Shown here: positions 1 to 64,000 of the stretch, piece by piece
Layout: each line of letters opens with the position of its first letter
How positions within the stretch are numbered: the first letter of the stretch is position 1
Assembly: GCF_945836005.1 (NCBI RefSeq)
Contig: NZ_OX241534.1
Location: 434,001-498,000 of the forward strand
Length of the DNA stretch: 64,000 nt
From: Candidatus Nitrosacidococcus sp. I8
GTDB lineage: Bacteria; Pseudomonadota; Gammaproteobacteria; Nitrosococcales; Nitrosococcaceae
Direction of reading: 5' to 3'
Notes under the pieces: generated by a model
Told to the model about the DNA's origin: nothing
Databases searched by the model: none
Seen by the model: the letters and a program-made list of their open reading frames with translations, nothing else
Translations under genes and position numbers: made by a program

Positions 1-3
1 TTC

Positions 4-255
4 CTAAATACGCTCACCACTCTCCACATAACCTTGATCATTTAGGGTAAGTTTTAATTTTCCATAACAAGGGACACGAGCAGCAACACATCCTGATCCC
101 TCCATTAAAATCTCCTCAAAACGAATATTTATTACTGCATGCCTCTGGTTTTGCTCCATCAATTCATAGCAAAGTGTTTCATCATCTATCCAGCCATTTT
201 GGCTACAAAATTGATTTAAATCAGGGCTACTTCTTAAATACTCTTCAATGGACAT
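4..255 (-). CDS. small hypothetical protein, 83 aa
   Basis: I do not recognise this family. The frame runs from an ATG to a TAG and encodes a soluble, acidic 83-residue protein with no signal peptide or membrane segment. It has three scattered cysteines (around residues 17, 29 and 57) and a C-terminal half with alternating hydrophobic residues that suggests a small beta-sheet fold. It lies about 40 bases upstream of nothing else in the window on its left, and its right neighbour is a secreted protein on the same strand. The call rests on an open frame with a normal start only. Confidence 0.5.
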   Translation of the reverse strand: MSIEEYLRSSPDLNQFCSQNGWIDDETLCYELMEQNQRHAVINIRFEEILMEGSGCVAARVPCYGKLKLTLNDQGYVESGERI

Positions 256-293
256 ATTTACTACTTCTCCTTTTGTTAAGATAAAAATAAACC

Positions 294-749
294 CTACCTG
301 CCTCTACCTAGAAAAAAAGACGCTCCACCTCTAGGAGGATTTACACTATAGGGGATACGAATACTACCCAGATTATACTGACCAGTAGTAGAGTTTCGAT
401 AAGGGTTATGAATTGATTCTGGGCTATATTCGCTACGAAACCTACCATAGGGATTATAAGCGGTGGTAGGATCATATAAGCCAGAGTTTAAATTACCAAG
501 GAACTTACCCGTTCTAGGATCTACAGGGACAGGTACTTTCTTAGTAATTCTGGGTTGCCCATAAGGATTAGGCGGTGGTTCAGGAATCGGCCGTAGATTA
601 TAATAATAATAGGGATTGTGTGGCTGCAAAGCTTGAATGGACTGTAAACTATCAATAGATTTACTTGATTTAGGTGTTAAGGAACTAAAACTATCTCCAT
701 AGATAGTAGTTGATATAGCTAATAGGATAAGCATTACTTTAGTCTTCAT
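294..749 (-). CDS. secreted proline- and NPY-rich protein
   Basis: The frame is open from base 812, but I place the start at the ATG ending at 749 because a strong Shine-Dalgarno (GGAGGAAAGC, bases 751-760 on the minus strand) precedes it and the following residues MKTKVMLILLAIS form a signal peptide. The mature protein is about 130 residues, low complexity, and carries repeated N-P-Y motifs (NPYYYY, NPYGQ, NPYGR, NPYRN) plus a PIPEPPPNP stretch. It is probably a periplasmic or surface protein of unknown role. It sits just downstream of the PhoH-like gene on the same strand, 66 bases from it when this start is used. Confidence 0.65.
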   Translation of the reverse strand: MKTKVMLILLAISTTIYGDSFSSLTPKSSKSIDSLQSIQALQPHNPYYYYNLRPIPEPPPNPYGQPRITKKVPVPVDPRTGKFLGNLNSGLYDPTTAYNPYGRFRSEYSPESIHNPYRNSTTGQYNLGSIRIPYSVNPPRGGASFFLGRGR

Positions 750-815
750 TGCTTTCCTCCAAGATAAATTAAGGCATTTAGAAATATAACCCTTATTAAT
801 AGTATACTCCATAAG

Positions 816-2207
816 TTACAGCATATTGGATGCAAAACCAGCAAGTCGAGAACGCTCTCCTCTCGTTAGGGTAATATGACCGCTATGCTTCCAAGGTTTA
901 AAAAATTTTACGGTATAAGTAAGCCCTGAAGTAGCTGGCGTTAGATTAGGGGAATCAATTTGAGAGATGTTCCCAAGGCAAATCACCTTGCTACCATTAC
1001 CTGTCCGAGTAATTAGGGTTTTCATTTGTTTTGGAGTTAAGTTTTGTGCCTCGTCAATGATAATAAATTTATTATGAAAAGTACGACCTCGCATAAAATT
1101 TAAGGAGTGAATCTTAATGCGATTTAGCAACACACTATGAGTCACTGATCTTCCCCAAGAACCTCCTTCCTCTGGTTGTGTGAGCACTTCTAAATTATCC
1201 ATCAATGCCCCCATCCAAGGAGTCATTTTTTCCTCTTCAGTACCGGGTAAAAACCCAATATCCTCACCAACTGGTACTGTGATTCTCGTCATAATGATCT
1301 CTTGGTAGCGTTTTATTTCTAACGTTTGCGTAAGACCGGCGGCAAGAGCAAGTAAGGTTTTGCCAGTCCCAGCCGGACCTAATAAAGTAACAAAATCTAT
1401 TTCTGGATCTAATAGCAAATTAAGAGCAAAGCTTTGTTGTTGATTTTTAGCTGAGATGCCCCAGACGCTATAGTTTGGATCCTGATAATTTTGGATTAAC
1501 TCAACAACTGCGGTATCCTCTACTATATTACGGACGATGGCACCAATATTTTTTTCCCCTTGAATATGAAGAAATTGATTCGGGTACCAATCTTTAGCAA
1601 GAATACCTGTAACTTGATAAGCAAGATGTTTTGTATTTTGATCAGTATAGGGGGATTTTTGCCAACCTTGCCATAACTCATAAGGTAGCTCAAGATAGCC
1701 AGTGTGGAGTAAATTAATATCATCTATATCTTTATTACAATGATAGTCTTCAGCTGTAAAATTTGAGTAAAGTGCATACACTCTAAGAGCAGTACTTTTA
1801 GAGACAATAACAATTTTATCGTTAGGATGTGTTTTTTTAAGATCACTTGCGTACTCTAAAATAGTGGAGAATAAAGACGCATCGCTGGCTAAAGGTTGAA
1901 AAAAAAGGTATCCCTTAGGTATATTATTTTTCGTATACCAATTTTGATCTACTGTAGATAGCTCAATTCCTTGCATTATTTTTTCTGAAGAATCTAGACT
2001 GGCAAGTAATGCATTTAAAAAGTAGATGCTTTGCTTTGCATTTCTACCTGCTTCAGATAATTCTAGTGCTGTACTCTCTAGATCTTTAATGACTATTAAA
2101 GGTAAGTAAATATCATGGCATCCAAAGCGAAAAATCGCACTCGGATCATAGAGCAAAACGCTAGTATCAATGATAAAAATCTTCTTTTGTTGAATCTGGT
2201 TATTCAT
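816..2207 (-). CDS. PIN domain-PhoH family ATPase (PhoH2/YlaK type)
   Basis: This 463-residue protein has two domains. Residues 8 to about 150 are a PIN-type RNase domain (IIDTSVLLYDP with the first acidic residue at Asp14, and a following acidic D-L-E-S). Residues 250 to 463 are a PhoH P-loop ATPase with Walker A GPAGTGKT near residue 280 and Walker B FIIIDEAQN near residue 380. PhoH2 proteins of this architecture are sequence-specific RNA helicase/ribonucleases, and in many genomes PIN-PhoH proteins are linked to toxin-antitoxin function. No antitoxin-like gene is adjacent here. Length and domain order are normal for the family, and the protein should be cytoplasmic. Confidence 0.9.
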   Translation of the reverse strand: MNNQIQQKKIFIIDTSVLLYDPSAIFRFGCHDIYLPLIVIKDLESTALELSEAGRNAKQSIYFLNALLASLDSSEKIMQGIELSTVDQNWYTKNNIPKGYLFFQPLASDASLFSTILEYASDLKKTHPNDKIVIVSKSTALRVYALYSNFTAEDYHCNKDIDDINLLHTGYLELPYELWQGWQKSPYTDQNTKHLAYQVTGILAKDWYPNQFLHIQGEKNIGAIVRNIVEDTAVVELIQNYQDPNYSVWGISAKNQQQSFALNLLLDPEIDFVTLLGPAGTGKTLLALAAGLTQTLEIKRYQEIIMTRITVPVGEDIGFLPGTEEEKMTPWMGALMDNLEVLTQPEEGGSWGRSVTHSVLLNRIKIHSLNFMRGRTFHNKFIIIDEAQNLTPKQMKTLITRTGNGSKVICLGNISQIDSPNLTPATSGLTYTVKFFKPWKHSGHITLTRGERSRLAGFASNML

Positions 2208-2337
2208 AAAAATGAAAGATTAAGGGCATGGCCTTACAGGTAATGTATATTTGCTATTATAGCTTAGGTGGTAAATAGCCTATAAAATTGTGTAATAGCA
2301 GATAAAAAATAAAAAAATTAACAAATTAGGAAATTTC

Positions 2338-3594
2338 ATGGCTTACAATAAAATTTTATGCCCAAGTGATGGAAAGTTAATAAAAATTAATTCTGACCTA
2401 AGCTTAAATGTGCCTAACTACCCATTTATTCCTTTTATTGAAGGTGATGGTATTGGGGTGGATATTACCCCAGTCATGCGTAAGGTTGTAGATGCTGCGA
2501 TTGCTAAAGCCTATAAAAAGAGCCGTAAAATTGCTTGGGTAGAAATTTTTGCTGGTGAAAAAGCGTGCCAAATCTATGGAGAGAACCAGTGGCTTCCTGA
2601 CGAAACATTAACTGCTTTAAGTGATTTTGTCGTATCTATTAAAGGACCCTTAACTACGCCAGTAGGCAAAGGGATTCGCTCCTTAAATGTCTCAATTCGC
2701 CAAACCTTAGATCTTTATTCATGTATTCGACCAGTACGTTATTTTTCCGGAACTCCTAGCCCTTTAGCTGATCCAACTCAGACAAATATGGTTATTTTTC
2801 GTGAAAATACAGAAGATATTTATGCTGGGATTGAATGGCCTGCTCAATCCCCAGAGGCAAAAAAAATTATTACTTTCCTTGAACAAGAAATGGGTGTAAA
2901 CAAAATTCGGTTTCCTCAAAGCTCTGGGATTGGAATTAAACCCGTCTCTCAAGAAGGATCTCAACGGTTAATTAGACAAGCGATACAGTATGCTATCGAT
3001 AATGATCGATCTTCAGTAACTTTAGTGCATAAAGGCAATATTATGAAGTTTACCGAAGGAGCATTTCGAGATTGGGGTTATGAATTAGCCCGTACCTCCT
3101 TTAATGCTACTACCCTAGAAAAAGGACCTTGGTGTACTTTAGTAAATCCTAAAAATGGTCATGAGATTATCATTAAAGATTCTATTGCTGATAATTTTCT
3201 CCAGCAAATTTTACTTAACCCCGCAGATTATGATGTTATTGCTACATTAAATCTTAATGGAGACTATATCTCTGATGCGTTGGCTGCTCAAGTAGGTGGA
3301 ATTGGTATTGCACCGGGTGCGAATATAGGAGATAAGGCAGCGGTTTTTGAAGCAACTCATGGTACTGCCCCAGAATACGCTGGTAAAAACCTGCTAAATC
3401 CAGGTAGCTTAATTCTTTCTGCAGAAATGATGTTACGTCATTTAAGTTGGAGTGAAGCGGCAGATTTAATTATTCAAGGAATATCTGGAGCAATTCAGGG
3501 CAAAAAGGTAACTATTGATTTTGCTCGTTTAATGGAAGGTTCGACTCAAGTTTCCTGTTCTGAATTTGGGGAAGAAGTTATTCGGCGGATGTAG
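2338..3594 (+). CDS. icd: isocitrate dehydrogenase, Icd type, with NAD-like cofactor pocket
   Basis: This TCA-cycle enzyme oxidatively decarboxylates isocitrate to 2-oxoglutarate. The 418-residue protein aligns end to end with E. coli Icd (416 aa, offset +2). The substrate loop [11 protein letters not shown] keeps the serine (Ser115) that AceK phosphorylates in E. coli, and [15 protein letters not shown] and IAPGANIG are intact. The residues that bind the NADP 2'-phosphate are mostly changed. E. coli Lys344 is Glu346, Tyr391 is Ile393 and Arg292 is Asn here, while Tyr345 and Arg395 are retained. That pattern predicts NAD preference. A ribosome site AGGAAA precedes the ATG. It is a single gene with its own leader of about 130 bases. 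Confidence 0.95.
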
Positions 3595-3669
3595 TTAAGC
3601 TAAAATTCTATCTAGAAAAATTAACTAACCATCTACGATTTGTATTATATATGATACCTACTTATCTTA

Positions 3670-4635
3670 ATGAATGTTTTCTTTACCTTCGATGTTGAAG
3701 TTTGGTGTAATAGCTGGAATAGCTTAGATCAAGATTTCCCTACCAGCTTTGACCGTTATATTTTTGGTCGCTCAGCTAAAGGAGAGTATGCACTGCCAAA
3801 AATTCTTGATACTCTTAGTAAATACGATCTGAAAGGTGTATTTTTCGTTGAACCTCTATTCGCTGCTCGTTTTGGTGTTGAATATCTTGCAAAGATTGTT
3901 ACGTTAATTCAGAGCGCTGGTCAAGAGGTTCAACTTCATTTACATCCTGAATGGACTGATGAAGCACGTAATGCGTTACTTGAAGGTGTCACAAGTAAGC
4001 GTCAGCATCTTACCCAATATAACCTTGAAGAGCAACGAACTCTCATTCAACACGGTCTTCGTTTACTCCAAGAAGCTGGTTGTAATTTACCACTTGTTGC
4101 TTTTCGGGCAGGTAGTTTCTCTTGTAATAACGATACTTTCTCAGCAGTGGCTATGAATGGTCTAAAGTTTGATAGTAGTATCAATCCTCAAATGGAAACA
4201 TCTCAACCAAGTAATATTGCACCTGTGTATGCAAATCCCTATGAGGTGTTTATGCACAATGGGTTAACTTTAATACCAATGAGTAGTTTTTATGATGGAT
4301 ACGGTCATCATAGGCATGCCCAGATTGGTGCCTGTAGTGCCCAAGAAATTACTCAAGCACTTGAAAATGCTGCACTTAAACAATGGCATACTTTTGTATT
4401 AATTGCTCATAATTTTGAGCTCATGGTGCCTAAACATAATACTCCCGATTTTTTTGTAGCACAGCGCTTTATTCACGTTTGTCGATTCCTAGATGCAAAT
4501 CGATCTATTATGCCTACGGTGAATTTTGCTGATGTATCTACTTTTCCCGAACCCTGTAATATGCCTCTTCCTGTTGTAGGAAAAATAGCAACTACAAGGC
4601 GTTACATCGAGCAAGCCCTTCGTCGCTTACTCTAA
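3670..4635 (+). CDS. polysaccharide deacetylase family protein
   Basis: This 321-residue protein belongs to the NodB-homology (carbohydrate esterase 4) fold. FTFDVEVW at the N-terminus supplies the acidic motif (Asp8), and HLHPEW near residue 93 supplies the metal-binding histidine motif. FRAGSFSCN near 145 corresponds to the RxPxG motif region. It has no signal peptide, so it is predicted to be cytoplasmic, unlike peptidoglycan deacetylases. Similar proteins occur in surface-polysaccharide gene sets. It starts a three-gene run with the phosphatase-like and ATP-grasp genes (gaps 28 and -4), which suggests a shared pathway in glycan or small-molecule modification. The substrate is unknown. Confidence 0.8.
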   Translation: MNVFFTFDVEVWCNSWNSLDQDFPTSFDRYIFGRSAKGEYALPKILDTLSKYDLKGVFFVEPLFAARFGVEYLAKIVTLIQSAGQEVQLHLHPEWTDEARNALLEGVTSKRQHLTQYNLEEQRTLIQHGLRLLQEAGCNLPLVAFRAGSFSCNNDTFSAVAMNGLKFDSSINPQMETSQPSNIAPVYANPYEVFMHNGLTLIPMSSFYDGYGHHRHAQIGACSAQEITQALENAALKQWHTFVLIAHNFELMVPKHNTPDFFVAQRFIHVCRFLDANRSIMPTVNFADVSTFPEPCNMPLPVVGKIATTRRYIEQALRRLL

Positions 4636-4663
4636 AATTTATAAATAACTCTAAATTATATTT

Positions 4664-5290
4664 ATGCGTACCTCGCTTTTTAAGCCTTTTTACCAATGGT
4701 ATGGATGGATTTGCTTTAATTACGGAAGTTTAAGAGGATGGGTAAGGCACTTACTTACAACGGCTCAATTTTTACTTGGAGCGCTCGACTCATATACAAA
4801 TATAAATCCGGGGTATAAAATTCAGCGCCTTGTATTTGTGTGTCTTGGCAATATTAACCGTAGTGCATTTGCTCAAGTAGTTGGAGAATCTAAAGGACTG
4901 TCCTGTGTTTCCTTAGGATTAGCTACAGAAACTGGAGTGCCTGCTTATAAAAAAGCGGTAGCAACAGCTTCTATTATGGGGATAGATTTAACCAAGCATA
5001 CTGCTACTGATTTCATGGATCATGAACAAAACCAATCTGATTTATATCTGGTTATGGAAGTTCGACATATAAACCGACTTATATCGCTTGGCATTCCTCG
5101 TAAGCAAATTATATTACTTGGTGCTTGGTCAGCCCCAAAGCGTATTCATCTTCACGATCCTCATACTCTATCTGATAATTATTTTTATAGCTGTTTTACC
5201 CTAATTCGCTCTGCAGTGGAACGTTTGGCAATTCAATTAAATAACTCTAACCATCTCTACGTACAATCACCTTATATACCGTTAAAATGA
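4664..5290 (+). CDS. low-molecular-weight protein tyrosine phosphatase-like protein
   Basis: The protein has 208 residues. A basic/aromatic N-terminal extension of about 54 residues precedes an LMW-PTP domain. The phosphate loop C-x5-R is visible as CLGNINRS (Cys60 to Arg66), and the late general-acid loop is HDPHTLSD. In exopolysaccharide loci such phosphatases counteract tyrosine kinases, but no kinase is visible nearby. The stop codon overlaps the start of the next gene by four bases (ATGA), so the two are almost certainly translationally coupled. The extension is longer than in Wzb-type proteins and has an amphipathic look, possibly a membrane-binding helix. Confidence 0.8.
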   Translation: MRTSLFKPFYQWYGWICFNYGSLRGWVRHLLTTAQFLLGALDSYTNINPGYKIQRLVFVCLGNINRSAFAQVVGESKGLSCVSLGLATETGVPAYKKAVATASIMGIDLTKHTATDFMDHEQNQSDLYLVMEVRHINRLISLGIPRKQIILLGAWSAPKRIHLHDPHTLSDNYFYSCFTLIRSAVERLAIQLNNSNHLYVQSPYIPLK

Positions 5291-6516
5291 GTACACCTTA
5301 TTATAGTAATTTTCCACCATGTATTGTGTTTGGAATTGATCTCCAAATTGGATTGCACATTATTCGTGAACTTGGGCAGGCAGGAATCCGAGTCATCGGT
5401 ATTGCAAATAATCCTAATGATATTGGACTACGTTCGCGCTGGCTAACAGAAGGTCATGTAATTCAGCAACCGCATAGCGAAGCTCTTTTAGAGCTATTAC
5501 GCACACTAGGGAATGTGTATGGTCGTTGTCCTTTAATCGCAGCTTCTGAAGACCATTTATTATGGCTTGCTCAATGTCCTACATCTGAGTTAGGGCTAAT
5601 TCATCCTGTCTTACCTTCAGCCACTGCATTGCAAGCTGTAATTAATAAAGAGCAGACACTAGAGCTAGCCACTAAAGTGGGCATACGAATACCGTATACT
5701 TGGCAGCCAATAAGTTTAGCGGATATCGATGATCATGTAGAAAAATTTCCAATTTCAGCTGTGTTAAAATGGAAAAACCCTCATATTGTAAGATCTACGC
5801 TTGAAAAATTTCAGCTATCAACACTTAAGTCAGAACATGTTGTTACAACTTCTGATTTACGTAAGGCATTATTGCGTTACTCAGATTTAGGTCAGTGGCC
5901 CATGGTTCAAGAGTATTGCCCTGGGTATGGTTTAGGCCAATTCTTCTTTATAAAAAATCACCACGCAATACGCCGCTTCCAGCATATGAGACTTGCTGAA
6001 TGGCCACCAGAAGGAGGGTATTCAACTGTTTGTACTGGATTATCTCTGAATAAGCATGCTGATTTACAAGAGCGATCAATTGCTCTACTGAATTTGATTG
6101 ATTGGGAAGGGGTTGCTATGGTGGAATACCGCTATGATCCACTTACAAATCGTTCATGGTTAATGGAAATTAATGGTCGATTCTGGGGTAGTTTTCCACT
6201 TGCAAGCCAAAGTGGAGCAAGTTTTGCATTGATTACCTATTTAGATGCGATTGGAGAGAAATTACCCAAGCTGCCTCCAGTGAAAACTAATTTACGAGCA
6301 CGAATGGTATTTACAGAATTAAAACGCCTTTGGCGGATTTGTATCCAGCCTGATCGCGTTTCTGATCCTGCATTTCAGCGTAAACCATTTGCTGAGATAG
6401 CACGTTTTTTCGCTGATTTTTTTAGGATAAATGTTCGCTATTACGTATGGTCTTGGCGTGATCCACTCCCATTTTTACAAGACTTATTTAATATGTTTTG
6501 GAATCGATTGAGATAA
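5287..6516 (+). CDS. ATP-grasp family carboxylate ligase-like protein
   Basis: This 409-residue protein has an N-terminal Rossmann-like segment (VFGIDLQIGLHIIRELGQAGIRVIG) followed by an ATP-grasp core. The core shows NKEQTLELATKVGIRIP as the pre-grasp helix, AVLKWKNP as the lysine strand, and the metal/phosphate motif MVEYRYDP...LMEINGRFWGS near residues 280-305. Enzymes of this fold ligate a carboxylate to an amine or thiol through an acyl-phosphate. It overlaps the phosphatase-like gene by four bases and closes the deacetylase operon. The specific substrate cannot be read from the sequence. It could add an amino acid or similar group to a carbohydrate released by the deacetylase, but that is inference. 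Confidence 0.8.
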   Translation: MSTPYYSNFPPCIVFGIDLQIGLHIIRELGQAGIRVIGIANNPNDIGLRSRWLTEGHVIQQPHSEALLELLRTLGNVYGRCPLIAASEDHLLWLAQCPTSELGLIHPVLPSATALQAVINKEQTLELATKVGIRIPYTWQPISLADIDDHVEKFPISAVLKWKNPHIVRSTLEKFQLSTLKSEHVVTTSDLRKALLRYSDLGQWPMVQEYCPGYGLGQFFFIKNHHAIRRFQHMRLAEWPPEGGYSTVCTGLSLNKHADLQERSIALLNLIDWEGVAMVEYRYDPLTNRSWLMEINGRFWGSFPLASQSGASFALITYLDAIGEKLPKLPPVKTNLRARMVFTELKRLWRICIQPDRVSDPAFQRKPFAEIARFFADFFRINVRYYVWSWRDPLPFLQDLFNMFWNRLR

Positions 6517-6833
6517 AATTAAGTTTGTAATGGCTATTCTGAATTAGCTAATTATCGATAAGCTTAATTTTCGGCGCAATACGCCCCCTATTTGAAAATC
6601 TTTAGCAAGAATTACTCGGATATCCTATTTTAAGGTTTAAAAAAAATTATCCAATCCAGATCAACTCTAAACTTTTCTATCTCAACTCTCTGAAACGAAC
6701 ACGACTTAAATTAGCCATAATTAGGAAAAAAAATTTAAGCAAAGCACTAATGATTTCTATGAAGAAAACCAAAATACTGCTCTCATATTTTGGGTATTTT
6801 AATTGCGGTACGGGAAGATAAAAAATAAACTGG
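6517..6833. other. intergenic stretch holding a restriction-gene remnant
   Basis: This 317-base region has no intact gene. Its right half (about 6670-6826) is a degenerate copy of the 5' part of the DpnII-type gene found 1.1 kb downstream. The left half (6517-6669) is AT-rich and holds nothing I can name. Confidence 0.7.
6670..6826 (+). pseudogene. decayed 5' fragment of a DpnII-type restriction gene
   Basis: Two blocks match the intact gene at 7727. Bases 6671-6710 match 7750-7790 (shared CTATCTCAACTCTCTGAAAC), and bases 6753-6825 match about 7900-7972 (TATGAAGAAAACC and later TATTTTAATTGC, GTACGG, AAGATAAAAAA). The stretch between them is about 70-80 bases shorter than in the intact gene, so the remnant carries an internal deletion as well as many substitutions. 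It lies in the same orientation as the live gene. The simplest reading is an old tandem duplication, or a second related R-M system, of which only this relic is left. Confidence 0.75.
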
Positions 6834-7394
6834 CTATCTCAATGATTTTAATGCAATAGCCCAGCGATGTAACTCATCGAGTACAGCTTTAGCTGAATGA
6901 TCTATACGATCATTAGTTTGAAATTTATCATCGCTAATCAGTGTATTTACCATAGGAATACTTACCCCTTCAGGGATGGGCATCATTTTTAATGTAGTTG
7001 CTTGTAAGCGAGCAGCTTGTGCTGCACGTAAGCCACCTGAAGTTCCTCCATAGCTCACAAAACTACAAGGTTTATAATTCCACTCTTGATAGACATAATT
7101 AAAAGCATTAATTAATGCAGGAGTTGGTGAATAATTATATTCAGGCGCGACAAACACATAGGCATCAGCCTTTTCTACACTTTGACTCCAGGTTTTAGTG
7201 TGTTGGTGTTTATAGTTTTTATTTCTTGGATGATCGAATTCATCATAAATAGGTAATTTAAACTCAGCTAAATCTACTAGTTCAACAGTAAAATCACTAT
7301 TTTTCTTAGCATACTCCACAAACCAATGAGCTATCTTAGAACCTATTCGACCTGGGCGTGTACTTGCAATAATTACCTGTAAATGTAATGACAT
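6834..7394 (-). CDS. NADPH-dependent FMN reductase family protein
   Basis: This 186-residue flavodoxin-fold protein shows the phosphate-binding FMN loop ASTRPGRIGSKIA (residues about 10-22) and the second flavin loop APEYNYSPTPALINAFNYVY followed by FVSYGGTSGGLRAA. These are typical of the NADPH:FMN reductase/azoreductase/chromate-quinone reductase family. It is a soluble cytoplasmic enzyme that would reduce flavins or quinones with NAD(P)H. It is flanked by the restriction-gene remnant on the left and the live restriction gene on the right, so it interrupts the duplicated restriction block. No partner gene is on the same strand. Confidence 0.85.
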   Translation of the reverse strand: MSLHLQVIIASTRPGRIGSKIAHWFVEYAKKNSDFTVELVDLAEFKLPIYDEFDHPRNKNYKHQHTKTWSQSVEKADAYVFVAPEYNYSPTPALINAFNYVYQEWNYKPCSFVSYGGTSGGLRAAQAARLQATTLKMMPIPEGVSIPMVNTLISDDKFQTNDRIDHSAKAVLDELHRWAIALKSLR

Positions 7395-7726
7395 ACTTTT
7401 TCTCTATATCTTATCCTAAAAAATGTTTATTTATAAATACTTATTATATATAAATAAGAGAATAAAGAAAAAGCCCAACACAAGGGCTTTTCTAAAAAAG
7501 AAGATTGTAAGAGGTAATTTAAAATTGGTTTTATACTAGGTTACTTAAAATAGTAGAGCACTCTATTAATGTAATTAATGAATGCACTGGGGTAAGGCTT
7601 TATAGCCGATTCTTGCATTATTTAAATTATAGAAATTTGACTACCGTTATATAGATAGAAACTATAACAATGCGGAACCATCCAAGTATCCTACTCAGAA
7701 ATTGAAGAAGAAATCATTCAGTAGAT
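7395..7726. other. AT-rich intergenic region with one hairpin
   Basis: This 332-base divergent region between the flavin reductase and the restriction gene contains a terminator-like hairpin at 7469-7491. The rest presumably holds the two divergent promoters. I see no convincing small gene. A short in-frame string SYSEIEEEII just before the restriction start is preceded closely by a stop codon. Confidence 0.5.
7469..7491. terminator. terminator-like hairpin
   Basis: An 8-bp perfect stem AAAAGCCC / GGGCTTTT with a 7-base loop. U-rich tails are possible in both directions, better on the minus strand. No complete gene obviously ends here, so it may be a leftover of the rearranged restriction block. 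Confidence 0.5.
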
Positions 7727-8560
7727 ATGATTAAAAATGAGGAATTTAGACTTTTTCTATCTCAACTCTCTGAAACAAATACAACTTTAGATTCCTTTAC
7801 TGATTTTGAAAAAGTAAGGAGAAATATAGAAAAAGTCTCAATAAAGCTAAATCAATTAAATTATTTAATTGGTAAAGAAAGTTTAGAAGAAGCAATTCAT
7901 GACCTATATGAAGAAAACCCGAAAGCTTTTCAAGTTTTAGATATTTTAATTGCAGTACGGAAAGATAAAAAAACTAGGATTTTAGATAAAGATCAAATTG
8001 TTTTTCTCGATTATTACTTTTCCTCTCCACAGCTTATTCTAGAGTACTTCGAAAAAACAGGGCTAGCTGAAATTTTTAGAAATAAAGAAATTACTAATTT
8101 AGTTGATTACGTATTTGGTATTGAAGTGGGGTTGGATACTAACGCTAGAAAAAATAGGGGTGGAGAGAGCATGTCAAAAACTATTTCTCAACACTTTGAA
8201 TCAGTGGGTATTACTTATAGAAAAGAGGTGAGTAGCACTACATTTCCTGAAATAATTAGTTTAGGTGCTGATGTAAAACGATTTGATTTTGTCATTGATA
8301 TAAAAAGAAAGACATACCTTATTGAAGCTAATTACTATAATACAGGGGGTTCTAAACTCAATGAGGTTGCCAGATCCTATATTGAAATTGCATCTAAAAT
8401 TCAACCATATTCAAACTATGAATTTGTTTGGATCACTGATGGGCAAGGCTGGCTATCAGCAAAAAATAAATTAGAAGAAGCCTATTACGCTATTCCAAGC
8501 ATATATAACTTAGTCACCTTAAAAGAATTTATTGAAAATATCCAAAAGGAACTTTCCTAG
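7727..8560 (+). CDS. dpnII: type II restriction endonuclease, DpnII/MboI family (GATC)
   Basis: The 277-residue protein matches the pneumococcal DpnII endonuclease (about 290 aa) throughout. Shared blocks are LVDYVFGIEVG followed by D-x-N-x-RKNRGGESM, VKRFDFVID, YLIEANYYNTGGSKLNE, ARSY and WITDGQGW. DpnII cleaves unmethylated GATC. The core D...ExN-type strand pair (RFDFVID / LIEANYY) is the probable metal site. The gene appears intact. It is followed 27 bases later by its methylase. The usual second, Dam-like methylase (DpnM) is absent from the window. A decayed partial copy lies 1 kb upstream. Confidence 0.9.
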   Translation: MIKNEEFRLFLSQLSETNTTLDSFTDFEKVRRNIEKVSIKLNQLNYLIGKESLEEAIHDLYEENPKAFQVLDILIAVRKDKKTRILDKDQIVFLDYYFSSPQLILEYFEKTGLAEIFRNKEITNLVDYVFGIEVGLDTNARKNRGGESMSKTISQHFESVGITYRKEVSSTTFPEIISLGADVKRFDFVIDIKRKTYLIEANYYNTGGSKLNEVARSYIEIASKIQPYSNYEFVWITDGQGWLSAKNKLEEAYYAIPSIYNLVTLKEFIENIQKELS

Positions 8561-8587
8561 ATTATTTATCTTTTAAATAATTACTTA

Positions 8588-9457
8588 ATGATCACACCTT
8601 ATTTTGTATCCCAAGATAAAAATTTTTCCCTCTTACAAGGGGATAGCATGAAATTATTGCCTCAGCTTGATCGTAAATTTGATATGGTGTTTGCCGATCC
8701 CCCTTACTTTTTATCTAATGATGGCTTATCCATTCAAAGTGGGCAAATTGTAAGCGTCAATAAAGGAAGATGGGATAAATTCTGCGGTATCGATCATATG
8801 AATGAATTTAACCGTACTTGGCTTTCATTGGTTCGAGAAAAAATGAATGAGAACGCTACCATTTGGATTAGTGGCACCGTCCACAATATTTTCTCAGTAG
8901 GGCAAAGGCTAACCGAGCTAGGCTTTAAAATCCTAAATATTATTACCTGGGAGAAAACTAATCCTCCCCCTAATTTTTCCTGCCGTTATTTTACTCATTC
9001 TACTGAGCAGGTAATTTGGGCAAGAAAAAACGAAAAAATTCCCCATTGTTTTAACTATGAATTGGTGAAAAAAATCAATGGGAATAAGCAAATGAAAGAT
9101 GTTTGGAAATTACCTGCGATTGCCCCTTGGGAAAAATCTTGCGGTAAACATCCTACCCAAAAACCGTTATCCTTGCTAACAAGATTAATTTTAGCCTCCA
9201 CTAAACCAAATGCTTGGATACTCGATCCCTTTGCTGGAAGTTCAACCACAGGAGTTGCAGCAAATTTAATCAATAGACAATTCATAGGGATTGAGCAAGA
9301 AGATTCTTATTTAGAAATCAGTAAAAGCAGAAAGCTAGAAATTGAAAACCTACAAACTGCAGTAGATTATCGGCAAAAACTAGCAGGATTTAGTCATAAA
9401 AAAGAGTTAGAGCAATATCTATTGGAAGAGTTAAATTCTAATAGTGATATTCAGTAA
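8588..9457 (+). CDS. dpnA: adenine-specific DNA methyltransferase, DpnA type (GATC)
   Basis: This 289-residue beta-class N6-adenine methyltransferase has motif IV DPPY (Asp37-Tyr40) before motif I DPFAGSSTTG (from Asp213), the reversed order that defines the class. It matches DpnA closely: FADPPYFLSN, GQIVSVNKGRWDK, WISGTVHNI, ILNIITWEKTNPPPN, CRYFTHSTE, KHPTQKP. DpnA methylates GATC, including single-stranded GATC, and protects incoming plasmid DNA in pneumococcus. Here it is the only visible modification enzyme for the DpnII-type nuclease, so it must protect the chromosome alone or with a Dam encoded elsewhere. It is transcribed with the nuclease. Confidence 0.92.
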   Translation: MITPYFVSQDKNFSLLQGDSMKLLPQLDRKFDMVFADPPYFLSNDGLSIQSGQIVSVNKGRWDKFCGIDHMNEFNRTWLSLVREKMNENATIWISGTVHNIFSVGQRLTELGFKILNIITWEKTNPPPNFSCRYFTHSTEQVIWARKNEKIPHCFNYELVKKINGNKQMKDVWKLPAIAPWEKSCGKHPTQKPLSLLTRLILASTKPNAWILDPFAGSSTTGVAANLINRQFIGIEQEDSYLEISKSRKLEIENLQTAVDYRQKLAGFSHKKELEQYLLEELNSNSDIQ

Positions 9458-9755
9458 AATCCTAGCACTAACCATAAGATAGATTGGTTAATATCTTTTT
9501 TAGAGTGAACAACATAAGTAGTTTGCTACTCTATATGAGCAATAAATATTAATTAACGATAAGTAGTTTTCTATTTCTAGATTCCTGCCTTGTCTGTATG
9601 GTGTTAAATATATAGGCATTGCTCTATCTATTATAAATGCAATTGCTTATGTTCATAATATAAGCTAATACTTTAATTGATGCGATTTGTAAAATACTTA
9701 ATAAGGAAGTTAGCTTTTTTTTTTACTGAGAAAATTAGCTCTTCTTGCAACCACT

Positions 9756-10451
9756 ATGGCTGTAGGGTTTATCGCTATAGAGTTGTTTACAAACCTTTAC
9801 TCAATTACTAAAACTTATCCAGTCTCTCCAGAGTGGAGGGAAATTACCAGAAGTGCCCAAAGAGATATTTACCATGGAACCGATAGAGGTAATCCATATA
9901 ATGTAGTATTTGGTCATGGAAGATATGGCAGTTCAAGAAAGCCTATTACCAATATGACTCTATCTGAGGTAGCTCAATTTGGTAGGAAAGTACTCATCCC
10001 TAATACTAAGGGAAGGATTAATGCAGTAGATAGTAAAGGTAACCCTTTGGGCACTTCAGCAGTAGGTGCTTACCAACTTATTCAATCAAATTTAGACAAA
10101 AAAAATTCAATTGCTGAAAGAGTTTTAAAGCCTGCCTATGGGGAAAATTGGCGAAGAGCTAAATTTACTCCTGAAATACAAGAACGACTCGCAAAAGCAC
10201 TTTATGAAATAAATAAGACAGGCATAGATTTACACTTTATGTGGCGAGGGTTACCTAAACTAGGGGTAGGTCGATTTTCTAATGTCCCATGGGAAAAGGC
10301 ACGGCTATATATCTTAAAAGGAGAGATTGGAAACAGGCAATTTGAGAAAAACAAGGGTATGTTAAAAAATATTCCTCCTTTAAGAAAGCTAGAAAAAATA
10401 GAGAATCACACTTTAGCCAGTACTGTCCAAAATACCTTCCCTAAAAAATAA
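9756..10451 (+). CDS. phage-lysozyme-like (lambda R type) anchored protein
   Basis: The 231-residue frame resembles lambda-R-type transglycosylase endolysins: YHGTDRG, PYNVVFGHGRYG, then TSAVGAYQL as the conserved G-x-Y-Q block. In lambda R the first motif is SEGTDNG with catalytic Glu. Here the Glu position reads His, so activity is doubtful. The frame is open upstream through CTG at 9726, which would give a signal-anchor (LRKLALLATT, then AVGFIAIELF). The true start is therefore uncertain. A run of ten T at 9715-9724 precedes it, and losing one T would join an ATG at 9680 to this frame. It is a single gene, possibly a domesticated phage gene. Confidence 0.55.
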   Translation: MAVGFIAIELFTNLYSITKTYPVSPEWREITRSAQRDIYHGTDRGNPYNVVFGHGRYGSSRKPITNMTLSEVAQFGRKVLIPNTKGRINAVDSKGNPLGTSAVGAYQLIQSNLDKKNSIAERVLKPAYGENWRRAKFTPEIQERLAKALYEINKTGIDLHFMWRGLPKLGVGRFSNVPWEKARLYILKGEIGNRQFEKNKGMLKNIPPLRKLEKIENHTLASTVQNTFPKK

Positions 10452-10472
10452 ATATTAAGTTTAGAAAAAACC

Positions 10473-11903
10473 CTACTTCTTAATTTTTATCTTCACAATA
10501 AGTGAAGCCTTGCCTTGCTCAGGTACAGAAATGTGCCAAAAAATACGATTCGCCATTCCTTGCTGATGGGGATAATTCTCAGAGAGGATTTCTCGAGAAT
10601 CTAGATCTGGAATAAACTCCACTATTTTTACTTCAATAGGTTTTTCCTTCTGGTTATATAGTGTAATTTCAGTCGTTTCAAAAATATAATTTTCTACCTT
10701 AGAATCAACTCCCTGCTTTTTCTCAGCCGTAATATCAAAAGCATGACCTAAATTTAAGGTAACTAAACTATTCTCTGGCGTATGGTTTATTAGATCTTCG
10801 CCAATAAATTGAAGATGACCTTCAGAGTCTGGCTGATAAAATTGCATAACACCTACAGGTAATGGTATCCCTAGTCCTAATTTCTTACTATTTTCAAAAT
10901 TAAAGTAGGAAATCACAGGAAGTTTTTGAGTCGTAGTAGCTTGAAAATCATAAAACCGAGGAGAATCGCTATGGATTTCGTAACTGACATGTCCAGAAAT
11001 TTTCTGGGTATCAAATAAAGGAATCTGTTTTGTTTGGTTATTTTTAAGGGTAACTGCTTGAGGTAATGTATAGAGGTGATAATCTGAAAGTGGCTCTTCT
11101 CGAGGAGAAATAGAATCTGTTTTAGCTAGTGCTAGCATCCGCATTTGAGGTTTTTCATACTGGCTTACAGCTGGTAAATGATGAATATCCCCAGCAACCA
11201 GTTGTACTTGAGAATCCGAATAATCCATTCCAGACTGATTGGTAATATTTGTTCTACCCGTCAGCATAAGCTGGTTTCCTTCTTGATTTAACTGAGCAAT
11301 ATAATTTGTGTTCCAGCTTAAACCATGGGATAAATAATTAAGTGAAATAGATTGCTTTTCTGATTCTTGCGCATCAATACTAACAGTGAGGGTAGGGTAG
11401 TTTTTTAGTGTTTTTGGGATTCTTGGATAGATCAACCGATTTGAAGAAATACCCGTTTCTATATGCCCGTCTTCAAAACTTAAAATGACCTCTCCATAAT
11501 TATCACTTATTCCAAATAGGACAGCTTCTCGCTTTTCAGCTTCAGAATTTTGGGAGTCAATCACTTCTATCTTTTTGCCTAGATAATGAAGTAATAAATT
11601 TTGCGTATTAAGTAAATTTTCGTCATAACTGTGTTCAATCACTTTAAATTTTTGTGATTGAGGAGGAGTGCTAACTAGCATTGCTGATTCAGGCTGGATA
11701 CTTGGACTAATATCTACAAAAGTAAGGACATTGTTTCCTTTCTCTAAAGATACTTGTCGTTGATCCCTAACTAAAGCAATATCCTTATTATAGATAGTGA
11801 TAAAGAGTTTTTCCCGATCTGTTTTAGTGATTTCCACGCTCTGCCCACTTAAGCTTAAAAATAAAAGAATAAAAAAAATAAAATATTTGATAGGATTTTT
11901 CAT
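10473..11903 (-). CDS. secreted DUF4139 domain protein
   Basis: The 476-residue protein starts with a Sec signal peptide (KYFIFFILLFLSLSGQS) and continues as a beta-rich protein with the DUF4139 landmark YLSHGLSWNTNYIA near residue 205 and a C-terminal Ig-like half. The family is widespread in proteobacterial periplasm or outer membrane, and its function is not established. Residues 30-60 (ITIYNKDIALVRDQR) correspond to its usual N-terminal strand set. It is a monocistronic gene on the minus strand, separated from hsp20 by a terminator, and convergent with the lysozyme-like gene. Confidence 0.85.
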   Translation of the reverse strand: MKNPIKYFIFFILLFLSLSGQSVEITKTDREKLFITIYNKDIALVRDQRQVSLEKGNNVLTFVDISPSIQPESAMLVSTPPQSQKFKVIEHSYDENLLNTQNLLLHYLGKKIEVIDSQNSEAEKREAVLFGISDNYGEVILSFEDGHIETGISSNRLIYPRIPKTLKNYPTLTVSIDAQESEKQSISLNYLSHGLSWNTNYIAQLNQEGNQLMLTGRTNITNQSGMDYSDSQVQLVAGDIHHLPAVSQYEKPQMRMLALAKTDSISPREEPLSDYHLYTLPQAVTLKNNQTKQIPLFDTQKISGHVSYEIHSDSPRFYDFQATTTQKLPVISYFNFENSKKLGLGIPLPVGVMQFYQPDSEGHLQFIGEDLINHTPENSLVTLNLGHAFDITAEKKQGVDSKVENYIFETTEITLYNQKEKPIEVKIVEFIPDLDSREILSENYPHQQGMANRIFWHISVPEQGKASLIVKIKIKK

Positions 11904-11941
11904 CTTTATAAGTTTAACGGAAAAAACTCAAAATAAAAAAA

Positions 11942-11965
11942 ATCCTTGGTCAAAAGACCAAGGAT
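11942..11965 (-). terminator. rho-independent terminator of hsp20
   Basis: A perfect 10-bp stem (ATCCTTGGTC / GACCAAGGAT) with a four-base loop is followed on the minus strand by a run of at least seven T (bases 11941-11934). It lies 27 bases past the hsp20 stop, and it separates that gene from the DUF4139 gene. Confidence 0.9.
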
Positions 11966-11991
11966 AAAATGGGGTTGTGGGTAGTTTATAT

Positions 11992-12441
11992 TTAAGCGGT
12001 CACTGTAATTTTACGCACTTGAGACTGTTGATTTTTTGGTATCACTAACTCAAGCACTCCATTTTCAGACCTAGCACTCACTTTTTCTATATCTACTGTA
12101 TTAGGTAACGTAAAGCGGCGTAAAAATGAACCACTCGAACGCTCAGCACGGCGATAACCCTGTTGTTCTTCGCTATGGAAAGTTTTACGTTGCCCTTTTA
12201 AGGTTAATACTCCATTATCTAAAGTAATTTCAATATCTTGAGGTTCTACTCCGGGCACATCCGCATAAATCACAAAGCGATCCACATCTTCTTTTACATC
12301 TACTGCAGGTAGCCAATCACCACTAGCAAATTCCGCACTATCTTGAGTGGGTTGCCCCCAAGCAGGGCTAGCATCAAACAAGCGGTTTACTTCTCGTTGT
12401 AATTGATTCAAGGTATAAAAAGGTGCATAATATTTAGACAT
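11992..12441 (-). CDS. small heat-shock protein Hsp20
   Basis: This 149-residue ATP-independent holdase chaperone has an N-terminal arm (residues 1-42), an alpha-crystallin domain (about 43-140) with PAVDVKEDVDRFVIYADVPGV and the diagnostic ENGVLELVIPK, and a short C-terminal tail. The tail lacks a clear I-x-I motif but has KITVT. It captures unfolding proteins in the cytoplasm. Expression is almost certainly heat-inducible: a near-consensus sigma-32 promoter lies about 80 bases upstream. It is monocistronic, ending in a strong terminator. Confidence 0.95.
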   Translation of the reverse strand: MSKYYAPFYTLNQLQREVNRLFDASPAWGQPTQDSAEFASGDWLPAVDVKEDVDRFVIYADVPGVEPQDIEITLDNGVLTLKGQRKTFHSEEQQGYRRAERSSGSFLRRFTLPNTVDIEKVSARSENGVLELVIPKNQQSQVRKITVTA

Positions 12442-12519
12442 ATTTATCTTACTCTCATATCTAAGGTTGTTTATCTAAGTTAAATTCTTTGTGGGGTGGC
12501 AGCCCCTTCTTAGTTATAG

Positions 12520-12547
12520 ATATGGGGGTAGTTAAAATTATTTCAAG
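12520..12547 (-). promoter_or_regulatory. sigma-32 heat-shock promoter of hsp20
   Basis: On the minus strand CTTGAAA (12547-12541), a 13-base spacer and CCCCATAT (12527-12520) match the sigma-32 consensus CTTGAAA-N13-CCCCATNT at every defined position. The predicted start of transcription would leave a leader of about 70 bases before hsp20. The promoter begins immediately after the end of the yheS reading frame. Confidence 0.88.
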
Positions 12548-12551
12548 GGTT

Positions 12552-14500
12552 TTATAACTTATTTTTAATTTTTTCTATTTCTTCGCCCACTTCAAGCCAA
12601 TCTCCCTCTAAGCCTGAGTGCTTTTCTTTTAGTTCTGCTTGTTTGATTAATAACCCTTTCAAATATTCTTTTTGCTGCGGATTTTGATATAGATTAGAAT
12701 CAGCAAGAATTTGATTAAGCCCTTTTTGTTCCTTTGCTAATTTTTCTAACGATAATTCCAGAGCTTTTAATTTTTTTTGTAGCGGTTGTAGGGTAAGCCG
12801 TTGATTAGCTTCTTCTCGTTTTTGATCTTTACGATTAATGGAACTAATACTGCCTTTGGTTTTATTTTCATTAGCACCTACAGATTTCTTATTTAACCAA
12901 TCTTGATAATCTTCTAAATCCCCATCAAATGGAGATACTTTATGATCGGCAACTAGCCATAACCCATCCGTAGTACTTCGCAGTAAATAGCGATTATGGG
13001 AAACAATCACCATGGCACCCTCAAACTCTTGTAGGGCATTAATCAACGCCTGCTGCATCTCTAAATCTAAGTGATTAGTCGGTTCATCCAGCAGTAACAA
13101 ATTGGGTCGTTGATATACAATAAGTGCTAAAGCTAGCCTTGCTTTTTCCCCACCAGAGAAGGATTGGATAGGTGCTAGTGCTTGATCTCCTTGAAAGTTA
13201 AAACCACCTAAGAAGTTTCGCCCCTCTTTTTCCGATAGGGTTGCATTTAGTTTTTGTAAATGTTGTAAGGGACTTTGATCAAAATAAAGCTGCTCTAGTT
13301 GATGTTGAGCAAAATAGCCGATTTTTAAATCTTGGGCTTGGGTTAAAGTGCCCGTTTTTGGTGCAAGCACTCCAGCGAGTAATTTAATTAAGGTAGATTT
13401 TCCTGCCCCATTAGGACCAAGCAGCCCAATCCGATCCCCAGGCATTAGGTTAAAATTAACTTGGGTTAAAATTTCTTGTTGCCCGTAGCCTATAATGACT
13501 TGCCCTAGATTTAACAAAGGGGTAGGGAGTTTTTCTGGTGAACGAAAAGTAAAGGTAAAAGGAGAATGGCTATGAATAGGGGCTAACTGTGCCATTCGCT
13601 CAAGTGCTTTAATTCGGCTTTGTGCTTGGCGTGCTTTAGTGGCTTTTGCTCGAAATCTATCTACAAAACTTTGGATATGAGCAATATTTTTTTGTTGCCT
13701 TTCATAATTTGCCTGCTGTTGCATCAGTTGAGCATTTCGCTGGGTTTCAAAGCTCTCGTAATTACCTTGATAGTAATTAATCGTATTTTGCTCTATATGG
13801 GCAATATGGGTGATGCTATGATCCAATAACTCTCGATCGTGGGAAATCAGCAATAAAGTGCCCGGATAATCCTTAAGCCAGCCTTCTAACCAAATCACTG
13901 CATCTAAATCTAAGTGGTTGGTAGGCTCATCCAAAAGCAATAAATCAGATCGGCACATCAAAGCTTGGGCTAAATTAAGCCGCATTCGCCAGCCTCCAGA
14001 AAAATAGGAAACAGGCTGGGATTCTTGAGCTACGCTAAAGCCTAGGCCGTGCATAAGTTTTGCTGCTCTTGCTGTAGCCGTATACCCTCCAATGGCGTCT
14101 ATTTGTCCGTGTAGTTCCCCTTGCAGGTTACCGTTATTATTTTTTTCTGCTTCTAATAGTTTTTTTTGCAAAGTTTGAAGCTCCTGATCCCCCTCTAATA
14201 CATATTCCAAAGCTGGGGTTACCACTTGAGGAGTTTCTTGAGCCACATGGGCTAATATCCACTGGGTAGGATAAGTAAGAGCACCTTGATCCGACTGAAG
14301 ATGGCCTAAAATTAAACTAAAAAGGCTAGATTTACCACAACCATTGGCACCAATGAGTCCTACTTTCTGACCGGGATAAATAGCTAAATTAACTTGGCAC
14401 CAATGAGTCCTACTTTCTGACCGGGATAAATAGCTAAATTAACTTGATCAAAGAGCAGTTTTTGTCCTTGTCGTAAAGAAATATCTTGAAGTTGCAACAT
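12552..14500 (-). pseudogene. yheS: ABC-F ATPase YheS, frameshifted by a 50-bp tandem duplication
   Basis: YheS-type ABC-F proteins are soluble twin-ATPase translation factors that act on the ribosome. The original start is the ATG ending at 14500 (MLQLQDISLRQGQKLLF). After GQKVGLIGA the frame runs into a second copy of the preceding 50 bases and stops at KLI-TAG, just before the first Walker A is completed (NGCGKSS). Beyond the repeat the frame is open to 12552 with signature SGGWRMRL, DEPTNHLDLD, second Walker A GPNGAGKST and SGGEKARL. Removing one repeat restores 633 codons. A product starting at the internal ATG ending at 14246 would lack the first Walker A. The disruption looks recent because the repeats are identical. 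Confidence 0.9.
14346..14445. repeat. perfect 50-bp tandem direct repeat inside yheS
   Basis: Bases 14346-14395 and 14396-14445 are identical (each begins GGCACCAATGAG and ends AAATTAACTT). The unit is 50 bases, not a multiple of three, so it shifts the yheS frame. Identity implies either a very recent duplication or an assembly error. Confidence 0.95.
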
Positions 14501-14607
14501 AAGAAAAATTAAATAGGGATAGATTTAAGCCCTAAGATACCACTATCTAAAGGAAAGAAATTACATTCTTGCCTTATGAAGGGAGGGAAGATCTAGATTA
14601 TAAATAG

Positions 14608-15174
14608 TTAGAAAAAAGTAGCTATTCGGGATTTATCTACGCTTAAAAACTGACATTTTTTATAACACTTTTGAGAAGGCACAAGGGCTACCCGGGTAGA
14701 TAGGGCATGTAATGCAATATTGTGTAACATCTCACTAATCGTAGTACAACAATCGGTTAGGATTGATATTTTATATTTTTCTGCAGATTTTGAAAGTGCA
14801 GTATGGGTGATACAATTTTGAGTCATCATACCGCAAATCAATAATTCATCTGCTCTAAATCCGTTTAATATATCTAAAAGCGTAGTTTTTTCAAAACTAT
14901 CTGCAAATTCTTTAATAACAATTTTAGCATTGGGTGCTACAGCAAGAATCTCAGAATGAATTTCAGCACCTTGTGTACCCTTATTAAAAAAAGGGGCAAT
15001 CCCTAAGCTACTGTTCGCAATGTGCTGAATCAAAATGACAGGAATATTTTCTTCCTTAGCCTGCTTGATGGTTTGTACGATATTTTTAAGCACTCCATCT
15101 GTATTCCAGAGGGGAAATAACCCATCTGGAAAGTAATCATTTTGTAAATCAATCACTAAAAGTATTTTATTCAT
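14608..15174 (-). CDS. isochorismatase-like cysteine hydrolase
   Basis: The 188-residue protein has the family triad: Asp in LLVIDLQNDYF (Asp9), a Lys in the KIVIKEF region (about 105-112), and the nucleophilic Cys in GMMTQNCITHT (about residue 140). Family members hydrolyse isochorismate, nicotinamide or other amides/ethers. The substrate is not readable here. The C-terminal tail (from LVPSQKCYKKC) is cysteine/lysine-rich. A diverged and dead second copy lies immediately upstream, with a copied stretch of the yheS 5' end between them. Expression is probably monocistronic. Confidence 0.85.
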   Translation of the reverse strand: MNKILLVIDLQNDYFPDGLFPLWNTDGVLKNIVQTIKQAKEENIPVILIQHIANSSLGIAPFFNKGTQGAEIHSEILAVAPNAKIVIKEFADSFEKTTLLDILNGFRADELLICGMMTQNCITHTALSKSAEKYKISILTDCCTTISEMLHNIALHALSTRVALVPSQKCYKKCQFLSVDKSRIATFF

Positions 15175-15197
15175 TTGAATCTCTCCTTCTGCCCAAG

Positions 15198-15272
15198 ATA
15201 AATAGCTAGATCAGCTCGATCAAAGAGCAGTTTTTGTCCTTGCCGTAAAGAAATATCTTGAAGTTGCAACAT
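15198..15272 (-). repeat. stray copy of the yheS 5' end
   Basis: Bases 15218-15272 match 14446-14500 (the first 55 bases of yheS including its ATG) with one mismatch, and weaker similarity continues to about 15198. The copy encodes only the first codons and is followed by unrelated sequence. With the two isochorismatase copies it shows that a block of yheS-start plus isochorismatase was tandemly duplicated. Confidence 0.9.
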
Positions 15273-15288
15273 ACTTAGGGGAAATTAT

Positions 15289-15800
15289 TTATATAACCTG
15301 TTGAGAAGATGTATGGGAAATTCGATGAAGCAGGTTATGTAATGTAGTGTCGTGCGAGGACGATATATCATCAACAATAGTACTGCAATCGGTTAGGATT
15401 GTAATTTTATATTTTTCTGCAGATTTATAAAATTCAATGTAATGCATACAGCTTTGCTTCATCGTACCGCAAAGTAATACTTCCTCTGTTTGAAACATAG
15501 TTAATAGCTCTAACAGCATAGTATTTTTCAAGCTATCTTCAAATGCTTCAAACTCTTCTAATACAACCCGTGCATCTGGTATTACAGTAATAAGCTCAGT
15601 ATTTTTCGTATCTTTTTTAAAAAAAGGTAATATCTCTAAGCAGCATGCTGAATTAAAATAACAGGAATACCCTTTTCTTTAGCTCGTATAATCGTTTGTA
15701 TAATGCTCTTAGCAATCTTATCGCTAGTCCCTTCAAAAGGGATTAACCCATTTGGAAAATAATGATTATGTAAATCAATCACTAATAATGCTTTATTCAT
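15289..15800 (-). pseudogene. second isochorismatase-like gene, disrupted
   Basis: The ATG ending at 15800 starts MNKALLVIDLHNHYFPNGL, parallel to the intact neighbour. The frame stops after ILIQHAA (around 15643), while homology resumes in another frame (EILPFFKKDTKN) and continues to the Cys motif GTMKQSCMHY and beyond, ending at 15289. A small indel with loss of about ten codons explains the shift. The triad Asp, Lys/Glu region and Cys are still recognisable, so the decay is moderately recent. A separate C-terminal fragment product from 15531 is not credible as a functional hydrolase. Confidence 0.85.
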
Positions 15801-15939
15801 TGGAGTACCCTCACTAATAAGCTTATAAAGTCTGTAACGTAAATTACGTTTATGCTCTTCTTATATAAGGATATTTATATATTTTATATTTATAGTATAA
15901 ATGATAAATAAATGCTCACTTAAACACGGAGTAGAACAA

Positions 15940-16338
15940 ATGACGGATAAAGTTGTTAAATCTAAAGCAGAATGGCAAACGCAGTTGACTCCAGAGCAGT
16001 ATCATATTGCCCGAGAAAAAGCTACTGAGCCCCCATTCACCGGTAAATACTATCATCATCACAAAACAGGAACCTATCACTGTATTTGTTGTGGTAATGC
16101 TTTATTTAGTTCAGAGCAAAAATATGAATCTGGCAGTGGATGGCCTAGTTTTTGGGATCCTATTCATACTACGGCTTTAACTGAGCATACAGATCATAGT
16201 CATGGAATGAAGCGAGTAGAAGTAGTCTGTGCCCGTTGTGATGCACATCTAGGTCATATGTTTAACGATGGTCCTGATCCGACCGGACTAAGATATTGTA
16301 TTAATTCTGCTTCCCTAGATTTTAAAACCGACTCTTAA
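15940..16338 (+). CDS. msrB: peptide methionine-(R)-S-oxide reductase MsrB
   Basis: This 132-residue repair enzyme reduces methionine-R-sulfoxide in proteins using thioredoxin. The two zinc-binding pairs are visible (CICCGNALF and [10 protein letters not shown]), with substrate motif SGSGWPSFW and catalytic Cys in RYCINSASL. The frame is open from 15901, but I choose the ATG at 15940 because GGAG lies nine bases before it and family members start [12 protein letters not shown]. It is one base from the next gene (apbE, GTG directly after the TAA), so the two are coupled. Confidence 0.95.
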
Positions 16339-17349
16339 GTGAATCCTATTCTTATCCCAGCTATCGTTATTTTTCTAGGGGGATTACTCACCAGCTGTAC
16401 TCAAGATTCTCAGCACCACTTGATTCAGTTTGGCGGATCCACTATGGGTACGGGCTACACCATAAAAGTAGTAGATCTTCCCTCAAACCTTAATCCTGAG
16501 AATTTAGTCAATGAAATTACCCAACAATTAACAGCGGTTAATCATTTATTATCCACCTACCAAGCCGATTCAGAACTCTCTCAATTTAATCAGAACTCAA
16601 GCACGGATTGGATCCCTGTATCTTCTCCCTTAGTGACTGTGATTAAAAAAGCCCAAGAAATTAGCAAACTTACTCAAGGGGCATTTGATATTACGGTAGG
16701 TGCTTTAGTGAATCTTTGGGGATTTGGTCCCGATATTCACTCACCTGCTATTCCAACGTTCGATCAAATTCAAGCAGCAAAGCAAAAAGTAAACTTTGAA
16801 TTACTGGATATTAGGAATTCTCCCCCTGCGTTAAAAAAAGCACAGGCAGATATGTATCTTGATCTCTCTGGGATTGGCAAAGGCTATGGGGTAGATCAAA
16901 TTGCAGAATTACTAGAGTCTAAAAATATCCATAATTATCTGGTAGATATTGGGGGAGAAGAGCGAATTAAGGGGCACAATGGTAAAGGCAAGCCATGGAA
17001 AATTGCGATTCAATATCCTAGATCAGGAATCCCTAAAGCTGCTTACACCCTTGAGTGCACTTCAGGAGCCATTGCCACCTCTGGGGATTATCAAAATTAT
17101 TTTGATTATAAAGACAGTCGCTATGGGCATATTATTAACCCAGAAACCGGCTGGCCTACGCTTTATCAATCTGCCTCAGTCACGGTGTTGAGTACTACTG
17201 CTATGGAAGCCGATGCACTCGCTACCGGGCTTTATGTCTTAGGAATAGAAAAAGGGCTTGCGTTTGCAGAAATATATCCTACTGCTGTATTATTTTTACT
17301 CCAATCAGAACAAGGTCTAAAACAACAAGCCAGTAGTTATTTTCCGTAG
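16339..17349 (+). CDS. apbE: FAD:protein FMN transferase ApbE, lipoprotein
   Basis: This 336-residue ApbE covalently attaches FMN to Thr/Ser of target proteins such as NqrC/RnfG. A GTG start is followed by a hydrophobic signal and lipobox LLTSC (Cys20), so the enzyme is periplasmic and membrane-anchored. Motifs: GSTMGTGYTIK, TQGAFDITVG, LDLSGIGKGYGVD, VDIGGEER, and the metal/FAD-binding SGAIATSGDYQNYF and YGHIINPETGWP. It is coupled to msrB upstream. A second ApbE without a signal peptide lies at 55718, in the redox cluster. The two probably serve different targets. Confidence 0.93.
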   Translation: MNPILIPAIVIFLGGLLTSCTQDSQHHLIQFGGSTMGTGYTIKVVDLPSNLNPENLVNEITQQLTAVNHLLSTYQADSELSQFNQNSSTDWIPVSSPLVTVIKKAQEISKLTQGAFDITVGALVNLWGFGPDIHSPAIPTFDQIQAAKQKVNFELLDIRNSPPALKKAQADMYLDLSGIGKGYGVDQIAELLESKNIHNYLVDIGGEERIKGHNGKGKPWKIAIQYPRSGIPKAAYTLECTSGAIATSGDYQNYFDYKDSRYGHIINPETGWPTLYQSASVTVLSTTAMEADALATGLYVLGIEKGLAFAEIYPTAVLFLLQSEQGLKQQASSYFP

Positions 17350-17401
17350 CTATTAAAATAATAAGAGGATATAAAATACTTTACATTAAAAAATAAAAGA
17401 T

Positions 17402-18526
17402 ATGAGTGCAAGGCAGCCAATAAATAGACTCACTATTAAGGGGTTTAAATCCATTAAAACCCTTGAGCAATTTGAATTAAAAAATCTTAATGTACTTATT
17501 GGTGCCAATGGATCTGGGTAAAGTAATTTTGTTTCATATTTTCGAATGCTGGGAGAAATGGTTGAGGAACGGCTACAAGTATGGACAAGCAAGCAAGGAT
17601 CTGCAGATCGGATTTTAAGCTTTGGGATTAAAGAGACTAACAAACTTGAGTCATTTGTTGAGTTTGGGTTAAATGGCTATCGATTTGAGTTAGAACTAAC
17701 AGATGAAGGTAGCTTTTACTTTGCTAACGAACAGTTATTTTTTACTGGCTTTTATTATAATGAAATGTGGATTTCATTAGATTCTGGTCATAAAGAGGTA
17801 AAGCTAAAAGAAATAAATTTAAAACGAGAATTAAAGACTGATACTGAAAATAATATAGCCCATTATTGCTATAGTTCTATTTCAAGCTGGAAAGTATTTC
17901 ATTTTCACGATACCAGCAATACTGCTGGGGTAAGGCGTGATTGTGCCGTCCATGATAATGAATATCTACGCCCTGATGCGGCTAATCTTGCCGCTTATCT
18001 CTATTGGCTTTCTAAAGAAAAGCCTGAAACTTTAGATCAGATTCGTAAAATCATCCGTCTTGCTCTTCCTTTTTTTGATGATTTTATTTTCAAACCTGAA
18101 AAAAAAGAAACAGGAGAAGCATTTATTTGGCTACTTTGGAAATAAAAAGACAGTGATTACCCCTTTCATCCTAGCCAACTCTCCGATGGCTCTATTCGTT
18201 TTATTTGCTTAACTACGGCACTGCTCCAACCTGATCCTCCAGCGACTATCATTATTGATGAGCCTGAATTAGGCTTACATCCCTACGCTATTATACTATT
18301 GGGTGCTCTTTTAAAATCAGCTGCTACTCGAATGCAAGTCATTATTTCCACCCAATCAGTGCCTTTAGTCAATGAATGCTCTATTGATGATTTAATCATT
18401 GTGGAGCGAGAAGAGGGTGGCAGCGTATTTAGGCGACATAAAGAAGAGGATTTTAAAATTTGGCTTGAAGAATATTCTGTTGGGGAATTGTGGGAGAAGA
18501 ATATTCTTGGGGGAAAACCCTATTAA
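17402..18526 (+). pseudogene. AAA ATPase (OLD/RecF-like), two in-frame stops
   Basis: One continuous frame of 374 codons from ATG 17402 encodes an SMC-like AAA protein: TIKGFKSIK, NLNVLIGANGSG, then QLSDGSIRF (signature), TIIIDEPELGLHP (Walker B) and QVIISTQS. Codon 40 is TAA exactly where the Walker A lysine should be (GANGSG-stop-SNF). Codon 248 (18143-18145) is a second TAA after AFIWLLWK. There is no frameshift anywhere. The last codon overlaps the DUF4276 start (TAATG). AAA plus DUF4276 pairs look like the ATPase/nuclease-type partners of defence systems such as OLD and PARIS, but no named system is proven here. Confidence 0.85.
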
Positions 18527-19224
18527 TGACTCGAATTCATATTATCTGTGAAGGGCAAACAGAAGAATCCTTTGTAAAAGAAATATTAATGCCTTTCTTT
18601 AATCATCAAGGTATTTCTCTTTTTCCTCGCTTGCTTGGTAAACCGGGGCATAAGGGTGGAAATGTTAAATTTGAGCGATTATACACTGATATAAGAGGAT
18701 ATTTGTTATCCGATAGAAAATGCTACGTTACAACTTTTTTTGATTTTTATGGACTACCTGAAAAGTTTCCTGGTAAAAAAGAAGCAGTTACAAAAAGTGG
18801 AGTAGCAGAAAAATCGAAATGTTTATTGGATCATTTACGGAAAGCACTAGAGGAAAAATTAGATAAAGAACCTCTTAGGAGATTTATTCTTTATGTGCAA
18901 ATGTATGAGTTTGAAGGATTACTATTTAGCGATCCTGAAAAATTAGCACAAGGAATTAATTGTAGTAATCTGATTAATAATTTTCAAAAGATTAGAAAAG
19001 AATTTTCTTCTCCTGAAGAAATAAACAATAGCTCAAATACTGCACCTAGTAAGCAAATTAAAAAACTCTATCCTGCTTATGGAAAGCCCACCGATGGATT
19101 ATCTGCTGCAATAGAAATAGGGATAGATACCATAAGAAAAGAATGCTCTCTATTTAACCAATGGTTAGAGCGTTTGGAAAAACTTACGCCAATCCTATCA
19201 GAAAATCAAGCGATTTTTTGCTGA
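18526..19224 (+). CDS. DUF4276 family protein
   Basis: This 232-residue protein begins MTRIHIICEGQTEESFVKEIL, the hallmark N-terminus of DUF4276 (IxxExxxTE), and continues with DFYGLPEKFPGK and FEGLLFSDP. The acidic E-G-x-T-E motif and the later D-x-Y resemble TOPRIM-like nuclease cores, which is inference. Homologs typically sit right after an AAA ATPase gene as here, and the pair is suspected to act in anti-phage defence. The chosen ATG overlaps the ATPase stop; the frame is open further upstream but those codons are in the ATPase. This partner is intact although the ATPase is interrupted. Its 3' end overlaps hsdS on the other strand by 19 bases. Confidence 0.85.
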   Translation: MTRIHIICEGQTEESFVKEILMPFFNHQGISLFPRLLGKPGHKGGNVKFERLYTDIRGYLLSDRKCYVTTFFDFYGLPEKFPGKKEAVTKSGVAEKSKCLLDHLRKALEEKLDKEPLRRFILYVQMYEFEGLLFSDPEKLAQGINCSNLINNFQKIRKEFSSPEEINNSSNTAPSKQIKKLYPAYGKPTDGLSAAIEIGIDTIRKECSLFNQWLERLEKLTPILSENQAIFC

Positions 19225-20511
19225 GGGTTAAAGGCTTCTTTTAGTACTGCTTGCATCAGGTTTTCCGCATAGGTTTGATTTTGCTTGGTTTGGGTTTCTA
19301 GCTCATCGCACAAAGTAAGGAGTTGTTCTACTTTGGTGACAATCACTTGTTGTTCTAGGAGTGGGGGGAGTGGGAACGGTAGCAATTTTATACTATCTCT
19401 TGAAATATTTTTCATCGATGGGCTAGTACCCGTAGAAATAGAAATATAGTAATTCCTAGAATATTCACTATTGTTAAAGAAATTTGCGAACCTAATATTT
19501 AGGAGTTTTGAAAATTTAACTCTTAATGTTTTATCATTTAAAAGAAGTTTTTCACGAACTTTCTCAACGATTACACTCTTAGCAACTAATTCTTTAGTAT
19601 TTGCACGTGTCATAATAAAATCGCCAGTTCTAACTTCTTTTTCAATAAAGGGGGTAATACTTGGATGTAATTTCTTATTTTCTTCCTCTTGAAAAATCCC
19701 CCATGAGATTGCACTAATCTTTAATACTCCCCATTCATTTTAGACATACTGGACTATGCCCAGCTTCTATTTCTAACATCGAATCACCATAGAAGCACCA
19801 CGTCCACCCTTCCGGCAGTGTAAATGGTTTTTCTTCATCGCTAATCGGGGGCAGAGGTTTTTGTTTTTTGATTTTTCCAGCCGCAATCAGTTGTTCTTTT
19901 TCAGCCGTAATTTTCTTTAACAGCTCGCTGGCAGGTTCAATATTAGGATTCTGGCTACGCCAATCCGCAGTAAGTTTACCTTCAATGGCTTCTTGTAAAA
20001 TCTGCTGACGTAGTTTTTTAACTAGCGTTTGTTGATGTATGAGTTGGGATTTTAATAATTCTTTAAACTTATAAGTGTTTTTAAGCTTCTTGACCCAAAA
20101 ATTTTGTAACCCAATATCAAAATAAGGAATTTTATATTCTTTAACCCTTTTTTGATTTATCGATTCTTTAGATGTTCCAGATTTTGTAGCAGCAACTAAA
20201 TTTGATCGTAAAGAATTAAAAATAAAATGGTAAAAACTTAAATTAAGAGAGTATTTTTCTTTATTTTTAGGAGTGAGTATGTATCAAAGATCGCTAGTGA
20301 TGAATTTTCCGTTTACATAATGCGTTCGTCCGAGTGATCCAGATGCTGCAGCAGCAAATATTAAAGCCTCACATTCGTGTGAATATTCATTGTGCGTTTT
20401 CCATTCCTCTGCTGCTGTTATAAAGTCATATTTACCTGCAATACATTTAGTACTTTGTAATTCACCTTTTTCTATATTAAATAATTCTCCTATTAAAATT
20501 GTTTGATGCAC
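19206..20511 (-). pseudogene. hsdS: type I restriction specificity subunit HsdS, disrupted
   Basis: HsdS sets the recognition site of a type I R-M complex. Reading from GTG 20511: TRD1 (MHQTILIGELFNIEKGEL...GKFITSDL), an in-frame TGA at 20284-20286 where a sense codon is expected, then YILTPKNKEKYS to the conserved spacer QILQEAIEGKLTADW, then LPEGWTW opening TRD2. A frameshift near 19740 (SPVCLK / GEWGVLKISAISWG) follows, then the C-terminal TRD2 and helix LEQQVIVTKVEQLL to 19206. Both half-sites are recognisable, so the gene was a normal bipartite HsdS before one stop and one indel. Its GTG start shares a base with the hsdM stop. Confidence 0.88.
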
Positions 20512-21924
20512 TACCCCAGCTCCTTCTTTAATTTTTCTAATAATTCATGACTTTGAGTTAAGGACTGTTGGATCAGGCTTAACAATTCCCCGCTGGTGTG
20601 TTGCTGTTCTACTTCCGGTCGGTGAGGATTTTTAATATCTAGGTTATAACCATTGGCTTGGATGGTTTTTATATCCACTTGCCAAGCCTGTTCATTGGCT
20701 TGCCGATGATTCCACCAGTGTTTTAGGGGTTCAAATTCTTTGGGCTGAATGGGTTTAGTTTTAGAATAGGCTTTATATCCTTCCGGGAGTGGATGTTCGT
20801 AATACCAAATGGTTTGGGTAGGCTCGCCTTTAGTGAAAAAGAGTAAATTGGTGGCTACTGAAGCGTAGGGCTAGAATACGGAATTAGGCAATCGCACGAT
20901 GGTACGTAAGTTACATTCTTCTAATAATTTTTGACGAATTCGTTGTTTTACCCCATCGCCAGTCAATGATCCATCAGGTAGTACTACTGCAACTCGCCCA
21001 TGGGGTTTGAGCAAATGAATCATCAGGATTAAAAATAAATCGGCGGATTCTTTGGTGCGATAGGTTTGGGGGAAGTTGTTTTCATTGTTGTTAGATACCA
21101 CCCCACCAAAAGGAGGATTGGCAAGGATAATATCTACCCGATCTTGATGGCTGTATTCAGCTAGAGGTTGAGATAAAGAGTCTCTAGATTGAATTTGGGG
21201 AGCGATGATGTCATGTAAAATTAAATTAGTGTTTGCCAGCATGTAGGGCAGAGGTTTATATTCCCAGCCTTGTATATTCTGCCCGATAGCTTCGTGTTGG
21301 ATAGGGGTATTGCATTGGGCTTTAGATAGTCAATGGTTGCGGTAAGAAACCCTCCTGTGCCACAAGCAGGATCTAACATCAGCTCGCCATGCTGGGGATT
21401 GATTATCTCTACCATAAATTGAGTAATGGCTCGGGGAGTATAAAATTCCCCCAACTGTCCGGTACTTTGTAATTCATTGAGAAAGTTTTCATAGATCTGA
21501 CCAAAGAGGTGGAGATCTTTGCTGTTGTGAAAGTCAATTTGGTTGAGTTTGTTAATCACTTGGCGGAGATGTATCCCCGATTTCATGTAGTTATAGTTAT
21601 TGGCAAACACTTCATGCACCAATAGGGCACGGGGGTGAGCCGTGGATAAGTCCAGATTAGCAAGGGTAGGGAACAGTTTTTGATCAATAAATTGAATCAG
21701 CGCATCACTGGTAATTCCCTCATCATTGTCTGCCCACTGAATTCAGGAGGAATAGGGGATAAGTAATTATCATCTACTAATTCTAGCTCTTCATCCTTAG
21801 CACTGAAGATTTTTAGAAAGAGCATCCAACCTAGTTGGAGGATACGTAGTTCATCGCTACCGGTACCTGTGTCTTGACGCATGATGTCCCGGGCTGATTT
21901 TACAATACTGGCAATGTTGGTCAT
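20511..21924 (-). pseudogene. hsdM: type I restriction methylase subunit HsdM, disrupted
   Basis: HsdM methylates adenine in the type I target and is needed for restriction as well. From ATG 21924: IVKSARDIMRQDTGTGSD, LQLGWMLFLKIF. Then a one-base shift near 21735 (frame continues as DEGITSDALIQFI), LGEFYTPRAITQFMVE and motif I DPACGTGGFL, a second shift near 21325, motif IV ILANPPFGG, then TAG at 20871-20873 after LPNSVF and a readable C-terminus to 20511. That makes two indels and one nonsense codon in an otherwise full-length gene. Without HsdM neither modification nor restriction by this locus is expected. Confidence 0.9.
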
Positions 21925-21942
21925 AATTTTTATTGTTTTAAA

Positions 21943-24354
21943 TTAAGCGACTTGATAAAGGGCGTGCTCTAATTGGGCAATAGCTTGTAAGTATTGAGGT
22001 TTACCACCAAAAAGATGAATAATCTCCATTGGCGTACCGAGCTGGTTAAATGGATTAATTTTAAGAATTTTCATATCTTCAATGGACTCAATGCCTTCAT
22101 CGGCATATTTATTTAATAGGGCATCTAGTACTTTTCTGGCTTGCTCCCCGTATTGGGTGAATAAATCTCGTTTTTTTACTTGTTTTGCCCGTTCGGCACG
22201 AGTTAAGGGTGGCTGATCAAAAGCGGTATAGCAAATCATATCAAACAGATCCATTTCTTTGCCAATGGCTTCTTTTAAGTTATCTAAAATAATTCCTTGT
22301 TCCATGAGTTCATCAATGATGGCTTGTTTTTTATCTACACTGTGCCATTTGGTTAAAAATTGATCTAAAGATGGATAATGTTCCTTGACTTTAGCTTTGG
22401 TGTAATCTTTTAAGCTGCCAGTAATGAGTTTGCCATGGGAATCCATATACTGAATCCGTTCATGGAGTACTTGGACATTCACCCCATTGACATAGCATTT
22501 ACCATAGGTGGCTGGAGAATCGGCAATCTCTCCATCGTTGATGATGGTAGGTTTTTCTGTTTTATCTATTTCATAAAAATTTGAAAACTGAATTTTTACC
22601 CCATCTTCATCAAGATCAAGTGCACTATTAGCTATTTCTTGTTCTGGAGTGTCAAACTCATCAGTTTGGTGCATTTCTTTAATCTGCACCGGATCTCCAT
22701 CAAAATCTGGATCGGCAAATAAATCGGTAACTCGGCGAAAATCTAGAATAGTAAAAAAGGTTTTGCCAAAACCTTCATTAATTCGAGTGCCTCATCCAAT
22801 AATCTGCTTAAATTCCGTCATGGAGCCAATGTTGCTCTCTAGCACAATGAGTTTACAGGTTTGAGCATCAATACCGGTGGTCATGAGTTTGGAGGTGGTG
22901 GCAATTACAGGGTAACGCTCTTCAGGATTAATAAAATTATCTAATTCTCGCTTGCCTTCTTCGTTATCTCCCGTGATTTGCATCACATATTTTGGGTTTT
23001 GCACCATAAGATCACTATTTGCGTTGGCTAGAGCAGTCCGCATCCGCCCAGCGTGCTCAATATCTACGCAAAATACAATGGTTTTGGCAAATCGATCTCC
23101 AGTTTTTGTGAAGTAGTCAGTGATTTTTTGAGCAATAATTTGGGTGCGTTCATCAATGACAAGGAATCGATCATAATCTTTTAGGTTGTAGATTCGATCT
23201 GCTACCAGTTGGTTATTTTTGTCCTTCTTTCCTGCTTCAGGTCGCCAACCATCTAGACCTATATTTAAACCTACTCGTATCACTTTATAAGGTGCTAAAA
23301 ATCCATCTTGAATTCCTTGTTTGAGTGAATAGGTATAAATAGGATCGCCAAAGTATTCCGTACTAGAGATGGTTTTGGTTTCTTTAGGGGTTGCTGTAAG
23401 CCCAATATGAGTAGCAGAGCTGAAATATTCAAGGATTTTTCGCCAAGCACTGTCTTCATCGGCACTTCCCCGATGGCATTCATCAATCACAATGAGATCA
23501 AAAAAATGAGGGCTAAATTCACGAAAAGCATCGGTGTTTTCATCATAGCTAGTAAGCCCTTGATAAAGAGCAAGATAAATTTCATAGGATTTATCAATAT
23601 TTTTATTTTGAATCACAGTCATTTTATCTTTAAAGTGTCGAAAATCTCCTCGTCGTGCTTGATCAATTAAGGCGTGGCGATCGGCTAAAAATAAGATTCG
23701 CTTTTTAATGCCAGCTTTCCATAGTCGGTAGATAATTTGAAAAGCAGTATAGGTTTTACCCGTACCAGTTGCCATGGTAAGTAAGATTCGCTGCTGACCT
23801 TTAGCAATAGCGGCTACGGTACGATTAATAGCAATTTGCTGATAGTAGCGTGGACTGCGTTTGGTGCCATCAAAGAAGTAATCTTGAGCAATAATATGCT
23901 CTTCTTCTAGGGTGGTAATCCTTTGGTAGCGTTGATAACGTTGCCAAAGTTGTTCGGGTGAAGGGAATTGATTTAAAGGAATTTCCCGCTCTATTTGTCC
24001 ATAGGTTAGAGTTCGATCGTGTTCAAGGAAACTATCCCCATTGCTGCTATATACCATAGGAATATCTAAAATTCTGGCGTAATCTAGCCCTTGCTGAATC
24101 CCTGCATTAATAGAATGATTGTTGTTTTTGACTTCAATAATTGCTACTGGGATATTAGGTTTATAGTAAAGAATATAATCAGCTCGTTTTTGTTTGCCCC
24201 GGGTAGTTAAATTCCCTTTAACATAAATCCGTCCAGCAGTAAAACCAACTTCTTCCCTAATTTGTTTTTGGCAATCCCAGCCTGCTTGAATCAGTGCAGG
24301 CGTAATATATTTAGTGCAAATATCCCGTTCAGATAATTCTTTTTTATTAGTCAT
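21943..24354 (-). pseudogene. hsdR: type I restriction endonuclease subunit HsdR, one in-frame stop
   Basis: The frame is 804 codons from ATG 24354. The N-terminal nuclease domain (KRADYILYY...[10 protein letters not shown]) is followed by an SF2 translocase with [15 protein letters not shown] and LTATP. Codon 521 (TGA at 22792-22794) falls in helicase motif VI, written QIIG-stop-GTRIN. The expected residue is the conserved Arg, and CGA to TGA is a single transition. The same frame then continues without interruption (INEGFGKTFFTILDFRRVTDL) to the normal C-terminus. A product truncated at motif VI should not translocate DNA. This subunit is least decayed of the three hsd genes. Confidence 0.9.
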
Positions 24355-24512
24355 AGAGAGTCTAAACTTCTTGGTAAGAATGTAATGAGGCTAAAAATTC
24401 TACTTCTTAATTTTCTAAAATAACGGATTGTAAACTATCAAATTATTCAAACAACATACTATATTTATTGATCATATATAAACTATCAAAACCTATTAGA
24501 TAGGGAGTATTT

Positions 24513-25862
24513 ATGAAAGCTCTTGATCAAATCCAAACCATTATTATTGTGATGATGGAAAACCGCTCCTTTGATAATGTGCTTGGGCATTTGAGTATGC
24601 CTTGGTATGGTAATCGAAAAGATATCAATGGGTTAGTACATGCAGAGACAAACCCTAGCTATACAAACTTTTTAGATCACCGAGAATATCGACCTTTCCC
24701 TTTACAAGATGGTCCTTTACCTTATGATTTACCCCATAGTAGACCAATGGTATCTACCCAGCTTGCAAAAAAAGGAAATACATTTTCTATGAGCGGTTTT
24801 GTGGAGGCTTATTATTTGCAAACAAAAAGCAAAACGATAAATCCTCCTCCAATGGGGTTCCTTTCTCCGATAGATACACCTATGTCTAGTTTTCTTGCTA
24901 ATCAATATGCAGTATGTGATAACTGGTTTGCTCCAGTGCCTGCCGATACTCAACCTAATCGTTCTGTTGCCTATAGTGGTTATGCTACCGTTGATGATAC
25001 TAAATCTCGCCCTATTCCTATTGTTCCCGGCAGCTTTATTTTTGATTGGCTCAATGCTCATCATGTTAGCTGGCGTGTTTACCATAGTGGGTTTTCTTTT
25101 TTTACGTTATTTGACCGATTTGAGGATGTACTCGGATCAAATTTTCATAGTTTTAAAGATTTACCAGCGGATTGGGTTGAGGAATCTGTAGAGAAAATGC
25201 CGCAAGTTGTTTTTATTGAACCATCTTATACAGACTCACCTATTCATTTTGGTTGGATTCCTAATGATAATCACCCCCCTACACCTATAGGACCTGGGGA
25301 GCATTTCCTTAGGGAGGTTTATACTGCTTTAACCCATAATCCAGAAAAGTGGCAACGATCTTTGTTAATCGTTGCTTATGACGAACATGGGGGATTTTTT
25401 GATCATGTGCCCCCAAATATGATCCCCTCTCCAGTACCTGTTGAATCCCTTTACACTAACGCTTTTGAAAGTACTGGTCCTAGGGTTCCAGCTCTGTTTG
25501 TCTCTCCATGGATTCCATCTAATAAGGTCTACAAGGGTTTGATGGATCATACTTCCATATTACAATTCTTATCAGAGAAGTTTGCAGGTACTCCGGACTA
25601 TAATGATGAGGTGAAGCGGCGTAAGGAATTAGGAATACAGAGTGCATCTCAAGTACTTACTTCAGATATTATTTCTCCGAGAATAGATGTTTCGCTACCA
25701 CCTCAAGATACAATTCATAAATCATCTTTAATACCATCTATAATTAGTCCTAATACGGATAGCCAACATACTTTTTTCTCAGCAGCTAAAAGATTATTGG
25801 ATCATGATTATCAGCGAGCAATTAAAAAATTTCCCGGACTCTCTTACTTGAAAAATTTGTAA
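24513..25862 (+). CDS. phosphoesterase family protein (phospholipase C/acid phosphatase type)
   Basis: The 449-residue protein is an alkaline-phosphatase-fold phosphoesterase (PF04185 type): IIIVMMENRSFDNVLGH at the N-terminus carries the metal-binding Glu-Asn, and VAYDEHGGFFDHVPP plus RVPALFVSPWIP complete the active site. Relatives hydrolyse phospholipids or phosphomonoesters. No signal peptide is visible at the chosen ATG, which has a good ribosome site (AGGGAG); many relatives are Tat-exported, so a cytoplasmic form is slightly unusual. It stands alone between the dead hsdR and the HAD-like gene. Confidence 0.85.
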   Translation: MKALDQIQTIIIVMMENRSFDNVLGHLSMPWYGNRKDINGLVHAETNPSYTNFLDHREYRPFPLQDGPLPYDLPHSRPMVSTQLAKKGNTFSMSGFVEAYYLQTKSKTINPPPMGFLSPIDTPMSSFLANQYAVCDNWFAPVPADTQPNRSVAYSGYATVDDTKSRPIPIVPGSFIFDWLNAHHVSWRVYHSGFSFFTLFDRFEDVLGSNFHSFKDLPADWVEESVEKMPQVVFIEPSYTDSPIHFGWIPNDNHPPTPIGPGEHFLREVYTALTHNPEKWQRSLLIVAYDEHGGFFDHVPPNMIPSPVPVESLYTNAFESTGPRVPALFVSPWIPSNKVYKGLMDHTSILQFLSEKFAGTPDYNDEVKRRKELGIQSASQVLTSDIISPRIDVSLPPQDTIHKSSLIPSIISPNTDSQHTFFSAAKRLLDHDYQRAIKKFPGLSYLKNL

Positions 25863-25918
25863 AATGGTTAATTCTTGAAGTAATTTATCCAAGCATTCAT
25901 ATTTTTTATTAACATTCA

Positions 25919-26782
25919 ATGAAACCAAAAATTTTACTTTGCATTAATTTTGATCAAACCCTGTTACTGGATGCAGAGCTAGAAAAATACCAATCTGCCC
26001 ATAAATATTTACAGAATTTAGCTCAATATTCAGAAATTTTATTGACATATTTAACTGATCAATCTGTTGGATTAATTCAAAGTACCCTTGAAGATCATCA
26101 GATTCCTACACCTAATTTTTTGATTCAAAGCGAAAAATTAGAAATTTGCGAGATTGAAGATAAACATTGGAATCTAGTACAGGATTGGGGAAGTACGAAA
26201 GAAGTTAATAAAGTAACGGCTATACAATACTTGATAGAAAAAAACAGTCTTGATAAATATCAGGTGGTTTTTGTAGGTGGAGAGGAGAAAGATTTAGCTC
26301 TATTTACTCATTTTAAGAGTGTACTTGTTCGTAACGCTGATCTAGAGCTTCAGCAAGAAGTTTTAGATTCTTTGCCTCAAGGGGCGGAAGAAAACTTTTA
26401 TATTGCTTGGGGTAGTTTTCTAGGATTAGATGGGAATTATAGTGCCGCTATTCTTGAAGGATTAGCCTATTTTTTTCCGCACACTAGGGCATGGATGGAA
26501 GTAGATCCAGAATCTTATCAAGATGGTGTGGCTTTACAAGCTTGTGCTATTTATCGCAGTTATAAGAAAGAGGGCAGTTATTTATATATAAAAAAGAAAG
26601 AGGATTTTTCTCAAGTACCAGAAAAATTAATGGAAATATTAGGGAAACTAAATTTTGTAATGGAGTTAGAACTACACCCTAATATTCCCTTAGCCCAAGG
26701 TAATCCTCAAGAGATTATCAATATCATTCGAGAGAAGGGATATTTCCTACAGATTCCTCAAAGTGAGTATCGAACTTCGTAG
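25919..26782 (+). CDS. HAD-like (sucrose-phosphatase-type) protein lacking the nucleophile
   Basis: The 287-residue protein has an N-terminal half resembling sucrose/mannosylglycerate-phosphatase HAD enzymes: LLCINFDQTLL at residues 6-16 corresponds to DxDxT, FVGGEEKDLALF near 117 to the GDSxND motif, and VLVRNADLEL to the following strand. The first Asp is Asn10 and the GDSxND motif is changed, so phosphatase activity is doubtful. The C-terminal half (about 150-287) is unrecognised. It is separated by nothing from the next gene (the ATG follows the TAG), so the two are coupled. A regulatory or binding role is possible. Confidence 0.6.
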   Translation: MKPKILLCINFDQTLLLDAELEKYQSAHKYLQNLAQYSEILLTYLTDQSVGLIQSTLEDHQIPTPNFLIQSEKLEICEIEDKHWNLVQDWGSTKEVNKVTAIQYLIEKNSLDKYQVVFVGGEEKDLALFTHFKSVLVRNADLELQQEVLDSLPQGAEENFYIAWGSFLGLDGNYSAAILEGLAYFFPHTRAWMEVDPESYQDGVALQACAIYRSYKKEGSYLYIKKKEDFSQVPEKLMEILGKLNFVMELELHPNIPLAQGNPQEIINIIREKGYFLQIPQSEYRTS

Positions 26783-27001
26783 ATGGAAATAGCAGATAAA
26801 TCTACCATTATTTGTCCCCATTGTAGGCATCAGAAGACAGAAACCATGCCGACTAATGCCTGTTTATATTTCTATACTTGTGAAAAATGCAAGATTAGTT
26901 TAAAACCAAAATCAGAGGATTGTTGTGTATTTTGCAGTTATGGAGATATACCTTGCCCGCCTATTCAAAAAAAGCAGGCATCAAATCCTGCAAGCTTTTA
27001 A
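26783..27001 (+). CDS. small cysteine-rich GDCC-type protein
   Basis: This 72-residue protein has nine cysteines: CPHC (11, 14), Cys27, CEKC (33, 36), and the block DCCVFCSYGDIPCPPIQ (47, 48, 51, 58). The first two pairs look like a zinc ribbon. The block matches a small-protein family recurring in Proteobacteria with the signature GDCCVxCSYG, often near metal or mercury genes. Metal binding is likely, and the exact role is unknown. The gene directly follows the HAD-like gene, and its stop codon overlaps the stop of the DUF411 gene on the other strand. Confidence 0.7.
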   Translation: MEIADKSTIICPHCRHQKTETMPTNACLYFYTCEKCKISLKPKSEDCCVFCSYGDIPCPPIQKKQASNPASF

Positions 27002-27504
27002 TATTTTAAGTATTCGCTAAAAGTTTGAGTGGTACCGTCTTTATTGATCTGTAGTACTTTAAAAGGATCTTTTCTGTTACCCATTTCCATTCCGGGAGTA
27101 CCAGTAGGCATTCTAGGTACGGTAAGACCGATAACACCTTCTGGTTTATCTATGAGTAATTTCTTAATATCATCAGCAGGTACATGACCTTCTATAGCAT
27201 AACCTTCAACAATAGCAGTGTGACAAGAGGCTAGTTCTGGAGCAATATTCTGCTCCTGCTTAATGGCTTGAACATTATTGGTTTTAATTTCTTTTACAGT
27301 GAAGTTATTTTTTTCTAAATGCTTAATCCACTCTTCACAGCAACCACAACCTGGATCTCGATATACCGTGATATTAGATGGACCAAAGTAATCTACTTTT
27401 GATTTATCCCAAATACTATCTTTCCCATGAGCAGTGATAGCTAATGTAAACAGTAATATACTTAAACTGAGTTGATTAATTAATCCCATTAAATTGTTCC
27501 TCAC
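26998..27504 (-). CDS. periplasmic DUF411 metal-binding protein
   Basis: The 168-residue protein has a signal peptide (QLSLSILLFTLAITAHG) and the DUF411 domain: ITVYRDPGCGCCEEW with Cys53/55/56, then ASCHTAIVEGYAIEGHVPADDI and the Met-rich tail PRMPTGTPGMEMG. DUF411 proteins are thioredoxin-like copper proteins (CopG type) that occur in copper resistance loci. It follows the sigma-54 activator gene by two bases on the same strand, so it is the output gene of that operon, which links the activator to metal handling. Confidence 0.88.
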   Translation of the reverse strand: MRNNLMGLINQLSLSILLFTLAITAHGKDSIWDKSKVDYFGPSNITVYRDPGCGCCEEWIKHLEKNNFTVKEIKTNNVQAIKQEQNIAPELASCHTAIVEGYAIEGHVPADDIKKLLIDKPEGVIGLTVPRMPTGTPGMEMGNRKDPFKVLQINKDGTTQTFSEYLKY

Positions 27505-27506
27505 TT

Positions 27507-28466
27507 TTAAATATCAATGGCATGTTTTTGCATTCGATAACATAAAGTATCTCTGCTTATTCCTAAAAGCCTTGCTGCTTTAGATCGATTACCTTGTGCT
27601 CTAGCAATGGCTTGATGAATTAGTTCAATTTCCACCTGATCTAAAGCTAACCCATTTTCTGGTAAGGTGATAATTGGGGCTTTTGTGGTGATAGAAGAAT
27701 CTTTTCCTTGCATTTCAAAAGGTAGATTTTGCGGTTCAATTATCTTACCCGGTAGTAATACGACTATCCGTTCACAAAAATTTCGTAATTCTCGAATATT
27801 ACCCGGCCAGTGATAGCTATTTAAAATACTTAAAGCAGTTTTGCTAAATTGAGGAGAGGCTAATTTATATTGCCTAGAAAAAAAATTACAAAAATGATGA
27901 ATTAAAGGATTAATATCTTCTTTTCGTTCTCGCAAAGGAGGTATTGCTAAAGGTACCACATGAAGACGATAGTAGAGATCTTTGCGAAAACGCCCTTCCT
28001 CTACCCATTGATGTAGATCACAGTTTGTAGCTGCAATAATTCGCACATTACAATGGTGGGTATGAGTTTCTCCAATAGCCTGACATTCTCCAGATTCTAA
28101 AAAACGAAGTAATTTTGCTTGGATAGCAGGAGAGAGTTCATTGACTTCATCAAGGAATACCGTACCTCCTTCACTAGCACGTAAGCGTCCTAGATGATCA
28201 TGAGTTGCTCCAGAAAATGCACCACGACGGTGACCAAAGAGTTCAGATTCAGCAAGCTCATCTGGCAGGGCTGCACAGTTAATTGCAGTAAAAACTTTAT
28301 GGAATCGGTGGCTTTCAACATGAATAGCTTTGGCCATTAGCTCCTTACCGGTGCCAGTCTCTCCAATGATTAAAGCGGTAACATCTGTGGTAGCTACCAT
28401 TTGTGTGCTACGTATTAATGCTTCAAAAGCAGGTGCACTGCCTATGAGCGCCTTAAACCCATTCAT
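27507..28466 (-). CDS. sigma-54-dependent transcriptional activator, receiver-less
   Basis: The 319-residue protein is only the AAA+ and DNA-binding part of an NtrC-type activator. Walker A is GETGTGK (35-41), the sigma-54-contact loop reads GAFSGA (82-87, normally GAFTGA), Walker B is GTVFLDEVNEL, the arginine-finger region is FRKDLYYRLHV, and a Fis-type HTH (AIARAQGNRSKAARLLGISRDTLCYRMQKH) ends the protein. There is no receiver or GAF domain, so control must be by another route, such as a partner protein, or it is constitutive. It leads the DUF411 gene. A sigma-54-like promoter lies 21 kb away, before the redox cluster. Confidence 0.93.
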   Translation of the reverse strand: MNGFKALIGSAPAFEALIRSTQMVATTDVTALIIGETGTGKELMAKAIHVESHRFHKVFTAINCAALPDELAESELFGHRRGAFSGATHDHLGRLRASEGGTVFLDEVNELSPAIQAKLLRFLESGECQAIGETHTHHCNVRIIAATNCDLHQWVEEGRFRKDLYYRLHVVPLAIPPLRERKEDINPLIHHFCNFFSRQYKLASPQFSKTALSILNSYHWPGNIRELRNFCERIVVLLPGKIIEPQNLPFEMQGKDSSITTKAPIITLPENGLALDQVEIELIHQAIARAQGNRSKAARLLGISRDTLCYRMQKHAIDI

Positions 28467-28782
28467 TTGACTACCTTTTTGTCTAGTAAAGTTAAACTAC
28501 TCACTATTTTAATTATATACTAGTACAGTTTTTTAGATAGGATGGGTGAGTGAAAGTATTTTTTTTAGGAAAAACCGAAAGTTTATAGAATTTATTTTGG
28601 TTAGTAAAATAAAGAGTAGAGATAAATATTTCCTAAAGTTTCTTGTGCTAGCTTGTAATTTAGAGAAGCTAAGTGAACTATTGATTTTTATAGTTAGTTA
28701 CTAGCGAGATCAAAATTAATTCTATTGGTAAGTATGGCTAGCATAACTTTTCTATGCTAGCCATATTTTTTGATTTAACTCA
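28467..28782. other. intergenic region with a 13-bp hairpin
   Basis: This 316-base region between two minus-strand genes should hold the activator promoter near 28500. The only clear structure is a hairpin at 28733-28765, just after the stop of the right-hand gene. I see no small gene. Confidence 0.6.
28733..28765. terminator. hairpin with 13-bp perfect stem
   Basis: TATGGCTAGCATA pairs perfectly with TATGCTAGCCATA around a 7-base loop. A six-T run follows on the plus strand. On the minus strand it sits directly downstream of the secreted-protein gene that ends at 28783, but its tail is not U-rich. It is probably a bidirectional or minus-strand terminator. Confidence 0.7.
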
Positions 28783-29319
28783 TTAAAAATTGCACTGATT
28801 ACCCAAAGTTTTACGCACTAAGTAAATTCCATCTAAATGAAAGGTATCGGTTACCCCACCTCCATCTACCTTTAAGGTTTTTCCTTGTTGTTTTTCGATT
28901 TGTCTTATTAAATCTTCAGGCCAATAAGAATCCATGCCCCCAACCAATTTACCTTTATGAGCTACTTTCGCTGGATCTAATTGAAGAATCATTCTCTCAA
29001 GATTGCCCCTATCAATTCGATAGTTAAAGTAGTGAACATCATGGAATTTATCTGTTCCTGGGATCATCTCTAACGATTTAAAAAATCCTTTTTGCTCTAT
29101 CTCAGATTCGGTTTGATTCCAAGGCTGCTTAAAATATACGTCTAGTGCTAAGGCATTAGCATTACAGTGGAATAAAAACTGATACTCCTTATTTATACTT
29201 TCACCTAATACGGCAAGTTTGCTTCCGTCAGCAGTTTCAGCAGTAGGATTTTTAACTTCCCAAGCATAGCTATAAGTACTTACTAGGAAACAACATAGGC
29301 TCATTAATATTTTTTTCAT
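28783..29319 (-). CDS. secreted hypothetical protein, 178 aa
   Basis: I do not recognise the family. The ATG is preceded by TAGGAGTAAATAA (good ribosome site) and starts a clear signal peptide (KKILMSLCCFLVSTYSYA). The mature part is about 159 residues with two cysteines that could form a disulphide (HCNANALAL and GNQCNF), consistent with a periplasmic beta-rich protein. It ends in a strong hairpin. It has no co-directional partner within 200 bases, so it is likely monocistronic. Confidence 0.75.
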   Translation of the reverse strand: MKKILMSLCCFLVSTYSYAWEVKNPTAETADGSKLAVLGESINKEYQFLFHCNANALALDVYFKQPWNQTESEIEQKGFFKSLEMIPGTDKFHDVHYFNYRIDRGNLERMILQLDPAKVAHKGKLVGGMDSYWPEDLIRQIEKQQGKTLKVDGGGVTDTFHLDGIYLVRKTLGNQCNF

Positions 29320-29544
29320 TTATTTACTCCTAGTCATAATATAGACATCATTATTAAATTTATATAGAGTGCTATTTTTGGATAAAGGAATCAGTATAAC
29401 ATTTTATTTTTAAATAAAATTATAATAAAAATGATACCTTATTAGATTATAAGGTGTCTTAATTTAAAGAAGAATAGAGTAAAAGAGCTTATAAATTAAA
29501 AGAGGTTAAGAGCCAAATAATACGTTATTGGTCTTATCAAAAAT

Positions 29545-30264
29545 TCAAGATGGGGGAATAGCAAGTAAGTTAATTACCGCCATAGCTATCATTAATAGTC
29601 CAGCCACATGGCGTAGATGTTTTAATTTGGCAAGATAGGTCATCCAAAGAGTAAAAATTCCAATACTCATGACAGTAGGTAGGGTTCCCATCCCAAAGGC
29701 AAGCATGGTCAGTGCACTTCGTGAACCGCTACCTGTAGTTGCGGCAACTGCCACAGCATTATAAACAAGTCCGCAAGGTAACCAGCCCCAGATTGTACCA
29801 AAGATAAACGCTTGCTTTAGGCTGCGTACTGGAATTAAGCGTCTTCCTAAAGGTTCTAATTTACGCCAAAGGGGTACTCCTAGTCGATCTACTTTGGCAA
29901 ACCGTGGGAACCAGCCAGCGATATAAAGCCCTGTACCTAGCATAATTAATGAAGAAATTCCTTGTAGCACGCTATGGCCAGAGATACCGATTAACACTAC
30001 CATATCATGACTAATTACACCTAAAAATCGAACCAATAAACCTGTAATGAGTCCCATGGTAGTGTAACTAGTAATTCGACCTAGGTTATAAGCAAAAATA
30101 AAAGGAATAAGGCGTTTTTTATTTTCCCGTACTTCCTTAGGAAGGCTTAAGGTTAGCGTACCTATAATTGCCCCACACATGGCAACGCAGTGAAGGGCAC
30201 TGAGTAGCCCTAAGAAAAATGCAAAAAGAAAAGAAGTACCAAAAAGTGGGTTAAGTAAACTCAC
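29545..30264 (-). CDS. TauE/SafE-like (DsbD_2) membrane protein
   Basis: The 239-residue protein starts at GTG and has about six transmembrane segments. It carries the paired-metal/cysteine motifs SALHCVAMCG (His25, Cys26, Cys30) and WGWLPCGLVYNA that mark the CcdA-like/PF13386 sulfite-exporter-type family. Relatives sit in cytochrome-oxidase and copper loci, and are suspected to move copper or electrons across the inner membrane. No oxidase gene is adjacent here. Divergent from the ABC importer operon. Confidence 0.85.
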   Translation of the reverse strand: MSLLNPLFGTSFLFAFFLGLLSALHCVAMCGAIIGTLTLSLPKEVRENKKRLIPFIFAYNLGRITSYTTMGLITGLLVRFLGVISHDMVVLIGISGHSVLQGISSLIMLGTGLYIAGWFPRFAKVDRLGVPLWRKLEPLGRRLIPVRSLKQAFIFGTIWGWLPCGLVYNAVAVAATTGSGSRSALTMLAFGMGTLPTVMSIGIFTLWMTYLAKLKHLRHVAGLLMIAMAVINLLAIPPS

Positions 30265-30434
30265 AGAAGTTTATAAGCTAGTAAAGTAAATAAATAGTTT
30301 TTTGTTTATATTTTAAAAGTATATAAAAGTTTAATAAGCTAATTACTCGTGTTTTTCTATAGCTATTTGTTATCTGTTAAGTTAATAAATAAAAATTTAT
30401 TCTAAAACAATCTTCAGCTCTATACTAACTATTC

Positions 30435-31277
30435 GTGACTTCCAGAAAAAAGAGGATAAAAGAAGATAAAGCAATTGTAATTTTAGAGAATGTCTCTAAA
30501 TCCTATAGTACTACAGCTGGAATACAACATACCTCTCTAAATATCTCTCAAGGGCAAATTACAGCTTTAATTGGTCCTAGTGGGTGTGGAAAATCCACTT
30601 TATTACGATTAATAGTTGGATTAATTACTCCAGATTCAGGGTGTATTTATTTTGAAGGTACTCAACTTACCCCAGAGAATATTTTAGCTCAGCGACAAAA
30701 AATGGGCTATGTGATTCAAGAAGGAGGGCTATTTCCTCACTATACAGCCCAAGAAAACATTGCACTGGTAGCAAATTATTTAAATTGGGATCAAAATAAG
30801 ATAGATCAAAGACTAAGAGAACTTGTTGCACTTGCCCGATTTCCTGAAGATGCCTTAAAGCGATATCCTGTCCAACTCTCTGGGGGACAACGTCAACGAG
30901 TCGCATTGATGCGTGCTTTAATGTTAAACCCAGACTTATTACTGTTAGATGAACCTTTAGGTGCATTAGATCCATTAAACCGCTATGAAATGCAAGCTGA
31001 ACTAAGAGAAATTTTTCAGTCCCTGCATAAAACAGTCATTCTTGTCACCCATGATATTGGGGAAGCTGCTTATTTTAGCGATCATATTCTCCTTTTAAGA
31101 GATGGAAAAATTATCCAAGAGGGTACAGTAATAGATTTCCTTGAAAACCCTGCTGATCCTTTCGTAAAACAATTTATCGAAGCGCAGCGATGTCCATTAG
31201 ATTCTCATTCAAGCCACAACTGCTCATCTTCCTACTTTGGTATACAGCAATGCCCACTAAAAGATTACCATCCATAA
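30435..31277 (+). CDS. osmoprotectant/quaternary-amine ABC importer, ATPase
   Basis: The 280-residue ATPase starts at GTG. It shows LIGPSGCGKSTLLRL (Walker A), LSGGQRQRVALMRAL (signature), LLLLDEPLGALDP (Walker B) and VTHDIGEAAYFSDHILLLRDGKI, the switch-region wording typical of the OpuA/ProV/choline-type importers. The C-terminus is short, without CBS domains, and includes a Cys/His-rich tail (about residues 252-275). The next gene begins inside its last codons, so the pair is translationally coupled and the permease/binding protein is its partner. Confidence 0.9.
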   Translation: MTSRKKRIKEDKAIVILENVSKSYSTTAGIQHTSLNISQGQITALIGPSGCGKSTLLRLIVGLITPDSGCIYFEGTQLTPENILAQRQKMGYVIQEGGLFPHYTAQENIALVANYLNWDQNKIDQRLRELVALARFPEDALKRYPVQLSGGQRQRVALMRALMLNPDLLLLDEPLGALDPLNRYEMQAELREIFQSLHKTVILVTHDIGEAAYFSDHILLLRDGKIIQEGTVIDFLENPADPFVKQFIEAQRCPLDSHSSHNCSSSYFGIQQCPLKDYHP

Positions 31278-32764
31278 TTAAGGGTAGAAAATGGTCTAGA
31301 GTAGGGTGGGTTTTAATATTATGGATAGGTTTCTCTATTAGCTTTGCCGAGACTACGGTAACAGTAGGGGCAAAAAAATTTACAGAATCTATTGTCCTGG
31401 CCAATCTAGCCGCTCAATGGTTAAAAAATCAAGGAGTAAATACCCAGCTTAAAAAGTTAGGAGGATCCCAGGTGCTTTGGCGTGGGCTGCTAAATGGGGA
31501 TATTGATATTTACCCAGATTATACTGGTACCTTAATCCACGAAATTTTTGCACAACAACATATCCAAGAAGGTGAGTTAGAGCAAATACTTGCGGAAAAA
31601 GGAGTTGGAATTACCAAACCTCTTGGATTTGATAATGCCTATGCACTAGGCATGGTGGGTAAAGCTGCAGAAGATCTTAATATTCGAAATATTTCCGATT
31701 TAATTCAGCACCCGGAGCTTACTTTAGGCTTCAGTAGTGAATTTATGGCAAGGGAAGATGGCTGGCCAAGGCTACAAACCTATTATCATTTACCTCAACA
31801 AAATGTTCGTGGCCTAGATCATGATCTTGCCTATCGAGCGCTGGATCAAAATGTCCTACAGGTTATTGATATATATGCTACAGATGCAGAGATCCAACAC
31901 TATAAATTAGAAGTGTTAAATGATGATCTACACTATTTCCCCCATTATAAGGCTGTTTTTTTATATCGTTTAACACTGATTAAGCAATCACCTAAAATCG
32001 TTCATAGCTTAGAGCAGCTTACTGGAAAAATTAGCCAGCAGGCTATGATTGATATGAATAGTCAAGTAGAGCTAAATCATATTTCTGATTCTCAAGTAGC
32101 CGTTAATTTTTTAAAAAATAATTTTGGTACAGGAAATTATCAAATTACTCAGTCTACTTTTTGGCAACGGTTATATAACCGAACTTATGAACACTTAGTG
32201 TTAGTAGGAATTTCCTTAGGGGCAGCAATTATTGTGGCTATTCCTTTAGGAATCTTTGCAGCTTATCGCCCTAAGTTCGGGCATATTATCATAGGAATAG
32301 CTGGAATTATTCAAACTATTCCAGCACTGGCTATGCTTGTTGTCATGATACCTTTAGTTGGCGTAGGTGGACCACCGGCAATGATTGTTTTATTTTTATA
32401 TAGTCTATTACCTATTCTCCGCAATACCCATACAGGACTGAAGAGTATTCCATTGCAAATTATAGAATCTGCTCAAGCATTAGGTCTGCCATCTAAAGCA
32501 AGATTACGCTTAGTAGAGCTGCCTATGGCAGCCCGTACTATTCTTGCAGGAATTAAAACATCAGCGGTCATTAATGTAGGTACTGCGACCCTAGGGGCAT
32601 TAATTGGGGCAGGAGGTTATGGACAGCCTATCTTAACTGGGATTCGCCTTGATGATACTGGGCTTATCCTAGAAGGGGCGATTCCTTCAGCAATCCTCGC
32701 TTTATTAGTACAAGGGCTATTTACCTGGGCCGAACATCATATCGTATCTGATGGATTGTCTTGA
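31250..32764 (+). CDS. ABC importer fused substrate-binding protein and permease
   Basis: I choose the ATG at 31250, giving a 504-residue protein with a signal sequence (RKWSRVGWVLILWIGFSISFA). The frame is open from 31190. Residues about 33-290 are a type II binding protein starting VGAKKFTESIVLANL, an OpuAC/OsmX-like signature, with aromatic-rich substrate cleft (DIYPDYTGTLIHE). Residues about 310-504 are a membrane permease with LLPILRNTHTGL and the E-A-A-like loop IIESAQALGLPSKARLR. Order is binding protein first, then permease. It likely imports glycine betaine, carnitine or choline, or a related amine. The start is within the ATPase gene (28-base overlap). Confidence 0.88.
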   Translation: MPTKRLPSIIKGRKWSRVGWVLILWIGFSISFAETTVTVGAKKFTESIVLANLAAQWLKNQGVNTQLKKLGGSQVLWRGLLNGDIDIYPDYTGTLIHEIFAQQHIQEGELEQILAEKGVGITKPLGFDNAYALGMVGKAAEDLNIRNISDLIQHPELTLGFSSEFMAREDGWPRLQTYYHLPQQNVRGLDHDLAYRALDQNVLQVIDIYATDAEIQHYKLEVLNDDLHYFPHYKAVFLYRLTLIKQSPKIVHSLEQLTGKISQQAMIDMNSQVELNHISDSQVAVNFLKNNFGTGNYQITQSTFWQRLYNRTYEHLVLVGISLGAAIIVAIPLGIFAAYRPKFGHIIIGIAGIIQTIPALAMLVVMIPLVGVGGPPAMIVLFLYSLLPILRNTHTGLKSIPLQIIESAQALGLPSKARLRLVELPMAARTILAGIKTSAVINVGTATLGALIGAGGYGQPILTGIRLDDTGLILEGAIPSAILALLVQGLFTWAEHHIVSDGLS

Positions 32765-32770
32765 TTAAGC

Positions 32771-32971
32771 TTATGACTTAAACATAGCCGCATCAATAAC
32801 AGACCAGATATGAATAATCCAGCCGAGCATAAAAAACCATAAAATTGCACATAACACAAACATAATAATTGCTTTTAGCAAACGTGCTTGTAATAACTGT
32901 CCAAGTCCTGGCACAACTAAACTACATAAAGCTGCAATTACATTTCCGGCACTACCTTGTCCTGTACTCAT
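32771..32971 (-). CDS. small two-helix membrane protein
   Basis: This 66-residue protein has an N-terminal glycine-rich stretch (GQGSAGNVIAALCSLVVPGLGQLLQ) and one or two hydrophobic helices, with the pattern LCAILWFFMLGWIIHIWSVIDAA. It belongs to a small membrane-protein family common in Gammaproteobacteria (TM2/YqaE-like in appearance). The role is unknown. It ends six bases from the ABC operon end, in convergent orientation. Confidence 0.75.
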   Translation of the reverse strand: MSTGQGSAGNVIAALCSLVVPGLGQLLQARLLKAIIMFVLCAILWFFMLGWIIHIWSVIDAAMFKS

Positions 32972-33108
32972 CTTAATTTATCCTCACTTTATATTAATAA
33001 ATTTAAAACTACCTTCTATGTTTATTATTTAGCAATTTGCTTCTATTCTACTTTAACAAGCGTATTGTTATAAACTTATCACTCTTTAGATTTTCAACAT
33101 ATTTATTC

Positions 33109-34104
33109 ATGCCTTTATCTTCTAGCCCAATTGTACAAACTATAGGTATTTTACTTCGTGGTATTAGCCAAGTAGTGCTACAAAATAACCCTGTATCCGG
33201 TTTAATGATTTTAGTTGGCTTATTTATTGCTTCTAAAATAGCAGGGATAGCTACTGTAGTTGGGGTTATAATAAGCACCCTTACTGCGGTATTACTCAAA
33301 GTAGATAAATCATTTATTCAAAATGGCTTATTTGGCTTTAATGGGGTACTAGCTGGGATTGGAATAAGTAGCTATGCCAGCAGCCACCATCTGTTAATGG
33401 ATCATACCCTATGGCTGCATATTATTATTGCCACGAGTTTATCTACGTTAGTGATGGTTAGATTAAGTCGATTTTTTACCCCATGGAATTTACCAGCACT
33501 GACTATGCCTTTTATTTTATGTACTTGGTTATTTGTAAGCGTAATAGGAAATATCAATTCATTAAATCCTATAGCTGCCCCCTCTTATCATTCTATTAGT
33601 GAGGCAAGTTACACTATAAAAACTTGGTATATTGGTGTTAGTAAAGGGTTTAGCGAGATTTTTCTACAGGATAGTACAATCGCAGGTTATCTTATCTTGT
33701 TAGGAATTCTAATTAATTCTCGCATTAATGCAATCCTAGCTCTTGCCAGTGCTTTGCTTTCCATAGCAACTGGAATAGTGTTTGGTGTGAGTGAGGAGAG
33801 TATTCAGCTAGGATTACATAGCTACAATCCAATTTTAACCAGTATTGCTCTAGGGGGCTTATTTATTCATTTAACCAAATTTAGTTTTATTTATACCCTT
33901 TTAGGTACCATAATAACTACTTGGATCAGCTTTGCTTTGAACATTATTTTACAGCATTTAGGGTTACCTATTTATACGCTTCCCTTTGTAATTGTTACAT
34001 GGCTTATGCTGCTTGTTGCTATGGATGTAAAGAGTTTAAAATACATTTCCCCTTCAGAGGCTACTACGCCAGAAGAGAATCTAAATCGACATGATGATTT
34101 GTAG
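33109..34104 (+). CDS. urea channel/transporter (UT family)
   Basis: The 331-residue membrane protein matches the urea-transporter family: duplicated halves, each with the urea-selectivity block (FGFNGVLAGIGI near residue 75 and LHSYNPILTSIALGG near 230), about ten transmembrane segments, and LPALTMPFI-type signatures. It allows facilitated entry of urea. The frame is open from a TTG at 33037, but I choose the ATG at 33109 because the family begins a few residues before the first helix. The stop overlaps the GTG of ureD, so it is the first gene of the urease operon. Confidence 0.9.
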   Translation: MPLSSSPIVQTIGILLRGISQVVLQNNPVSGLMILVGLFIASKIAGIATVVGVIISTLTAVLLKVDKSFIQNGLFGFNGVLAGIGISSYASSHHLLMDHTLWLHIIIATSLSTLVMVRLSRFFTPWNLPALTMPFILCTWLFVSVIGNINSLNPIAAPSYHSISEASYTIKTWYIGVSKGFSEIFLQDSTIAGYLILLGILINSRINAILALASALLSIATGIVFGVSEESIQLGLHSYNPILTSIALGGLFIHLTKFSFIYTLLGTIITTWISFALNIILQHLGLPIYTLPFVIVTWLMLLVAMDVKSLKYISPSEATTPEENLNRHDDL

Positions 34105-34949
34105 TGAATAGGCAAATAAAAAACACTACGCCTTATCCATTTTCTTGGTCTGCCCAAATAGAATTGGGCTACCAGTGGATCAATAATCGTACCGTTCCTA
34201 CACTTCGTCGCCATCATGGCCCACTTAGAGTACAAAAACATCTCTACCCTGAAGGTCCAGAGGTATGCCAACATATTCTACTTCATCCCCCTGGAGGCAT
34301 TGCTGGCGGAGATGCCCTGAATATGCATATATCTGCAGGAAGAAATACTTCTGTACAAATTACTAACCCAGGGGCTACTCGGTGGTATCACTCTTCCCAT
34401 CCTTCTTATCAAAACACAAAACTCTATATCGAAGATAATGCGACTTTAGAATGGTTACCTCAAGAATCTATTTTTTTCTCAGGATGCCGTGCCTATTTAG
34501 ATACAATAGTTGAGTTGGGTATAAATTCAAAGTTTATTACTTGGGATATTTTTGCACTTGGTCGCCCTGGTAGTAACGAGTTTTTCACTCAAGGAGAAAT
34601 TCGTCAGCGATTTCAAATACGTTTTCAACAACAATTGCTTTGGAGTGAGCGTATGAAGTTTTTAGGCAATAGCTTATTACTTCACTCTCCAGTAGGGTTA
34701 GCAGGTAATCCTATTGCAGGTACTTTACTTGCAACAGGAACAGTAAGTGCTAAAATTTTGGAAGTATGCCGAAATCTCCCTATTGAGGGCTATGGTGGGA
34801 TTACCCAACTTCCAATAGGCTTGGTCGTTGCTCGTTTTCTTGGCCAGGAAACGGAATCGGCTCGACATTGGTTTATTGCTCTATGGGAAATATTACGCCC
34901 AGAACTAATTGGGCGCTCAGTTTGTTTTCCTCGAATTTGGAATACTTAA
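34104..34949 (+). CDS. ureD: urease accessory protein UreD
   Basis: This 281-residue scaffold for urease activation binds the apoenzyme with UreF and UreG and helps deliver nickel. It is recognised by [13 protein letters not shown] near residue 70, [12 protein letters not shown], and [13 protein letters not shown]. It starts at a GTG overlapping the urea-channel stop. It is 13 bases from ureA. Order ureD-A-B-C-E-F-G is the standard proteobacterial arrangement. Confidence 0.93.
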
Positions 34950-34962
34950 AAAAGGAATAGCG

Positions 34963-35265
34963 ATGGAGCTTAATGCGCGGGAAAAAGATAAGTTACTAAT
35001 TTTTACTGCAGGACTTGTAGCAGAACGGCGACGTGCTCGTGGGTTAAAACTAAATTATCCCGAGGCAATTGCCTATATTTCTGCAGCAATATTAGAAAAA
35101 GCTCGAGATGGAGCCAGTGTTGCAGAATTAATGCACTATGGCACCACACTACTTACCCGGGATGATGTCATGGAGGGAGTACCAGAAATGATACCTGATG
35201 TTCAGGTAGAGGCATTATTTCCTGATGGTACTAAGTTAGTGACTGTACATCATCCAATTAATTAA
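34963..35265 (+). CDS. ureA: urease gamma subunit
   Basis: The 100-residue small subunit of the urease (UreABC)3 trimer. The start [14 protein letters not shown] is the family norm, and a ribosome site (AAAGGAAT) precedes it; the frame open from 34909 is an upstream extension into ureD. Landmarks: [22 protein letters not shown] and [17 protein letters not shown]. Cytoplasmic. Confidence 0.97.
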
Positions 35266-35289
35266 AATAAGTAATAATTAGGAGTATAG

Positions 35290-35595
35290 ATGATTCCCGG
35301 AGAGATTAAAGTTGAAAAAGGGGAAATAGAGCTTAATGTAGGTTGTCGCACCCTAACTATTAAAGTAATTAACGCAGGAGATCGACCTATCCAAGTAGGA
35401 TCTCACTATCATTTTTATGAAGCAAATAGCGCACTGTCTTTCGATAGGGAGCGAGCCCGAGGAATGAAACTCAATATTCCTTCAGGCAATGCAGTACGGT
35501 TTGAACCCGGACAAAGTCGTACTGTTGAATTAGTGGAATTCGTAGGACGACGACATGTCTACGGTTTTAATGGCCAGATTATGGGACCATTATGA
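35290..35595 (+). CDS. ureB: urease beta subunit
   Basis: The 101-residue beta subunit of urease. Landmarks: [41 protein letters not shown]-type ([16 protein letters not shown]) and [13 protein letters not shown] clean ribosome site (TTAGGAG) precedes the ATG. The stop overlaps the ureC start by four bases, giving tight coupling. Confidence 0.97.
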
Positions 35596-37295
35596 AAAAA
35601 TTATCCCGCCAAGCTTATGCTGATCTTTATGGTCCTACCGTAGGGGATCGAGTGCGCCTTGCAGATACTCATTTATGGATTGAAATTGAAAAAGATTTTA
35701 CTACCTATGGAGATGAAGTAGAGTTCGGAGGAGGAAAATCCATTCGAGATGGGATGGCACAAAGCCAACTGCCTACCGCTGAAGTTATGGATACAGTCAT
35801 CATCAATGTAATTATTATTGATTACTGGGGAATCATTAAAGCAGATGTAGGAATTAAAGATGGACGAATTGCGGGCATCGGTGCTTCAGGAAATCCTGAT
35901 ACTCAAGCCAATGTAGATTTACCTATTGGTGCAGCTACTGAGGTAATTTCTGGAACTGGCATGATTTTAACTGCTGGCGGTATCGATACCCATATTCATT
36001 TTATTTGCCCACAGCAAATTGAAGAAGCATTGAATTCCGGAATCACTACCATGATTGGTGGGGGTACAGGTCCTGCCACAGGTACTCTTGCTACCACATG
36101 TACTCCCGGACCTTGGCATATTAAACGGATGCTCCAAGCTGCTGATTCTTTCCCTATGAATTTAGGATTTACTGGTAAAGGTAATGTAAGCTTACCCCTT
36201 CCTATTGAAGAGCAAATTCGAGCAGGTGCCTTTGGGCTTAAGCTCCATGAAGATTGGGGCAGTACCCCTGCAGCGATTGATAATTGCTTAAGTGTAGCGG
36301 ATCGATTTGATGTACAAGTTGCTATTCATACCGATACTTTAAATGAATCAGGTTTTCTTGAAGCGACTTTAGGGGCTTTTAAAGACCGTACCATTCATAC
36401 GTATCATACGGAAGGGGCAGGTGGTGGTCATGCTCCTGATATCATTAAAGCTTGCGGACAGCCTAATGTATTACCTGCATCCACTAACCCAACGGTACCT
36501 TTTACGGTGAATACCTTAGATGAGCATTTGGATATGTTGATGGTTTGCCATCATTTAAATCCTGCCATTGCAGAAGATGTTGCCTTTGCAGAAAGTAGAA
36601 TTCGTCAGGAGACTATTGCAGCAGAAGGTATCCTCCATGATATGGGGGCATTAAGTATGTACTCTTCTGATTCCCAAGCTATGGGTAGAGTAGGGGAAGT
36701 GATTTTACGTACTTGGCAAAACGCTTCTGTGATGAAACATGAACGAGGAGCACTACCAGAGGATAGTGCTAGAAACGATAATTTTCGAGTAAAAAGATAT
36801 ATTGCTAAATATACTATTAATTCTGCCATTACTTGGGGTGTTTCCCATGAAATTGGTTCTATCGAAAAAGGTAAATGGGCAGATTTAGTCTTATGGAGAC
36901 CTGCTTTCTTTGGGGTAAAACCTAGCTTGATTATTAAAGGCGGTGTGATTACTTCTGCCCCTATGGGAGATCCTAATGCCTCAATTCCTACCCCACAACC
37001 TGTGCATTATCGGCCCATGTTTGGCAGCTATGGTAGTAGCTGCACTGCCAATAGTTTTATTTTTGTTTCCCAAGCAGCTTTGGAGGAAGATGTTGGAATA
37101 CGCTATGGTTTAAAAAAACCTTTAATTGCAGTACGAAATACTCGTAATTTACGGAAGAAAGATATGATTCATAACAACGCTACCCCTCATATTGAAGTAG
37201 ATCCTCAAAATTATCAGGTCCATGCCGATGAGCAACTACTTTGGTATGAACCAGTAGACATATTGCCTATGGCACAGCGTTATTTTTTATTTTAG
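35592..37295 (+). CDS. ureC: urease alpha (catalytic) subunit
   Basis: The 567-residue nickel amidohydrolase converts urea to ammonia and carbamate/CO2. The nickel ligands are intact: HIH in [11 protein letters not shown] (about 137-139), the carbamylated Lys in [12 protein letters not shown] (about 217), His in [10 protein letters not shown] and HTEGAGGGH, Asp in [10 protein letters not shown] (about 360). The flap cysteine/histidine region MVCHHLNP is conserved. Length is normal. An antisense open frame at 36605-36829 is a shadow. In an ammonia oxidizer this would supply ammonia from urea. Confidence 0.98.
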
Positions 37296-37299
37296 ATAA

Positions 37300-37800
37300 A
37301 TGCTTATGTTACTATTCGATCAACATCTCTCTTCAGAAACACCAGCTACCCTAGAGATAGCGTTTACCTTTGAAGAACGGGAACGAAGTCAATTACGCTT
37401 TCATTTACCAGATGGTCAAGAAGCAGCTTTTCGTATTGAACGAGGCACTACTCTTACCGTAGGGGATAAACTAGGTACTACCGATGGTTTAGTATTAGAA
37501 ATACAGGCTAAACCCGAAGATCTTATGGAGGTACAAGCACAACACCCCCTAGATTTAATTAGAGCAGCTTATCATCTAGGCAATCGCCATGTTCGGCTTC
37601 AAATCGGTGAAGGGTGGTTACGACTACCTTCTGATTATGTACTTGAAGAAATGCTGATTCACATTGGGGTAAGCGTAACTAAAGTGATTGCTCCTTATCA
37701 GCCGGAAGCTGGGGCTTACGGAGGAGGACACCATCACAGTCATCGAGATCAAGGTGAATTTCACTATGAAGCTAAATTACATCACTTTCATGATCATTAA
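37300..37800 (+). CDS. ureE: urease nickel chaperone UreE
   Basis: The 166-residue nickel-delivery protein with N-terminal peptide-binding domain (ERERSQLRFHLPDGQEAAFRIERGTTL) and C-terminal nickel domain ending in a His-rich tail (GGHHHSHRDQGEFHYEA...HHFHDH). The tail gives extra nickel sites. The start may be three codons later (MLLFDQHL). It overlaps ureF by one base, showing coupling. Confidence 0.95.
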   Translation: MLMLLFDQHLSSETPATLEIAFTFEERERSQLRFHLPDGQEAAFRIERGTTLTVGDKLGTTDGLVLEIQAKPEDLMEVQAQHPLDLIRAAYHLGNRHVRLQIGEGWLRLPSDYVLEEMLIHIGVSVTKVIAPYQPEAGAYGGGHHHSHRDQGEFHYEAKLHHFHDH

Positions 37801-38474
37801 TGAATAGGGCTTGGTCCCTATTGCGGTTAGCAAGCCCTCAACTTCCCATTGGGGCTTATAGCTATTCTCAAGGCTTAGAAAGTGCCATTGAGCAAGATAT
37901 TGTCCACGATGCTCAAAGTGCTAAGGTTTGGATCTCTGATCAGTTAGCCTTAAATATCTCCTGCTTTGAAGCTCCCTTGTTATTTCGAATACTTACTGCT
38001 ATTGCGAATAACAAATGGGAAGAATTAACTCAATGGGAAGTAGAGTATAAAGCAAGCCGAGAAACAGCAGAACTCTATGGAGAATCCCAGCAACTTGGCT
38101 TTTCTCTAACTCAGTTAATTAAACAATTACCTGGGTTCAATAAAGAGCTAGAGCAAAAAATTTTGGATGCTAAAGATCCCAGCTTCTTTCTTTCTTGGTC
38201 AGTCGCAACGTACGCTTGGAGCTTATCCCCTGAAGATGGACTTGCTGCTTGGTTATGGAGTTGGTTAGAAAATCAACTGATTGTACTGATGAAAGCACTA
38301 CCTCTAGGTCAGCAAGCTTCTCAAAACTTACTCTCTCAGTTATTACCAGCACTTGATCAAGCTTATCACCATGCAATGATCTGCACGGATAATGAGCTGG
38401 CAAATGGTGCTTGGGGACTAGCTATTGCCTCAATGAATCATGAAACTCAATATAGCCGATTATTTCGCTCTTAG
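37800..38474 (+). CDS. ureF: urease accessory protein UreF
   Basis: The 224-residue helical UreF, part of the UreD-F-G activation complex. Landmarks: LRLASPQLPIGAYSYSQGLE at the N-terminus, DELANGAWGLAIASM-like (DNELANGAWGLAIA) near the end. It starts at the ATG overlapping the ureE stop. Twelve bases from the GTG of ureG. Confidence 0.95.
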   Translation: MNRAWSLLRLASPQLPIGAYSYSQGLESAIEQDIVHDAQSAKVWISDQLALNISCFEAPLLFRILTAIANNKWEELTQWEVEYKASRETAELYGESQQLGFSLTQLIKQLPGFNKELEQKILDAKDPSFFLSWSVATYAWSLSPEDGLAAWLWSWLENQLIVLMKALPLGQQASQNLLSQLLPALDQAYHHAMICTDNELANGAWGLAIASMNHETQYSRLFRS

Positions 38475-38486
38475 GAGAATCAAAAA

Positions 38487-39101
38487 GTGAGTAAACAACC
38501 ATTACGAGTAGGGATTGGTGGTCCAGTTGGTTCTGGAAAAACTGCCCTAACTCTTGCTTTATGCCGTGCATTACATGATCGATATAGCCTTGCAGTAGTC
38601 ACCAATGATATTTACACCAAAGAAGATGCACAATTTTTAGTGCATCATAATGCTTTAAGCCCAGATCGGATTATGGGGGTAGAAACAGGAGGATGCCCAC
38701 ATACTGCAATTCGAGAAGATGCTTCTGCCAATCTTGAGGCAGTTTCTCAGCTAAATCAGCGTTTCTCTGATTTGGATCTAATCTTTGTGGAATCAGGCGG
38801 AGATAACCTAGCTGCTACATTTAGCCCAGAGCTTTCTGATCTTACTATCTATGTGATAGATGTGGCTGCAGGAGAGAAAATTCCCCGTAAAGGAGGGCCC
38901 GGAATTTGTAAATCTGATTTACTGGTTATCAATAAAATTGATCTTGCCCTCTTAGTAGGAGCTTCTTTAGAAGTGATGGATCGGGATGCTAAAAAGATGC
39001 GAGGAGAGCGGCCTTTTATCTTTAGTAATTTAAAATCAGAACAAGGACTTGCTGAAATCATCCAATTTATTGAACACCAAGGGTTATTAAAAATAAACTA
39101 G
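38487..39101 (+). CDS. ureG: urease GTPase UreG
   Basis: The 204-residue SIMIBI GTPase that powers nickel insertion. P-loop GGPVGSGKT at residues 9-17, metal motif C-P-H in [32 protein letters not shown], and guanine specificity NKIDLA. It starts at GTG with AGGAG upstream. It is followed 12 bases later by the HupE/UreJ gene. Confidence 0.97.
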
Positions 39102-39113
39102 AGAGAATTAACA

Positions 39114-39698
39114 ATGAATATCAATTATCTATTTAATTTCTTAGGGCTATTATTGTTTTCTAGTATAGTTTTGGCCCATCCTGGGCATACTAATCATGAA
39201 TTTATGGGATTTTCCCATGGTTTTTTGCATCCTTTTACCGGTTTTGATCATCTCATGGCGATGCTTGCTATAGGCCTTTGGGCAGCACAGCAGCAAGGGA
39301 AAACTCGATTAGCTATCCCAGTTACTTTTGTAGCCGCTATGTTAGTAGGAGGATTACTCGGAATTTACTTCAATACCACTTTACCATTTATTGAAAATGC
39401 CATTGCCGTATCTGTACTTGCTCTAGGATTATTCGTTGCCCTTGCTATACGATTACCTTTATTTTTCTCCATAGGAATTACCGCATTATTTGCCATTAAT
39501 CATGGCTATGCCCATGGCATAGAAATTCCCACTTTGGACAATCCAATCGGATTTGCCTTGGGTTTTGTTCTAGCTACTACTCTACTTCATGGTTTAGGCT
39601 ATGGACTAGCCTATTTTATGCCGACTCGTTTTGCAGCACTGACACGAATTTTAGGTGTATTTTCTGTAGGTGCCGGATTGTGGCTATTGACCACCTAA
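39114..39698 (+). CDS. ureJ: HupE/UreJ nickel permease
   Basis: The 194-residue membrane protein has a signal-like first helix and the HupE/UreJ landmark HPFTGFDHLMAMLAIGLWAAQQ with His and Asp ligands. HPGHTNHEFM near the N-terminus and NHGYAHGIEIP further in supply more His. About six helices. It is thought to import nickel (or protect from it) for urease. Its position directly after ureG fits. Confidence 0.93.
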   Translation: MNINYLFNFLGLLLFSSIVLAHPGHTNHEFMGFSHGFLHPFTGFDHLMAMLAIGLWAAQQQGKTRLAIPVTFVAAMLVGGLLGIYFNTTLPFIENAIAVSVLALGLFVALAIRLPLFFSIGITALFAINHGYAHGIEIPTLDNPIGFALGFVLATTLLHGLGYGLAYFMPTRFAALTRILGVFSVGAGLWLLTT

Positions 39699-39716
39699 TA
39701 TAATTCGTTTTTAACA

Positions 39717-40919
39717 ATGATTTTTAATGGCAGCGTTTGCTGCCATCATACCTTATTATTCTTTTTTATCTTATTTTTTCTGGGCGTTTCTGAGCTTGGG
39801 TGGGCATTTCCCGGCTTAGATGGGTTTCATTATGAATATGATAAATATCGGAATATCAGTATAGGAGGGGGAGTAAAAACTCGTTTTAAGGACATTAGCG
39901 ATCTTCCTCAAAGCCAATGGTCACCTAGTGCAAAAATGAACAATTGGCGTATTTATGTCAATGGACAGCTACATAAATATATCAAATTTGAATTTAATAC
40001 TGAATGCGCTAGTTGCGCCCTAAGTGCAGATATTCAAGTATTAGACGGTATTTTAAAATTTGAAGTCAGTAGTGCCTTTAATGTTTGGTTAGGGCGAATG
40101 ATTACGCCAGCTGATCGGGGTGAGTTAGCGGGACCTTTTTTTCAAAGTATCTATGAATTTGAACGAATTGCTTTTTATCCTTCTGATTTTTCTACCGAAC
40201 ATCGGATAGATGGGCGGTTTGCTCGGGATACGGGGATGAATATTTGGGGGTCAGCAAGTCCAGAGAATAGATTTACTTATATTTTTGGATTATTTCGGGG
40301 TCTTGCTCTTCAAGATATGGGCACCAGTCCGTTAGTTGCAGCACGAGTGGGCTATAATTTTTGGAATGTGGAGCAAAACCCCGGAGATTATCTTAGTAGT
40401 ACCTACTATGGTACACAAGGAGATATTCTTACTGTAGGCAGCTCCTTTCAATATCAGGTCCACGGGGCAGGTACCGCACAAAGTCCTACAAATTTCTTAG
40501 GGATGGATGTGGATATTCTGTTAGAAAAAGTATTACCTAGTAAAAGTGTATTTACTTTCAGCGGAGAATATAAATATTTTGCTCCAGGATTGACTCCTAC
40601 AGCACTTGCTGATCCTACCTGTTTTTGCACTTTTGAAGGGAACGCCTATACTGCCTCTGCTCTTTATCTTTTCCCAGAAAAAGTGCTGATTGGTCAATTT
40701 CAACCCTATGTACGATGGACTGATAATATTCCTTTTAATAGTTCAAATCGAGATGAAATTGAAGCAGGAGTCAATTATGTGATTGATGGTCATGATGCCC
40801 GCATTTCTCTTTTTTATCAGTACGGTGATATTAATACCAAGGGAAGAGTTTGGGTGCCTGGAGTTTCTGGTCCTAAAGTTAGTGCAATAGGGCTAGGGGT
40901 CCAATTCCAATTTCGCTAA
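39717..40919 (+). CDS. phosphate-selective porin-like outer-membrane protein (OprO/P family)
   Basis: The 400-residue protein has a signal peptide (residues 1-30) and a beta-barrel with the OprO/OprP-type landmarks LGRMITPADRGELAGPFFQS and FAYERIAFYPSDF-like segments and ends in the outer-membrane signature FQFR (terminal aromatic/basic). It lies 18 bases after the nickel permease in the same operon, so it may pass urea, nickel or a small anion through the outer membrane. The short hairpin behind it partly separates it from the TonB receptor. Confidence 0.8.
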   Translation: MIFNGSVCCHHTLLFFFILFFLGVSELGWAFPGLDGFHYEYDKYRNISIGGGVKTRFKDISDLPQSQWSPSAKMNNWRIYVNGQLHKYIKFEFNTECASCALSADIQVLDGILKFEVSSAFNVWLGRMITPADRGELAGPFFQSIYEFERIAFYPSDFSTEHRIDGRFARDTGMNIWGSASPENRFTYIFGLFRGLALQDMGTSPLVAARVGYNFWNVEQNPGDYLSSTYYGTQGDILTVGSSFQYQVHGAGTAQSPTNFLGMDVDILLEKVLPSKSVFTFSGEYKYFAPGLTPTALADPTCFCTFEGNAYTASALYLFPEKVLIGQFQPYVRWTDNIPFNSSNRDEIEAGVNYVIDGHDARISLFYQYGDINTKGRVWVPGVSGPKVSAIGLGVQFQFR

Positions 40920-40941
40920 TCAGTATATCTATATACTGATT
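40918..40941 (+). terminator. partial terminator after the porin gene
   Basis: A 10-bp stem (AATCAGTATA / TATACTGATT) around a four-base loop overlaps the porin stop. The following T-tract is broken (TTCCATTTTTC), so termination is probably partial. Confidence 0.55.
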
Positions 40942-40979
40942 TTCCATTTTTCATTAAAAAAATTAAATAATTTTCTCTA

Positions 40980-43118
40980 ATGGGAGTACGTAGTTTTTTT
41001 AAAAAAATATCTATTTGGATACTTTTAGGAAGTTTATTTTTATGGAGTGATGGAGGCTATGCCGAATCTTTATCTTCAGATTCTTCAAAGAAAAAAGAAA
41101 ATAAAACAGAATCTGAAGCTGAATTTGAAGCAGAAACTAGCACTAAATCTTTAAAAAAAATTACAGTTACAGGAGGGCGGGGAGCTGATTTAACAGGGAT
41201 TACTACCTCTGCTTCTCAAGGCCATGTGGGTTATCGCCAGTTAGAGGAGCGTCCCTTATTAAGACCGGGAGAATTATTAGAAGTTATTCCGGGGATGATG
41301 GTTACTCAGCATAGTGGACCTGGGAAAGCTAATCAATATTTTCTTCGGGGCTTTAACTTAGATCATGGTACAGATTTTTCCGCTAGCATTGATGGTATTC
41401 CCTTAAATTTACCTTCTCATGCCCACGGTCAAGGTTATTTAGATCTGAATGGATTAATTCCAGAATTAGTAGAAGATATTGAGTATAAAAAAGGACCTTA
41501 TTATGCGGCAGTGGGGGATTTTTCATCGGCAGGTAGTGCTGCATTTCGTACTTTTGATAAATTACCGCAAGGGATTGCCTCTCTTACACTAGGAGAATTT
41601 GATTATTATCGTGCGGTACTAGCTAATTCAAGCACGGTAGGGAGTGGAGATTTTCTCTATGCAGGGGAATTTAAATTCCAAAATGGCCCTTGGGTTACGC
41701 CTAATGATGCCAGATTTTACAAAGGGCTATTTAAATATACGATAGGAGATAATCAACAAAAACTTTCATTAAAAGCCCATGCTTATCACGCTAATTGGAA
41801 TTCTACTGATCAAATTCCACTTCAAGCAGTAGAAGAAGGGCTAATATCTCGATATGGAAGTATTGATCCTACCGATGGTGGTATCACCGATCGCTATACT
41901 TTAGGATTAAATTGGCTTCGCAATGGGGATAGCACCACTACTGAGGTCAATGCCTATGGTTATTATTATGATCTCAACTTATATTCTAACTTTACTTATT
42001 TTTTAGATGATCCTATTAATGGGGATCAGATTAATCAAAGGGGTCGACGGTGGGTGACTGGTGTGAATGGAAAACACAGCTGGTTCTTAGACTGGAACGG
42101 AAAAGCAGTTACTAATACGATCGGTATGCAATTTCGCCATGATCATATTGGTGAAGTAGGAATCTTTCATACTCGTGCTCGTCAGCGATTAAGTACCGTA
42201 TCCAACGATCGGGTGTATCAAAGTAGTGTAGGTTGGTATGGGGAGAATATGATTACATGGACAGATAAGATTCGTTCAGTTATTGGAGTGAGAGGAGATC
42301 TTTATAATTTTGATGTTACTGGTTTAATCCATCCGGAGAATTCTGGAGATGTAACTGCTTTTATTGCTAGCCCAAAATTTGGGCTGATCTTTGGTCCTTG
42401 GGATAAAACTGAATATTTTCTAAATGCAGGTTATGATTTTCATAGTAATGATGCACGAGGGGTAACTCAAAATCATGATCTTGAAACTGGAGATCCCATT
42501 GAAGCAGTAACACCGCTAGCTCGTACTAAAGGGGCAGAGGTTGGCGTGAGAAATACTTGGCTTCCCAAACTTACCACTACTTTATCTGTATGGTATCTCA
42601 ATATGGATTCTGAATTAGTTTTTGATGGGGACGAGGGTACTAATGAGCCTTCTGGAGAAAGTAATCGTTATGGGGTGGAATGGAGTAATTATTACCGCCC
42701 TCTTGATTGGCTCACTATAGATGCTGATTTTGCTTTCTCAAAAGCTCAGTTTATTAATGGAGATGCGGTACCAAACTCCATGGGACGGGTGATTAGTGCA
42801 GGAATAACCGCAAACTGGCCTACTAACCCGAATATTTTTGGCACCATTCGCTTACGTCACTTTGGTGATTCTCCGCTAACAGAAGAGAAGAATGAAAATG
42901 TTTTTGCGAAACCTACTACCTTAGTTAATTTAAAATTAGGTTATAAAAGCGAGCAGTGGAGCGTGTCTTTAGATGTGCTTAATTTACTCAATGCTAAAGA
43001 CTGGGATATTGGCTACTTTTATGATTATAGACTCCAAGGGCAAGCTGCCGTATCAAGCACTGTATTCCATCCAGTTATTCCTCGGGCATTTCGAGGCAAT
43101 ATTTATTATCGCTTTTAG
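40980..43118 (+). CDS. TonB-dependent receptor, probable nickel receptor
   Basis: The 712-residue receptor has a signal peptide, an acidic/Ser-rich linker, a TonB box (KKITVTGG near 61), a plug domain (RPGELLEVIPGMMVTQHSG, GKANQYFLRGFNLDHGTDFSASIDGIPLN), and a barrel ending in NIYYRF. The substrate is inferred from context: it follows urease, nickel permease and a porin on one strand, as nickel receptors do in several bacteria. A siderophore substrate is the main alternative. The HAHGQGYLDLNGLIPELVEDIEYKKGPYY stretch is typical of metal TBDTs. Confidence 0.85.
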   Translation: MGVRSFFKKISIWILLGSLFLWSDGGYAESLSSDSSKKKENKTESEAEFEAETSTKSLKKITVTGGRGADLTGITTSASQGHVGYRQLEERPLLRPGELLEVIPGMMVTQHSGPGKANQYFLRGFNLDHGTDFSASIDGIPLNLPSHAHGQGYLDLNGLIPELVEDIEYKKGPYYAAVGDFSSAGSAAFRTFDKLPQGIASLTLGEFDYYRAVLANSSTVGSGDFLYAGEFKFQNGPWVTPNDARFYKGLFKYTIGDNQQKLSLKAHAYHANWNSTDQIPLQAVEEGLISRYGSIDPTDGGITDRYTLGLNWLRNGDSTTTEVNAYGYYYDLNLYSNFTYFLDDPINGDQINQRGRRWVTGVNGKHSWFLDWNGKAVTNTIGMQFRHDHIGEVGIFHTRARQRLSTVSNDRVYQSSVGWYGENMITWTDKIRSVIGVRGDLYNFDVTGLIHPENSGDVTAFIASPKFGLIFGPWDKTEYFLNAGYDFHSNDARGVTQNHDLETGDPIEAVTPLARTKGAEVGVRNTWLPKLTTTLSVWYLNMDSELVFDGDEGTNEPSGESNRYGVEWSNYYRPLDWLTIDADFAFSKAQFINGDAVPNSMGRVISAGITANWPTNPNIFGTIRLRHFGDSPLTEEKNENVFAKPTTLVNLKLGYKSEQWSVSLDVLNLLNAKDWDIGYFYDYRLQGQAAVSSTVFHPVIPRAFRGNIYYRF

Positions 43119-43290
43119 AAAAAAGCGAAACTTCACTTAATGTAAAAACAAGGGTTTTACTTAGAATTTTTAGCCTAATTTTAGATTATTAACTTACTTT
43201 TTGCTCAAATAAGTAAAACTAGGATTGTATATAATTCTAATTTACCCATAAATTAAATAATGACGCTTACCGAATACAAGGAATATAAAA

Positions 43291-43899
43291 ATGAATAAAG
43301 CTAAGTTTAGATTGCTTTGTTTCATCATTACTTTAGTAGCTGTAAATTTTTGGGCAGCACCATTACTAGCAGCAGATGATACTTCTTTAGTACTATCGGA
43401 GGATACCCCTTTTGGTTTGGGCTGGGGAATGACTGAAAAGCAAGTTAAAGCATTAGGAGCAACTTTAAGCCATTCTCAAACCTATGAAAATATTGATATC
43501 TTTTCTTCAAGAAAATTACCTGAACAGCTCCCTGTGATCCGTGTTGATTCTTATTCACTTCTTTTTGATAAAAAATGGGGATTACAGAAAATCATGATGT
43601 ATTCGAAAATTATACAAAACGATCAGGATGGGGAAGTAGGAGAGAGTCAGTATTTTGAGTTAAAAAACTTTCTTATGAAGAGACATGGTAACCCCATTTC
43701 TATTTCAGAAAAAGATGACTTCGATGACTCCTCTCAGTGTTTTCCTAGTAAGTGGTGCGATAAATGGTCTACCGCTTTTAGCAATAATAACGCCCATATT
43801 ACCCTTGACCTTAAAAGAATGGTGAATCTAGTAAGCTATATCAGCTTGGTATATGAAGGACCTAGCTGGGAAGATATAGTCAATAGAAATAATAAATAA
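43291..43899 (+). CDS. secreted hypothetical protein, 202 aa
   Basis: I do not recognise this family by name. A signal peptide (LLCFIITLVAVNFWAAPLLAADD) leads an ~175-residue mature protein with the pattern PFGLGWGMTEKQVKALG, which resembles periplasmic proteins of the GxxxGMT-type stress/envelope class. Two cysteines (SQCFPSKWCDKW) can form a disulphide. A ribosome site (AAGGAATAT) precedes the ATG. The gene is followed by a minus-strand operon, so it is monocistronic. Confidence 0.7.
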   Translation: MNKAKFRLLCFIITLVAVNFWAAPLLAADDTSLVLSEDTPFGLGWGMTEKQVKALGATLSHSQTYENIDIFSSRKLPEQLPVIRVDSYSLLFDKKWGLQKIMMYSKIIQNDQDGEVGESQYFELKNFLMKRHGNPISISEKDDFDDSSQCFPSKWCDKWSTAFSNNNAHITLDLKRMVNLVSYISLVYEGPSWEDIVNRNNK

Positions 43900-43996
43900 A
43901 AATTTTTATCTAACCTTTTAATACAGCGTTTTCATTGTCTCCTATCTTAAGAATTAGGTAGTTATTAATTTATTCTTAATATAGAGTTTTTTGCTT

Positions 43997-46486
43997 TTAA
44001 AGCCGTAAAGTTTCAAGGGGTGGGGTATTGATCACAGAGCGAGTGCCTATTAATCCAGCAATACATACTCCAATACTTCCCATCAATAATCCAATGATAA
44101 GTAACCAACCATTAAAATGGTAGGTCATATGAAGTACATGGGCAGAAACAAAATGACCTAGTATCATTGCACCTAAAGCAGCAATGGTACCAGCAAGTGC
44201 TCCTAGTGCTGTAAATTCAGCAATTAGAGCACGTAAAATAATACCTCGGCTTGCTCCTAAAGCGCGAAATACTGCACTTTCATAACGCCGCTCTCGATGA
44301 GTGGCTTGAATGGTAGCAAATAATACAATGAATCCAGCAGCTACTGTAAAGGTAAAAATAAACTCAACGGCTAAAGTAATTTTATTGATAATAATTCTTA
44401 GCTGCTCCATTAATGCTTGTACATCTAAAATAGTGACGCTAGGAAATGCTTTTATAAAATCAATGAGTAAGGGTTTCTTATCTGTAGGGAGGTAAAAACT
44501 AGTCATATAAGTACTTGGGTAAGGATCAAGCAGCCCCGGAGAGGCAATGACAAAAAAGTTAGGATTAAATGAATTCCACTCCATAGAACGTAAGCTGGTG
44601 ACTGGAGCAGTCACTCTTTGGTTATCTATTTGAAAGGTGAGATCATCACCTAGGCGGATATGTAAGGTATGGGCTAACTCTTCTTCTACCGAAAATTGAT
44701 CAAACATGTCTTCAGGTTTTGACCACCAACGCCCGGCAATAATTTTATTGTCTTTTTGTAGGTAGTGAGTCCAGGTTAAGTGAAATTCATGGGCAGCTAA
44801 GTGTTGGGCTCGATGATTTTTATACTGCTCTGATCGTACTGGTTCATCGTTAATAGCAATTAATCGACCCTGGATATTAGGGTAAATTTGAGGTTTGGCT
44901 AGATAATACTGATCGAAAATATGATCTATTTTTCCTAACTCATCAGGCTGAATGTTGATCATAAAGTAGTTAGGAGTATCAGGGGCTAATTCAGCTTGCC
45001 AACTCATAAGCAGATCAGTGCGAACGATAGTCAATAGTAGCATCACCAGAATTCCTAACCCTAAGGCAATCACTTGAATAGTACTACTTGTAGCTCTTCG
45101 TGCAATGCTAGCAAAACCATAGCTCCATCCGATACCTGCTTTTTTAGCTTGGAATCTTCTTACGCTTCTAATAAGCAGCCATAAAGTTATCGTTAAAATA
45201 GCAGCAATAAAAAAACTACCAATAAGCAAATATAAAATTAATGCTTGCTGGCCAGATTGCCAAGGTACTAATGCTCCAATGGCTACAATTGCTCCAAAAT
45301 AAGATAAATAAGTATTTTTCCTAAGTGCAACTTCATCATGGCGTAATACTTGAGAGGGAGGTACTGATTTAAGCTGGAGTAAGGGTGGTAGAGCAAAACT
45401 AAGTAAAGCAATAAGCCCAGTAAAAACTCCAGTAAAAATTGGCACTAGCGAGGCTGGGGGAAGATCACTGCCTAACATCTGGCTGCTGTAATGGGAAAGC
45501 ACCAGTTGGGCAACCCAAGCAATACCGCCCCCAATAAAGCCAGTAATAAGGCCTAGCCACACCATGACTAAAGTATAAATCCGAATGATTAACCCTTGGG
45601 TAGCCCCTAAGACTTGTATAATTGCACTATTACTTTGATGGCGAAGGGCATATTGCCTTGCCGCAATGGCAATCCCAATTCCAGCTAGAAATACGCTAGT
45701 AAGTGCTGCAAGGGTTAAAAACTGACGGGCACGATCAAGGGCAGATCGTAATTTTGAGCGGCGATCATCAACACTAATCATTTTTGCTTTTTCAGGAAGA
45801 TGATTTTTAGCCCATTTTTTATAATTAAGAATATCTTGATGGGCACCTGCAAACAAGACACGGTAGAAGATTTGACTGCCCGGTAATAGTAATCCTGTAC
45901 TCTTTGCATCCGCTAAATTAATCATTAGCCGAGGGGCAATGTTAAAGACTTGATTTCCCCTATCAGGTTCAAGTAGTAGGATTTTTTCGATTTTTAAGGC
46001 TGATTCCCCTAACTCAATGGTATCACCGACTTCCATATCGAGGGCTTGAGCAAGCTGCGGATCAAGCCAAGCAGCGCCTGAAGAGGGAATTGCTTTAGTT
46101 TTTGTAGCTTGATCAAAAAGAGAATTTCCTATCATTAGCTGCCCTCGTAAGGGATAGGATTCCTCTACAGCCTTGACTTCTGCTAGTTGTAAATCATCAT
46201 CCACAAACATCATGGTACGAAAAGAAAGGGTGTTTGTAGTTTGTAATTTTAGCTGTTTTGCTTTTTCTATAAATTCTGAAGATAGTGGAGTGCCTGATTC
46301 GATGAGTAGATCGCTACCTATGGCACTACCTGATTCTATTTCTATGGCTTGCTGAAGTCGATCTACAAAAAAATTGACAGTGGTTACCGCACTGATAGCA
46401 ATAATTAAAGCAATAGCAATGAGTTTAATTTCACCTGAATACCAATCTCGTTTTAGCGTAATAAAAGAGAGGGAGAGAGATTTCAT
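43997..46486 (-). CDS. ybbP: FtsX-family ABC permease YbbP
   Basis: The 829-residue permease has a first transmembrane helix (IALIIAISAVTTVNFFV), a long periplasmic MacB-type domain, a core of helices (about 260-480) and a C-terminal FtsX domain of three or four helices ending INTPPLETLRL. This is the YbbP architecture with ten or so helices. It probably works with the ATPase YbbA to extract lipids or thiol ligands from the inner membrane. Gene order permease after ATPase (13-base gap) matches E. coli ybbA-ybbP, next to tesA. Confidence 0.93.
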   Translation of the reverse strand: MKSLSLSFITLKRDWYSGEIKLIAIALIIAISAVTTVNFFVDRLQQAIEIESGSAIGSDLLIESGTPLSSEFIEKAKQLKLQTTNTLSFRTMMFVDDDLQLAEVKAVEESYPLRGQLMIGNSLFDQATKTKAIPSSGAAWLDPQLAQALDMEVGDTIELGESALKIEKILLLEPDRGNQVFNIAPRLMINLADAKSTGLLLPGSQIFYRVLFAGAHQDILNYKKWAKNHLPEKAKMISVDDRRSKLRSALDRARQFLTLAALTSVFLAGIGIAIAARQYALRHQSNSAIIQVLGATQGLIIRIYTLVMVWLGLITGFIGGGIAWVAQLVLSHYSSQMLGSDLPPASLVPIFTGVFTGLIALLSFALPPLLQLKSVPPSQVLRHDEVALRKNTYLSYFGAIVAIGALVPWQSGQQALILYLLIGSFFIAAILTITLWLLIRSVRRFQAKKAGIGWSYGFASIARRATSSTIQVIALGLGILVMLLLTIVRTDLLMSWQAELAPDTPNYFMINIQPDELGKIDHIFDQYYLAKPQIYPNIQGRLIAINDEPVRSEQYKNHRAQHLAAHEFHLTWTHYLQKDNKIIAGRWWSKPEDMFDQFSVEEELAHTLHIRLGDDLTFQIDNQRVTAPVTSLRSMEWNSFNPNFFVIASPGLLDPYPSTYMTSFYLPTDKKPLLIDFIKAFPSVTILDVQALMEQLRIIINKITLAVEFIFTFTVAAGFIVLFATIQATHRERRYESAVFRALGASRGIILRALIAEFTALGALAGTIAALGAMILGHFVSAHVLHMTYHFNGWLLIIGLLMGSIGVCIAGLIGTRSVINTPPLETLRL

Positions 46487-46499
46487 ATCAGTTATTTTT

Positions 46500-47204
46500 T
46501 TATGATCTAAGCAGATTCCATGAAAAGGAAGTACTCAGCCTACCTTCTTCTAAGGTGAGAGTACGATTACATCGCTTTGCAAGGGATTTATCATGAGTTA
46601 CCAAAACCAGGGTTGTACCGTAAGTTTTCTTCATTTCAAACAGAAGATCAGATATTTTATTGCTAGTTTTATTATCTAGATTTCCGGTAGGTTCATCAGC
46701 AAATAAAATTTTAGGTCGAGAAACAAAGGCTCTGGCAATAGCTACCCGTTGCTGCTCACCACCAGAGAGCTGATTAGGATAGTGATCAATACGATGACCT
46801 AGACCCACTGCTTTAATTTCAGCTAAGGCGGTTTCTCTAGGCTTGGGATGGTTACCTAATTCTAAGGGAAGCATAATATTTTCTAATGCAGTTAAGTTAG
46901 GTAAGAGATGGAAATTCTGAAAAACAAAGCCTACTCGTTCATTACGTAATTTAGCTCGCTCATCTTCAGTTAATATTTGTAAATCTACCCCATCTAAAAT
47001 AACTCTCCCTGAATTAGGTACATCAAGACCTGCTAGTAACCCAAGTAAGGTAGATTTTCCAGAACCAGAGGTGCCTACAATAGCAAGTGCTTGGGAAGAG
47101 GCAAGAGAAAAGTTAATATCATTTAAAATGGTTAAAATGTAGTTATCTGGTGTTTCTACCCGCTTAATGAGGTGTTCTGTGCGAATAATAAAATTATCTT
47201 TCAT
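46500..47204 (-). CDS. ybbA: ABC transporter ATPase YbbA (LolD-like)
   Basis: The 234-residue ATPase has [19 protein letters not shown] (Walker A), [15 protein letters not shown] (signature), [11 protein letters not shown] (Walker B) and LVTHD (switch His). It matches E. coli YbbA throughout, including [14 protein letters not shown]. It pairs with YbbP. Its ATG (minus strand, ending at 47204) and the tesA ATG share two bases, so the divergent genes overlap at the start and their promoters must lie inside each other. Confidence 0.95.
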
Positions 47205-47817
47205 GTTTCAATTCAGTTTAGTCGCTATTTTACTGCTTCAGCCTATAGCTATTCATGCTCAGGTGCAACCCGCAATTTTAGTTTTAGGCGATAGTTTAAG
47301 TGCTGGCTATGGCATTAATTTGGATCAAGGCTGGGTCGTACAATTACAAAAAAGATTGCAAAGTGCAAGTTACTCCTATCAAGTAGTCAATGCCAGCGTG
47401 AGTGGAGAGACTACCCGGGGGGCACTAACACGTATTCATGATTTGTTAGAGAAATATCAACCTAAGATCATCATTATAGAGCTTGGTGGTAATGATGGAT
47501 TACGGGGCATCTCTTTAAAAGAGATTGAAGAGAATTTTTCTCGAATTATTGAACAATCTAAAAAACAGAATACCCAAATACTTTTAGTAAAAATGAGAAT
47601 TCCCCCTAACTATGGACCTAAATATACTAAGGCATTTGAAACACTCTTTCCTAAATTAGAAAAAGAATATGATATTTCTCTTGCACCTTTTATTTTAAAG
47701 GATATTGCTATCCATCCAGAGCTTATTCAAGAAGATGGCATTCATCCTAAAGTTGAGGCTCAAAAAATAATGTTAAATAACGTTTGGCCTGCTTTAGTAC
47801 CCTTACTAAAAAAATAG
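47203..47817 (+). CDS. tesA: arylesterase/lysophospholipase TesA (GDSL family)
   Basis: The 204-residue periplasmic esterase has a signal peptide ([19 protein letters not shown]), GDSLSAGYG (Ser block I), GGNDGLRG (block III) and DGIHPK (block V), the three SGNH landmarks. It hydrolyses acyl esters, thioesters and lysophospholipids. The frame is open from 47167 but the ATG at 47203 begins the signal peptide. It is divergent from ybbA with two bases shared. In E. coli the same three genes are neighbours. Confidence 0.93.
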   Translation: MFQFSLVAILLLQPIAIHAQVQPAILVLGDSLSAGYGINLDQGWVVQLQKRLQSASYSYQVVNASVSGETTRGALTRIHDLLEKYQPKIIIIELGGNDGLRGISLKEIEENFSRIIEQSKKQNTQILLVKMRIPPNYGPKYTKAFETLFPKLEKEYDISLAPFILKDIAIHPELIQEDGIHPKVEAQKIMLNNVWPALVPLLKK

Positions 47818-47834
47818 CTAGATACTAGAGAGCA

Positions 47835-47865
47835 GGGCAGTGATAATAACAATCTATCACTGCCC
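47835..47865. terminator. terminator between convergent tesA and FKBP genes
   Basis: An 11-bp stem (GGGCAGTGATA / TATCACTGCCC) with a nine-base loop sits in the 64-base gap between the two convergent stops. Tails are not strongly U-rich in either direction, but the position fits a bidirectional terminator. Confidence 0.75.
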
Positions 47866-47881
47866 CTATTTCTAACAATTT

Positions 47882-48568
47882 CTATTTGATTCCAAGTAAC
47901 TCAATATCAAAAATTAAAGCTTCATCTGGACCAATAAAATGGCCTGCACCTTGTGGACCATAAGCAAGATCTGAAGGAACATAAACTTGCCATTTAGAAC
48001 CTACTGGCATATGGGATAGTGCTTCTTGCCAGCCTTTAATGACCTGATCTATCTTAAAAGTAACTGGTTTATTTCTACTATAGGAACTATCAAATTCTGT
48101 ACCGTCAATTAAGGTACCTCGATAATTTACTTCTACTTTATCCTTAGCCGTAGGTATCTTTCCTTTTCCTTCGGTTACAATTTTATATTGCAATCCGCTA
48201 GGTAAAGTGACTACACCGGGTTTAGCTTTGTTTTCCTTAAGAAAAGCTTCTCCTCGTTCTTTATTTGTTTTAGCTTGCTGTGCTTTTTGTTCTGCTTCTT
48301 TTTTTTGGAGTGCTGTCATCACTTTTTGTGCATCCTCTGGGCTTACTTTCGCGGGTACTTTATTTGCAGCATCATCGATTGCAAGTGTGAGTGCTTTTTT
48401 ATCTATAGTAATTCCTTGCTGTTCCATGCTATGACCAAGCTGGTAACCGATAATATAACTCATTTTTTGGCTATCGGTATCTAAATCCCCTGCAAAAGAC
48501 AGGCTTTCTAAGCCAGAAAGGGAAAGAATAAGGAATAAAAACAATGGTATTTGCTTTGGCATTTTCAT
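47882..48568 (-). CDS. FKBP-type peptidyl-prolyl isomerase (MIP/FkpA-like)
   Basis: The 228-residue protein has a signal peptide (PLFLFLILSLSGLESLSFA), an N-terminal helical dimerisation domain (about 25-110, lysine/glutamine-rich) and a C-terminal FKBP domain: LPSGLQYKIVTEGKGK, VNYRGTLIDGTEFDSSY, VIKGWQEAL, GSKWQVYVPSDLAYG. It is a periplasmic folding catalyst of the MIP/FkpA/FklB type. The ATG lies at the end of the gene with a short leader. Convergent with tesA. Confidence 0.92.
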   Translation of the reverse strand: MKMPKQIPLFLFLILSLSGLESLSFAGDLDTDSQKMSYIIGYQLGHSMEQQGITIDKKALTLAIDDAANKVPAKVSPEDAQKVMTALQKKEAEQKAQQAKTNKERGEAFLKENKAKPGVVTLPSGLQYKIVTEGKGKIPTAKDKVEVNYRGTLIDGTEFDSSYSRNKPVTFKIDQVIKGWQEALSHMPVGSKWQVYVPSDLAYGPQGAGHFIGPDEALIFDIELLGIK

Positions 48569-48736
48569 ATGTGGTTATCTGTTAGAATTAGATCGATTTT
48601 TTGAAAGTAGATTAGTTATCTTTAACTATTCTATAGTGGCATAACCTTAAATAAGAGTCTAAATCGTAATTTGCAAAATGCATTCTAATTTACTAGAAAT
48701 AAGCCAATTGTCTGGATAAAAATCCTGATCTAGAAT

Positions 48737-49138
48737 TTACTTCCAACGCCAGCCTGTTTGACTAAATGCTGCTGGAAATGTAGATTTATCTAACCCTGTT
48801 TTAGTGACTCCAAGTACGTAACTTTCTAAAAAATGGGTAAATTGAGATCTTAAGCTAGGATTGTCATCTAGGACGTTTTTGAGCTCTATTCGTTGAGTAA
48901 AAATAGTGGATCGCCAACTTCTTCCTCGATTTCCTCGATAGGTGGGTTGGGACCACCATTTCAGTAAGTACATCAGAAGTACTTTTAATCTGTTTTTAAG
49001 CTCTCACCGTTCACTTCTTCACATAGTTTCCACCTCTTCAATTAAGGCATCCAAATCTAGCTCGGTAAATTTTCTCTGTTTCAGAAGCGCAGCGGTCTCT
49101 TAGGTTCAAGCATAAAAATCAATTTCATGGGTGCTCAT
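48737..49138 (-). pseudogene. DUF29 family gene with four in-frame stops
   Basis: A single frame from ATG 49138 reads MSTHEIDFYA, stop, T, stop, ETAALLKQRKFTELDLDALIEEVETM, stop, RSER, stop, ELKNRLKVLLMYLLKW and on to GRSWRSTIFTQR and FPAAFSQTGW. This is the DUF29 pattern (DFYAWT, ...EEIESMGRSER.EL...HLLKW). The stops replace Trp, Gly and Arg codons, mostly by TGA. No indel is needed. DUF29 proteins are of unknown function and often multicopy in cyanobacteria and proteobacteria. This one cannot give a full product. Confidence 0.88.
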
Positions 49139-49313
49139 TTAAGCTTTCCTAAAAATATGATTTAGTTTTTAATTATATTTTAGGCTATTAATGTGTTATT
49201 AAAAACAAGTCATTTCCCTGAATTTTCTTAGCTTAGTCTGTGAAATAACAAAATTATTTTCTTACATATTTATTTATTTTATATAAGCTATTGTTTTTAA
49301 ATTTTTATTTAAA

Positions 49314-49332
49314 ATTGGCATACTTATCGCAT
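49314..49332 (+). promoter_or_regulatory. candidate sigma-54 promoter before the redox cluster
   Basis: TTGGCATACTTATCGCAT (49315-49332) has the invariant GG (49317-49318) and GC (49329-49330) exactly ten bases apart, with YTGGCA intact at -24 and TCGCA against TTGCA at -12. Predicted start is near 49342, giving a leader of about 30 bases to the ATG at 49371. A sigma-54 activator is encoded in the window. Confidence 0.6.
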
Positions 49333-49370
49333 ATATATTAGAAATTTTGAATTTAAAAAAGGAAAAATTA

Positions 49371-50240
49371 ATGAATAAAAATTATCTCATATTTGGGCGT
49401 ATTGGATTACTGGTTTTAAGTCAAACAGCTATTGCCCACACAACAATCAAAGAAGGTAGTATTGAGGGAACAACCTTATACACTGCTGACGTGATTAATC
49501 ATGGCTGTGTCTCTGGAACCAATCCAAAAATTCCAGTGATTGCAGAATCAGTTGTTTTCCCTAACGGATCAGATTCTGTAGCTACGGTATTATCTAATTC
49601 TGGGGATGCAGAACAGCCTATTGATATTAATAGTGTAATAGAAGGGGGGGCATTGACTATTATTCCTACAGGGATTCAGGATAAGAATGTATTTAATGTT
49701 CATACAGTACAAACGGATTCTCTTGGTAATGTACGTGGGTTTCAGTACTTAAGTAATTCAAGTAGTAATACACGTGCGTTTAATTACTCAATACCTACTT
49801 TAACTATTCCACCGGGACCACAAAGTGTAACAGGGCTTCCTGCCTCTTCAGCTACAACTAACAATGCTGCTCCTCAAGGTCAAGAAGGGGAGTTACAGCT
49901 AGATTTAGTAGGGGTAATTCCTTTTAAATTAGCAGGGGTATCTTTTCAAGCAAGCTCTTGTGCAACACAATTAAATATTCGGATTGGTATTGTGGATTGG
50001 TGTACTCAAGGAACAGATGATCAGCGTAATGATATTTGGATTGGCCATACCACGTCTGTATTTAATGAGACTGATAGAATTGCTACAGGTACTTTGGGAT
50101 ATTGGCCAACTTTAACTATTACTCGTGATTTGGCAAAGAATCCATTGCCTGAGAGTTGCGGAGGGGGGCAAATTGTTGCAGTAGAGCCTTCAGATGACGC
50201 TATAGACACCTACTTACCTATGAGTGGATTTACGCCTTAA
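49371..50240 (+). CDS. secreted protein, first gene of the redox cluster
   Basis: The 289-residue protein begins at the ATG preceded by AAAAAGGAAAAATT, with signal peptide LIFGRIGLLVLSQTAIA. The mature protein starts HTTIKEGSIEGTTLYTADVINHGC and contains further cysteines (SCATQL, WCTQGT, SCGGG), so disulphides or metal binding are likely. The N-terminal His right after signal cleavage resembles copper-binding N-termini (e.g. LPMO/CopC style), which is inference. No family is recognised. It is the leading gene, 57 bases from the STN-HEAT gene. Confidence 0.75.
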   Translation: MNKNYLIFGRIGLLVLSQTAIAHTTIKEGSIEGTTLYTADVINHGCVSGTNPKIPVIAESVVFPNGSDSVATVLSNSGDAEQPIDINSVIEGGALTIIPTGIQDKNVFNVHTVQTDSLGNVRGFQYLSNSSSNTRAFNYSIPTLTIPPGPQSVTGLPASSATTNNAAPQGQEGELQLDLVGVIPFKLAGVSFQASSCATQLNIRIGIVDWCTQGTDDQRNDIWIGHTTSVFNETDRIATGTLGYWPTLTITRDLAKNPLPESCGGGQIVAVEPSDDAIDTYLPMSGFTP

Positions 50241-50297
50241 ACAAAAAAGAGTTTGTGGATAATTATAGATTTTTTAAATAATTTGTGGCCTTGGATT

Positions 50298-51146
50298 ATG
50301 TGCTTAAAGCAATTATTTGTTGTTATTTTTCTCACTTATTCGATCAGTAGCTTTGGGGAAAAAATACCATCTACTGCGGATGGTAATCTAATACAGCTAG
50401 AAGTCACTCAAGCTCCCTTAGAGCAAGTACTTAAAATTATTGAAGATCAAAGTAACCCTCGGATACATATCCATAGTGCTTTAGAAGGAGATCGGCTTAT
50501 AAATGCAAATTGTGTCGGTATGCCGCTTATAGTATTGAAATGTGCTCTCGGAAAGGATACTAATCTTGTATATCAGTATGAACATCAAACAGCTACTGAC
50601 CATCTACCCCCCCACCTTGCTCAAATATGGATTCTCAATAAGAATTCAAAAAGAGCAAATCTACAAGAAGATTCCCCTGAAGATCAATTACCTCTTTGCA
50701 ATGAAGAGAAAAATACGAATAGCCATCCTTCGTATCAATTGTCTTCAGAGGGAACACTTAATTTATCTTCAAATGAAATTAATCGTTTAGCTGAGCTTTC
50801 GCAATCATCCGATCCAAACCAGAGAAAAGCTGCCTTAGCTCGCCTTGCTCTTACTCATCAGGGAGACGAGTCTGTTAGGGAGGTAATGGAAGCTGCATTA
50901 CAAGATTCTAGTTCTGAAGTAAGAGCGCAGGCGATTTTTGGTCTAACTAGGACCCATAACCCTAATATTAATCATATACTAAGCACAGCTCTAAATGATG
51001 AGGATATGAATGTACGTCTAATGGCTATAGGTCATACGGAAAACACTGATTTACTTCAGATAGCATTAGAAGATTCAGATCCAAACGTGCAGAATTTTGC
51101 AAAAATGAGATTAGAGCAAATATCAAACGGTATGTATGAGAAATAG
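50298..51146 (+). CDS. secreted STN-like / HEAT-repeat protein
   Basis: I choose the ATG at 50298 (signal peptide LKQLFVVIFLTYSISSFG), though a TTG at 50253 is open. The mature N-terminal part (QLEVTQAPLEQVLKIIEDQS, with CVGMPLIVLKCALG) resembles the short STN domain of secretins and TonB receptors. The C-terminal half (about residues 160-282) is built of HEAT-like repeats (RKAALARLALTHQGDESVREVMEAAL, SSEVRAQAIFGLTRTHN, DMNVRLMAIGHTEN). Such a scaffold could dock partner proteins at the outer membrane. It is coupled with the two small secreted proteins downstream. Confidence 0.75.
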   Translation: MCLKQLFVVIFLTYSISSFGEKIPSTADGNLIQLEVTQAPLEQVLKIIEDQSNPRIHIHSALEGDRLINANCVGMPLIVLKCALGKDTNLVYQYEHQTATDHLPPHLAQIWILNKNSKRANLQEDSPEDQLPLCNEEKNTNSHPSYQLSSEGTLNLSSNEINRLAELSQSSDPNQRKAALARLALTHQGDESVREVMEAALQDSSSEVRAQAIFGLTRTHNPNINHILSTALNDEDMNVRLMAIGHTENTDLLQIALEDSDPNVQNFAKMRLEQISNGMYEK

Positions 51147-51155
51147 AGGTGAGCT

Positions 51156-51608
51156 ATGAGAAAATTTATGCTTTGGAACGGGATAATTGGTTTATTTATT
51201 TTAGGGACTTCTATTCAAGCGACTGCCCATAATCAAATTGGATCCCTAGGAGATCCGGCAGATGCTACAGATTATTATATGGTGCAATGTTCTACTGATG
51301 AGGGAGGTACCACAGGACAGCTTTATTTACAAATTTTTGATGGCACGACTACTCAAGGAGGAGGTAAAGTAAGTGTTGTTGGTGAATTTCCTGCAGGAAA
51401 TATTGCCACCACTGCTTCTGATCCAGATAGATTCAGCCCGATGCCTGGTGGTCCTTCCAGTCTTCTCAAACCTGGAACTGATGGTACCTATAATATGTTT
51501 GTTCATAAACTAAAGGAGGGAGTAAAGCAGTATAATGTAACTTACCATTGTCAATCGTCTGAAGGTGCTCATACCGGCACCTCTATCCTAACCATCCAAG
51601 ATCAGTAA
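51156..51608 (+). CDS. small secreted protein, paralog 1
   Basis: The 150-residue protein has a good ribosome site (GAGGTGA), a signal peptide (IIGLFILGTSIQATA) and a beta-rich mature domain starting HNQIGSLGDPADATDYYMVQCS, with two cysteines (VQCS, YHCQS) that probably pair. The end reads GAHTGTSILTIQDQ. A paralog follows 164 bases later with about 55-60% identity by eye. The mature N-terminus again starts with His. Ig-like or auracyanin-like folds are possible, unproven. It precedes a strong terminator. Confidence 0.75.
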   Translation: MRKFMLWNGIIGLFILGTSIQATAHNQIGSLGDPADATDYYMVQCSTDEGGTTGQLYLQIFDGTTTQGGGKVSVVGEFPAGNIATTASDPDRFSPMPGGPSSLLKPGTDGTYNMFVHKLKEGVKQYNVTYHCQSSEGAHTGTSILTIQDQ

Positions 51609-51652
51609 TAAGTTTGATTTATTAATACTTGTTGCTATTCTCTGCCTAGTGT

Positions 51653-51688
51653 ATCGGGATAAGGATTTTATCCCTATCCCGATTTTTT
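51653..51688 (+). terminator. rho-independent terminator inside the redox cluster
   Basis: ATCGGGATA / TATCCCGAT (9 bp) encloses a smaller GGAT/ATCC stem and is followed by six T. It lies between the two paralogs, so the first three genes and the rest may be expressed at different levels. Confidence 0.88.
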
Positions 51689-51771
51689 AAACTAATACAA
51701 ACATAGCAAAATAGATAACATAGATTATCTATTTAGATTTTATTAAAAAAATAAGTAAATAGGAGCACACT

Positions 51772-52218
51772 ATGAAAAAATTTATTTTTTGGAAAATAAC
51801 AAGTATTTTATTTATTTTGAGTTTTACTACCCAATCCATTGCACATACCCAAACTGGATCTTTAGGCGAAGATGCAGCAGCAACTGATTACTTTTTTGTA
51901 CTCTGTTCCACAGATCAAGGGGGTACCACAGGTAAGTTGGAACTTTCCATCTATGATGGTACGACTACTCCAGGAGGTGGAAAAATAAGTGCAGTTGGCG
52001 TATTTCCTCAAACTCAAGCTGCAGCTACTGCCTCTGATCCAAACAGATTAGATGATCAACCTGGGCCAATTGCTGCAGTTCCTGGTCCCGATGGGACTTA
52101 TTATGTATTTGTTCATAAATTAAAAAGTGGAGCTAAGAATTATAATCTGACTTATCATTGTAAATCTGCAGAAGGTGCTCACACGGGAGCTTCATTACTT
52201 ACTATTCAGGATCAATAA
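51772..52218 (+). CDS. small secreted protein, paralog 2
   Basis: The 148-residue protein parallels paralog 1: signal peptide (ITSILFILSFTTQSIA), mature start HTQTGSLGEDAAATDYFFVLCS, two cysteines, and C-terminus EGAHTGASLLTIQDQ. The TGAS (138-141) resembles the core of the ApbE flavinylation motif (D-G-x-S/T-G-A-T/S), and an apbE is in the same cluster. It has its own leader after the terminator, with a ribosome site AGGAGC. It is followed 17 bases later by the TlpA gene. Confidence 0.75.
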   Translation: MKKFIFWKITSILFILSFTTQSIAHTQTGSLGEDAAATDYFFVLCSTDQGGTTGKLELSIYDGTTTPGGGKISAVGVFPQTQAAATASDPNRLDDQPGPIAAVPGPDGTYYVFVHKLKSGAKNYNLTYHCKSAEGAHTGASLLTIQDQ

Positions 52219-52235
52219 CTCATTTAAATATTATA

Positions 52236-52733
52236 ATGGAATATTGGAAACTAGGAATTCTATATATCTTAATAAGCTTTTTTCCTATCAGCGGGCTGGG
52301 TGTGACAAATAATGAGCAAGCACCCAGTTGCTCTTTTTCTTCACTTGAGAACTCAGAGCAAATCACTCTAAAACAATTAAAAGGAGAAGTGGTTTATTTA
52401 GATTTTTGGGCTTCTTGGTGTATTCCTTGTTTAAAATCTTTTCCATTTTTAAACAATTTACATCATAAATATAGCCAACAAGGCTTGCATATTCTGGCAG
52501 TTAATTTAGACGAGCATTTAAAAGATGCTAAACAATTTCTTACTCAAACGCCTGCAGATTTTGAGGTAGCCATAGATCCAAATCAGCAATGTGCTAAAGC
52601 ATTTTCCCTTACAGGAATGCCTTCTTCTTTTGTGCTAAATAAGGATGGCACAATTTCCCATACCCATCTTGGCTTTAGAACTAGCGATATTAAAGAAATA
52701 ACAGCTGCAGTAGAGCAAGCCTTGCAAGAGTAG
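52236..52733 (+). CDS. TlpA-family thioredoxin-like protein
   Basis: The 165-residue periplasmic protein has a signal peptide and a TlpA/ResA redox fold with WASWCIPCLKSFPFL (Cys62, Cys65), conserved cis-Pro region LTGMPSSFVLNKDGTI. It likely reduces or isomerises disulphides of the cysteine-bearing secreted proteins in this cluster. DUF4266/DUF3570/ApbE clusters commonly contain such a thioredoxin. It is followed 20 bases later by the DUF4266 lipoprotein gene. Confidence 0.9.
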   Translation: MEYWKLGILYILISFFPISGLGVTNNEQAPSCSFSSLENSEQITLKQLKGEVVYLDFWASWCIPCLKSFPFLNNLHHKYSQQGLHILAVNLDEHLKDAKQFLTQTPADFEVAIDPNQQCAKAFSLTGMPSSFVLNKDGTISHTHLGFRTSDIKEITAAVEQALQE

Positions 52734-52753
52734 TAGGGATAGGTTTACAGCTT

Positions 52754-52993
52754 ATGAAAAAATATAGCCTTAAAAAACAAATAAAGCTTACCTTACCATT
52801 ACTCCTACTTCTAATTAGTGAAATATCAGGCTGTAGCCAAGTAGCACCATGGGAGCGAGGTAATCTTGCCCAGCCTCATATGGCACCAAGTACTCAACCA
52901 TTACAAGACTCATGGAAGCAACAAGTAACAAGTGGGAGAGAAGCAGCCGCAGGTGGGGGTAGTACCACAGGAGGTGGGTGTGGTTGTTATTGA
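52754..52993 (+). CDS. DUF4266 lipoprotein
   Basis: The 79-residue lipoprotein has lipobox ISGC (Cys27) and the DUF4266 landmarks SQVAPWERGNLAQPHM and the C-terminal SGREAAAGGG...GGGCGCY. The CxC at the C-terminus is strictly typical of the family, likely a metal or flavin-adjacent site. Homologs stand directly before DUF3570 genes, as here (70 bases). It is probably anchored to the outer membrane. Confidence 0.9.
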   Translation: MKKYSLKKQIKLTLPLLLLLISEISGCSQVAPWERGNLAQPHMAPSTQPLQDSWKQQVTSGREAAAGGGSTTGGGCGCY

Positions 52994-53063
52994 GAAATTT
53001 AGCCTTACTTTAATTCTTGTTACTACCAATTTATAAGCCTTAACTCTATTTGTTAGGTCAGCT

Positions 53064-55706
53064 GTGAAGTTATCCAATAAAAAAAACAACAAGTTAGATA
53101 TAAGAAATAAAAACTATTCCATACAAGCACTTACTACTGCAGCACTTGCTTTACCTGGATTAGCTACTCTTTCAGCACAGGGTGCAAATTTTGTTGAAGA
53201 TTTTATGGATCTAAGCAATTTTCATCCTGAAGGGGGGAATTTTAGCTTTCAATATAATCATTTTTCGGAAGGGGATAATACGCCAAGTCAATTTCGAATG
53301 AAAAAAAATTCTATTCATATTGATAGTATTCATGGATCGGCACAGGTAGATCTCTCTGATCGACTCACTTTTATTGCTCAATTTATTCAAGATACTTGGT
53401 CTGGTGCTACCCAAATCACTACGGCTCCTGCTGCAGTTACTCGATGGAATCCCAATGCAGAATCAGGAGCTTCAGGGTTTTTAAATATTAAAGGAGGAAT
53501 CGTTAATTTCGATACTCAAACTGGACAGGGAGAGGCTACTATCCCTAATACTTTTGATCAACTAATGACAGGAGAAGTGATTAATGTGATGGCAGAGGCT
53601 TCTCCCGAAACAAGAAAGCAAGGAGATTTTGCCTTATCTTATCGATGGAATGATGATATTACCTATAACTTAGGTGGTGGAGATTCTGATGAAAGAGATT
53701 TTCATTCTCAATACGCTCGCTTTGGACAAACATGGGATTTTAACCGAAAACATACCACATTTAATTGGGGAGTGAGTTATACCCACAATAGTATCACTGC
53801 TGATCGCTTCCCCTTTAGACTTACTTCCGTACCAGTCAATCCGCAAACTCTGACCAACCCAGATTTTCCAGATTGGTCTGTCTATGCAAATAAAAAAAGA
53901 AATGATTTTTCTATTAATCTAGGAGTTTCTCAAATTTTAGATAAAAACTCTTTCTTTAATGCAGATTTTGTTTTTCTCCGCAATGATGGTTATAACTCCG
54001 ATCCCTATAAAGAAGCTCTTTTTTTAGTACCATTAACTACCCCAGGTACTGCATGGACTTATAGTCGCTATGATAATCGACCTGATCTTCGAGATCAGTT
54101 TACTTGGAAGTTTGGCTATACTCGTTTTTTTGAAAAACCAAAAGCAGCCCTAAAATTAAATTATAGTTTTTTTCACGATTCTTGGAATATAAGTGCTAAT
54201 ACTTTTGCTGCCTCATGGGCTCAGCCATTAGGTCGTGGTTGGACACTTACACCTAATGTTAGATATTACAGCCAAAATGCTGCAGATTTTTATAGTCCTT
54301 ATTTTATAGGATCTCAAACGCCTATATCATTACAAGATGCTTTAAACAATCAAGCTGCTTTACCCACACCACAATATTTTTCAAGCGATTATCGATTATC
54401 TGGCTATGGCGTAATTAGCGGTGGATTATCGTTAAGTAAGCAATTTATGGAAGGGGTTACTCTTGCAGGAAGTTTCAATTATTATCGCCTTCAAGGAGAC
54501 TTGAAACTAGGGGGAGGTGGTGTCGGAAATTTTGCTGATATCAGCTATTATTCTACCAATGCTTCCATAAATATGGATTTAGGTGCTTTAGCACGACCTG
54601 GCGGTATATTATCTAATCGCCATCATCATAGTAGTAACCATAGTGGGCATGGAGGACATAACATACCTGCTGCGGTTATGTATGCTCATATGTTGGATCA
54701 ACCGGGACAGCTCATGGTAGGAATGCGCTACTCCCATCATGGTTGGAAACCACCGAGTGGAGGAGATATGCTCCATGGTACTCAGCCTGTAGGTCTAACT
54801 GATATTATGAATAATGGTTGTGGTCCTAATGGGGCAACCTGCTCTATGGTGCCTATGCACATGGATATGAGTATGGAAATGATTGAATTTATGTACGCTC
54901 CCACTTCTTGGGTAACATTGATGCTCATGCCTTCATTTATGGATATGCAGATGCCGATGAAGAATATTCCAGGAGCTCCCCAAGTACTTCCAGGACAAAG
55001 TAGTATGATTATGCCCAGTGGTGTTTTAAGAGAGGCCACTGGAGGAATTGGGGATACTCAATTTCTCTCCCTATGGAGATTATATGATTCTCCTCATCAA
55101 ATGGTACCAAAAGCACAGCATCATATTCATCTTACTACAGGTCTAAGTGCTCCTACTGGTCATTCAGGGCTTACATTAAATGATCAAGAAACAGATACAA
55201 GTAGTCCTTATTTTGCTAAAGCCTTATTTTATGAATATGATATGCAGCTTGGCAGTGGCACTTGGGATTTTCTACCTAGCTTAACTTACACTGCTAATCT
55301 AGATCGTTGGTCTTGGGGTAGCCAGCTCGATGGCGTTGTACATAATGGAAGAAATGCTTCGGGTTATGCTTTAGGCGATCGATTTGAAGCAATGACTTGG
55401 GGGAGTTATGACATATTTAACTGGCTTTCCTTTTCAATGCGAGGTATGTATACCATGCAAGGGGAAGTTCAGGGCCGATTTAAAGAAAAACTGCAAACTA
55501 TTGGCGCTATGCCAGATCGCTATACCTATAATTACGGAGGACAATATTGGGATGTAGGATTTGGTCTTAATGCCGCAATTCAAGAGGGAACACTCAGAGG
55601 TAATCACCTTAGTCTCGAGTGGTTACAACCAGTTTATCAAAATGTAAATGGCTATCAGCTGGCTAAATCAGGATCCCTATTTGCCACTTGGGGCTTTGAT
55701 TTTTAG
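53064..55706 (+). CDS. DUF3570 outer-membrane protein fused to a Met/His-rich barrel
   Basis: The frame starts at GTG and gives 880 residues. Residues 1 to about 510 are DUF3570-like, with signal (LTTAALALPGLATLSAQG) and beta-strands (FIAQFIQDTWSGATQI; SALSYRW-like). Residues 517-535 are a His-rich linker (NRHHHSSNHSGHGGHN). Residues about 535-880 are another barrel-like domain with MYAHMLDQPGQLMVGMRYSHHGW and a Met-rich stretch MHMDMSMEMIEFMYAP...MDMQMPMKN (about 597-636). The Met-rich type is seen in copper-linked outer-membrane proteins. Normal DUF3570 proteins are near 400 residues, so this is a fusion. It ends ATWGFDF, an outer-membrane C-terminal motif. Confidence 0.82.
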   Translation: MKLSNKKNNKLDIRNKNYSIQALTTAALALPGLATLSAQGANFVEDFMDLSNFHPEGGNFSFQYNHFSEGDNTPSQFRMKKNSIHIDSIHGSAQVDLSDRLTFIAQFIQDTWSGATQITTAPAAVTRWNPNAESGASGFLNIKGGIVNFDTQTGQGEATIPNTFDQLMTGEVINVMAEASPETRKQGDFALSYRWNDDITYNLGGGDSDERDFHSQYARFGQTWDFNRKHTTFNWGVSYTHNSITADRFPFRLTSVPVNPQTLTNPDFPDWSVYANKKRNDFSINLGVSQILDKNSFFNADFVFLRNDGYNSDPYKEALFLVPLTTPGTAWTYSRYDNRPDLRDQFTWKFGYTRFFEKPKAALKLNYSFFHDSWNISANTFAASWAQPLGRGWTLTPNVRYYSQNAADFYSPYFIGSQTPISLQDALNNQAALPTPQYFSSDYRLSGYGVISGGLSLSKQFMEGVTLAGSFNYYRLQGDLKLGGGGVGNFADISYYSTNASINMDLGALARPGGILSNRHHHSSNHSGHGGHNIPAAVMYAHMLDQPGQLMVGMRYSHHGWKPPSGGDMLHGTQPVGLTDIMNNGCGPNGATCSMVPMHMDMSMEMIEFMYAPTSWVTLMLMPSFMDMQMPMKNIPGAPQVLPGQSSMIMPSGVLREATGGIGDTQFLSLWRLYDSPHQMVPKAQHHIHLTTGLSAPTGHSGLTLNDQETDTSSPYFAKALFYEYDMQLGSGTWDFLPSLTYTANLDRWSWGSQLDGVVHNGRNASGYALGDRFEAMTWGSYDIFNWLSFSMRGMYTMQGEVQGRFKEKLQTIGAMPDRYTYNYGGQYWDVGFGLNAAIQEGTLRGNHLSLEWLQPVYQNVNGYQLAKSGSLFATWGFDF

Positions 55707-55717
55707 CCCCTCTCTTT

Positions 55718-56662
55718 ATGAAGCTTTACCATCATCCTTTCAAGGCTATGGGTAGTCCTTGTGAACTTCAAATCTATGCAAAAAGTAAGATAAAAGCAGA
55801 AAGGACAATCAACGAAGTTATTGAAGAAATAAATCGGCTTGAAAATCTTTATTCCCGTTATAAACCAAAGAGTTTTCTTTCTCGAATTAACCAAGTAGCA
55901 GCTATTGGAGGGCATATCTCCGTGGATTATGAAACTCAAGGGCTACTTAACTATGCAGCTATTTGCTATACCCAAAGCGATGGGTTATTTGATATTACCT
56001 CTGGGATTTTACGCCGGGCTTGGAACTTCAAATCAGAAATTATCCCCAGTAGCTCAGAAATTCAGGTATTACTAGATAAAATTGGCTGGAAAAAGTTACG
56101 GTGGGAGCCTCCTGTACTCATATTCCCTTTAGCAGGCATGGAAATAGATTTTGGTGGAATTGTTAAAGAATATACCGCAGATAAAGTAGCTGCTTTAGCA
56201 CAACAAGCAGGGATTAAAGGAGGATTAGTTAATTTAGGGGGTGATATTAAAATTATTGGTCCAAGGATAGATGGGAATCCTTGGTGTATTGGAATTCGCC
56301 ATCCAGAGCAAAAAGGGATAGCAATCCGTAAAGTGTTGCTTCATCAAGGAGCTGTTGCCAGTAGTGGAGACTATGAGCGCTACCTTTTATTCAATGGGAT
56401 TCGTTATGGTCATATACTTAATCCCAAAACAGGCTGGCCAGTACAGCATTTAATTGCGGTAACCGTAATCAGTGATTTATGTGTAGTAGCTGGCAGCACT
56501 TCAACCATCGCTATGCTTAAGGAAAAAGAGGGAAAGCAATGGCTTGAAAATTCAGGGTTATCTTATTTTTGGGTAGATACTCAAGGTAACACCGGAGGTA
56601 CTTTAAATAACTTATTGCCTATTCAAAATAATAATATATCTGCTGTTGCTGTAGTTTCTTAA
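55718..56662 (+). CDS. apbE: FAD:protein FMN transferase ApbE, cluster copy without signal
   Basis: The 314-residue ApbE has the fold landmarks AMGSPCELQIYA, SDGLFDITSGILR, MEIDFGGIVKEYTADK, VNLGGDIKIIGP and ASSGDYERYLLF...YGHILNPKTGWPV. It has no signal peptide or lipobox, unlike the ApbE at 16339. In DUF4266/DUF3570 loci a similar signal-less ApbE is usual in my recollection, and its target is unknown. It starts 11 bases after the DUF3570 gene. If it acts in the cytoplasm it would have to modify precursor proteins before export. Confidence 0.92.
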   Translation: MKLYHHPFKAMGSPCELQIYAKSKIKAERTINEVIEEINRLENLYSRYKPKSFLSRINQVAAIGGHISVDYETQGLLNYAAICYTQSDGLFDITSGILRRAWNFKSEIIPSSSEIQVLLDKIGWKKLRWEPPVLIFPLAGMEIDFGGIVKEYTADKVAALAQQAGIKGGLVNLGGDIKIIGPRIDGNPWCIGIRHPEQKGIAIRKVLLHQGAVASSGDYERYLLFNGIRYGHILNPKTGWPVQHLIAVTVISDLCVVAGSTSTIAMLKEKEGKQWLENSGLSYFWVDTQGNTGGTLNNLLPIQNNNISAVAVVS

Positions 56663-56692
56663 CTAAATAATTAAGGTTATAAAAATTCCTTC

Positions 56693-58240
56693 ATGCCTAG
56701 ATCTGAAAAAATAAGGTTGTATCTCACCGTGTTTTTGGTAGGAATTGCAGTGATGATTGTAGAGTTATTAGGCACTCGAATTGTTGCCCCTTTTTATGGA
56801 GCCAGTCTTTATGTCTGGTCTGCTTTAATTTCAGTGACTATGATGGCACTTGCTGGAGGGTATTTTATTGGGGGTTATTGGGCTGATCGAACTAAAAAAC
56901 CCTACTTATCTCTAGTGATTGCATGCGCTGCTTTATGTATTTTTTTAATTCCTTGGATTACTCGCCCTGTATTACTTGCTACTGATTCTTTTGAGTTACA
57001 GCTGGGTGCTTTTTTAAGTGCATTCATCTTATTTTCCCCTTGCTTAGTTTTTTTAGGCATGGTCAGCCCTATGACTATTCGCTTATCTTCCTTTGCATTG
57101 GAAAAAGTGGGCGCTAGCGCTGGCACAATTTACGGTATTAGTACCTTGGGGAGTGTCATAGGTACTTTATTTTTAGGATTTTATTTATTTCCTAGAATAG
57201 GATCTTATCAAATTCTAATTGGGCTTGGGGCAGTGTTATTTATCCTTTCGGGAATTACGGCTTTTTATGAAAGGAAAAAATCAAAAGTTTATATTTTTTT
57301 TCTATCCATAATATTTATTACTGCAGTCGCTATTGGAGTATTAGGGATAATAAATACTAATCGCAATAATTCTATATACCCTGGAGGGCATTTATTTGAA
57401 ATTTTATCTACACAAGAGAGTTTATATGGCTGGGTAAGGGTGATTGATGAGCCAGAGAAAGATCTCCGCTTGCTTGCTACTGACTCTTCTATAATTGGGG
57501 CAGCTAGTATCCACAATGGCCAAAATAGGCTAGCGTATCAAGATATTATCCCTTTACTTCCTCTCTTAGCGAATCACTCTGTAGAGCACGCTTTGCTTAT
57601 AGGACAGGGAGCAGGGCATATGGCAACAGTACTTAAAAGCCAATATGGAATTACAGTGGATACCTTAGAAATTAATTCTGCCGTTGCTCAAGCTGCAACC
57701 GATTATTTTGGTTTTATTCCTACCGGAAAAGTAATGATAGGTGATGCTCGCTATAAAATCCGCCATTTAAAAGACACTTATGACTTAATTATTCATGATT
57801 GTTTCACTGGAGGAGCAGAGCCTGAATATTTACTTACTGTAGAGACTCTGATTCAATTACGATCCTTACTTTCAGAGCAAGGAATGTTAGTGCTTAATTT
57901 TGTAGCTTTTGCTGAAGAGGGTAAAAATCCTGCCCTTGCCTCTGTTGCAAAGACTATAGATCAGGTTTTTCCTCATCAAACCGTTTTTATTTCTGATCCC
58001 GGTAAAGATTTTAACGATTTTATTTTTTTAGCTAATAGTAGTCCTATTTATCTAAATAAAAAATTTCTTAGCCTTAGTCAAAGTATTTGGCTGAAGCAAC
58101 GGTTATTTACAGTAGATAAAACAAAAGGAATCCTATTAACGGATAATTTCCACCCCTTAGCACAGCTACAAACTAAAAAAGCAAGTTATTATCGATCTAC
58201 CTTAATTGATTGGTTAGGTACCGATCTTTTAATAAGATAG
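56693..58240 (+). CDS. fused membrane/spermidine-synthase-like protein
   Basis: The 515-residue protein has about seven N-terminal transmembrane helices (VGIAVMIVELLGTRIVAPFYGASLYVWSALISVTMMALAGGYFIGG) and a C-terminal Rossmann aminopropyltransferase-like domain (HALLIGQGAGHMATVLKSQYGITVDTLEINSAV, IGDARYKIRHL, YDLIIHDCFTGGAEP). The catalytic DCF/DD region is altered (HDCFTGG), as in many fused homologs, whose substrate is not known. It starts 30 bases after apbE and may belong to that operon or to the following export genes. Confidence 0.88.
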   Translation: MPRSEKIRLYLTVFLVGIAVMIVELLGTRIVAPFYGASLYVWSALISVTMMALAGGYFIGGYWADRTKKPYLSLVIACAALCIFLIPWITRPVLLATDSFELQLGAFLSAFILFSPCLVFLGMVSPMTIRLSSFALEKVGASAGTIYGISTLGSVIGTLFLGFYLFPRIGSYQILIGLGAVLFILSGITAFYERKKSKVYIFFLSIIFITAVAIGVLGIINTNRNNSIYPGGHLFEILSTQESLYGWVRVIDEPEKDLRLLATDSSIIGAASIHNGQNRLAYQDIIPLLPLLANHSVEHALLIGQGAGHMATVLKSQYGITVDTLEINSAVAQAATDYFGFIPTGKVMIGDARYKIRHLKDTYDLIIHDCFTGGAEPEYLLTVETLIQLRSLLSEQGMLVLNFVAFAEEGKNPALASVAKTIDQVFPHQTVFISDPGKDFNDFIFLANSSPIYLNKKFLSLSQSIWLKQRLFTVDKTKGILLTDNFHPLAQLQTKKASYYRSTLIDWLGTDLLIR

Positions 58241-58257
58241 TTAGCTTTATATCCCCT

Positions 58258-59061
58258 ATGTTTCTTATTACTCCATTTAAGCAGTTTATAAAAAATAGAG
58301 AGCTTATTCTTCAGCTCATATGGAGTGAAATTGCGGGGCGCTACCGTGGTTCTTTTGCTGGATTTTTATGGTCTTTGTTAAATCCATTGTTTTCTCTCAT
58401 TATGTATACTTTTGTCTTTGGGGTAGTATTTAAAGCTCGCCAAGGGTTGGCAGTAGAAACTACCTTTGATTTTTCTTTAATGCTTTTTACAGGGCTTACC
58501 CTCCATGGGTTACTTACCGAGTGTATTACTAGGGCTCCTTTTCTAATTACAGGGAATCCAAGTTATGTAAAGCAGGTGGTCTTCCCCCTTGAAATTTTAC
58601 CTCTGGTTACTCTAGGAGCTAGCCTTTTCCATACCAGTATTAGTTTCTTATTGCTCATTTCTGCTTGGGCAATGACTCATGGCGGTATTGGAATTTCTAT
58701 TATTTATATTCCTTTTTTTATTGCCCCTTTAAGCCTTATTACACTAGGGTTAGGGTGGTTAATTGCTGCAACTGCCGTCTATTTTAAGGATATAAATCAA
58801 TTAGTAAATTTTATGAGTAGTGGGCTTTTATTTTTCTCCCCTATTTTTTACCCAGCCAGTGCGGTTCCTCAGCCCTTTCAAACCATTTTAAATATTAACC
58901 CACTTACTTATATAATCGAGCAAGTACGTAGCTGTCTTTTAGATAAAGATTCGTTTGTACTTCAGGGTTACTTGGTTTATTTGCTCATTGCCTCTTTAAT
59001 AGCTGTACTAGGCTACTTTTGGTTTCAAAAAGTTCGCCCAGGATTTGCAGATATTTTATAA
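58258..59061 (+). CDS. wzm: ABC-2 polysaccharide export permease (Wzm)
   Basis: The 267-residue permease begins MFLITPFKQFIKNRELILQLIWSEIAGRYRGSFAGFLWSLLNPLFSLIMYTFVFGVVF, the classical start of the family, and has six helices ending in GYFWFQKVRPGFADIL. It exports undecaprenyl-linked glycan. The frame is open from 58210, but 58258 starts with the family sequence. The next gene (Wzt) follows directly, so the exporter is complete. Confidence 0.9.
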   Translation: MFLITPFKQFIKNRELILQLIWSEIAGRYRGSFAGFLWSLLNPLFSLIMYTFVFGVVFKARQGLAVETTFDFSLMLFTGLTLHGLLTECITRAPFLITGNPSYVKQVVFPLEILPLVTLGASLFHTSISFLLLISAWAMTHGGIGISIIYIPFFIAPLSLITLGLGWLIAATAVYFKDINQLVNFMSSGLLFFSPIFYPASAVPQPFQTILNINPLTYIIEQVRSCLLDKDSFVLQGYLVYLLIASLIAVLGYFWFQKVRPGFADIL

Positions 59062-59072
59062 GGGCTATACTT

Positions 59073-60284
59073 GTGATTCCTCTTATTAAAGTGGATAGTG
59101 TAAGCAAGTGCTATCACTTATATCAACGACCTCAAGATAGATTACTTCAGCTTTGGTTTAAAAACCGTAAGCAGCTCTATCAGGAGTTTTGGGCATTACA
59201 AAATATTTCTTTTGAAATATACTCTGGGGAATCCGTTGCTATTATAGGGCAAAACGGTGCTGGAAAGAGCACGTTGCTCCAACTCATTGCGGGTACTCTT
59301 AGCCCTACTTCTGGAAGAATTACTATTCGTGGTAAAGTTGCTGCCTTATTGCAATTGGGTAGTGGTTTTAATCCTGAATTTACTGGCCGAGAAAATATCT
59401 TTTTAAATGGGGCAATTTTAGGATTTAGCCGTAATGAAATTTCCAATCGGTTTGTTGAAATAACTGATTTCGCAGATATTGGTAATTTCGTTGATCAGCC
59501 CGTGAAAACCTATTCATCAGGTATGGTTATGCGCCTTGCTTTTGCGGTATCTACTTGTCTTGATCCAGAAATTCTAATTATTGATGAGGCCCTAGCAGTA
59601 GGAGATGCAGTATTTCAGTTTAAGTGCCGCAACCGTTTACAAGAATTAATTACTAGAGGTGTTACCTTATTGTTTGTTTCCCATGATATGAGTGCAGTAA
59701 AATCTTTTTGTCGTCGTGCTATTTATTTAGAAACAGGGCAAAAAAAGGCAGAAGGAGAGGCTGAACAAATTGCAGAATCCTATTTTATGGATGTTCGTGC
59801 AAAACAGGTTAAAAATACTTTAACGAAAAATAAAACCACTGCAATCCAGGGGAAAAGCCGAGGAGGCTATGGTACTCAAGAGGGAGAAATCATTTCAGCT
59901 CACTTTAAAACTACAGGGAATAATCAAGCTTTTTTTAATTATGGGGATATAGTCACCTTTACAGTCATTTGCCAATTAAATACCCTAATAAAATCCCCAA
60001 TTCTCTCTGTAGTAATTCAAGCTGGAAATTTAGTGGGTATTGGTGGGCAATGGTTCCCCTTAAGTAGTTTTATAAAAGAGCAACAACCTATTGCTTTGAC
60101 TATGGCATTACCAGCTTATTTTAATGAGGGAAAGTATTTCATAACCCTAAGATTAGAAGATCAACAAGGCGAGAAAAATATATTTATTTTACATAAAATC
60201 CCGGGAGCATTAAGTTTTGATGTATTTTCTCAAAAGGAAAAAGCTTTACTTGGATTTTATGATTTACAGTTAACCTGCACATAG
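59073..60284 (+). CDS. wzt: ABC polysaccharide export ATPase with C-terminal domain (Wzt)
   Basis: The 403-residue protein starts at GTG (59073; the frame is open from 59019). Walker A GQNGAGKSTLLQLIAG, signature TYSSGMVMRLAFAVS, Walker B ILIIDEALAVGD and FVSHDMSAVKSFCRR are present. An extended C-terminus (about residues 250-403) with strands such as GDIVTFTVICQLN and FFNYGDIVTF-like pattern forms the Wzt carbohydrate-binding domain, which recognises the end of the glycan. This supports regulation of chain export by the non-reducing end cap. Confidence 0.92.
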   Translation: MIPLIKVDSVSKCYHLYQRPQDRLLQLWFKNRKQLYQEFWALQNISFEIYSGESVAIIGQNGAGKSTLLQLIAGTLSPTSGRITIRGKVAALLQLGSGFNPEFTGRENIFLNGAILGFSRNEISNRFVEITDFADIGNFVDQPVKTYSSGMVMRLAFAVSTCLDPEILIIDEALAVGDAVFQFKCRNRLQELITRGVTLLFVSHDMSAVKSFCRRAIYLETGQKKAEGEAEQIAESYFMDVRAKQVKNTLTKNKTTAIQGKSRGGYGTQEGEIISAHFKTTGNNQAFFNYGDIVTFTVICQLNTLIKSPILSVVIQAGNLVGIGGQWFPLSSFIKEQQPIALTMALPAYFNEGKYFITLRLEDQQGEKNIFILHKIPGALSFDVFSQKEKALLGFYDLQLTCT

Positions 60285-60290
60285 TAATTT

Positions 60291-60920
60291 ATGGTTATTT
60301 CCCATAAATATCAATTTATTTTTATAAAAAATGGAAAAACCGCAAGCACTAGCATAGAAGTTTTTCTTTCCCAAATTTGCTCTGATTCTGATATTTTTAC
60401 CCCTATTTACCCAGCTGTAGCACCTCATACTCCCCGAAACTATGAAGGTTTTTACAACCGTATGACCAGTGCAGAAATTCGAGATCAAATAGGAGAGAGA
60501 ACTTGGAAAAATTATTTCAAATTTTGTGTAGAACGAAATCCTTGGGATAAAATTATTTCTTATTATCACATGGCTAAGTTTAGAGCTAATGGTAATCTAA
60601 GCCTTGATGAATTTTTAGCCACTGGGGTGTTTCCTATTAATTTTCCTCGATATACAGAGCCTAGCGATCCTACAAAAATTATTGTAGATAAGATTATTTA
60701 TTACGAATATTTAACTGCAGGATTAGAAAAAATCTTTAAAAAGTTAAATATCCCTTTTTATGGATCTTTAGGAGTGCAAGCAAAATCTGAGTATCGTACC
60801 GATTATAGATCTTACCAAAATATTTTAACGGTGGAACAAGCTCAGAAAATTCAAGATATTTTTGCTACCGAAATTAAGCTCCATGGCTACCGCTTTGATG
60901 ATTCAAGACAGAGATTATGA
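60291..60920 (+). CDS. sulfotransferase family protein 1
   Basis: The 209-residue protein has a PAPS 5'-phosphosulfate loop FIKNGKTASTS (residues 11-21) and the 3'-phosphate segment CVERNPWDKIISYY (about 80-93). The family transfers sulfate from PAPS to carbohydrate. It is 6 bases from wzt and overlaps the next sulfotransferase by four bases. It is likely to sulfate the glycan exported by Wzm/Wzt. Confidence 0.88.
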   Translation: MVISHKYQFIFIKNGKTASTSIEVFLSQICSDSDIFTPIYPAVAPHTPRNYEGFYNRMTSAEIRDQIGERTWKNYFKFCVERNPWDKIISYYHMAKFRANGNLSLDEFLATGVFPINFPRYTEPSDPTKIIVDKIIYYEYLTAGLEKIFKKLNIPFYGSLGVQAKSEYRTDYRSYQNILTVEQAQKIQDIFATEIKLHGYRFDDSRQRL

Positions 60921-61519
60921 TTAGTAATGCTTATAATTTTATTTTTGTGCATATCCCTAAAACAGCTGGAAATGCAATCCAAAATATACTAGGAAAGTAT
61001 TCTGAAGATAGGATAGTTAAGAATGGTCATGATAAAGATGGGATTCATAGGTTTGGGGTTGTAAGTTCTTGTGGAACAATAAAGCACGCTACCTTAACAG
61101 ATTATTTTGCTGTATTAAGTACCGAAAATTTTAAAGAAAAGCGAAAAATTACTTGCATCCGTAATCCTTGGGATCGAGCAATTTCTTTTTATTTTTCTCC
61201 TCATCGGGGGTGTAGCCACTGGGATCGGGATGCATTTATCCGTACTTTAGATAAAATTCAACCCATAAGCTATTTTATGCAGTTACCTAATACGGTTGAT
61301 CTAAAAGCTAATTTTAATTTTATTATACGCTACGAACAAATTGACCTAGACTTTTCTAATTTGTGCCAATTTCTTGGTTTTGCCACAAAAAAACTACCTA
61401 AAATCAACCAAGGAATCCATCAAGATTATATAAAATATTATGATACAGAATTAATTGATCTAGTAGCTGATCGCTTTCAAGAAGATATTACTCTTTTCAA
61501 TTATGAATTTCATAAGTAA
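60917..61519 (+). CDS. sulfotransferase family protein 2
   Basis: The 200-residue protein begins with FIFVHIPKTAGNAIQNIL (PAPS loop at 10-20) and carries ITCIRNPWDRAISFYF (3'-PB region). Two further cysteine/His-rich spots follow (RGCSHWDRDAF). It overlaps the previous gene by four bases (ATGA) and shares one base with the next (TAATG), so all three are translationally coupled. Diverged from its neighbours, so different linkage specificity is likely. Confidence 0.88.
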   Translation: MISNAYNFIFVHIPKTAGNAIQNILGKYSEDRIVKNGHDKDGIHRFGVVSSCGTIKHATLTDYFAVLSTENFKEKRKITCIRNPWDRAISFYFSPHRGCSHWDRDAFIRTLDKIQPISYFMQLPNTVDLKANFNFIIRYEQIDLDFSNLCQFLGFATKKLPKINQGIHQDYIKYYDTELIDLVADRFQEDITLFNYEFHK

Positions 61520-62220
61520 TGCAAGCAGTCATCGTTCATATTCCTAAAGCGGCCGGTACTTCATTAAAAAATGCTATTGCAGAAGAAACTGAATCCAATA
61601 ATATTTACTTTGATTATCATCGTCCTTTAGCAAAAGGAAATTTACAAAGAAATATGGATTGTTTATTTACAAGTATTAAAAATAAGCCTAGATCTGAGCA
61701 AATAATTTTTGGCCATTTTCTTGTAGGAAAATATGCCAAATTCAATGGGATTCATTTTAAGAAACGTCCTAATACTGTCTATATTACTTTTCTACGTGAT
61801 CCGCTTCAGCGAGCTATTTCTCATTTTTTTTTCTGGAAACGAACGGATGTTATAGGGCATAGAGTTTGGGAGCAATTTACTCAAGAAAATTGGGACTTAG
61901 AGCAATTTCTACTTTCTAAAGAACATAGAAATTTTCAGGCTAAATTCCTTTGGCGTTTTTCTTTAATGCAGTTTGATTTTATTGGGCTTACTGAACACTT
62001 TAACGACAGTATAAAAATGCTTAGGATTATTTTTCCTCTGTTTAAAAATTTAACCATAAGAGAGGAAAATGCTAACCCTAATAGGGTGGGGAATAGTTAT
62101 CTAATTTCTCCTAAATTAGCAAAGCAATTTAAACAACAAAATCAACAAGATTACGCACTATATCACCAAGCTATAGATATTTTTACACAACAAAAATTAA
62201 AACTACTTGCCTATGGCTAA
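61519..62220 (+). CDS. sulfotransferase family protein 3
   Basis: The 233-residue protein starts MQAVIVHIPKAAGTSLKNAI (PAPS loop at 5-15) and includes YITFLRDPLQRAISHFFFW (3'-PB) and FDFIGLTEHFNDSIKML near the end, the typical wording of heparan/chondroitin-type bacterial sulfotransferases. It overlaps the next gene by eight bases. Completes a row of three small family members before the large fusion. Confidence 0.9.
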   Translation: MQAVIVHIPKAAGTSLKNAIAEETESNNIYFDYHRPLAKGNLQRNMDCLFTSIKNKPRSEQIIFGHFLVGKYAKFNGIHFKKRPNTVYITFLRDPLQRAISHFFFWKRTDVIGHRVWEQFTQENWDLEQFLLSKEHRNFQAKFLWRFSLMQFDFIGLTEHFNDSIKMLRIIFPLFKNLTIREENANPNRVGNSYLISPKLAKQFKQQNQQDYALYHQAIDIFTQQKLKLLAYG

Positions 62221-64000
62221 TCATCCTCCATCAATAGTATTCCTACTTGGTGTTCCCCGTTCGGGGACTACTTTGCTTTCCTGTTTACTTAATCAACACC
62301 CAGATATTTATTGCCCACCAGAGCCTTGGTTACTTTTAGGATTAGAAGCACTAGGTAAAGTGCCTATTGATCATCCAGCAGATTCATCACTGCTTACAGG
62401 TGCAACTACAGAGTTTTTGGGATCTCAACGATCTCAATATTTAAAACAAGCAGCTCGAGCCATCTATGAAAAAAAAAGAATAGAGGTAGGAAAGCAAGTT
62501 TTTATAGATAAAACTCCTCGCTATTATCATATTCCAGAATTTCTAAGTAGTTTTTTACCTGAAAATAAATTTATCTTACTAGTACGTAATCCACTAGATA
62601 TTGCTGCATCTTTTAAAACATCTTGGGGGGTTAATTTACCCCAAATTATTAGCCAACAAGACGATACCCCATTTTTATTTGATTATATTTTAGGAATTAA
62701 CCGTTTATTAGTTTTTTCTAAAAGCTACCCAGTACTTGGTATAGCTTATGAAAATTTAGTGACTAATCCCGATTCAGAAATAAATCGGATATTTGATTAC
62801 CTGTCTTTACCTAAACAAAAAATAGATCAAAACTTAGATCCTTCCATTTATAAAGAGAGTCTCTTTGGGGATAGAAATATCTTAGATACACCCCATATTC
62901 ATACTCAATCTATAGGAACATACCAAGATGTTTTTACTTCTGATGAAATAGGAATTCTTATTAATGGATTAGGTAAAGATACCTATATCCAACTGGGTTA
63001 TGGAGAACAATGTGATCAAATATGTGAAAAATTTAATATTTCCCTAGATCCACAACAGCCTTCAAAACTATTTGAAGTAGCAGAAAATTATATTCAAAAA
63101 CGCCGTATTTCTTGGTCAGATCCCAAACATAGAGGAGTCTTTGGCACCCAAATCGAGGGCTTAACTCAGCAACTCGAAGCATTAGATATTCATATTGAAA
63201 CAGTAGAAACACGAAATACTCAAATCAGCCAACAGCTACAAGATAAAAATAAAGAGCTAGATTTTCTAAAATCTCAACTTGTACAGATTCAAAAGGAGCA
63301 AAAAAATCAACTTGAACATGCTCAAAAAGAAAAAGAAAAATTTAATCACCAACTCAAACTTATTGAATATAGAGGGTTAAGGACTCGACTACGGGAAGAT
63401 CTTATTTATATAAAAATCAGAATCAAAGATTTAATTAAAAGAAAACTTTTCCAAATTGCTCAAGGCTCTCCATTACCTCCGTTACCTAAAATTTCTATCG
63501 TTACTCCAGTCCTTAATGGGGAGCAATATCTTACAGCCACCTTAAGCTCTGTGCTTAGCCAGAATTATCCTTACTTAGAATTTATTATTGTAGATGGAGG
63601 CTCTACAGATAGCACCTTATCTATTATTAAAGATTTTCAGCAAAATAAAAATTTTCCTAACGAAATTAATAAAGTGATTTCTGAACCGGATCAAGGAATG
63701 TATGATGCCATTACAAAGGGATTCTCTTGTGCAACTGGGGAGATACTGGCTTATATAAATGGGGATGACTTACTAGAGGGAGGAGCATTCACAGCAGTAG
63801 GTAGTTACTTTGCAAGCCACTTAAAAGCGACAGTGATTTACCATGAAGACTGTGTGTTAGTAAATGGTTGGAAATATCCAAATATTTATCAACCTAAAGG
63901 TATAAATACTGCCCAGTTACTCAATCGGCATATTCTTTTTCAAGATGGGGTTTTTTTCAGGCGAAGTGCCTATGAAAAAGTGGGGGGAATTAGGAAGGAT
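62213..64000 (+). CDS. sulfotransferase / coiled coil / GT2 glycosyltransferase fusion, partial
   Basis: The frame is open from ATG 62213 to the window end (596 codons) and continues beyond. Residues 1 to about 285 are a sulfotransferase (FLLGVPRSGTTLLSCLL at 10-26; FILLVRNPLDIAASF near 122). About 316-385 is coiled coil rich in Gln/Lys/Glu (QQLQDKNKELDFLKSQL). From about 425 begins a GT2 domain (KISIVTPVLNGEQYL, VDGGSTDST, SEPDQGMYDAI, YINGDDLLEGG near 516). The order lets one polypeptide add and sulfate a sugar. It starts inside the preceding gene's last codons. Confidence 0.88.
   Translation, partial: MANHPPSIVFLLGVPRSGTTLLSCLLNQHPDIYCPPEPWLLLGLEALGKVPIDHPADSSLLTGATTEFLGSQRSQYLKQAARAIYEKKRIEVGKQVFIDKTPRYYHIPEFLSSFLPENKFILLVRNPLDIAASFKTSWGVNLPQIISQQDDTPFLFDYILGINRLLVFSKSYPVLGIAYENLVTNPDSEINRIFDYLSLPKQKIDQNLDPSIYKESLFGDRNILDTPHIHTQSIGTYQDVFTSDEIGILINGLGKDTYIQLGYGEQCDQICEKFNISLDPQQPSKLFEVAENYIQKRRISWSDPKHRGVFGTQIEGLTQQLEALDIHIETVETRNTQISQQLQDKNKELDFLKSQLVQIQKEQKNQLEHAQKEKEKFNHQLKLIEYRGLRTRLREDLIYIKIRIKDLIKRKLFQIAQGSPLPPLPKISIVTPVLNGEQYLTATLSSVLSQNYPYLEFIIVDGGSTDSTLSIIKDFQQNKNFPNEINKVISEPDQGMYDAITKGFSCATGEILAYINGDDLLEGGAFTAVGSYFASHLKATVIYHEDCVLVNGWKYPNIYQPKGINTAQLLNRHILFQDGVFFRRSAYEKVGGIRKD

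Follow-up and report, generated by a model that had tools for sequence, protein, structure and literature searches.

Spontaneous duplications inside open reading frames have been described for pneumococcal capsule serotypes 3, 8, and 37 (Waite et al. 2001, 2003, as cited in the accessible part of PMC4243769), and changes in the copy number of tandem repeats are known from M. tuberculosis (accessible part of PMC12817950). Here we describe a 50-bp tandem duplication inside yheS of the acid-tolerant ammonia-oxidising bacterium Candidatus Nitrosacidococcus sp. I8, whose genome is a single contig of 1,848,551 bp with a match to ammonia monooxygenase (PF02461). The window, that is, the whole stretch of DNA that was analysed, has a length of 64,000 nucleotides, and all coordinates are those of the window unless another stretch is named. 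The duplication is probably an ordinary, recent loss-of-function allele of yheS that can revert in principle, and not an evolved switch.

The identity of the gene as a yheS-type ABC-F gene, proposed in the first-pass annotation, is supported. Its long second frame matches PF00005 (ABC_tran) in two stretches as well as PF12848 (ABC_tran_Xtn), the ABC-F linker, and thus has the two-domain layout of an ABC-F protein. The best NCBIfam model by far is PRK10636.1, which we take to be the YheS model. In this match lies the likeness to the E. coli ABC-F ATPase YheS; the difference is that the I8 gene is broken and scores 845.6 bits, below the curated cut-off of 917. No second intact yheS was found in the genome. 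The sole other long ABC-F frame found there is intact, with 608 codons, and of the Uup/EttA type, being above the cut-off for the general ABC-F model only. The plasmid records searched for the yheS locus gave no match.

TRF identifies one array in the entire window, with a period of 50, 2.06 copies, 100% matches, and no indels, and a direct repeat scan returned the same period-50 array with the same limits (Table 1). The perfect duplication first reported at 14346-14445 is a valid register of this array, which exceeds two full units by three bases, TTG, that form a microhomology at its edges. Identity of this kind has a chance expectation of ~10^-23 at the composition of the window. The unit is indeed not divisible by three (50 mod 3 = 2), and the copy number of the array sets the frame of yheS.

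No intact reading frame for YheS is left at the locus: the first frame stops after 38 codons, and the two frames are offset by the duplication. The stop had originally been placed after 35 codons, which is the correct number of native codons, but three missense codons (K-L-I) follow them before the TAG. The second frame opens just past TAA 14441-14439 and runs to the stop ending at 12552, so that Walker A and the remainder of YheS are out of register with the first frame. Its Walker A motif, GANGCGKSS, starts at the array edge, in agreement with the original placing of the break just before Walker A. The further proposal that loss of one 50-bp unit would restore yheS also stands by arithmetic, both frames then returning to one register.

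Table 1. Coordinates in the window of the yheS reading frames, the array, and the adjoining features
Feature	Position	Strand	Basis
First frame of yheS, ATG 14500-14498 to TAG 14386-14384, 38 codons	14384..14500	-	Reading frames
Second yheS frame, open for 628 codons, both ABC domains, first-domain Walker A included	12552..14438	-	Frames and domain matches
Longest second-frame ORF with a usual start (GTG 14246-14244), without first-domain Walker A	12552..14246	-	ORF list
Array of the tandem duplication, 2.06 perfect copies of a 50-bp unit	14344..14446	-	TRF and direct scan
Isochorismatase-family hydrolase gene, between yheS and msrB	14608..15174	-	Domain match
Older duplicated yheS head, 33 codons	15171..15272	-	Sequence comparison
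Decayed second isochorismatase-like copy, several stops	15289..15801	-	Sequence comparison

A search of 39 genomes, I8 itself included, at a match threshold of E ≤ 1e-100 gave a yheS match in 38 of them (37 of the 38 others), with no internal stop in any match. The matches in the other genomes are near full length in 34 of 37 cases and partial in three (query 63-619, 10-514, and 117-619), and the 1.1-Mb genome G009 gave no yheS match at this threshold. The alignment took in those 29 of the 37 matching genomes for which loci were available, leaving out eight, and not a single aligned relative has a gap or insertion at I8's own residues 12-71, the site of the duplication; the relatives' protein runs from its start to Walker A without an extra segment. 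The relatives compared include no other Nitrosacidococcus, 'Ca. N. tergens' RJ19 not being among them, and a scan of further genome contigs yielded six distant loci with 25-54% identity, none named as Nitrosacidococcus.

A closer examination of conservation gives an indication of the age of the event. I8 YheS (residues 12-624) keeps 227 of the 238 positions that are invariant in the 29 relatives, and the 11 lost ones include a change of D to N beside the second H-loop histidine (SHNR for SHDR). When the close relative L010 is excluded, the positions invariant in the remaining 28 relatives are kept at 238 of 250 by L010, in which the gene is intact, and at 236 of 250 by I8. Decay of yheS as an explanation was therefore rejected: I8 and L010 have drifted about equally, and nothing points to a long period of decay following inactivation. 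With no decay visible elsewhere in the frame, the duplication is, if real, a recent one. In its identity to L010, yheS (68%) is similar to the neighbours hsp20 (70%) and msrB (61%).

We propose that yheS gained its second 50-bp unit through recent illegitimate tandem duplication in the sequenced I8 lineage, possibly by replication slippage or template switching at the 3 bp of edge microhomology. With translation ending at the early stop, the full ABC-F ATPase would not be made and its function would presumably be lost. A perfect repeat in direct tandem is expected to lose one of its units spontaneously, which would restore the frame and makes the allele unstable in principle. Such revertibility is a general property of duplications of this kind and not a sign of an evolved switch.

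Similar duplications occur elsewhere. Perfect, non-simple tandem arrays with a period of at least 15 (simple-repeat units excluded) were surveyed in 864 kb of I8, comprising the window and 40 further stretches or 47% of the genome, and in 400 kb each of the relatives G001 and G004. The survey gave 13 arrays in I8, one in G001, and one locus (four overlapping rows) in G004; the excess in I8 over the two relatives could come partly from assembly, and the sampling is small. Two neighbouring rows in L115 are among the 13, as is one apparent CRISPR array in L052 (~16200-17100), where regular repeats recognized by eye include one duplicated repeat-spacer unit. Another I8 stretch, L117, holds at 30-645 a 186-bp unit in 3.3 perfect copies, in frame within an ORF.

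Frames of other genes are interrupted as well. A 29-bp perfect duplication in I8 (L054 14484-14541, equivalent to C1 844484-844541) splits a frame into 68 and 196 open codons, the second part ending in a PEP-CTERM-like motif that, at 20.1 bits, narrowly misses the cut-off of 20.7. A 20-bp perfect duplication (L055 3665-3704) leaves 51 and 144 open codons of an FkbM methyltransferase-like gene in I8, which seems to be broken elsewhere too. In G001, a long frame with TPR repeats and phosphodiesterase-like matches is interrupted by a 37-bp perfect duplication (L074 11180-11254), with 53 and 789 open codons on the two sides. A general mutational process fits these observations, as frame-breaking duplications of varied length hit unrelated genes in the lineage.

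The yheS locus itself seems to have undergone an earlier, larger tandem duplication (14404-15804) that took in the yheS start and the hydrolase gene, since a copy of the yheS head and a decayed copy of the hydrolase lie between yheS and msrB. Its edge in yheS, at ~14404, falls within the 50-bp array. The resemblance between the two copies of the yheS head looks closer than that between the two hydrolase copies. The TGA of the 33-codon head copy overlaps the ATG of the isochorismatase-like gene (ATGA), and this copy may serve as a coupled leader ORF of that gene. Of five close relatives, three show the complete order hsp20 - yheS - msrB (L010, L011, and L014), with no hsp20 match in L012 and no msrB match in L013 within flanks of 1.5 kb, and an isochorismatase-like match is absent from the five close-relative stretches and from L085. 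A promoter and terminator scan around the locus gave fewer sites than in shuffles and nothing usable. Elsewhere in the window, an ATPase-like frame at 17546-18526 (DEPELGLHPY motif, by eye) has an in-frame TAG at 18143-18145 and adjoins a DUF4276 gene.

Unlikely, though far from negligible, is an error of assembly or consensus, in which case the chromosome has one unit and yheS is intact. According to the accessible part of PMC9574496, the genome of “Candidatus Nitrosacidococcus urinae” I8 comes from a NECAT assembly of an enrichment metagenome sequenced by Nanopore and Illumina (BioProject PRJEB52462). Such an origin would allow for this kind of error, and the explanation agrees with a gene that is conserved and intact apart from the duplication and with the higher number of perfect tandem arrays per base in the I8 sample than in the two relatives sampled. 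However, a perfect 50-bp duplication would be atypical of Nanopore error, and an array of 103 bp should be within reach of paired short reads. Several of the 13 I8 arrays are multi-copy, in frame or intergenic, as expected of natural repeats, and G001, which was separately assembled, also has a frame-interrupting duplication.

An ordinary duplication allele remains our preferred reading. It can be widened to a lineage of acid-tolerant ammonia oxidisers in which perfect short tandem duplications arise with unusual ease and reversibly silence genes, a translation factor included, and to enrichments that carry mixed one-unit and two-unit alleles; this wider claim we hold to be very doubtful.

We consider it highly improbable that the organism uses on/off phase variation of yheS, for example in tuning translation under acid stress. 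The array does have the form of a phase-variable element, as its tandem repeat is perfect, its unit length is no multiple of three, and its copy number sets the frame; in pneumococcal capsule genes, phase variation is known to arise from intragenic duplications that revert, according to the accessible part of PMC4243769. Yet it has two copies only, and the repeat is present in none of the 29 aligned relatives, whereas its retention at the locus in relatives would be a mark of an evolved switch. The same kind of event is also found at unrelated genes with different units. On these grounds we do not follow the first-pass annotation in its suggestion of a reversible switch.

The products that the broken allele could still give were also considered. 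The internal ATG ending at 14246, from which a half-active product had been envisaged, is out of frame and, by direct reading, meets a TAA after nine codons. The first ATG, GTG, or TTG in the large frame is the GTG at 14246-14244, which has no obvious Shine-Dalgarno sequence and lies downstream of Walker A in the reading direction, and a product begun there would be without the first Walker A. From general knowledge of ABC ATPases, an ABC-F protein that lacks one of its Walker A motifs is expected to be non-functional, and this point weighs more than the Shine-Dalgarno sequence. The Shine-Dalgarno argument is weak alone, because the normal ATG at 14500 likewise has no obvious one. That yheS still functions through re-initiation or -1 frameshifting is hardly credible: a -1 shift in the overlap of the two frames (about 14438-14386) would by arithmetic yield a protein carrying 17 additional residues ahead of Walker A, but the first ORF has no XXXYYYZ heptamer in any frame, so that programmed frameshifting was rejected, and TTG 14171 and ATG 13985, which look better than the GTG in their upstream sequence, lie further into the gene.

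If the duplication is real, I8 is without a working YheS and has one other ABC-F gene among those found, and both annotation and physiology should treat yheS as broken. The array would also provide a simple marker for the rate at which short tandem duplications are gained and reverted in slow-growing nitrifiers.

The closest parallels share the form of the event and differ in what accompanies it. As in the pneumococcal capsule genes, a short duplication inside an ORF, revertible in principle, would turn the gene off; there, phase variation has been observed (PMC4243769, accessible part), whereas in I8 yheS reversion is a prediction. In ssp1 of fission yeast, tandem duplications that are mediated by microhomology resemble the yheS array in their short microhomology flanks, their premature stop, and their reversibility, which for yheS is expected in principle, but they belong to a eukaryote and are linked to drug resistance (review PMC13207564, accessible part). 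The kind of event is already known from the pneumococcal capsule, fission yeast, and M. tuberculosis, and as a system the yheS duplication is ordinary.

Follow-up and report, generated by a model that had tools for sequence, protein, structure and literature searches.

A DUF3570 double-barrel fusion protein as a possible flavin-carrying outer-membrane copper reductase and importer

Introduction

DUF3570 is one of two domains for which flavinylation by ApbE has been demonstrated, and in a Chlorobium DUF3570 protein flavinylation was lost only when both [ST]GA[ST] motifs were mutated (PMC8238504). The DUF3570 gene clusters have been described as flavin-based electron-transfer systems whose acceptor is unknown, in a text that mentions neither copper nor methanotrophs nor ammonia oxidisers (PMC8238504). 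The locus described here lies in a 64,000-nucleotide stretch of the Candidatus Nitrosacidococcus sp. I8 genome (the window). It has in common with the DUF3570/ApbE module (Meheust et al. 2021, PMC8238504) both [ST]GA[ST] motifs, a thioredoxin, a DUF4266 protein ending in CxC and ApbE. Whereas the known DUF3570 members are about 420 aa long, the window adds a fused second barrel and three accessory families of secreted proteins.

The added parts also resemble known proteins. COG4313 channels (Pput2725, PDB 4rl8; SphA) are 12-stranded barrels for which uptake of hydrophobic molecules has been suggested (PMC4493636). The second barrel of the window shares this strand number, and the structural match also takes in the segment ahead of strand 1, but the barrel differs in its predicted Met-ladder lumen, its His-rich linker and the flavin barrel fused to it. 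GfcD and YjbH are double-barrel outer-membrane proteins (Solan et al. 2021, as cited in PMC9603273) and, like the window fusion, carry two barrels per polypeptide; they consist of other domains in a context of polysaccharide export, and no flavin motif is described for them. The copper chaperone YcnI/DUF1775 (PDB 7me6, 7mek) binds Cu(II) through its N-terminal His (PMC8424229). The first protein of the window's operon resembles it in predicted fold and in the His at its predicted mature N-terminus, and has a conserved Trp that may be a counterpart of the one in the YcnI copper site (His, Glu and Trp), but it is larger, has extra Cys and C-terminal parts and lacks a PF07987 match. Copper acquisition at the methanotroph cell surface has likewise been proposed for MopE/CorA (PMC3912023), which, unlike the fusion, are not barrels but soluble proteins of the surface whose copper site is based on kynurenine. 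The passages found in papers on methanotroph copper proteins and in a beta-proteobacterial copper survey do not mention the fusion.

A conserved fusion of two predicted barrels

The open reading frame listing shows 880 codons open from a GTG to the stop, encoding first a DUF3570 barrel, which a His-rich linker then joins to a Met-rich COG4313-type barrel (Table 1). The preliminary description had taken this frame for a genuine, uninterrupted fusion of halves that are usually separate genes, and the comparison with other genomes agrees on each point. In the family's five other genomes the corresponding frames all measure 882-900 aa. The architecture is shared by these genomes and by 79 scanned loci, so the fusion does not result from a frameshift or an assembly error. 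Each half occurs once in the host's 1.85-Mb single-contig genome. DUF3570 frames of the ordinary kind mostly span 380-560 aa and the second domain alone forms proteins of about 340-400 aa, so the length of the fusion is not one common to DUF3570, a possibility raised at the outset.

Table 1. Features of the fusion gene and its neighbours, by position in the window.
Feature	Position	Strand	Basis
YcnI-fold secreted protein, His31 at predicted mature N-terminus	49347..50240	+	AF2 and VIA-align
HEAT-repeat secreted protein	50253..51146	+	HEAT_2 E 4.3e-12
SM148 family small secreted protein, first copy	51156..51608	+	family comparison
SM148 family small secreted protein, second copy	51772..52218	+	family comparison
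TlpA/ResA-type thioredoxin, WCIPC motif	52236..52733	+	Redoxin E 5e-24; ResA-like below cut-off
DUF4266 small protein, 79 aa, ends GCGCY	52754..52993	+	PF14086 E 3.4e-19
Fusion protein, 880 aa, GTG start	53064..55706	+	ORF, Pfam, AF2 two-barrel model, structural matches
N-terminal barrel, residues 54-506, DUF3570, ~16 strands	53223..54581	+	PF12094, AF2, structural matches
Predicted FMN-attachment motif 1, SGAT, residues 113-116, in DTWSGAT	53400..53411	+
Predicted FMN-attachment motif 2, SGAS, residues 134-137	53463..53474	+
His-rich linker, residues 517-535, predicted disordered	54612..54668	+	AF2; His counts in fusions
Met-rich C-terminal barrel of 12 strands and COG4313-type fold, residues 537-880	54672..55703	+	VIA-align, AF2, standalone homologues
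Met ladder, residues 598-632 (M600, 602, 604, 606, 610, 620, 622, 628, 630)	54855..54959	+	same side of strands 2-3
ApbE, FAD:protein FMN transferase, without obvious signal peptide	55718..56662	+	PF02424 E 1.1e-72
Spermine-synthase-like protein, N-terminal MFS-like region	56693..58240	+	PF01564 just below cut-off

The N-terminal half contains the full DUF3570 domain that had been read there: residues 21-496 match PF12094 at 346.7 bits, where the cut-off is 25, with an E-value of 2.4e-103 and over nearly the whole model (positions 2-426 of 427). Using AlphaFold2 (AF2) with an alignment of 69 fusions (mean pLDDT 78, pTM 0.76), we obtained a model with two separate strand sets, residues 59-505 and 550-879, and not the single large barrel that had been named as the alternative. 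Structural alignment with VIA-align shows that residues 54-506 match 14- to 16-stranded barrels (BamA, PgaA-type, CdiB; Z ~18-22), while the nearest solved structure for residues 537-880 is the COG4313 channel 4rl8 (Z 23.7, 253 residues, rmsd 2.6 Å). The model and these matches to separate residue ranges support two predicted barrels in one chain, an arrangement that is unusual, as first stated, but not without precedent, given GfcD and YjbH. VIA-align resolved the two barrels where Foldseek alone gave mainly TonB receptors; Foldseek aligned the latter across both barrels at an rmsd of ~20 Å, and we rejected them as matches for the full model. Searching the sequences of solved structures returned chance crystallin matches only.

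Both flavin motifs are conserved. G114, A115 and T116 of the first are present in 69 of 69 fusions and its first position varies; the second keeps GA[ST] at 135-137 in all 69, with variation at position 134. With both [ST]GA[ST] motifs and the partners thioredoxin, DUF4266 and ApbE present, the fusion belongs with the DUF3570 proteins of the module, and its sequence predicts flavinylation at two sites. Because ApbE apparently lacks a signal peptide, flavinylation might precede export, taking place in the cytoplasm. The ApbE proteins of DUF3570 loci, fused or unfused (L037-L213, L087-L104), start just before the catalytic domain.

The linker is as rich in His as had been noted (6 His in 31 residues), and each of the 69 fusions has at least 3 His there (mean 6.6; 3 to 9 in the linkers listed). 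Residues 513-530 are disordered in the AF2 model (pLDDT <50). An even strand count in both barrels means that both linker ends should face the periplasm, and by this model the linker itself is most probably periplasmic and not at the surface, one of the two places considered for metal binding in the preliminary description.

The second domain, of about 360 residues, has no match in Pfam or NCBIfam. The window protein does not match PF13557 at E<=1, while the standalone relative L054 does (E 1.5e-10); with a predicted 4rl8-type fold and no such match, we file the second domain as the same fold and a distant relative, not as a member of the profile. At the same threshold, the window protein gives no match to CopB/PcoB (PF05275). 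The Met repeats seen beforehand amount to 13 Met within the 41 residues 595-635, and the densest 40-residue segment also holds 13, a number that none of 5000 shuffles of the protein reaches (maximum 9). All 69 fusions keep M551, M602, M604, M606, M610, M620, M622, M628, M630, M727 and H542, 67 of them keep M600, and most of the same Met positions are invariant in standalone homologues too. On strands 600-611 and 617-634 the Mets lie on the face of D608, T/N618 and Q624, alternating with L607, L609, L617, L619, L621 and F625 on the opposite face. Since they share this face, opposite Leu and Phe, the Met ladder should point into the barrel lumen.

Operon and neighbouring genes

The operon runs from the YcnI-like gene through HEAT, two SM148 genes, thioredoxin, DUF4266 and the fusion to ApbE. 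Thioredoxin, DUF4266, DUF3570 and ApbE form the known module and are present at unfused loci too; a CGC motif ends 87 of 87 DUF4266 homologues. The genes upstream distinguish the fusion loci: among 88 of them, a YcnI-like gene is found at 52, HEAT at 45 and SM148 at 77, and these three occur beside none of 19 ordinary DUF3570 loci. The downstream spermine-synthase-like gene neighbours 34 of the 88. Between 58210 and 62220 the window holds a pair of ABC-2 type exporter genes and, after it, three sulfotransferase-like genes, and genes of matching size follow the fusion operon in the family's other genomes (L037-L041).

We interrogated the fold of the first protein after the pattern of its His residues had raised the suspicion of YcnI homology. 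A conserved His at the mature N-terminus is a hallmark of N-terminal-His metal sites. VIA-align of the AF2 model gives the copper-bound and apo YcnI structures as best matches (Z 11.5, 11.4 and 11.0; top match 127 of 128 residues, rmsd 2.7), and the next unrelated fold follows at Z 7.1. Model residues 31-260 align on YcnI chain residues 27-154 and place His31 on YcnI His27. H31, H52 and W231 are conserved in at least 97% of the YcnI-like family (His31 97%, Trp231 100%). Foldseek alone left YcnI outside its top 50, and re-alignment of its 1000 best chains with VIA-align ranked YcnI first. None of nine YcnI-like members matches PF07987 at E<=5, and the family has no match among the sequences of solved structures. 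With the YcnI fold and no PF07987 match, the predicted structure makes the operon's first protein a remote YcnI member by fold only.

SM148 gives no Pfam match. H25, C45, H129, C130 and H137 are invariant in 7 sequences, and the family shows a His directly after the predicted signal peptide (86% conserved), two Cys that are nearly invariant and another two conserved His, a pattern consistent with a possible new metal-binding family. In Methylotuvimicrobium buryatense (L043:2696-3802), SM148 and the YcnI-like protein are joined in one protein of 368 aa, which supports a functional link between the two.

Distribution with copper monooxygenases

Scanning GTDB genomes with an alignment of nine fusions returned 565 relatives, from which the best 79 loci were kept; with the second domain alone as query, the scan gave no match. 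All of these best 79 are full-length fusions, one of them incomplete. They come from methanotrophs (Methylobacter, Methylomonas, Methylovulum, Methyloglobulus, Methylotuvimicrobium and others), Nitrosomonas or proteobacterial bins, and the majority encode PmoA/AmoA, as the host genome encodes AmoA. PmoA/AmoA was found in 45 of 56 fusion genomes tested, and the remaining 11 are all fragmented or binned assemblies. Among 369 genomes drawn evenly from the class, DUF3570 occurs in 94 and PmoA/AmoA in 10; the three long fused frames seen in this sample fall in three of these 10 (Fisher p 1.4e-5, uncorrected for kinship).

Within the methanotroph order Methylococcales (121 genomes), 63 genomes have the fusion, 93 have PmoA and 52 have both, leaving 41 of the 93 PmoA-positive genomes without the fusion. 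In the Nitrosomonadaceae (the family of G424), the fusion is found in 38 genomes of genus g237, by grouping Nitrosomonas, almost throughout the genus; three other genera of the family are without it, and one standalone homologue occurs there. Thus, the fusion accompanies bacteria with copper monooxygenases but is not obligatory for them. Shared ancestry accounts for part of the genome association.

A possible copper reductase and importer

Combining these observations, we propose the following mechanism. The neighbouring ApbE would attach FMN to two sites on the DUF3570 barrel, and thiol electrons would pass from DsbD, which is encoded elsewhere in the host genome, through the TlpA-like thioredoxin and the CxC protein DUF4266 to the flavin. 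At the outer membrane the flavin would reduce Cu(II); the His-rich linker would hold the resulting Cu(I), and the Met ladder of the COG4313-type barrel would pass it to the periplasm. There the YcnI-like and probably the SM148 proteins would take it for loading AMO or pMMO. Flavinylation, the copper substrate, the electron route and the inward direction are all steps that we infer. Copper is the likely substrate, given the conserved Met and His, the gene neighbourhood and the taxonomic distribution. Inward reductive transport is considerably less certain, with a chance somewhat below even. That the whole is a flavin-carrying outer-membrane copper reductase and importer serving copper monooxygenases comes close to an even chance without reaching it. 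We regard as doubtful the stronger proposal of a dedicated copper importer of a new type, in which a covalent-flavin reductase barrel and a Met-ladder barrel, coupled in one chain and driven by periplasmic thiol electrons and not by TonB, bring copper inward as Cu(I) for the pMMO and AMO of methanotrophs and ammonia oxidisers.

Several points weigh against a role in copper uptake, the first being that copper monooxygenases do not require the fusion. The fold of the second barrel is one associated with hydrophobic uptake, and in the neighbourhoods checked no copper genes were found consistently beside its standalone relatives. Met-rich outer-membrane proteins can, moreover, serve copper tolerance and not uptake. 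For the fusion this would mean that surplus copper is bound or let go at the outer membrane by the Met barrel and His linker, while the flavin barrel acts as a redox valve, in the manner of CopB/PcoB. The Met-rich character does resemble known copper-resistance outer-membrane proteins, and putative periplasmic copper binders are encoded nearby. We nevertheless consider tolerance unlikely: in addition to the missing PF05275 match, no gene for a CopA multicopper oxidase, Cus or P-type ATPase was recognised in the operon, and restriction to bacteria that need much copper agrees better with supply than with defence.

The description of DUF3570 clusters as flavin-based electron-transfer systems (PMC8238504) would also suit extracellular electron transfer or redox balance, with electrons leaving the flavin barrel across the outer membrane for external acceptors, and with a structural or assembly role for the second barrel and its metal residues. 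This leaves the invariant Mets, the YcnI-like neighbour and the association with copper monooxygenases unexplained, and we give it a rather low probability.

Reductive uptake of another metal, chiefly iron as Fe(III)/Fe(II), could use the same machine, and a VIT1 iron transporter is present in 25 DUF3570 clusters (PMC8238504). An independent fusion on plasmid pMSC49c of Methylosinus sp. C49 (L214:6780-8996) joins an OMP_b-brl barrel through a His-rich linker to a Met-rich COG4313-type barrel in 738 aa, and adjoins feoB and a PepSY_TM protein, a reductase setting that points to iron there and counts against a copper reading. The Met barrel thus seems to have been joined to another barrel via a His-rich linker at least twice, and with the second fusion in an iron-uptake setting the metal could differ between systems. 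Met ladders, however, prefer soft Cu(I), the predicted fold of the operon's first protein is that of the Cu(II) protein YcnI, and the fusion operons yielded no recognisable iron gene, which makes iron improbable for the fusion of the window. An ordinary COG4313 role, in which the second barrel imports a small hydrophobic molecule and the DUF3570 tether fixes stoichiometry only, has the 4rl8 match and the uptake attributed to these channels in its favour but is very unlikely, as it explains neither the Met/His conservation in fused and standalone proteins nor the copper-type neighbour.

To our knowledge, how copper enters across the outer membrane of methanotrophs and ammonia oxidisers is unsettled, except for methanobactin uptake. 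The fusion may be the missing door through which copper is reduced and admitted in these methane and ammonia burners, and its single origin, flavin motifs, Met-lined barrel and YcnI-fold neighbour make it a concrete and testable candidate for copper uptake. If the copper reading is true, DUF3570 would gain a substrate and an outer-membrane barrel would be seen to work as a metal reductase. Flavinylated DUF3570 with its gene module, the fold of COG4313, double-barrel proteins as a class and YcnI were already known; new, within the literature searched, are the clade-wide fusion, its tie to copper-monooxygenase bacteria, the partners with a YcnI fold or of the SM148 family and the invariance of the Met ladder.

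Origin of the fusion and gene copies

In phylogenetic trees the fused C-terminal domains form one clade (support 100), and so do the fused DUF3570 domains (support 98) with L139 counted as fused. We had considered L139 as an unfused member of this clade and rejected it, because its frame is cut by the contig end. By these trees, the fusion arose once, in one DUF3570 clade. Nitrosomonas sequences nest within those of methanotrophs, which suggests transfer of the fusion between the two groups.

An 808-aa frame (G208/L055) was examined as a further fusion and rejected: its first 345 residues match no barrel, the frame looks over-extended, and its real start is probably near MRKLKHALAL. Public plasmid annotation names the standalone second domain 'transporter' or 'alpha-amylase', and the latter label, evidently a misannotation, is attached to the Met-rich barrel in several Methylocystis records (L215:8025-8966, L217:8007-8966).

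In G234 a decayed second copy of the cluster (L042:13600-14750) retains DUF4266 and, after it, a DUF3570-CTD gene that has lost a large internal part. Complete fusion genes stand side by side at two Methyloglobulus loci (L163 and L177, with three in L177) and likewise in G947 and G953, and the G947 genome has up to 17 separate matches.
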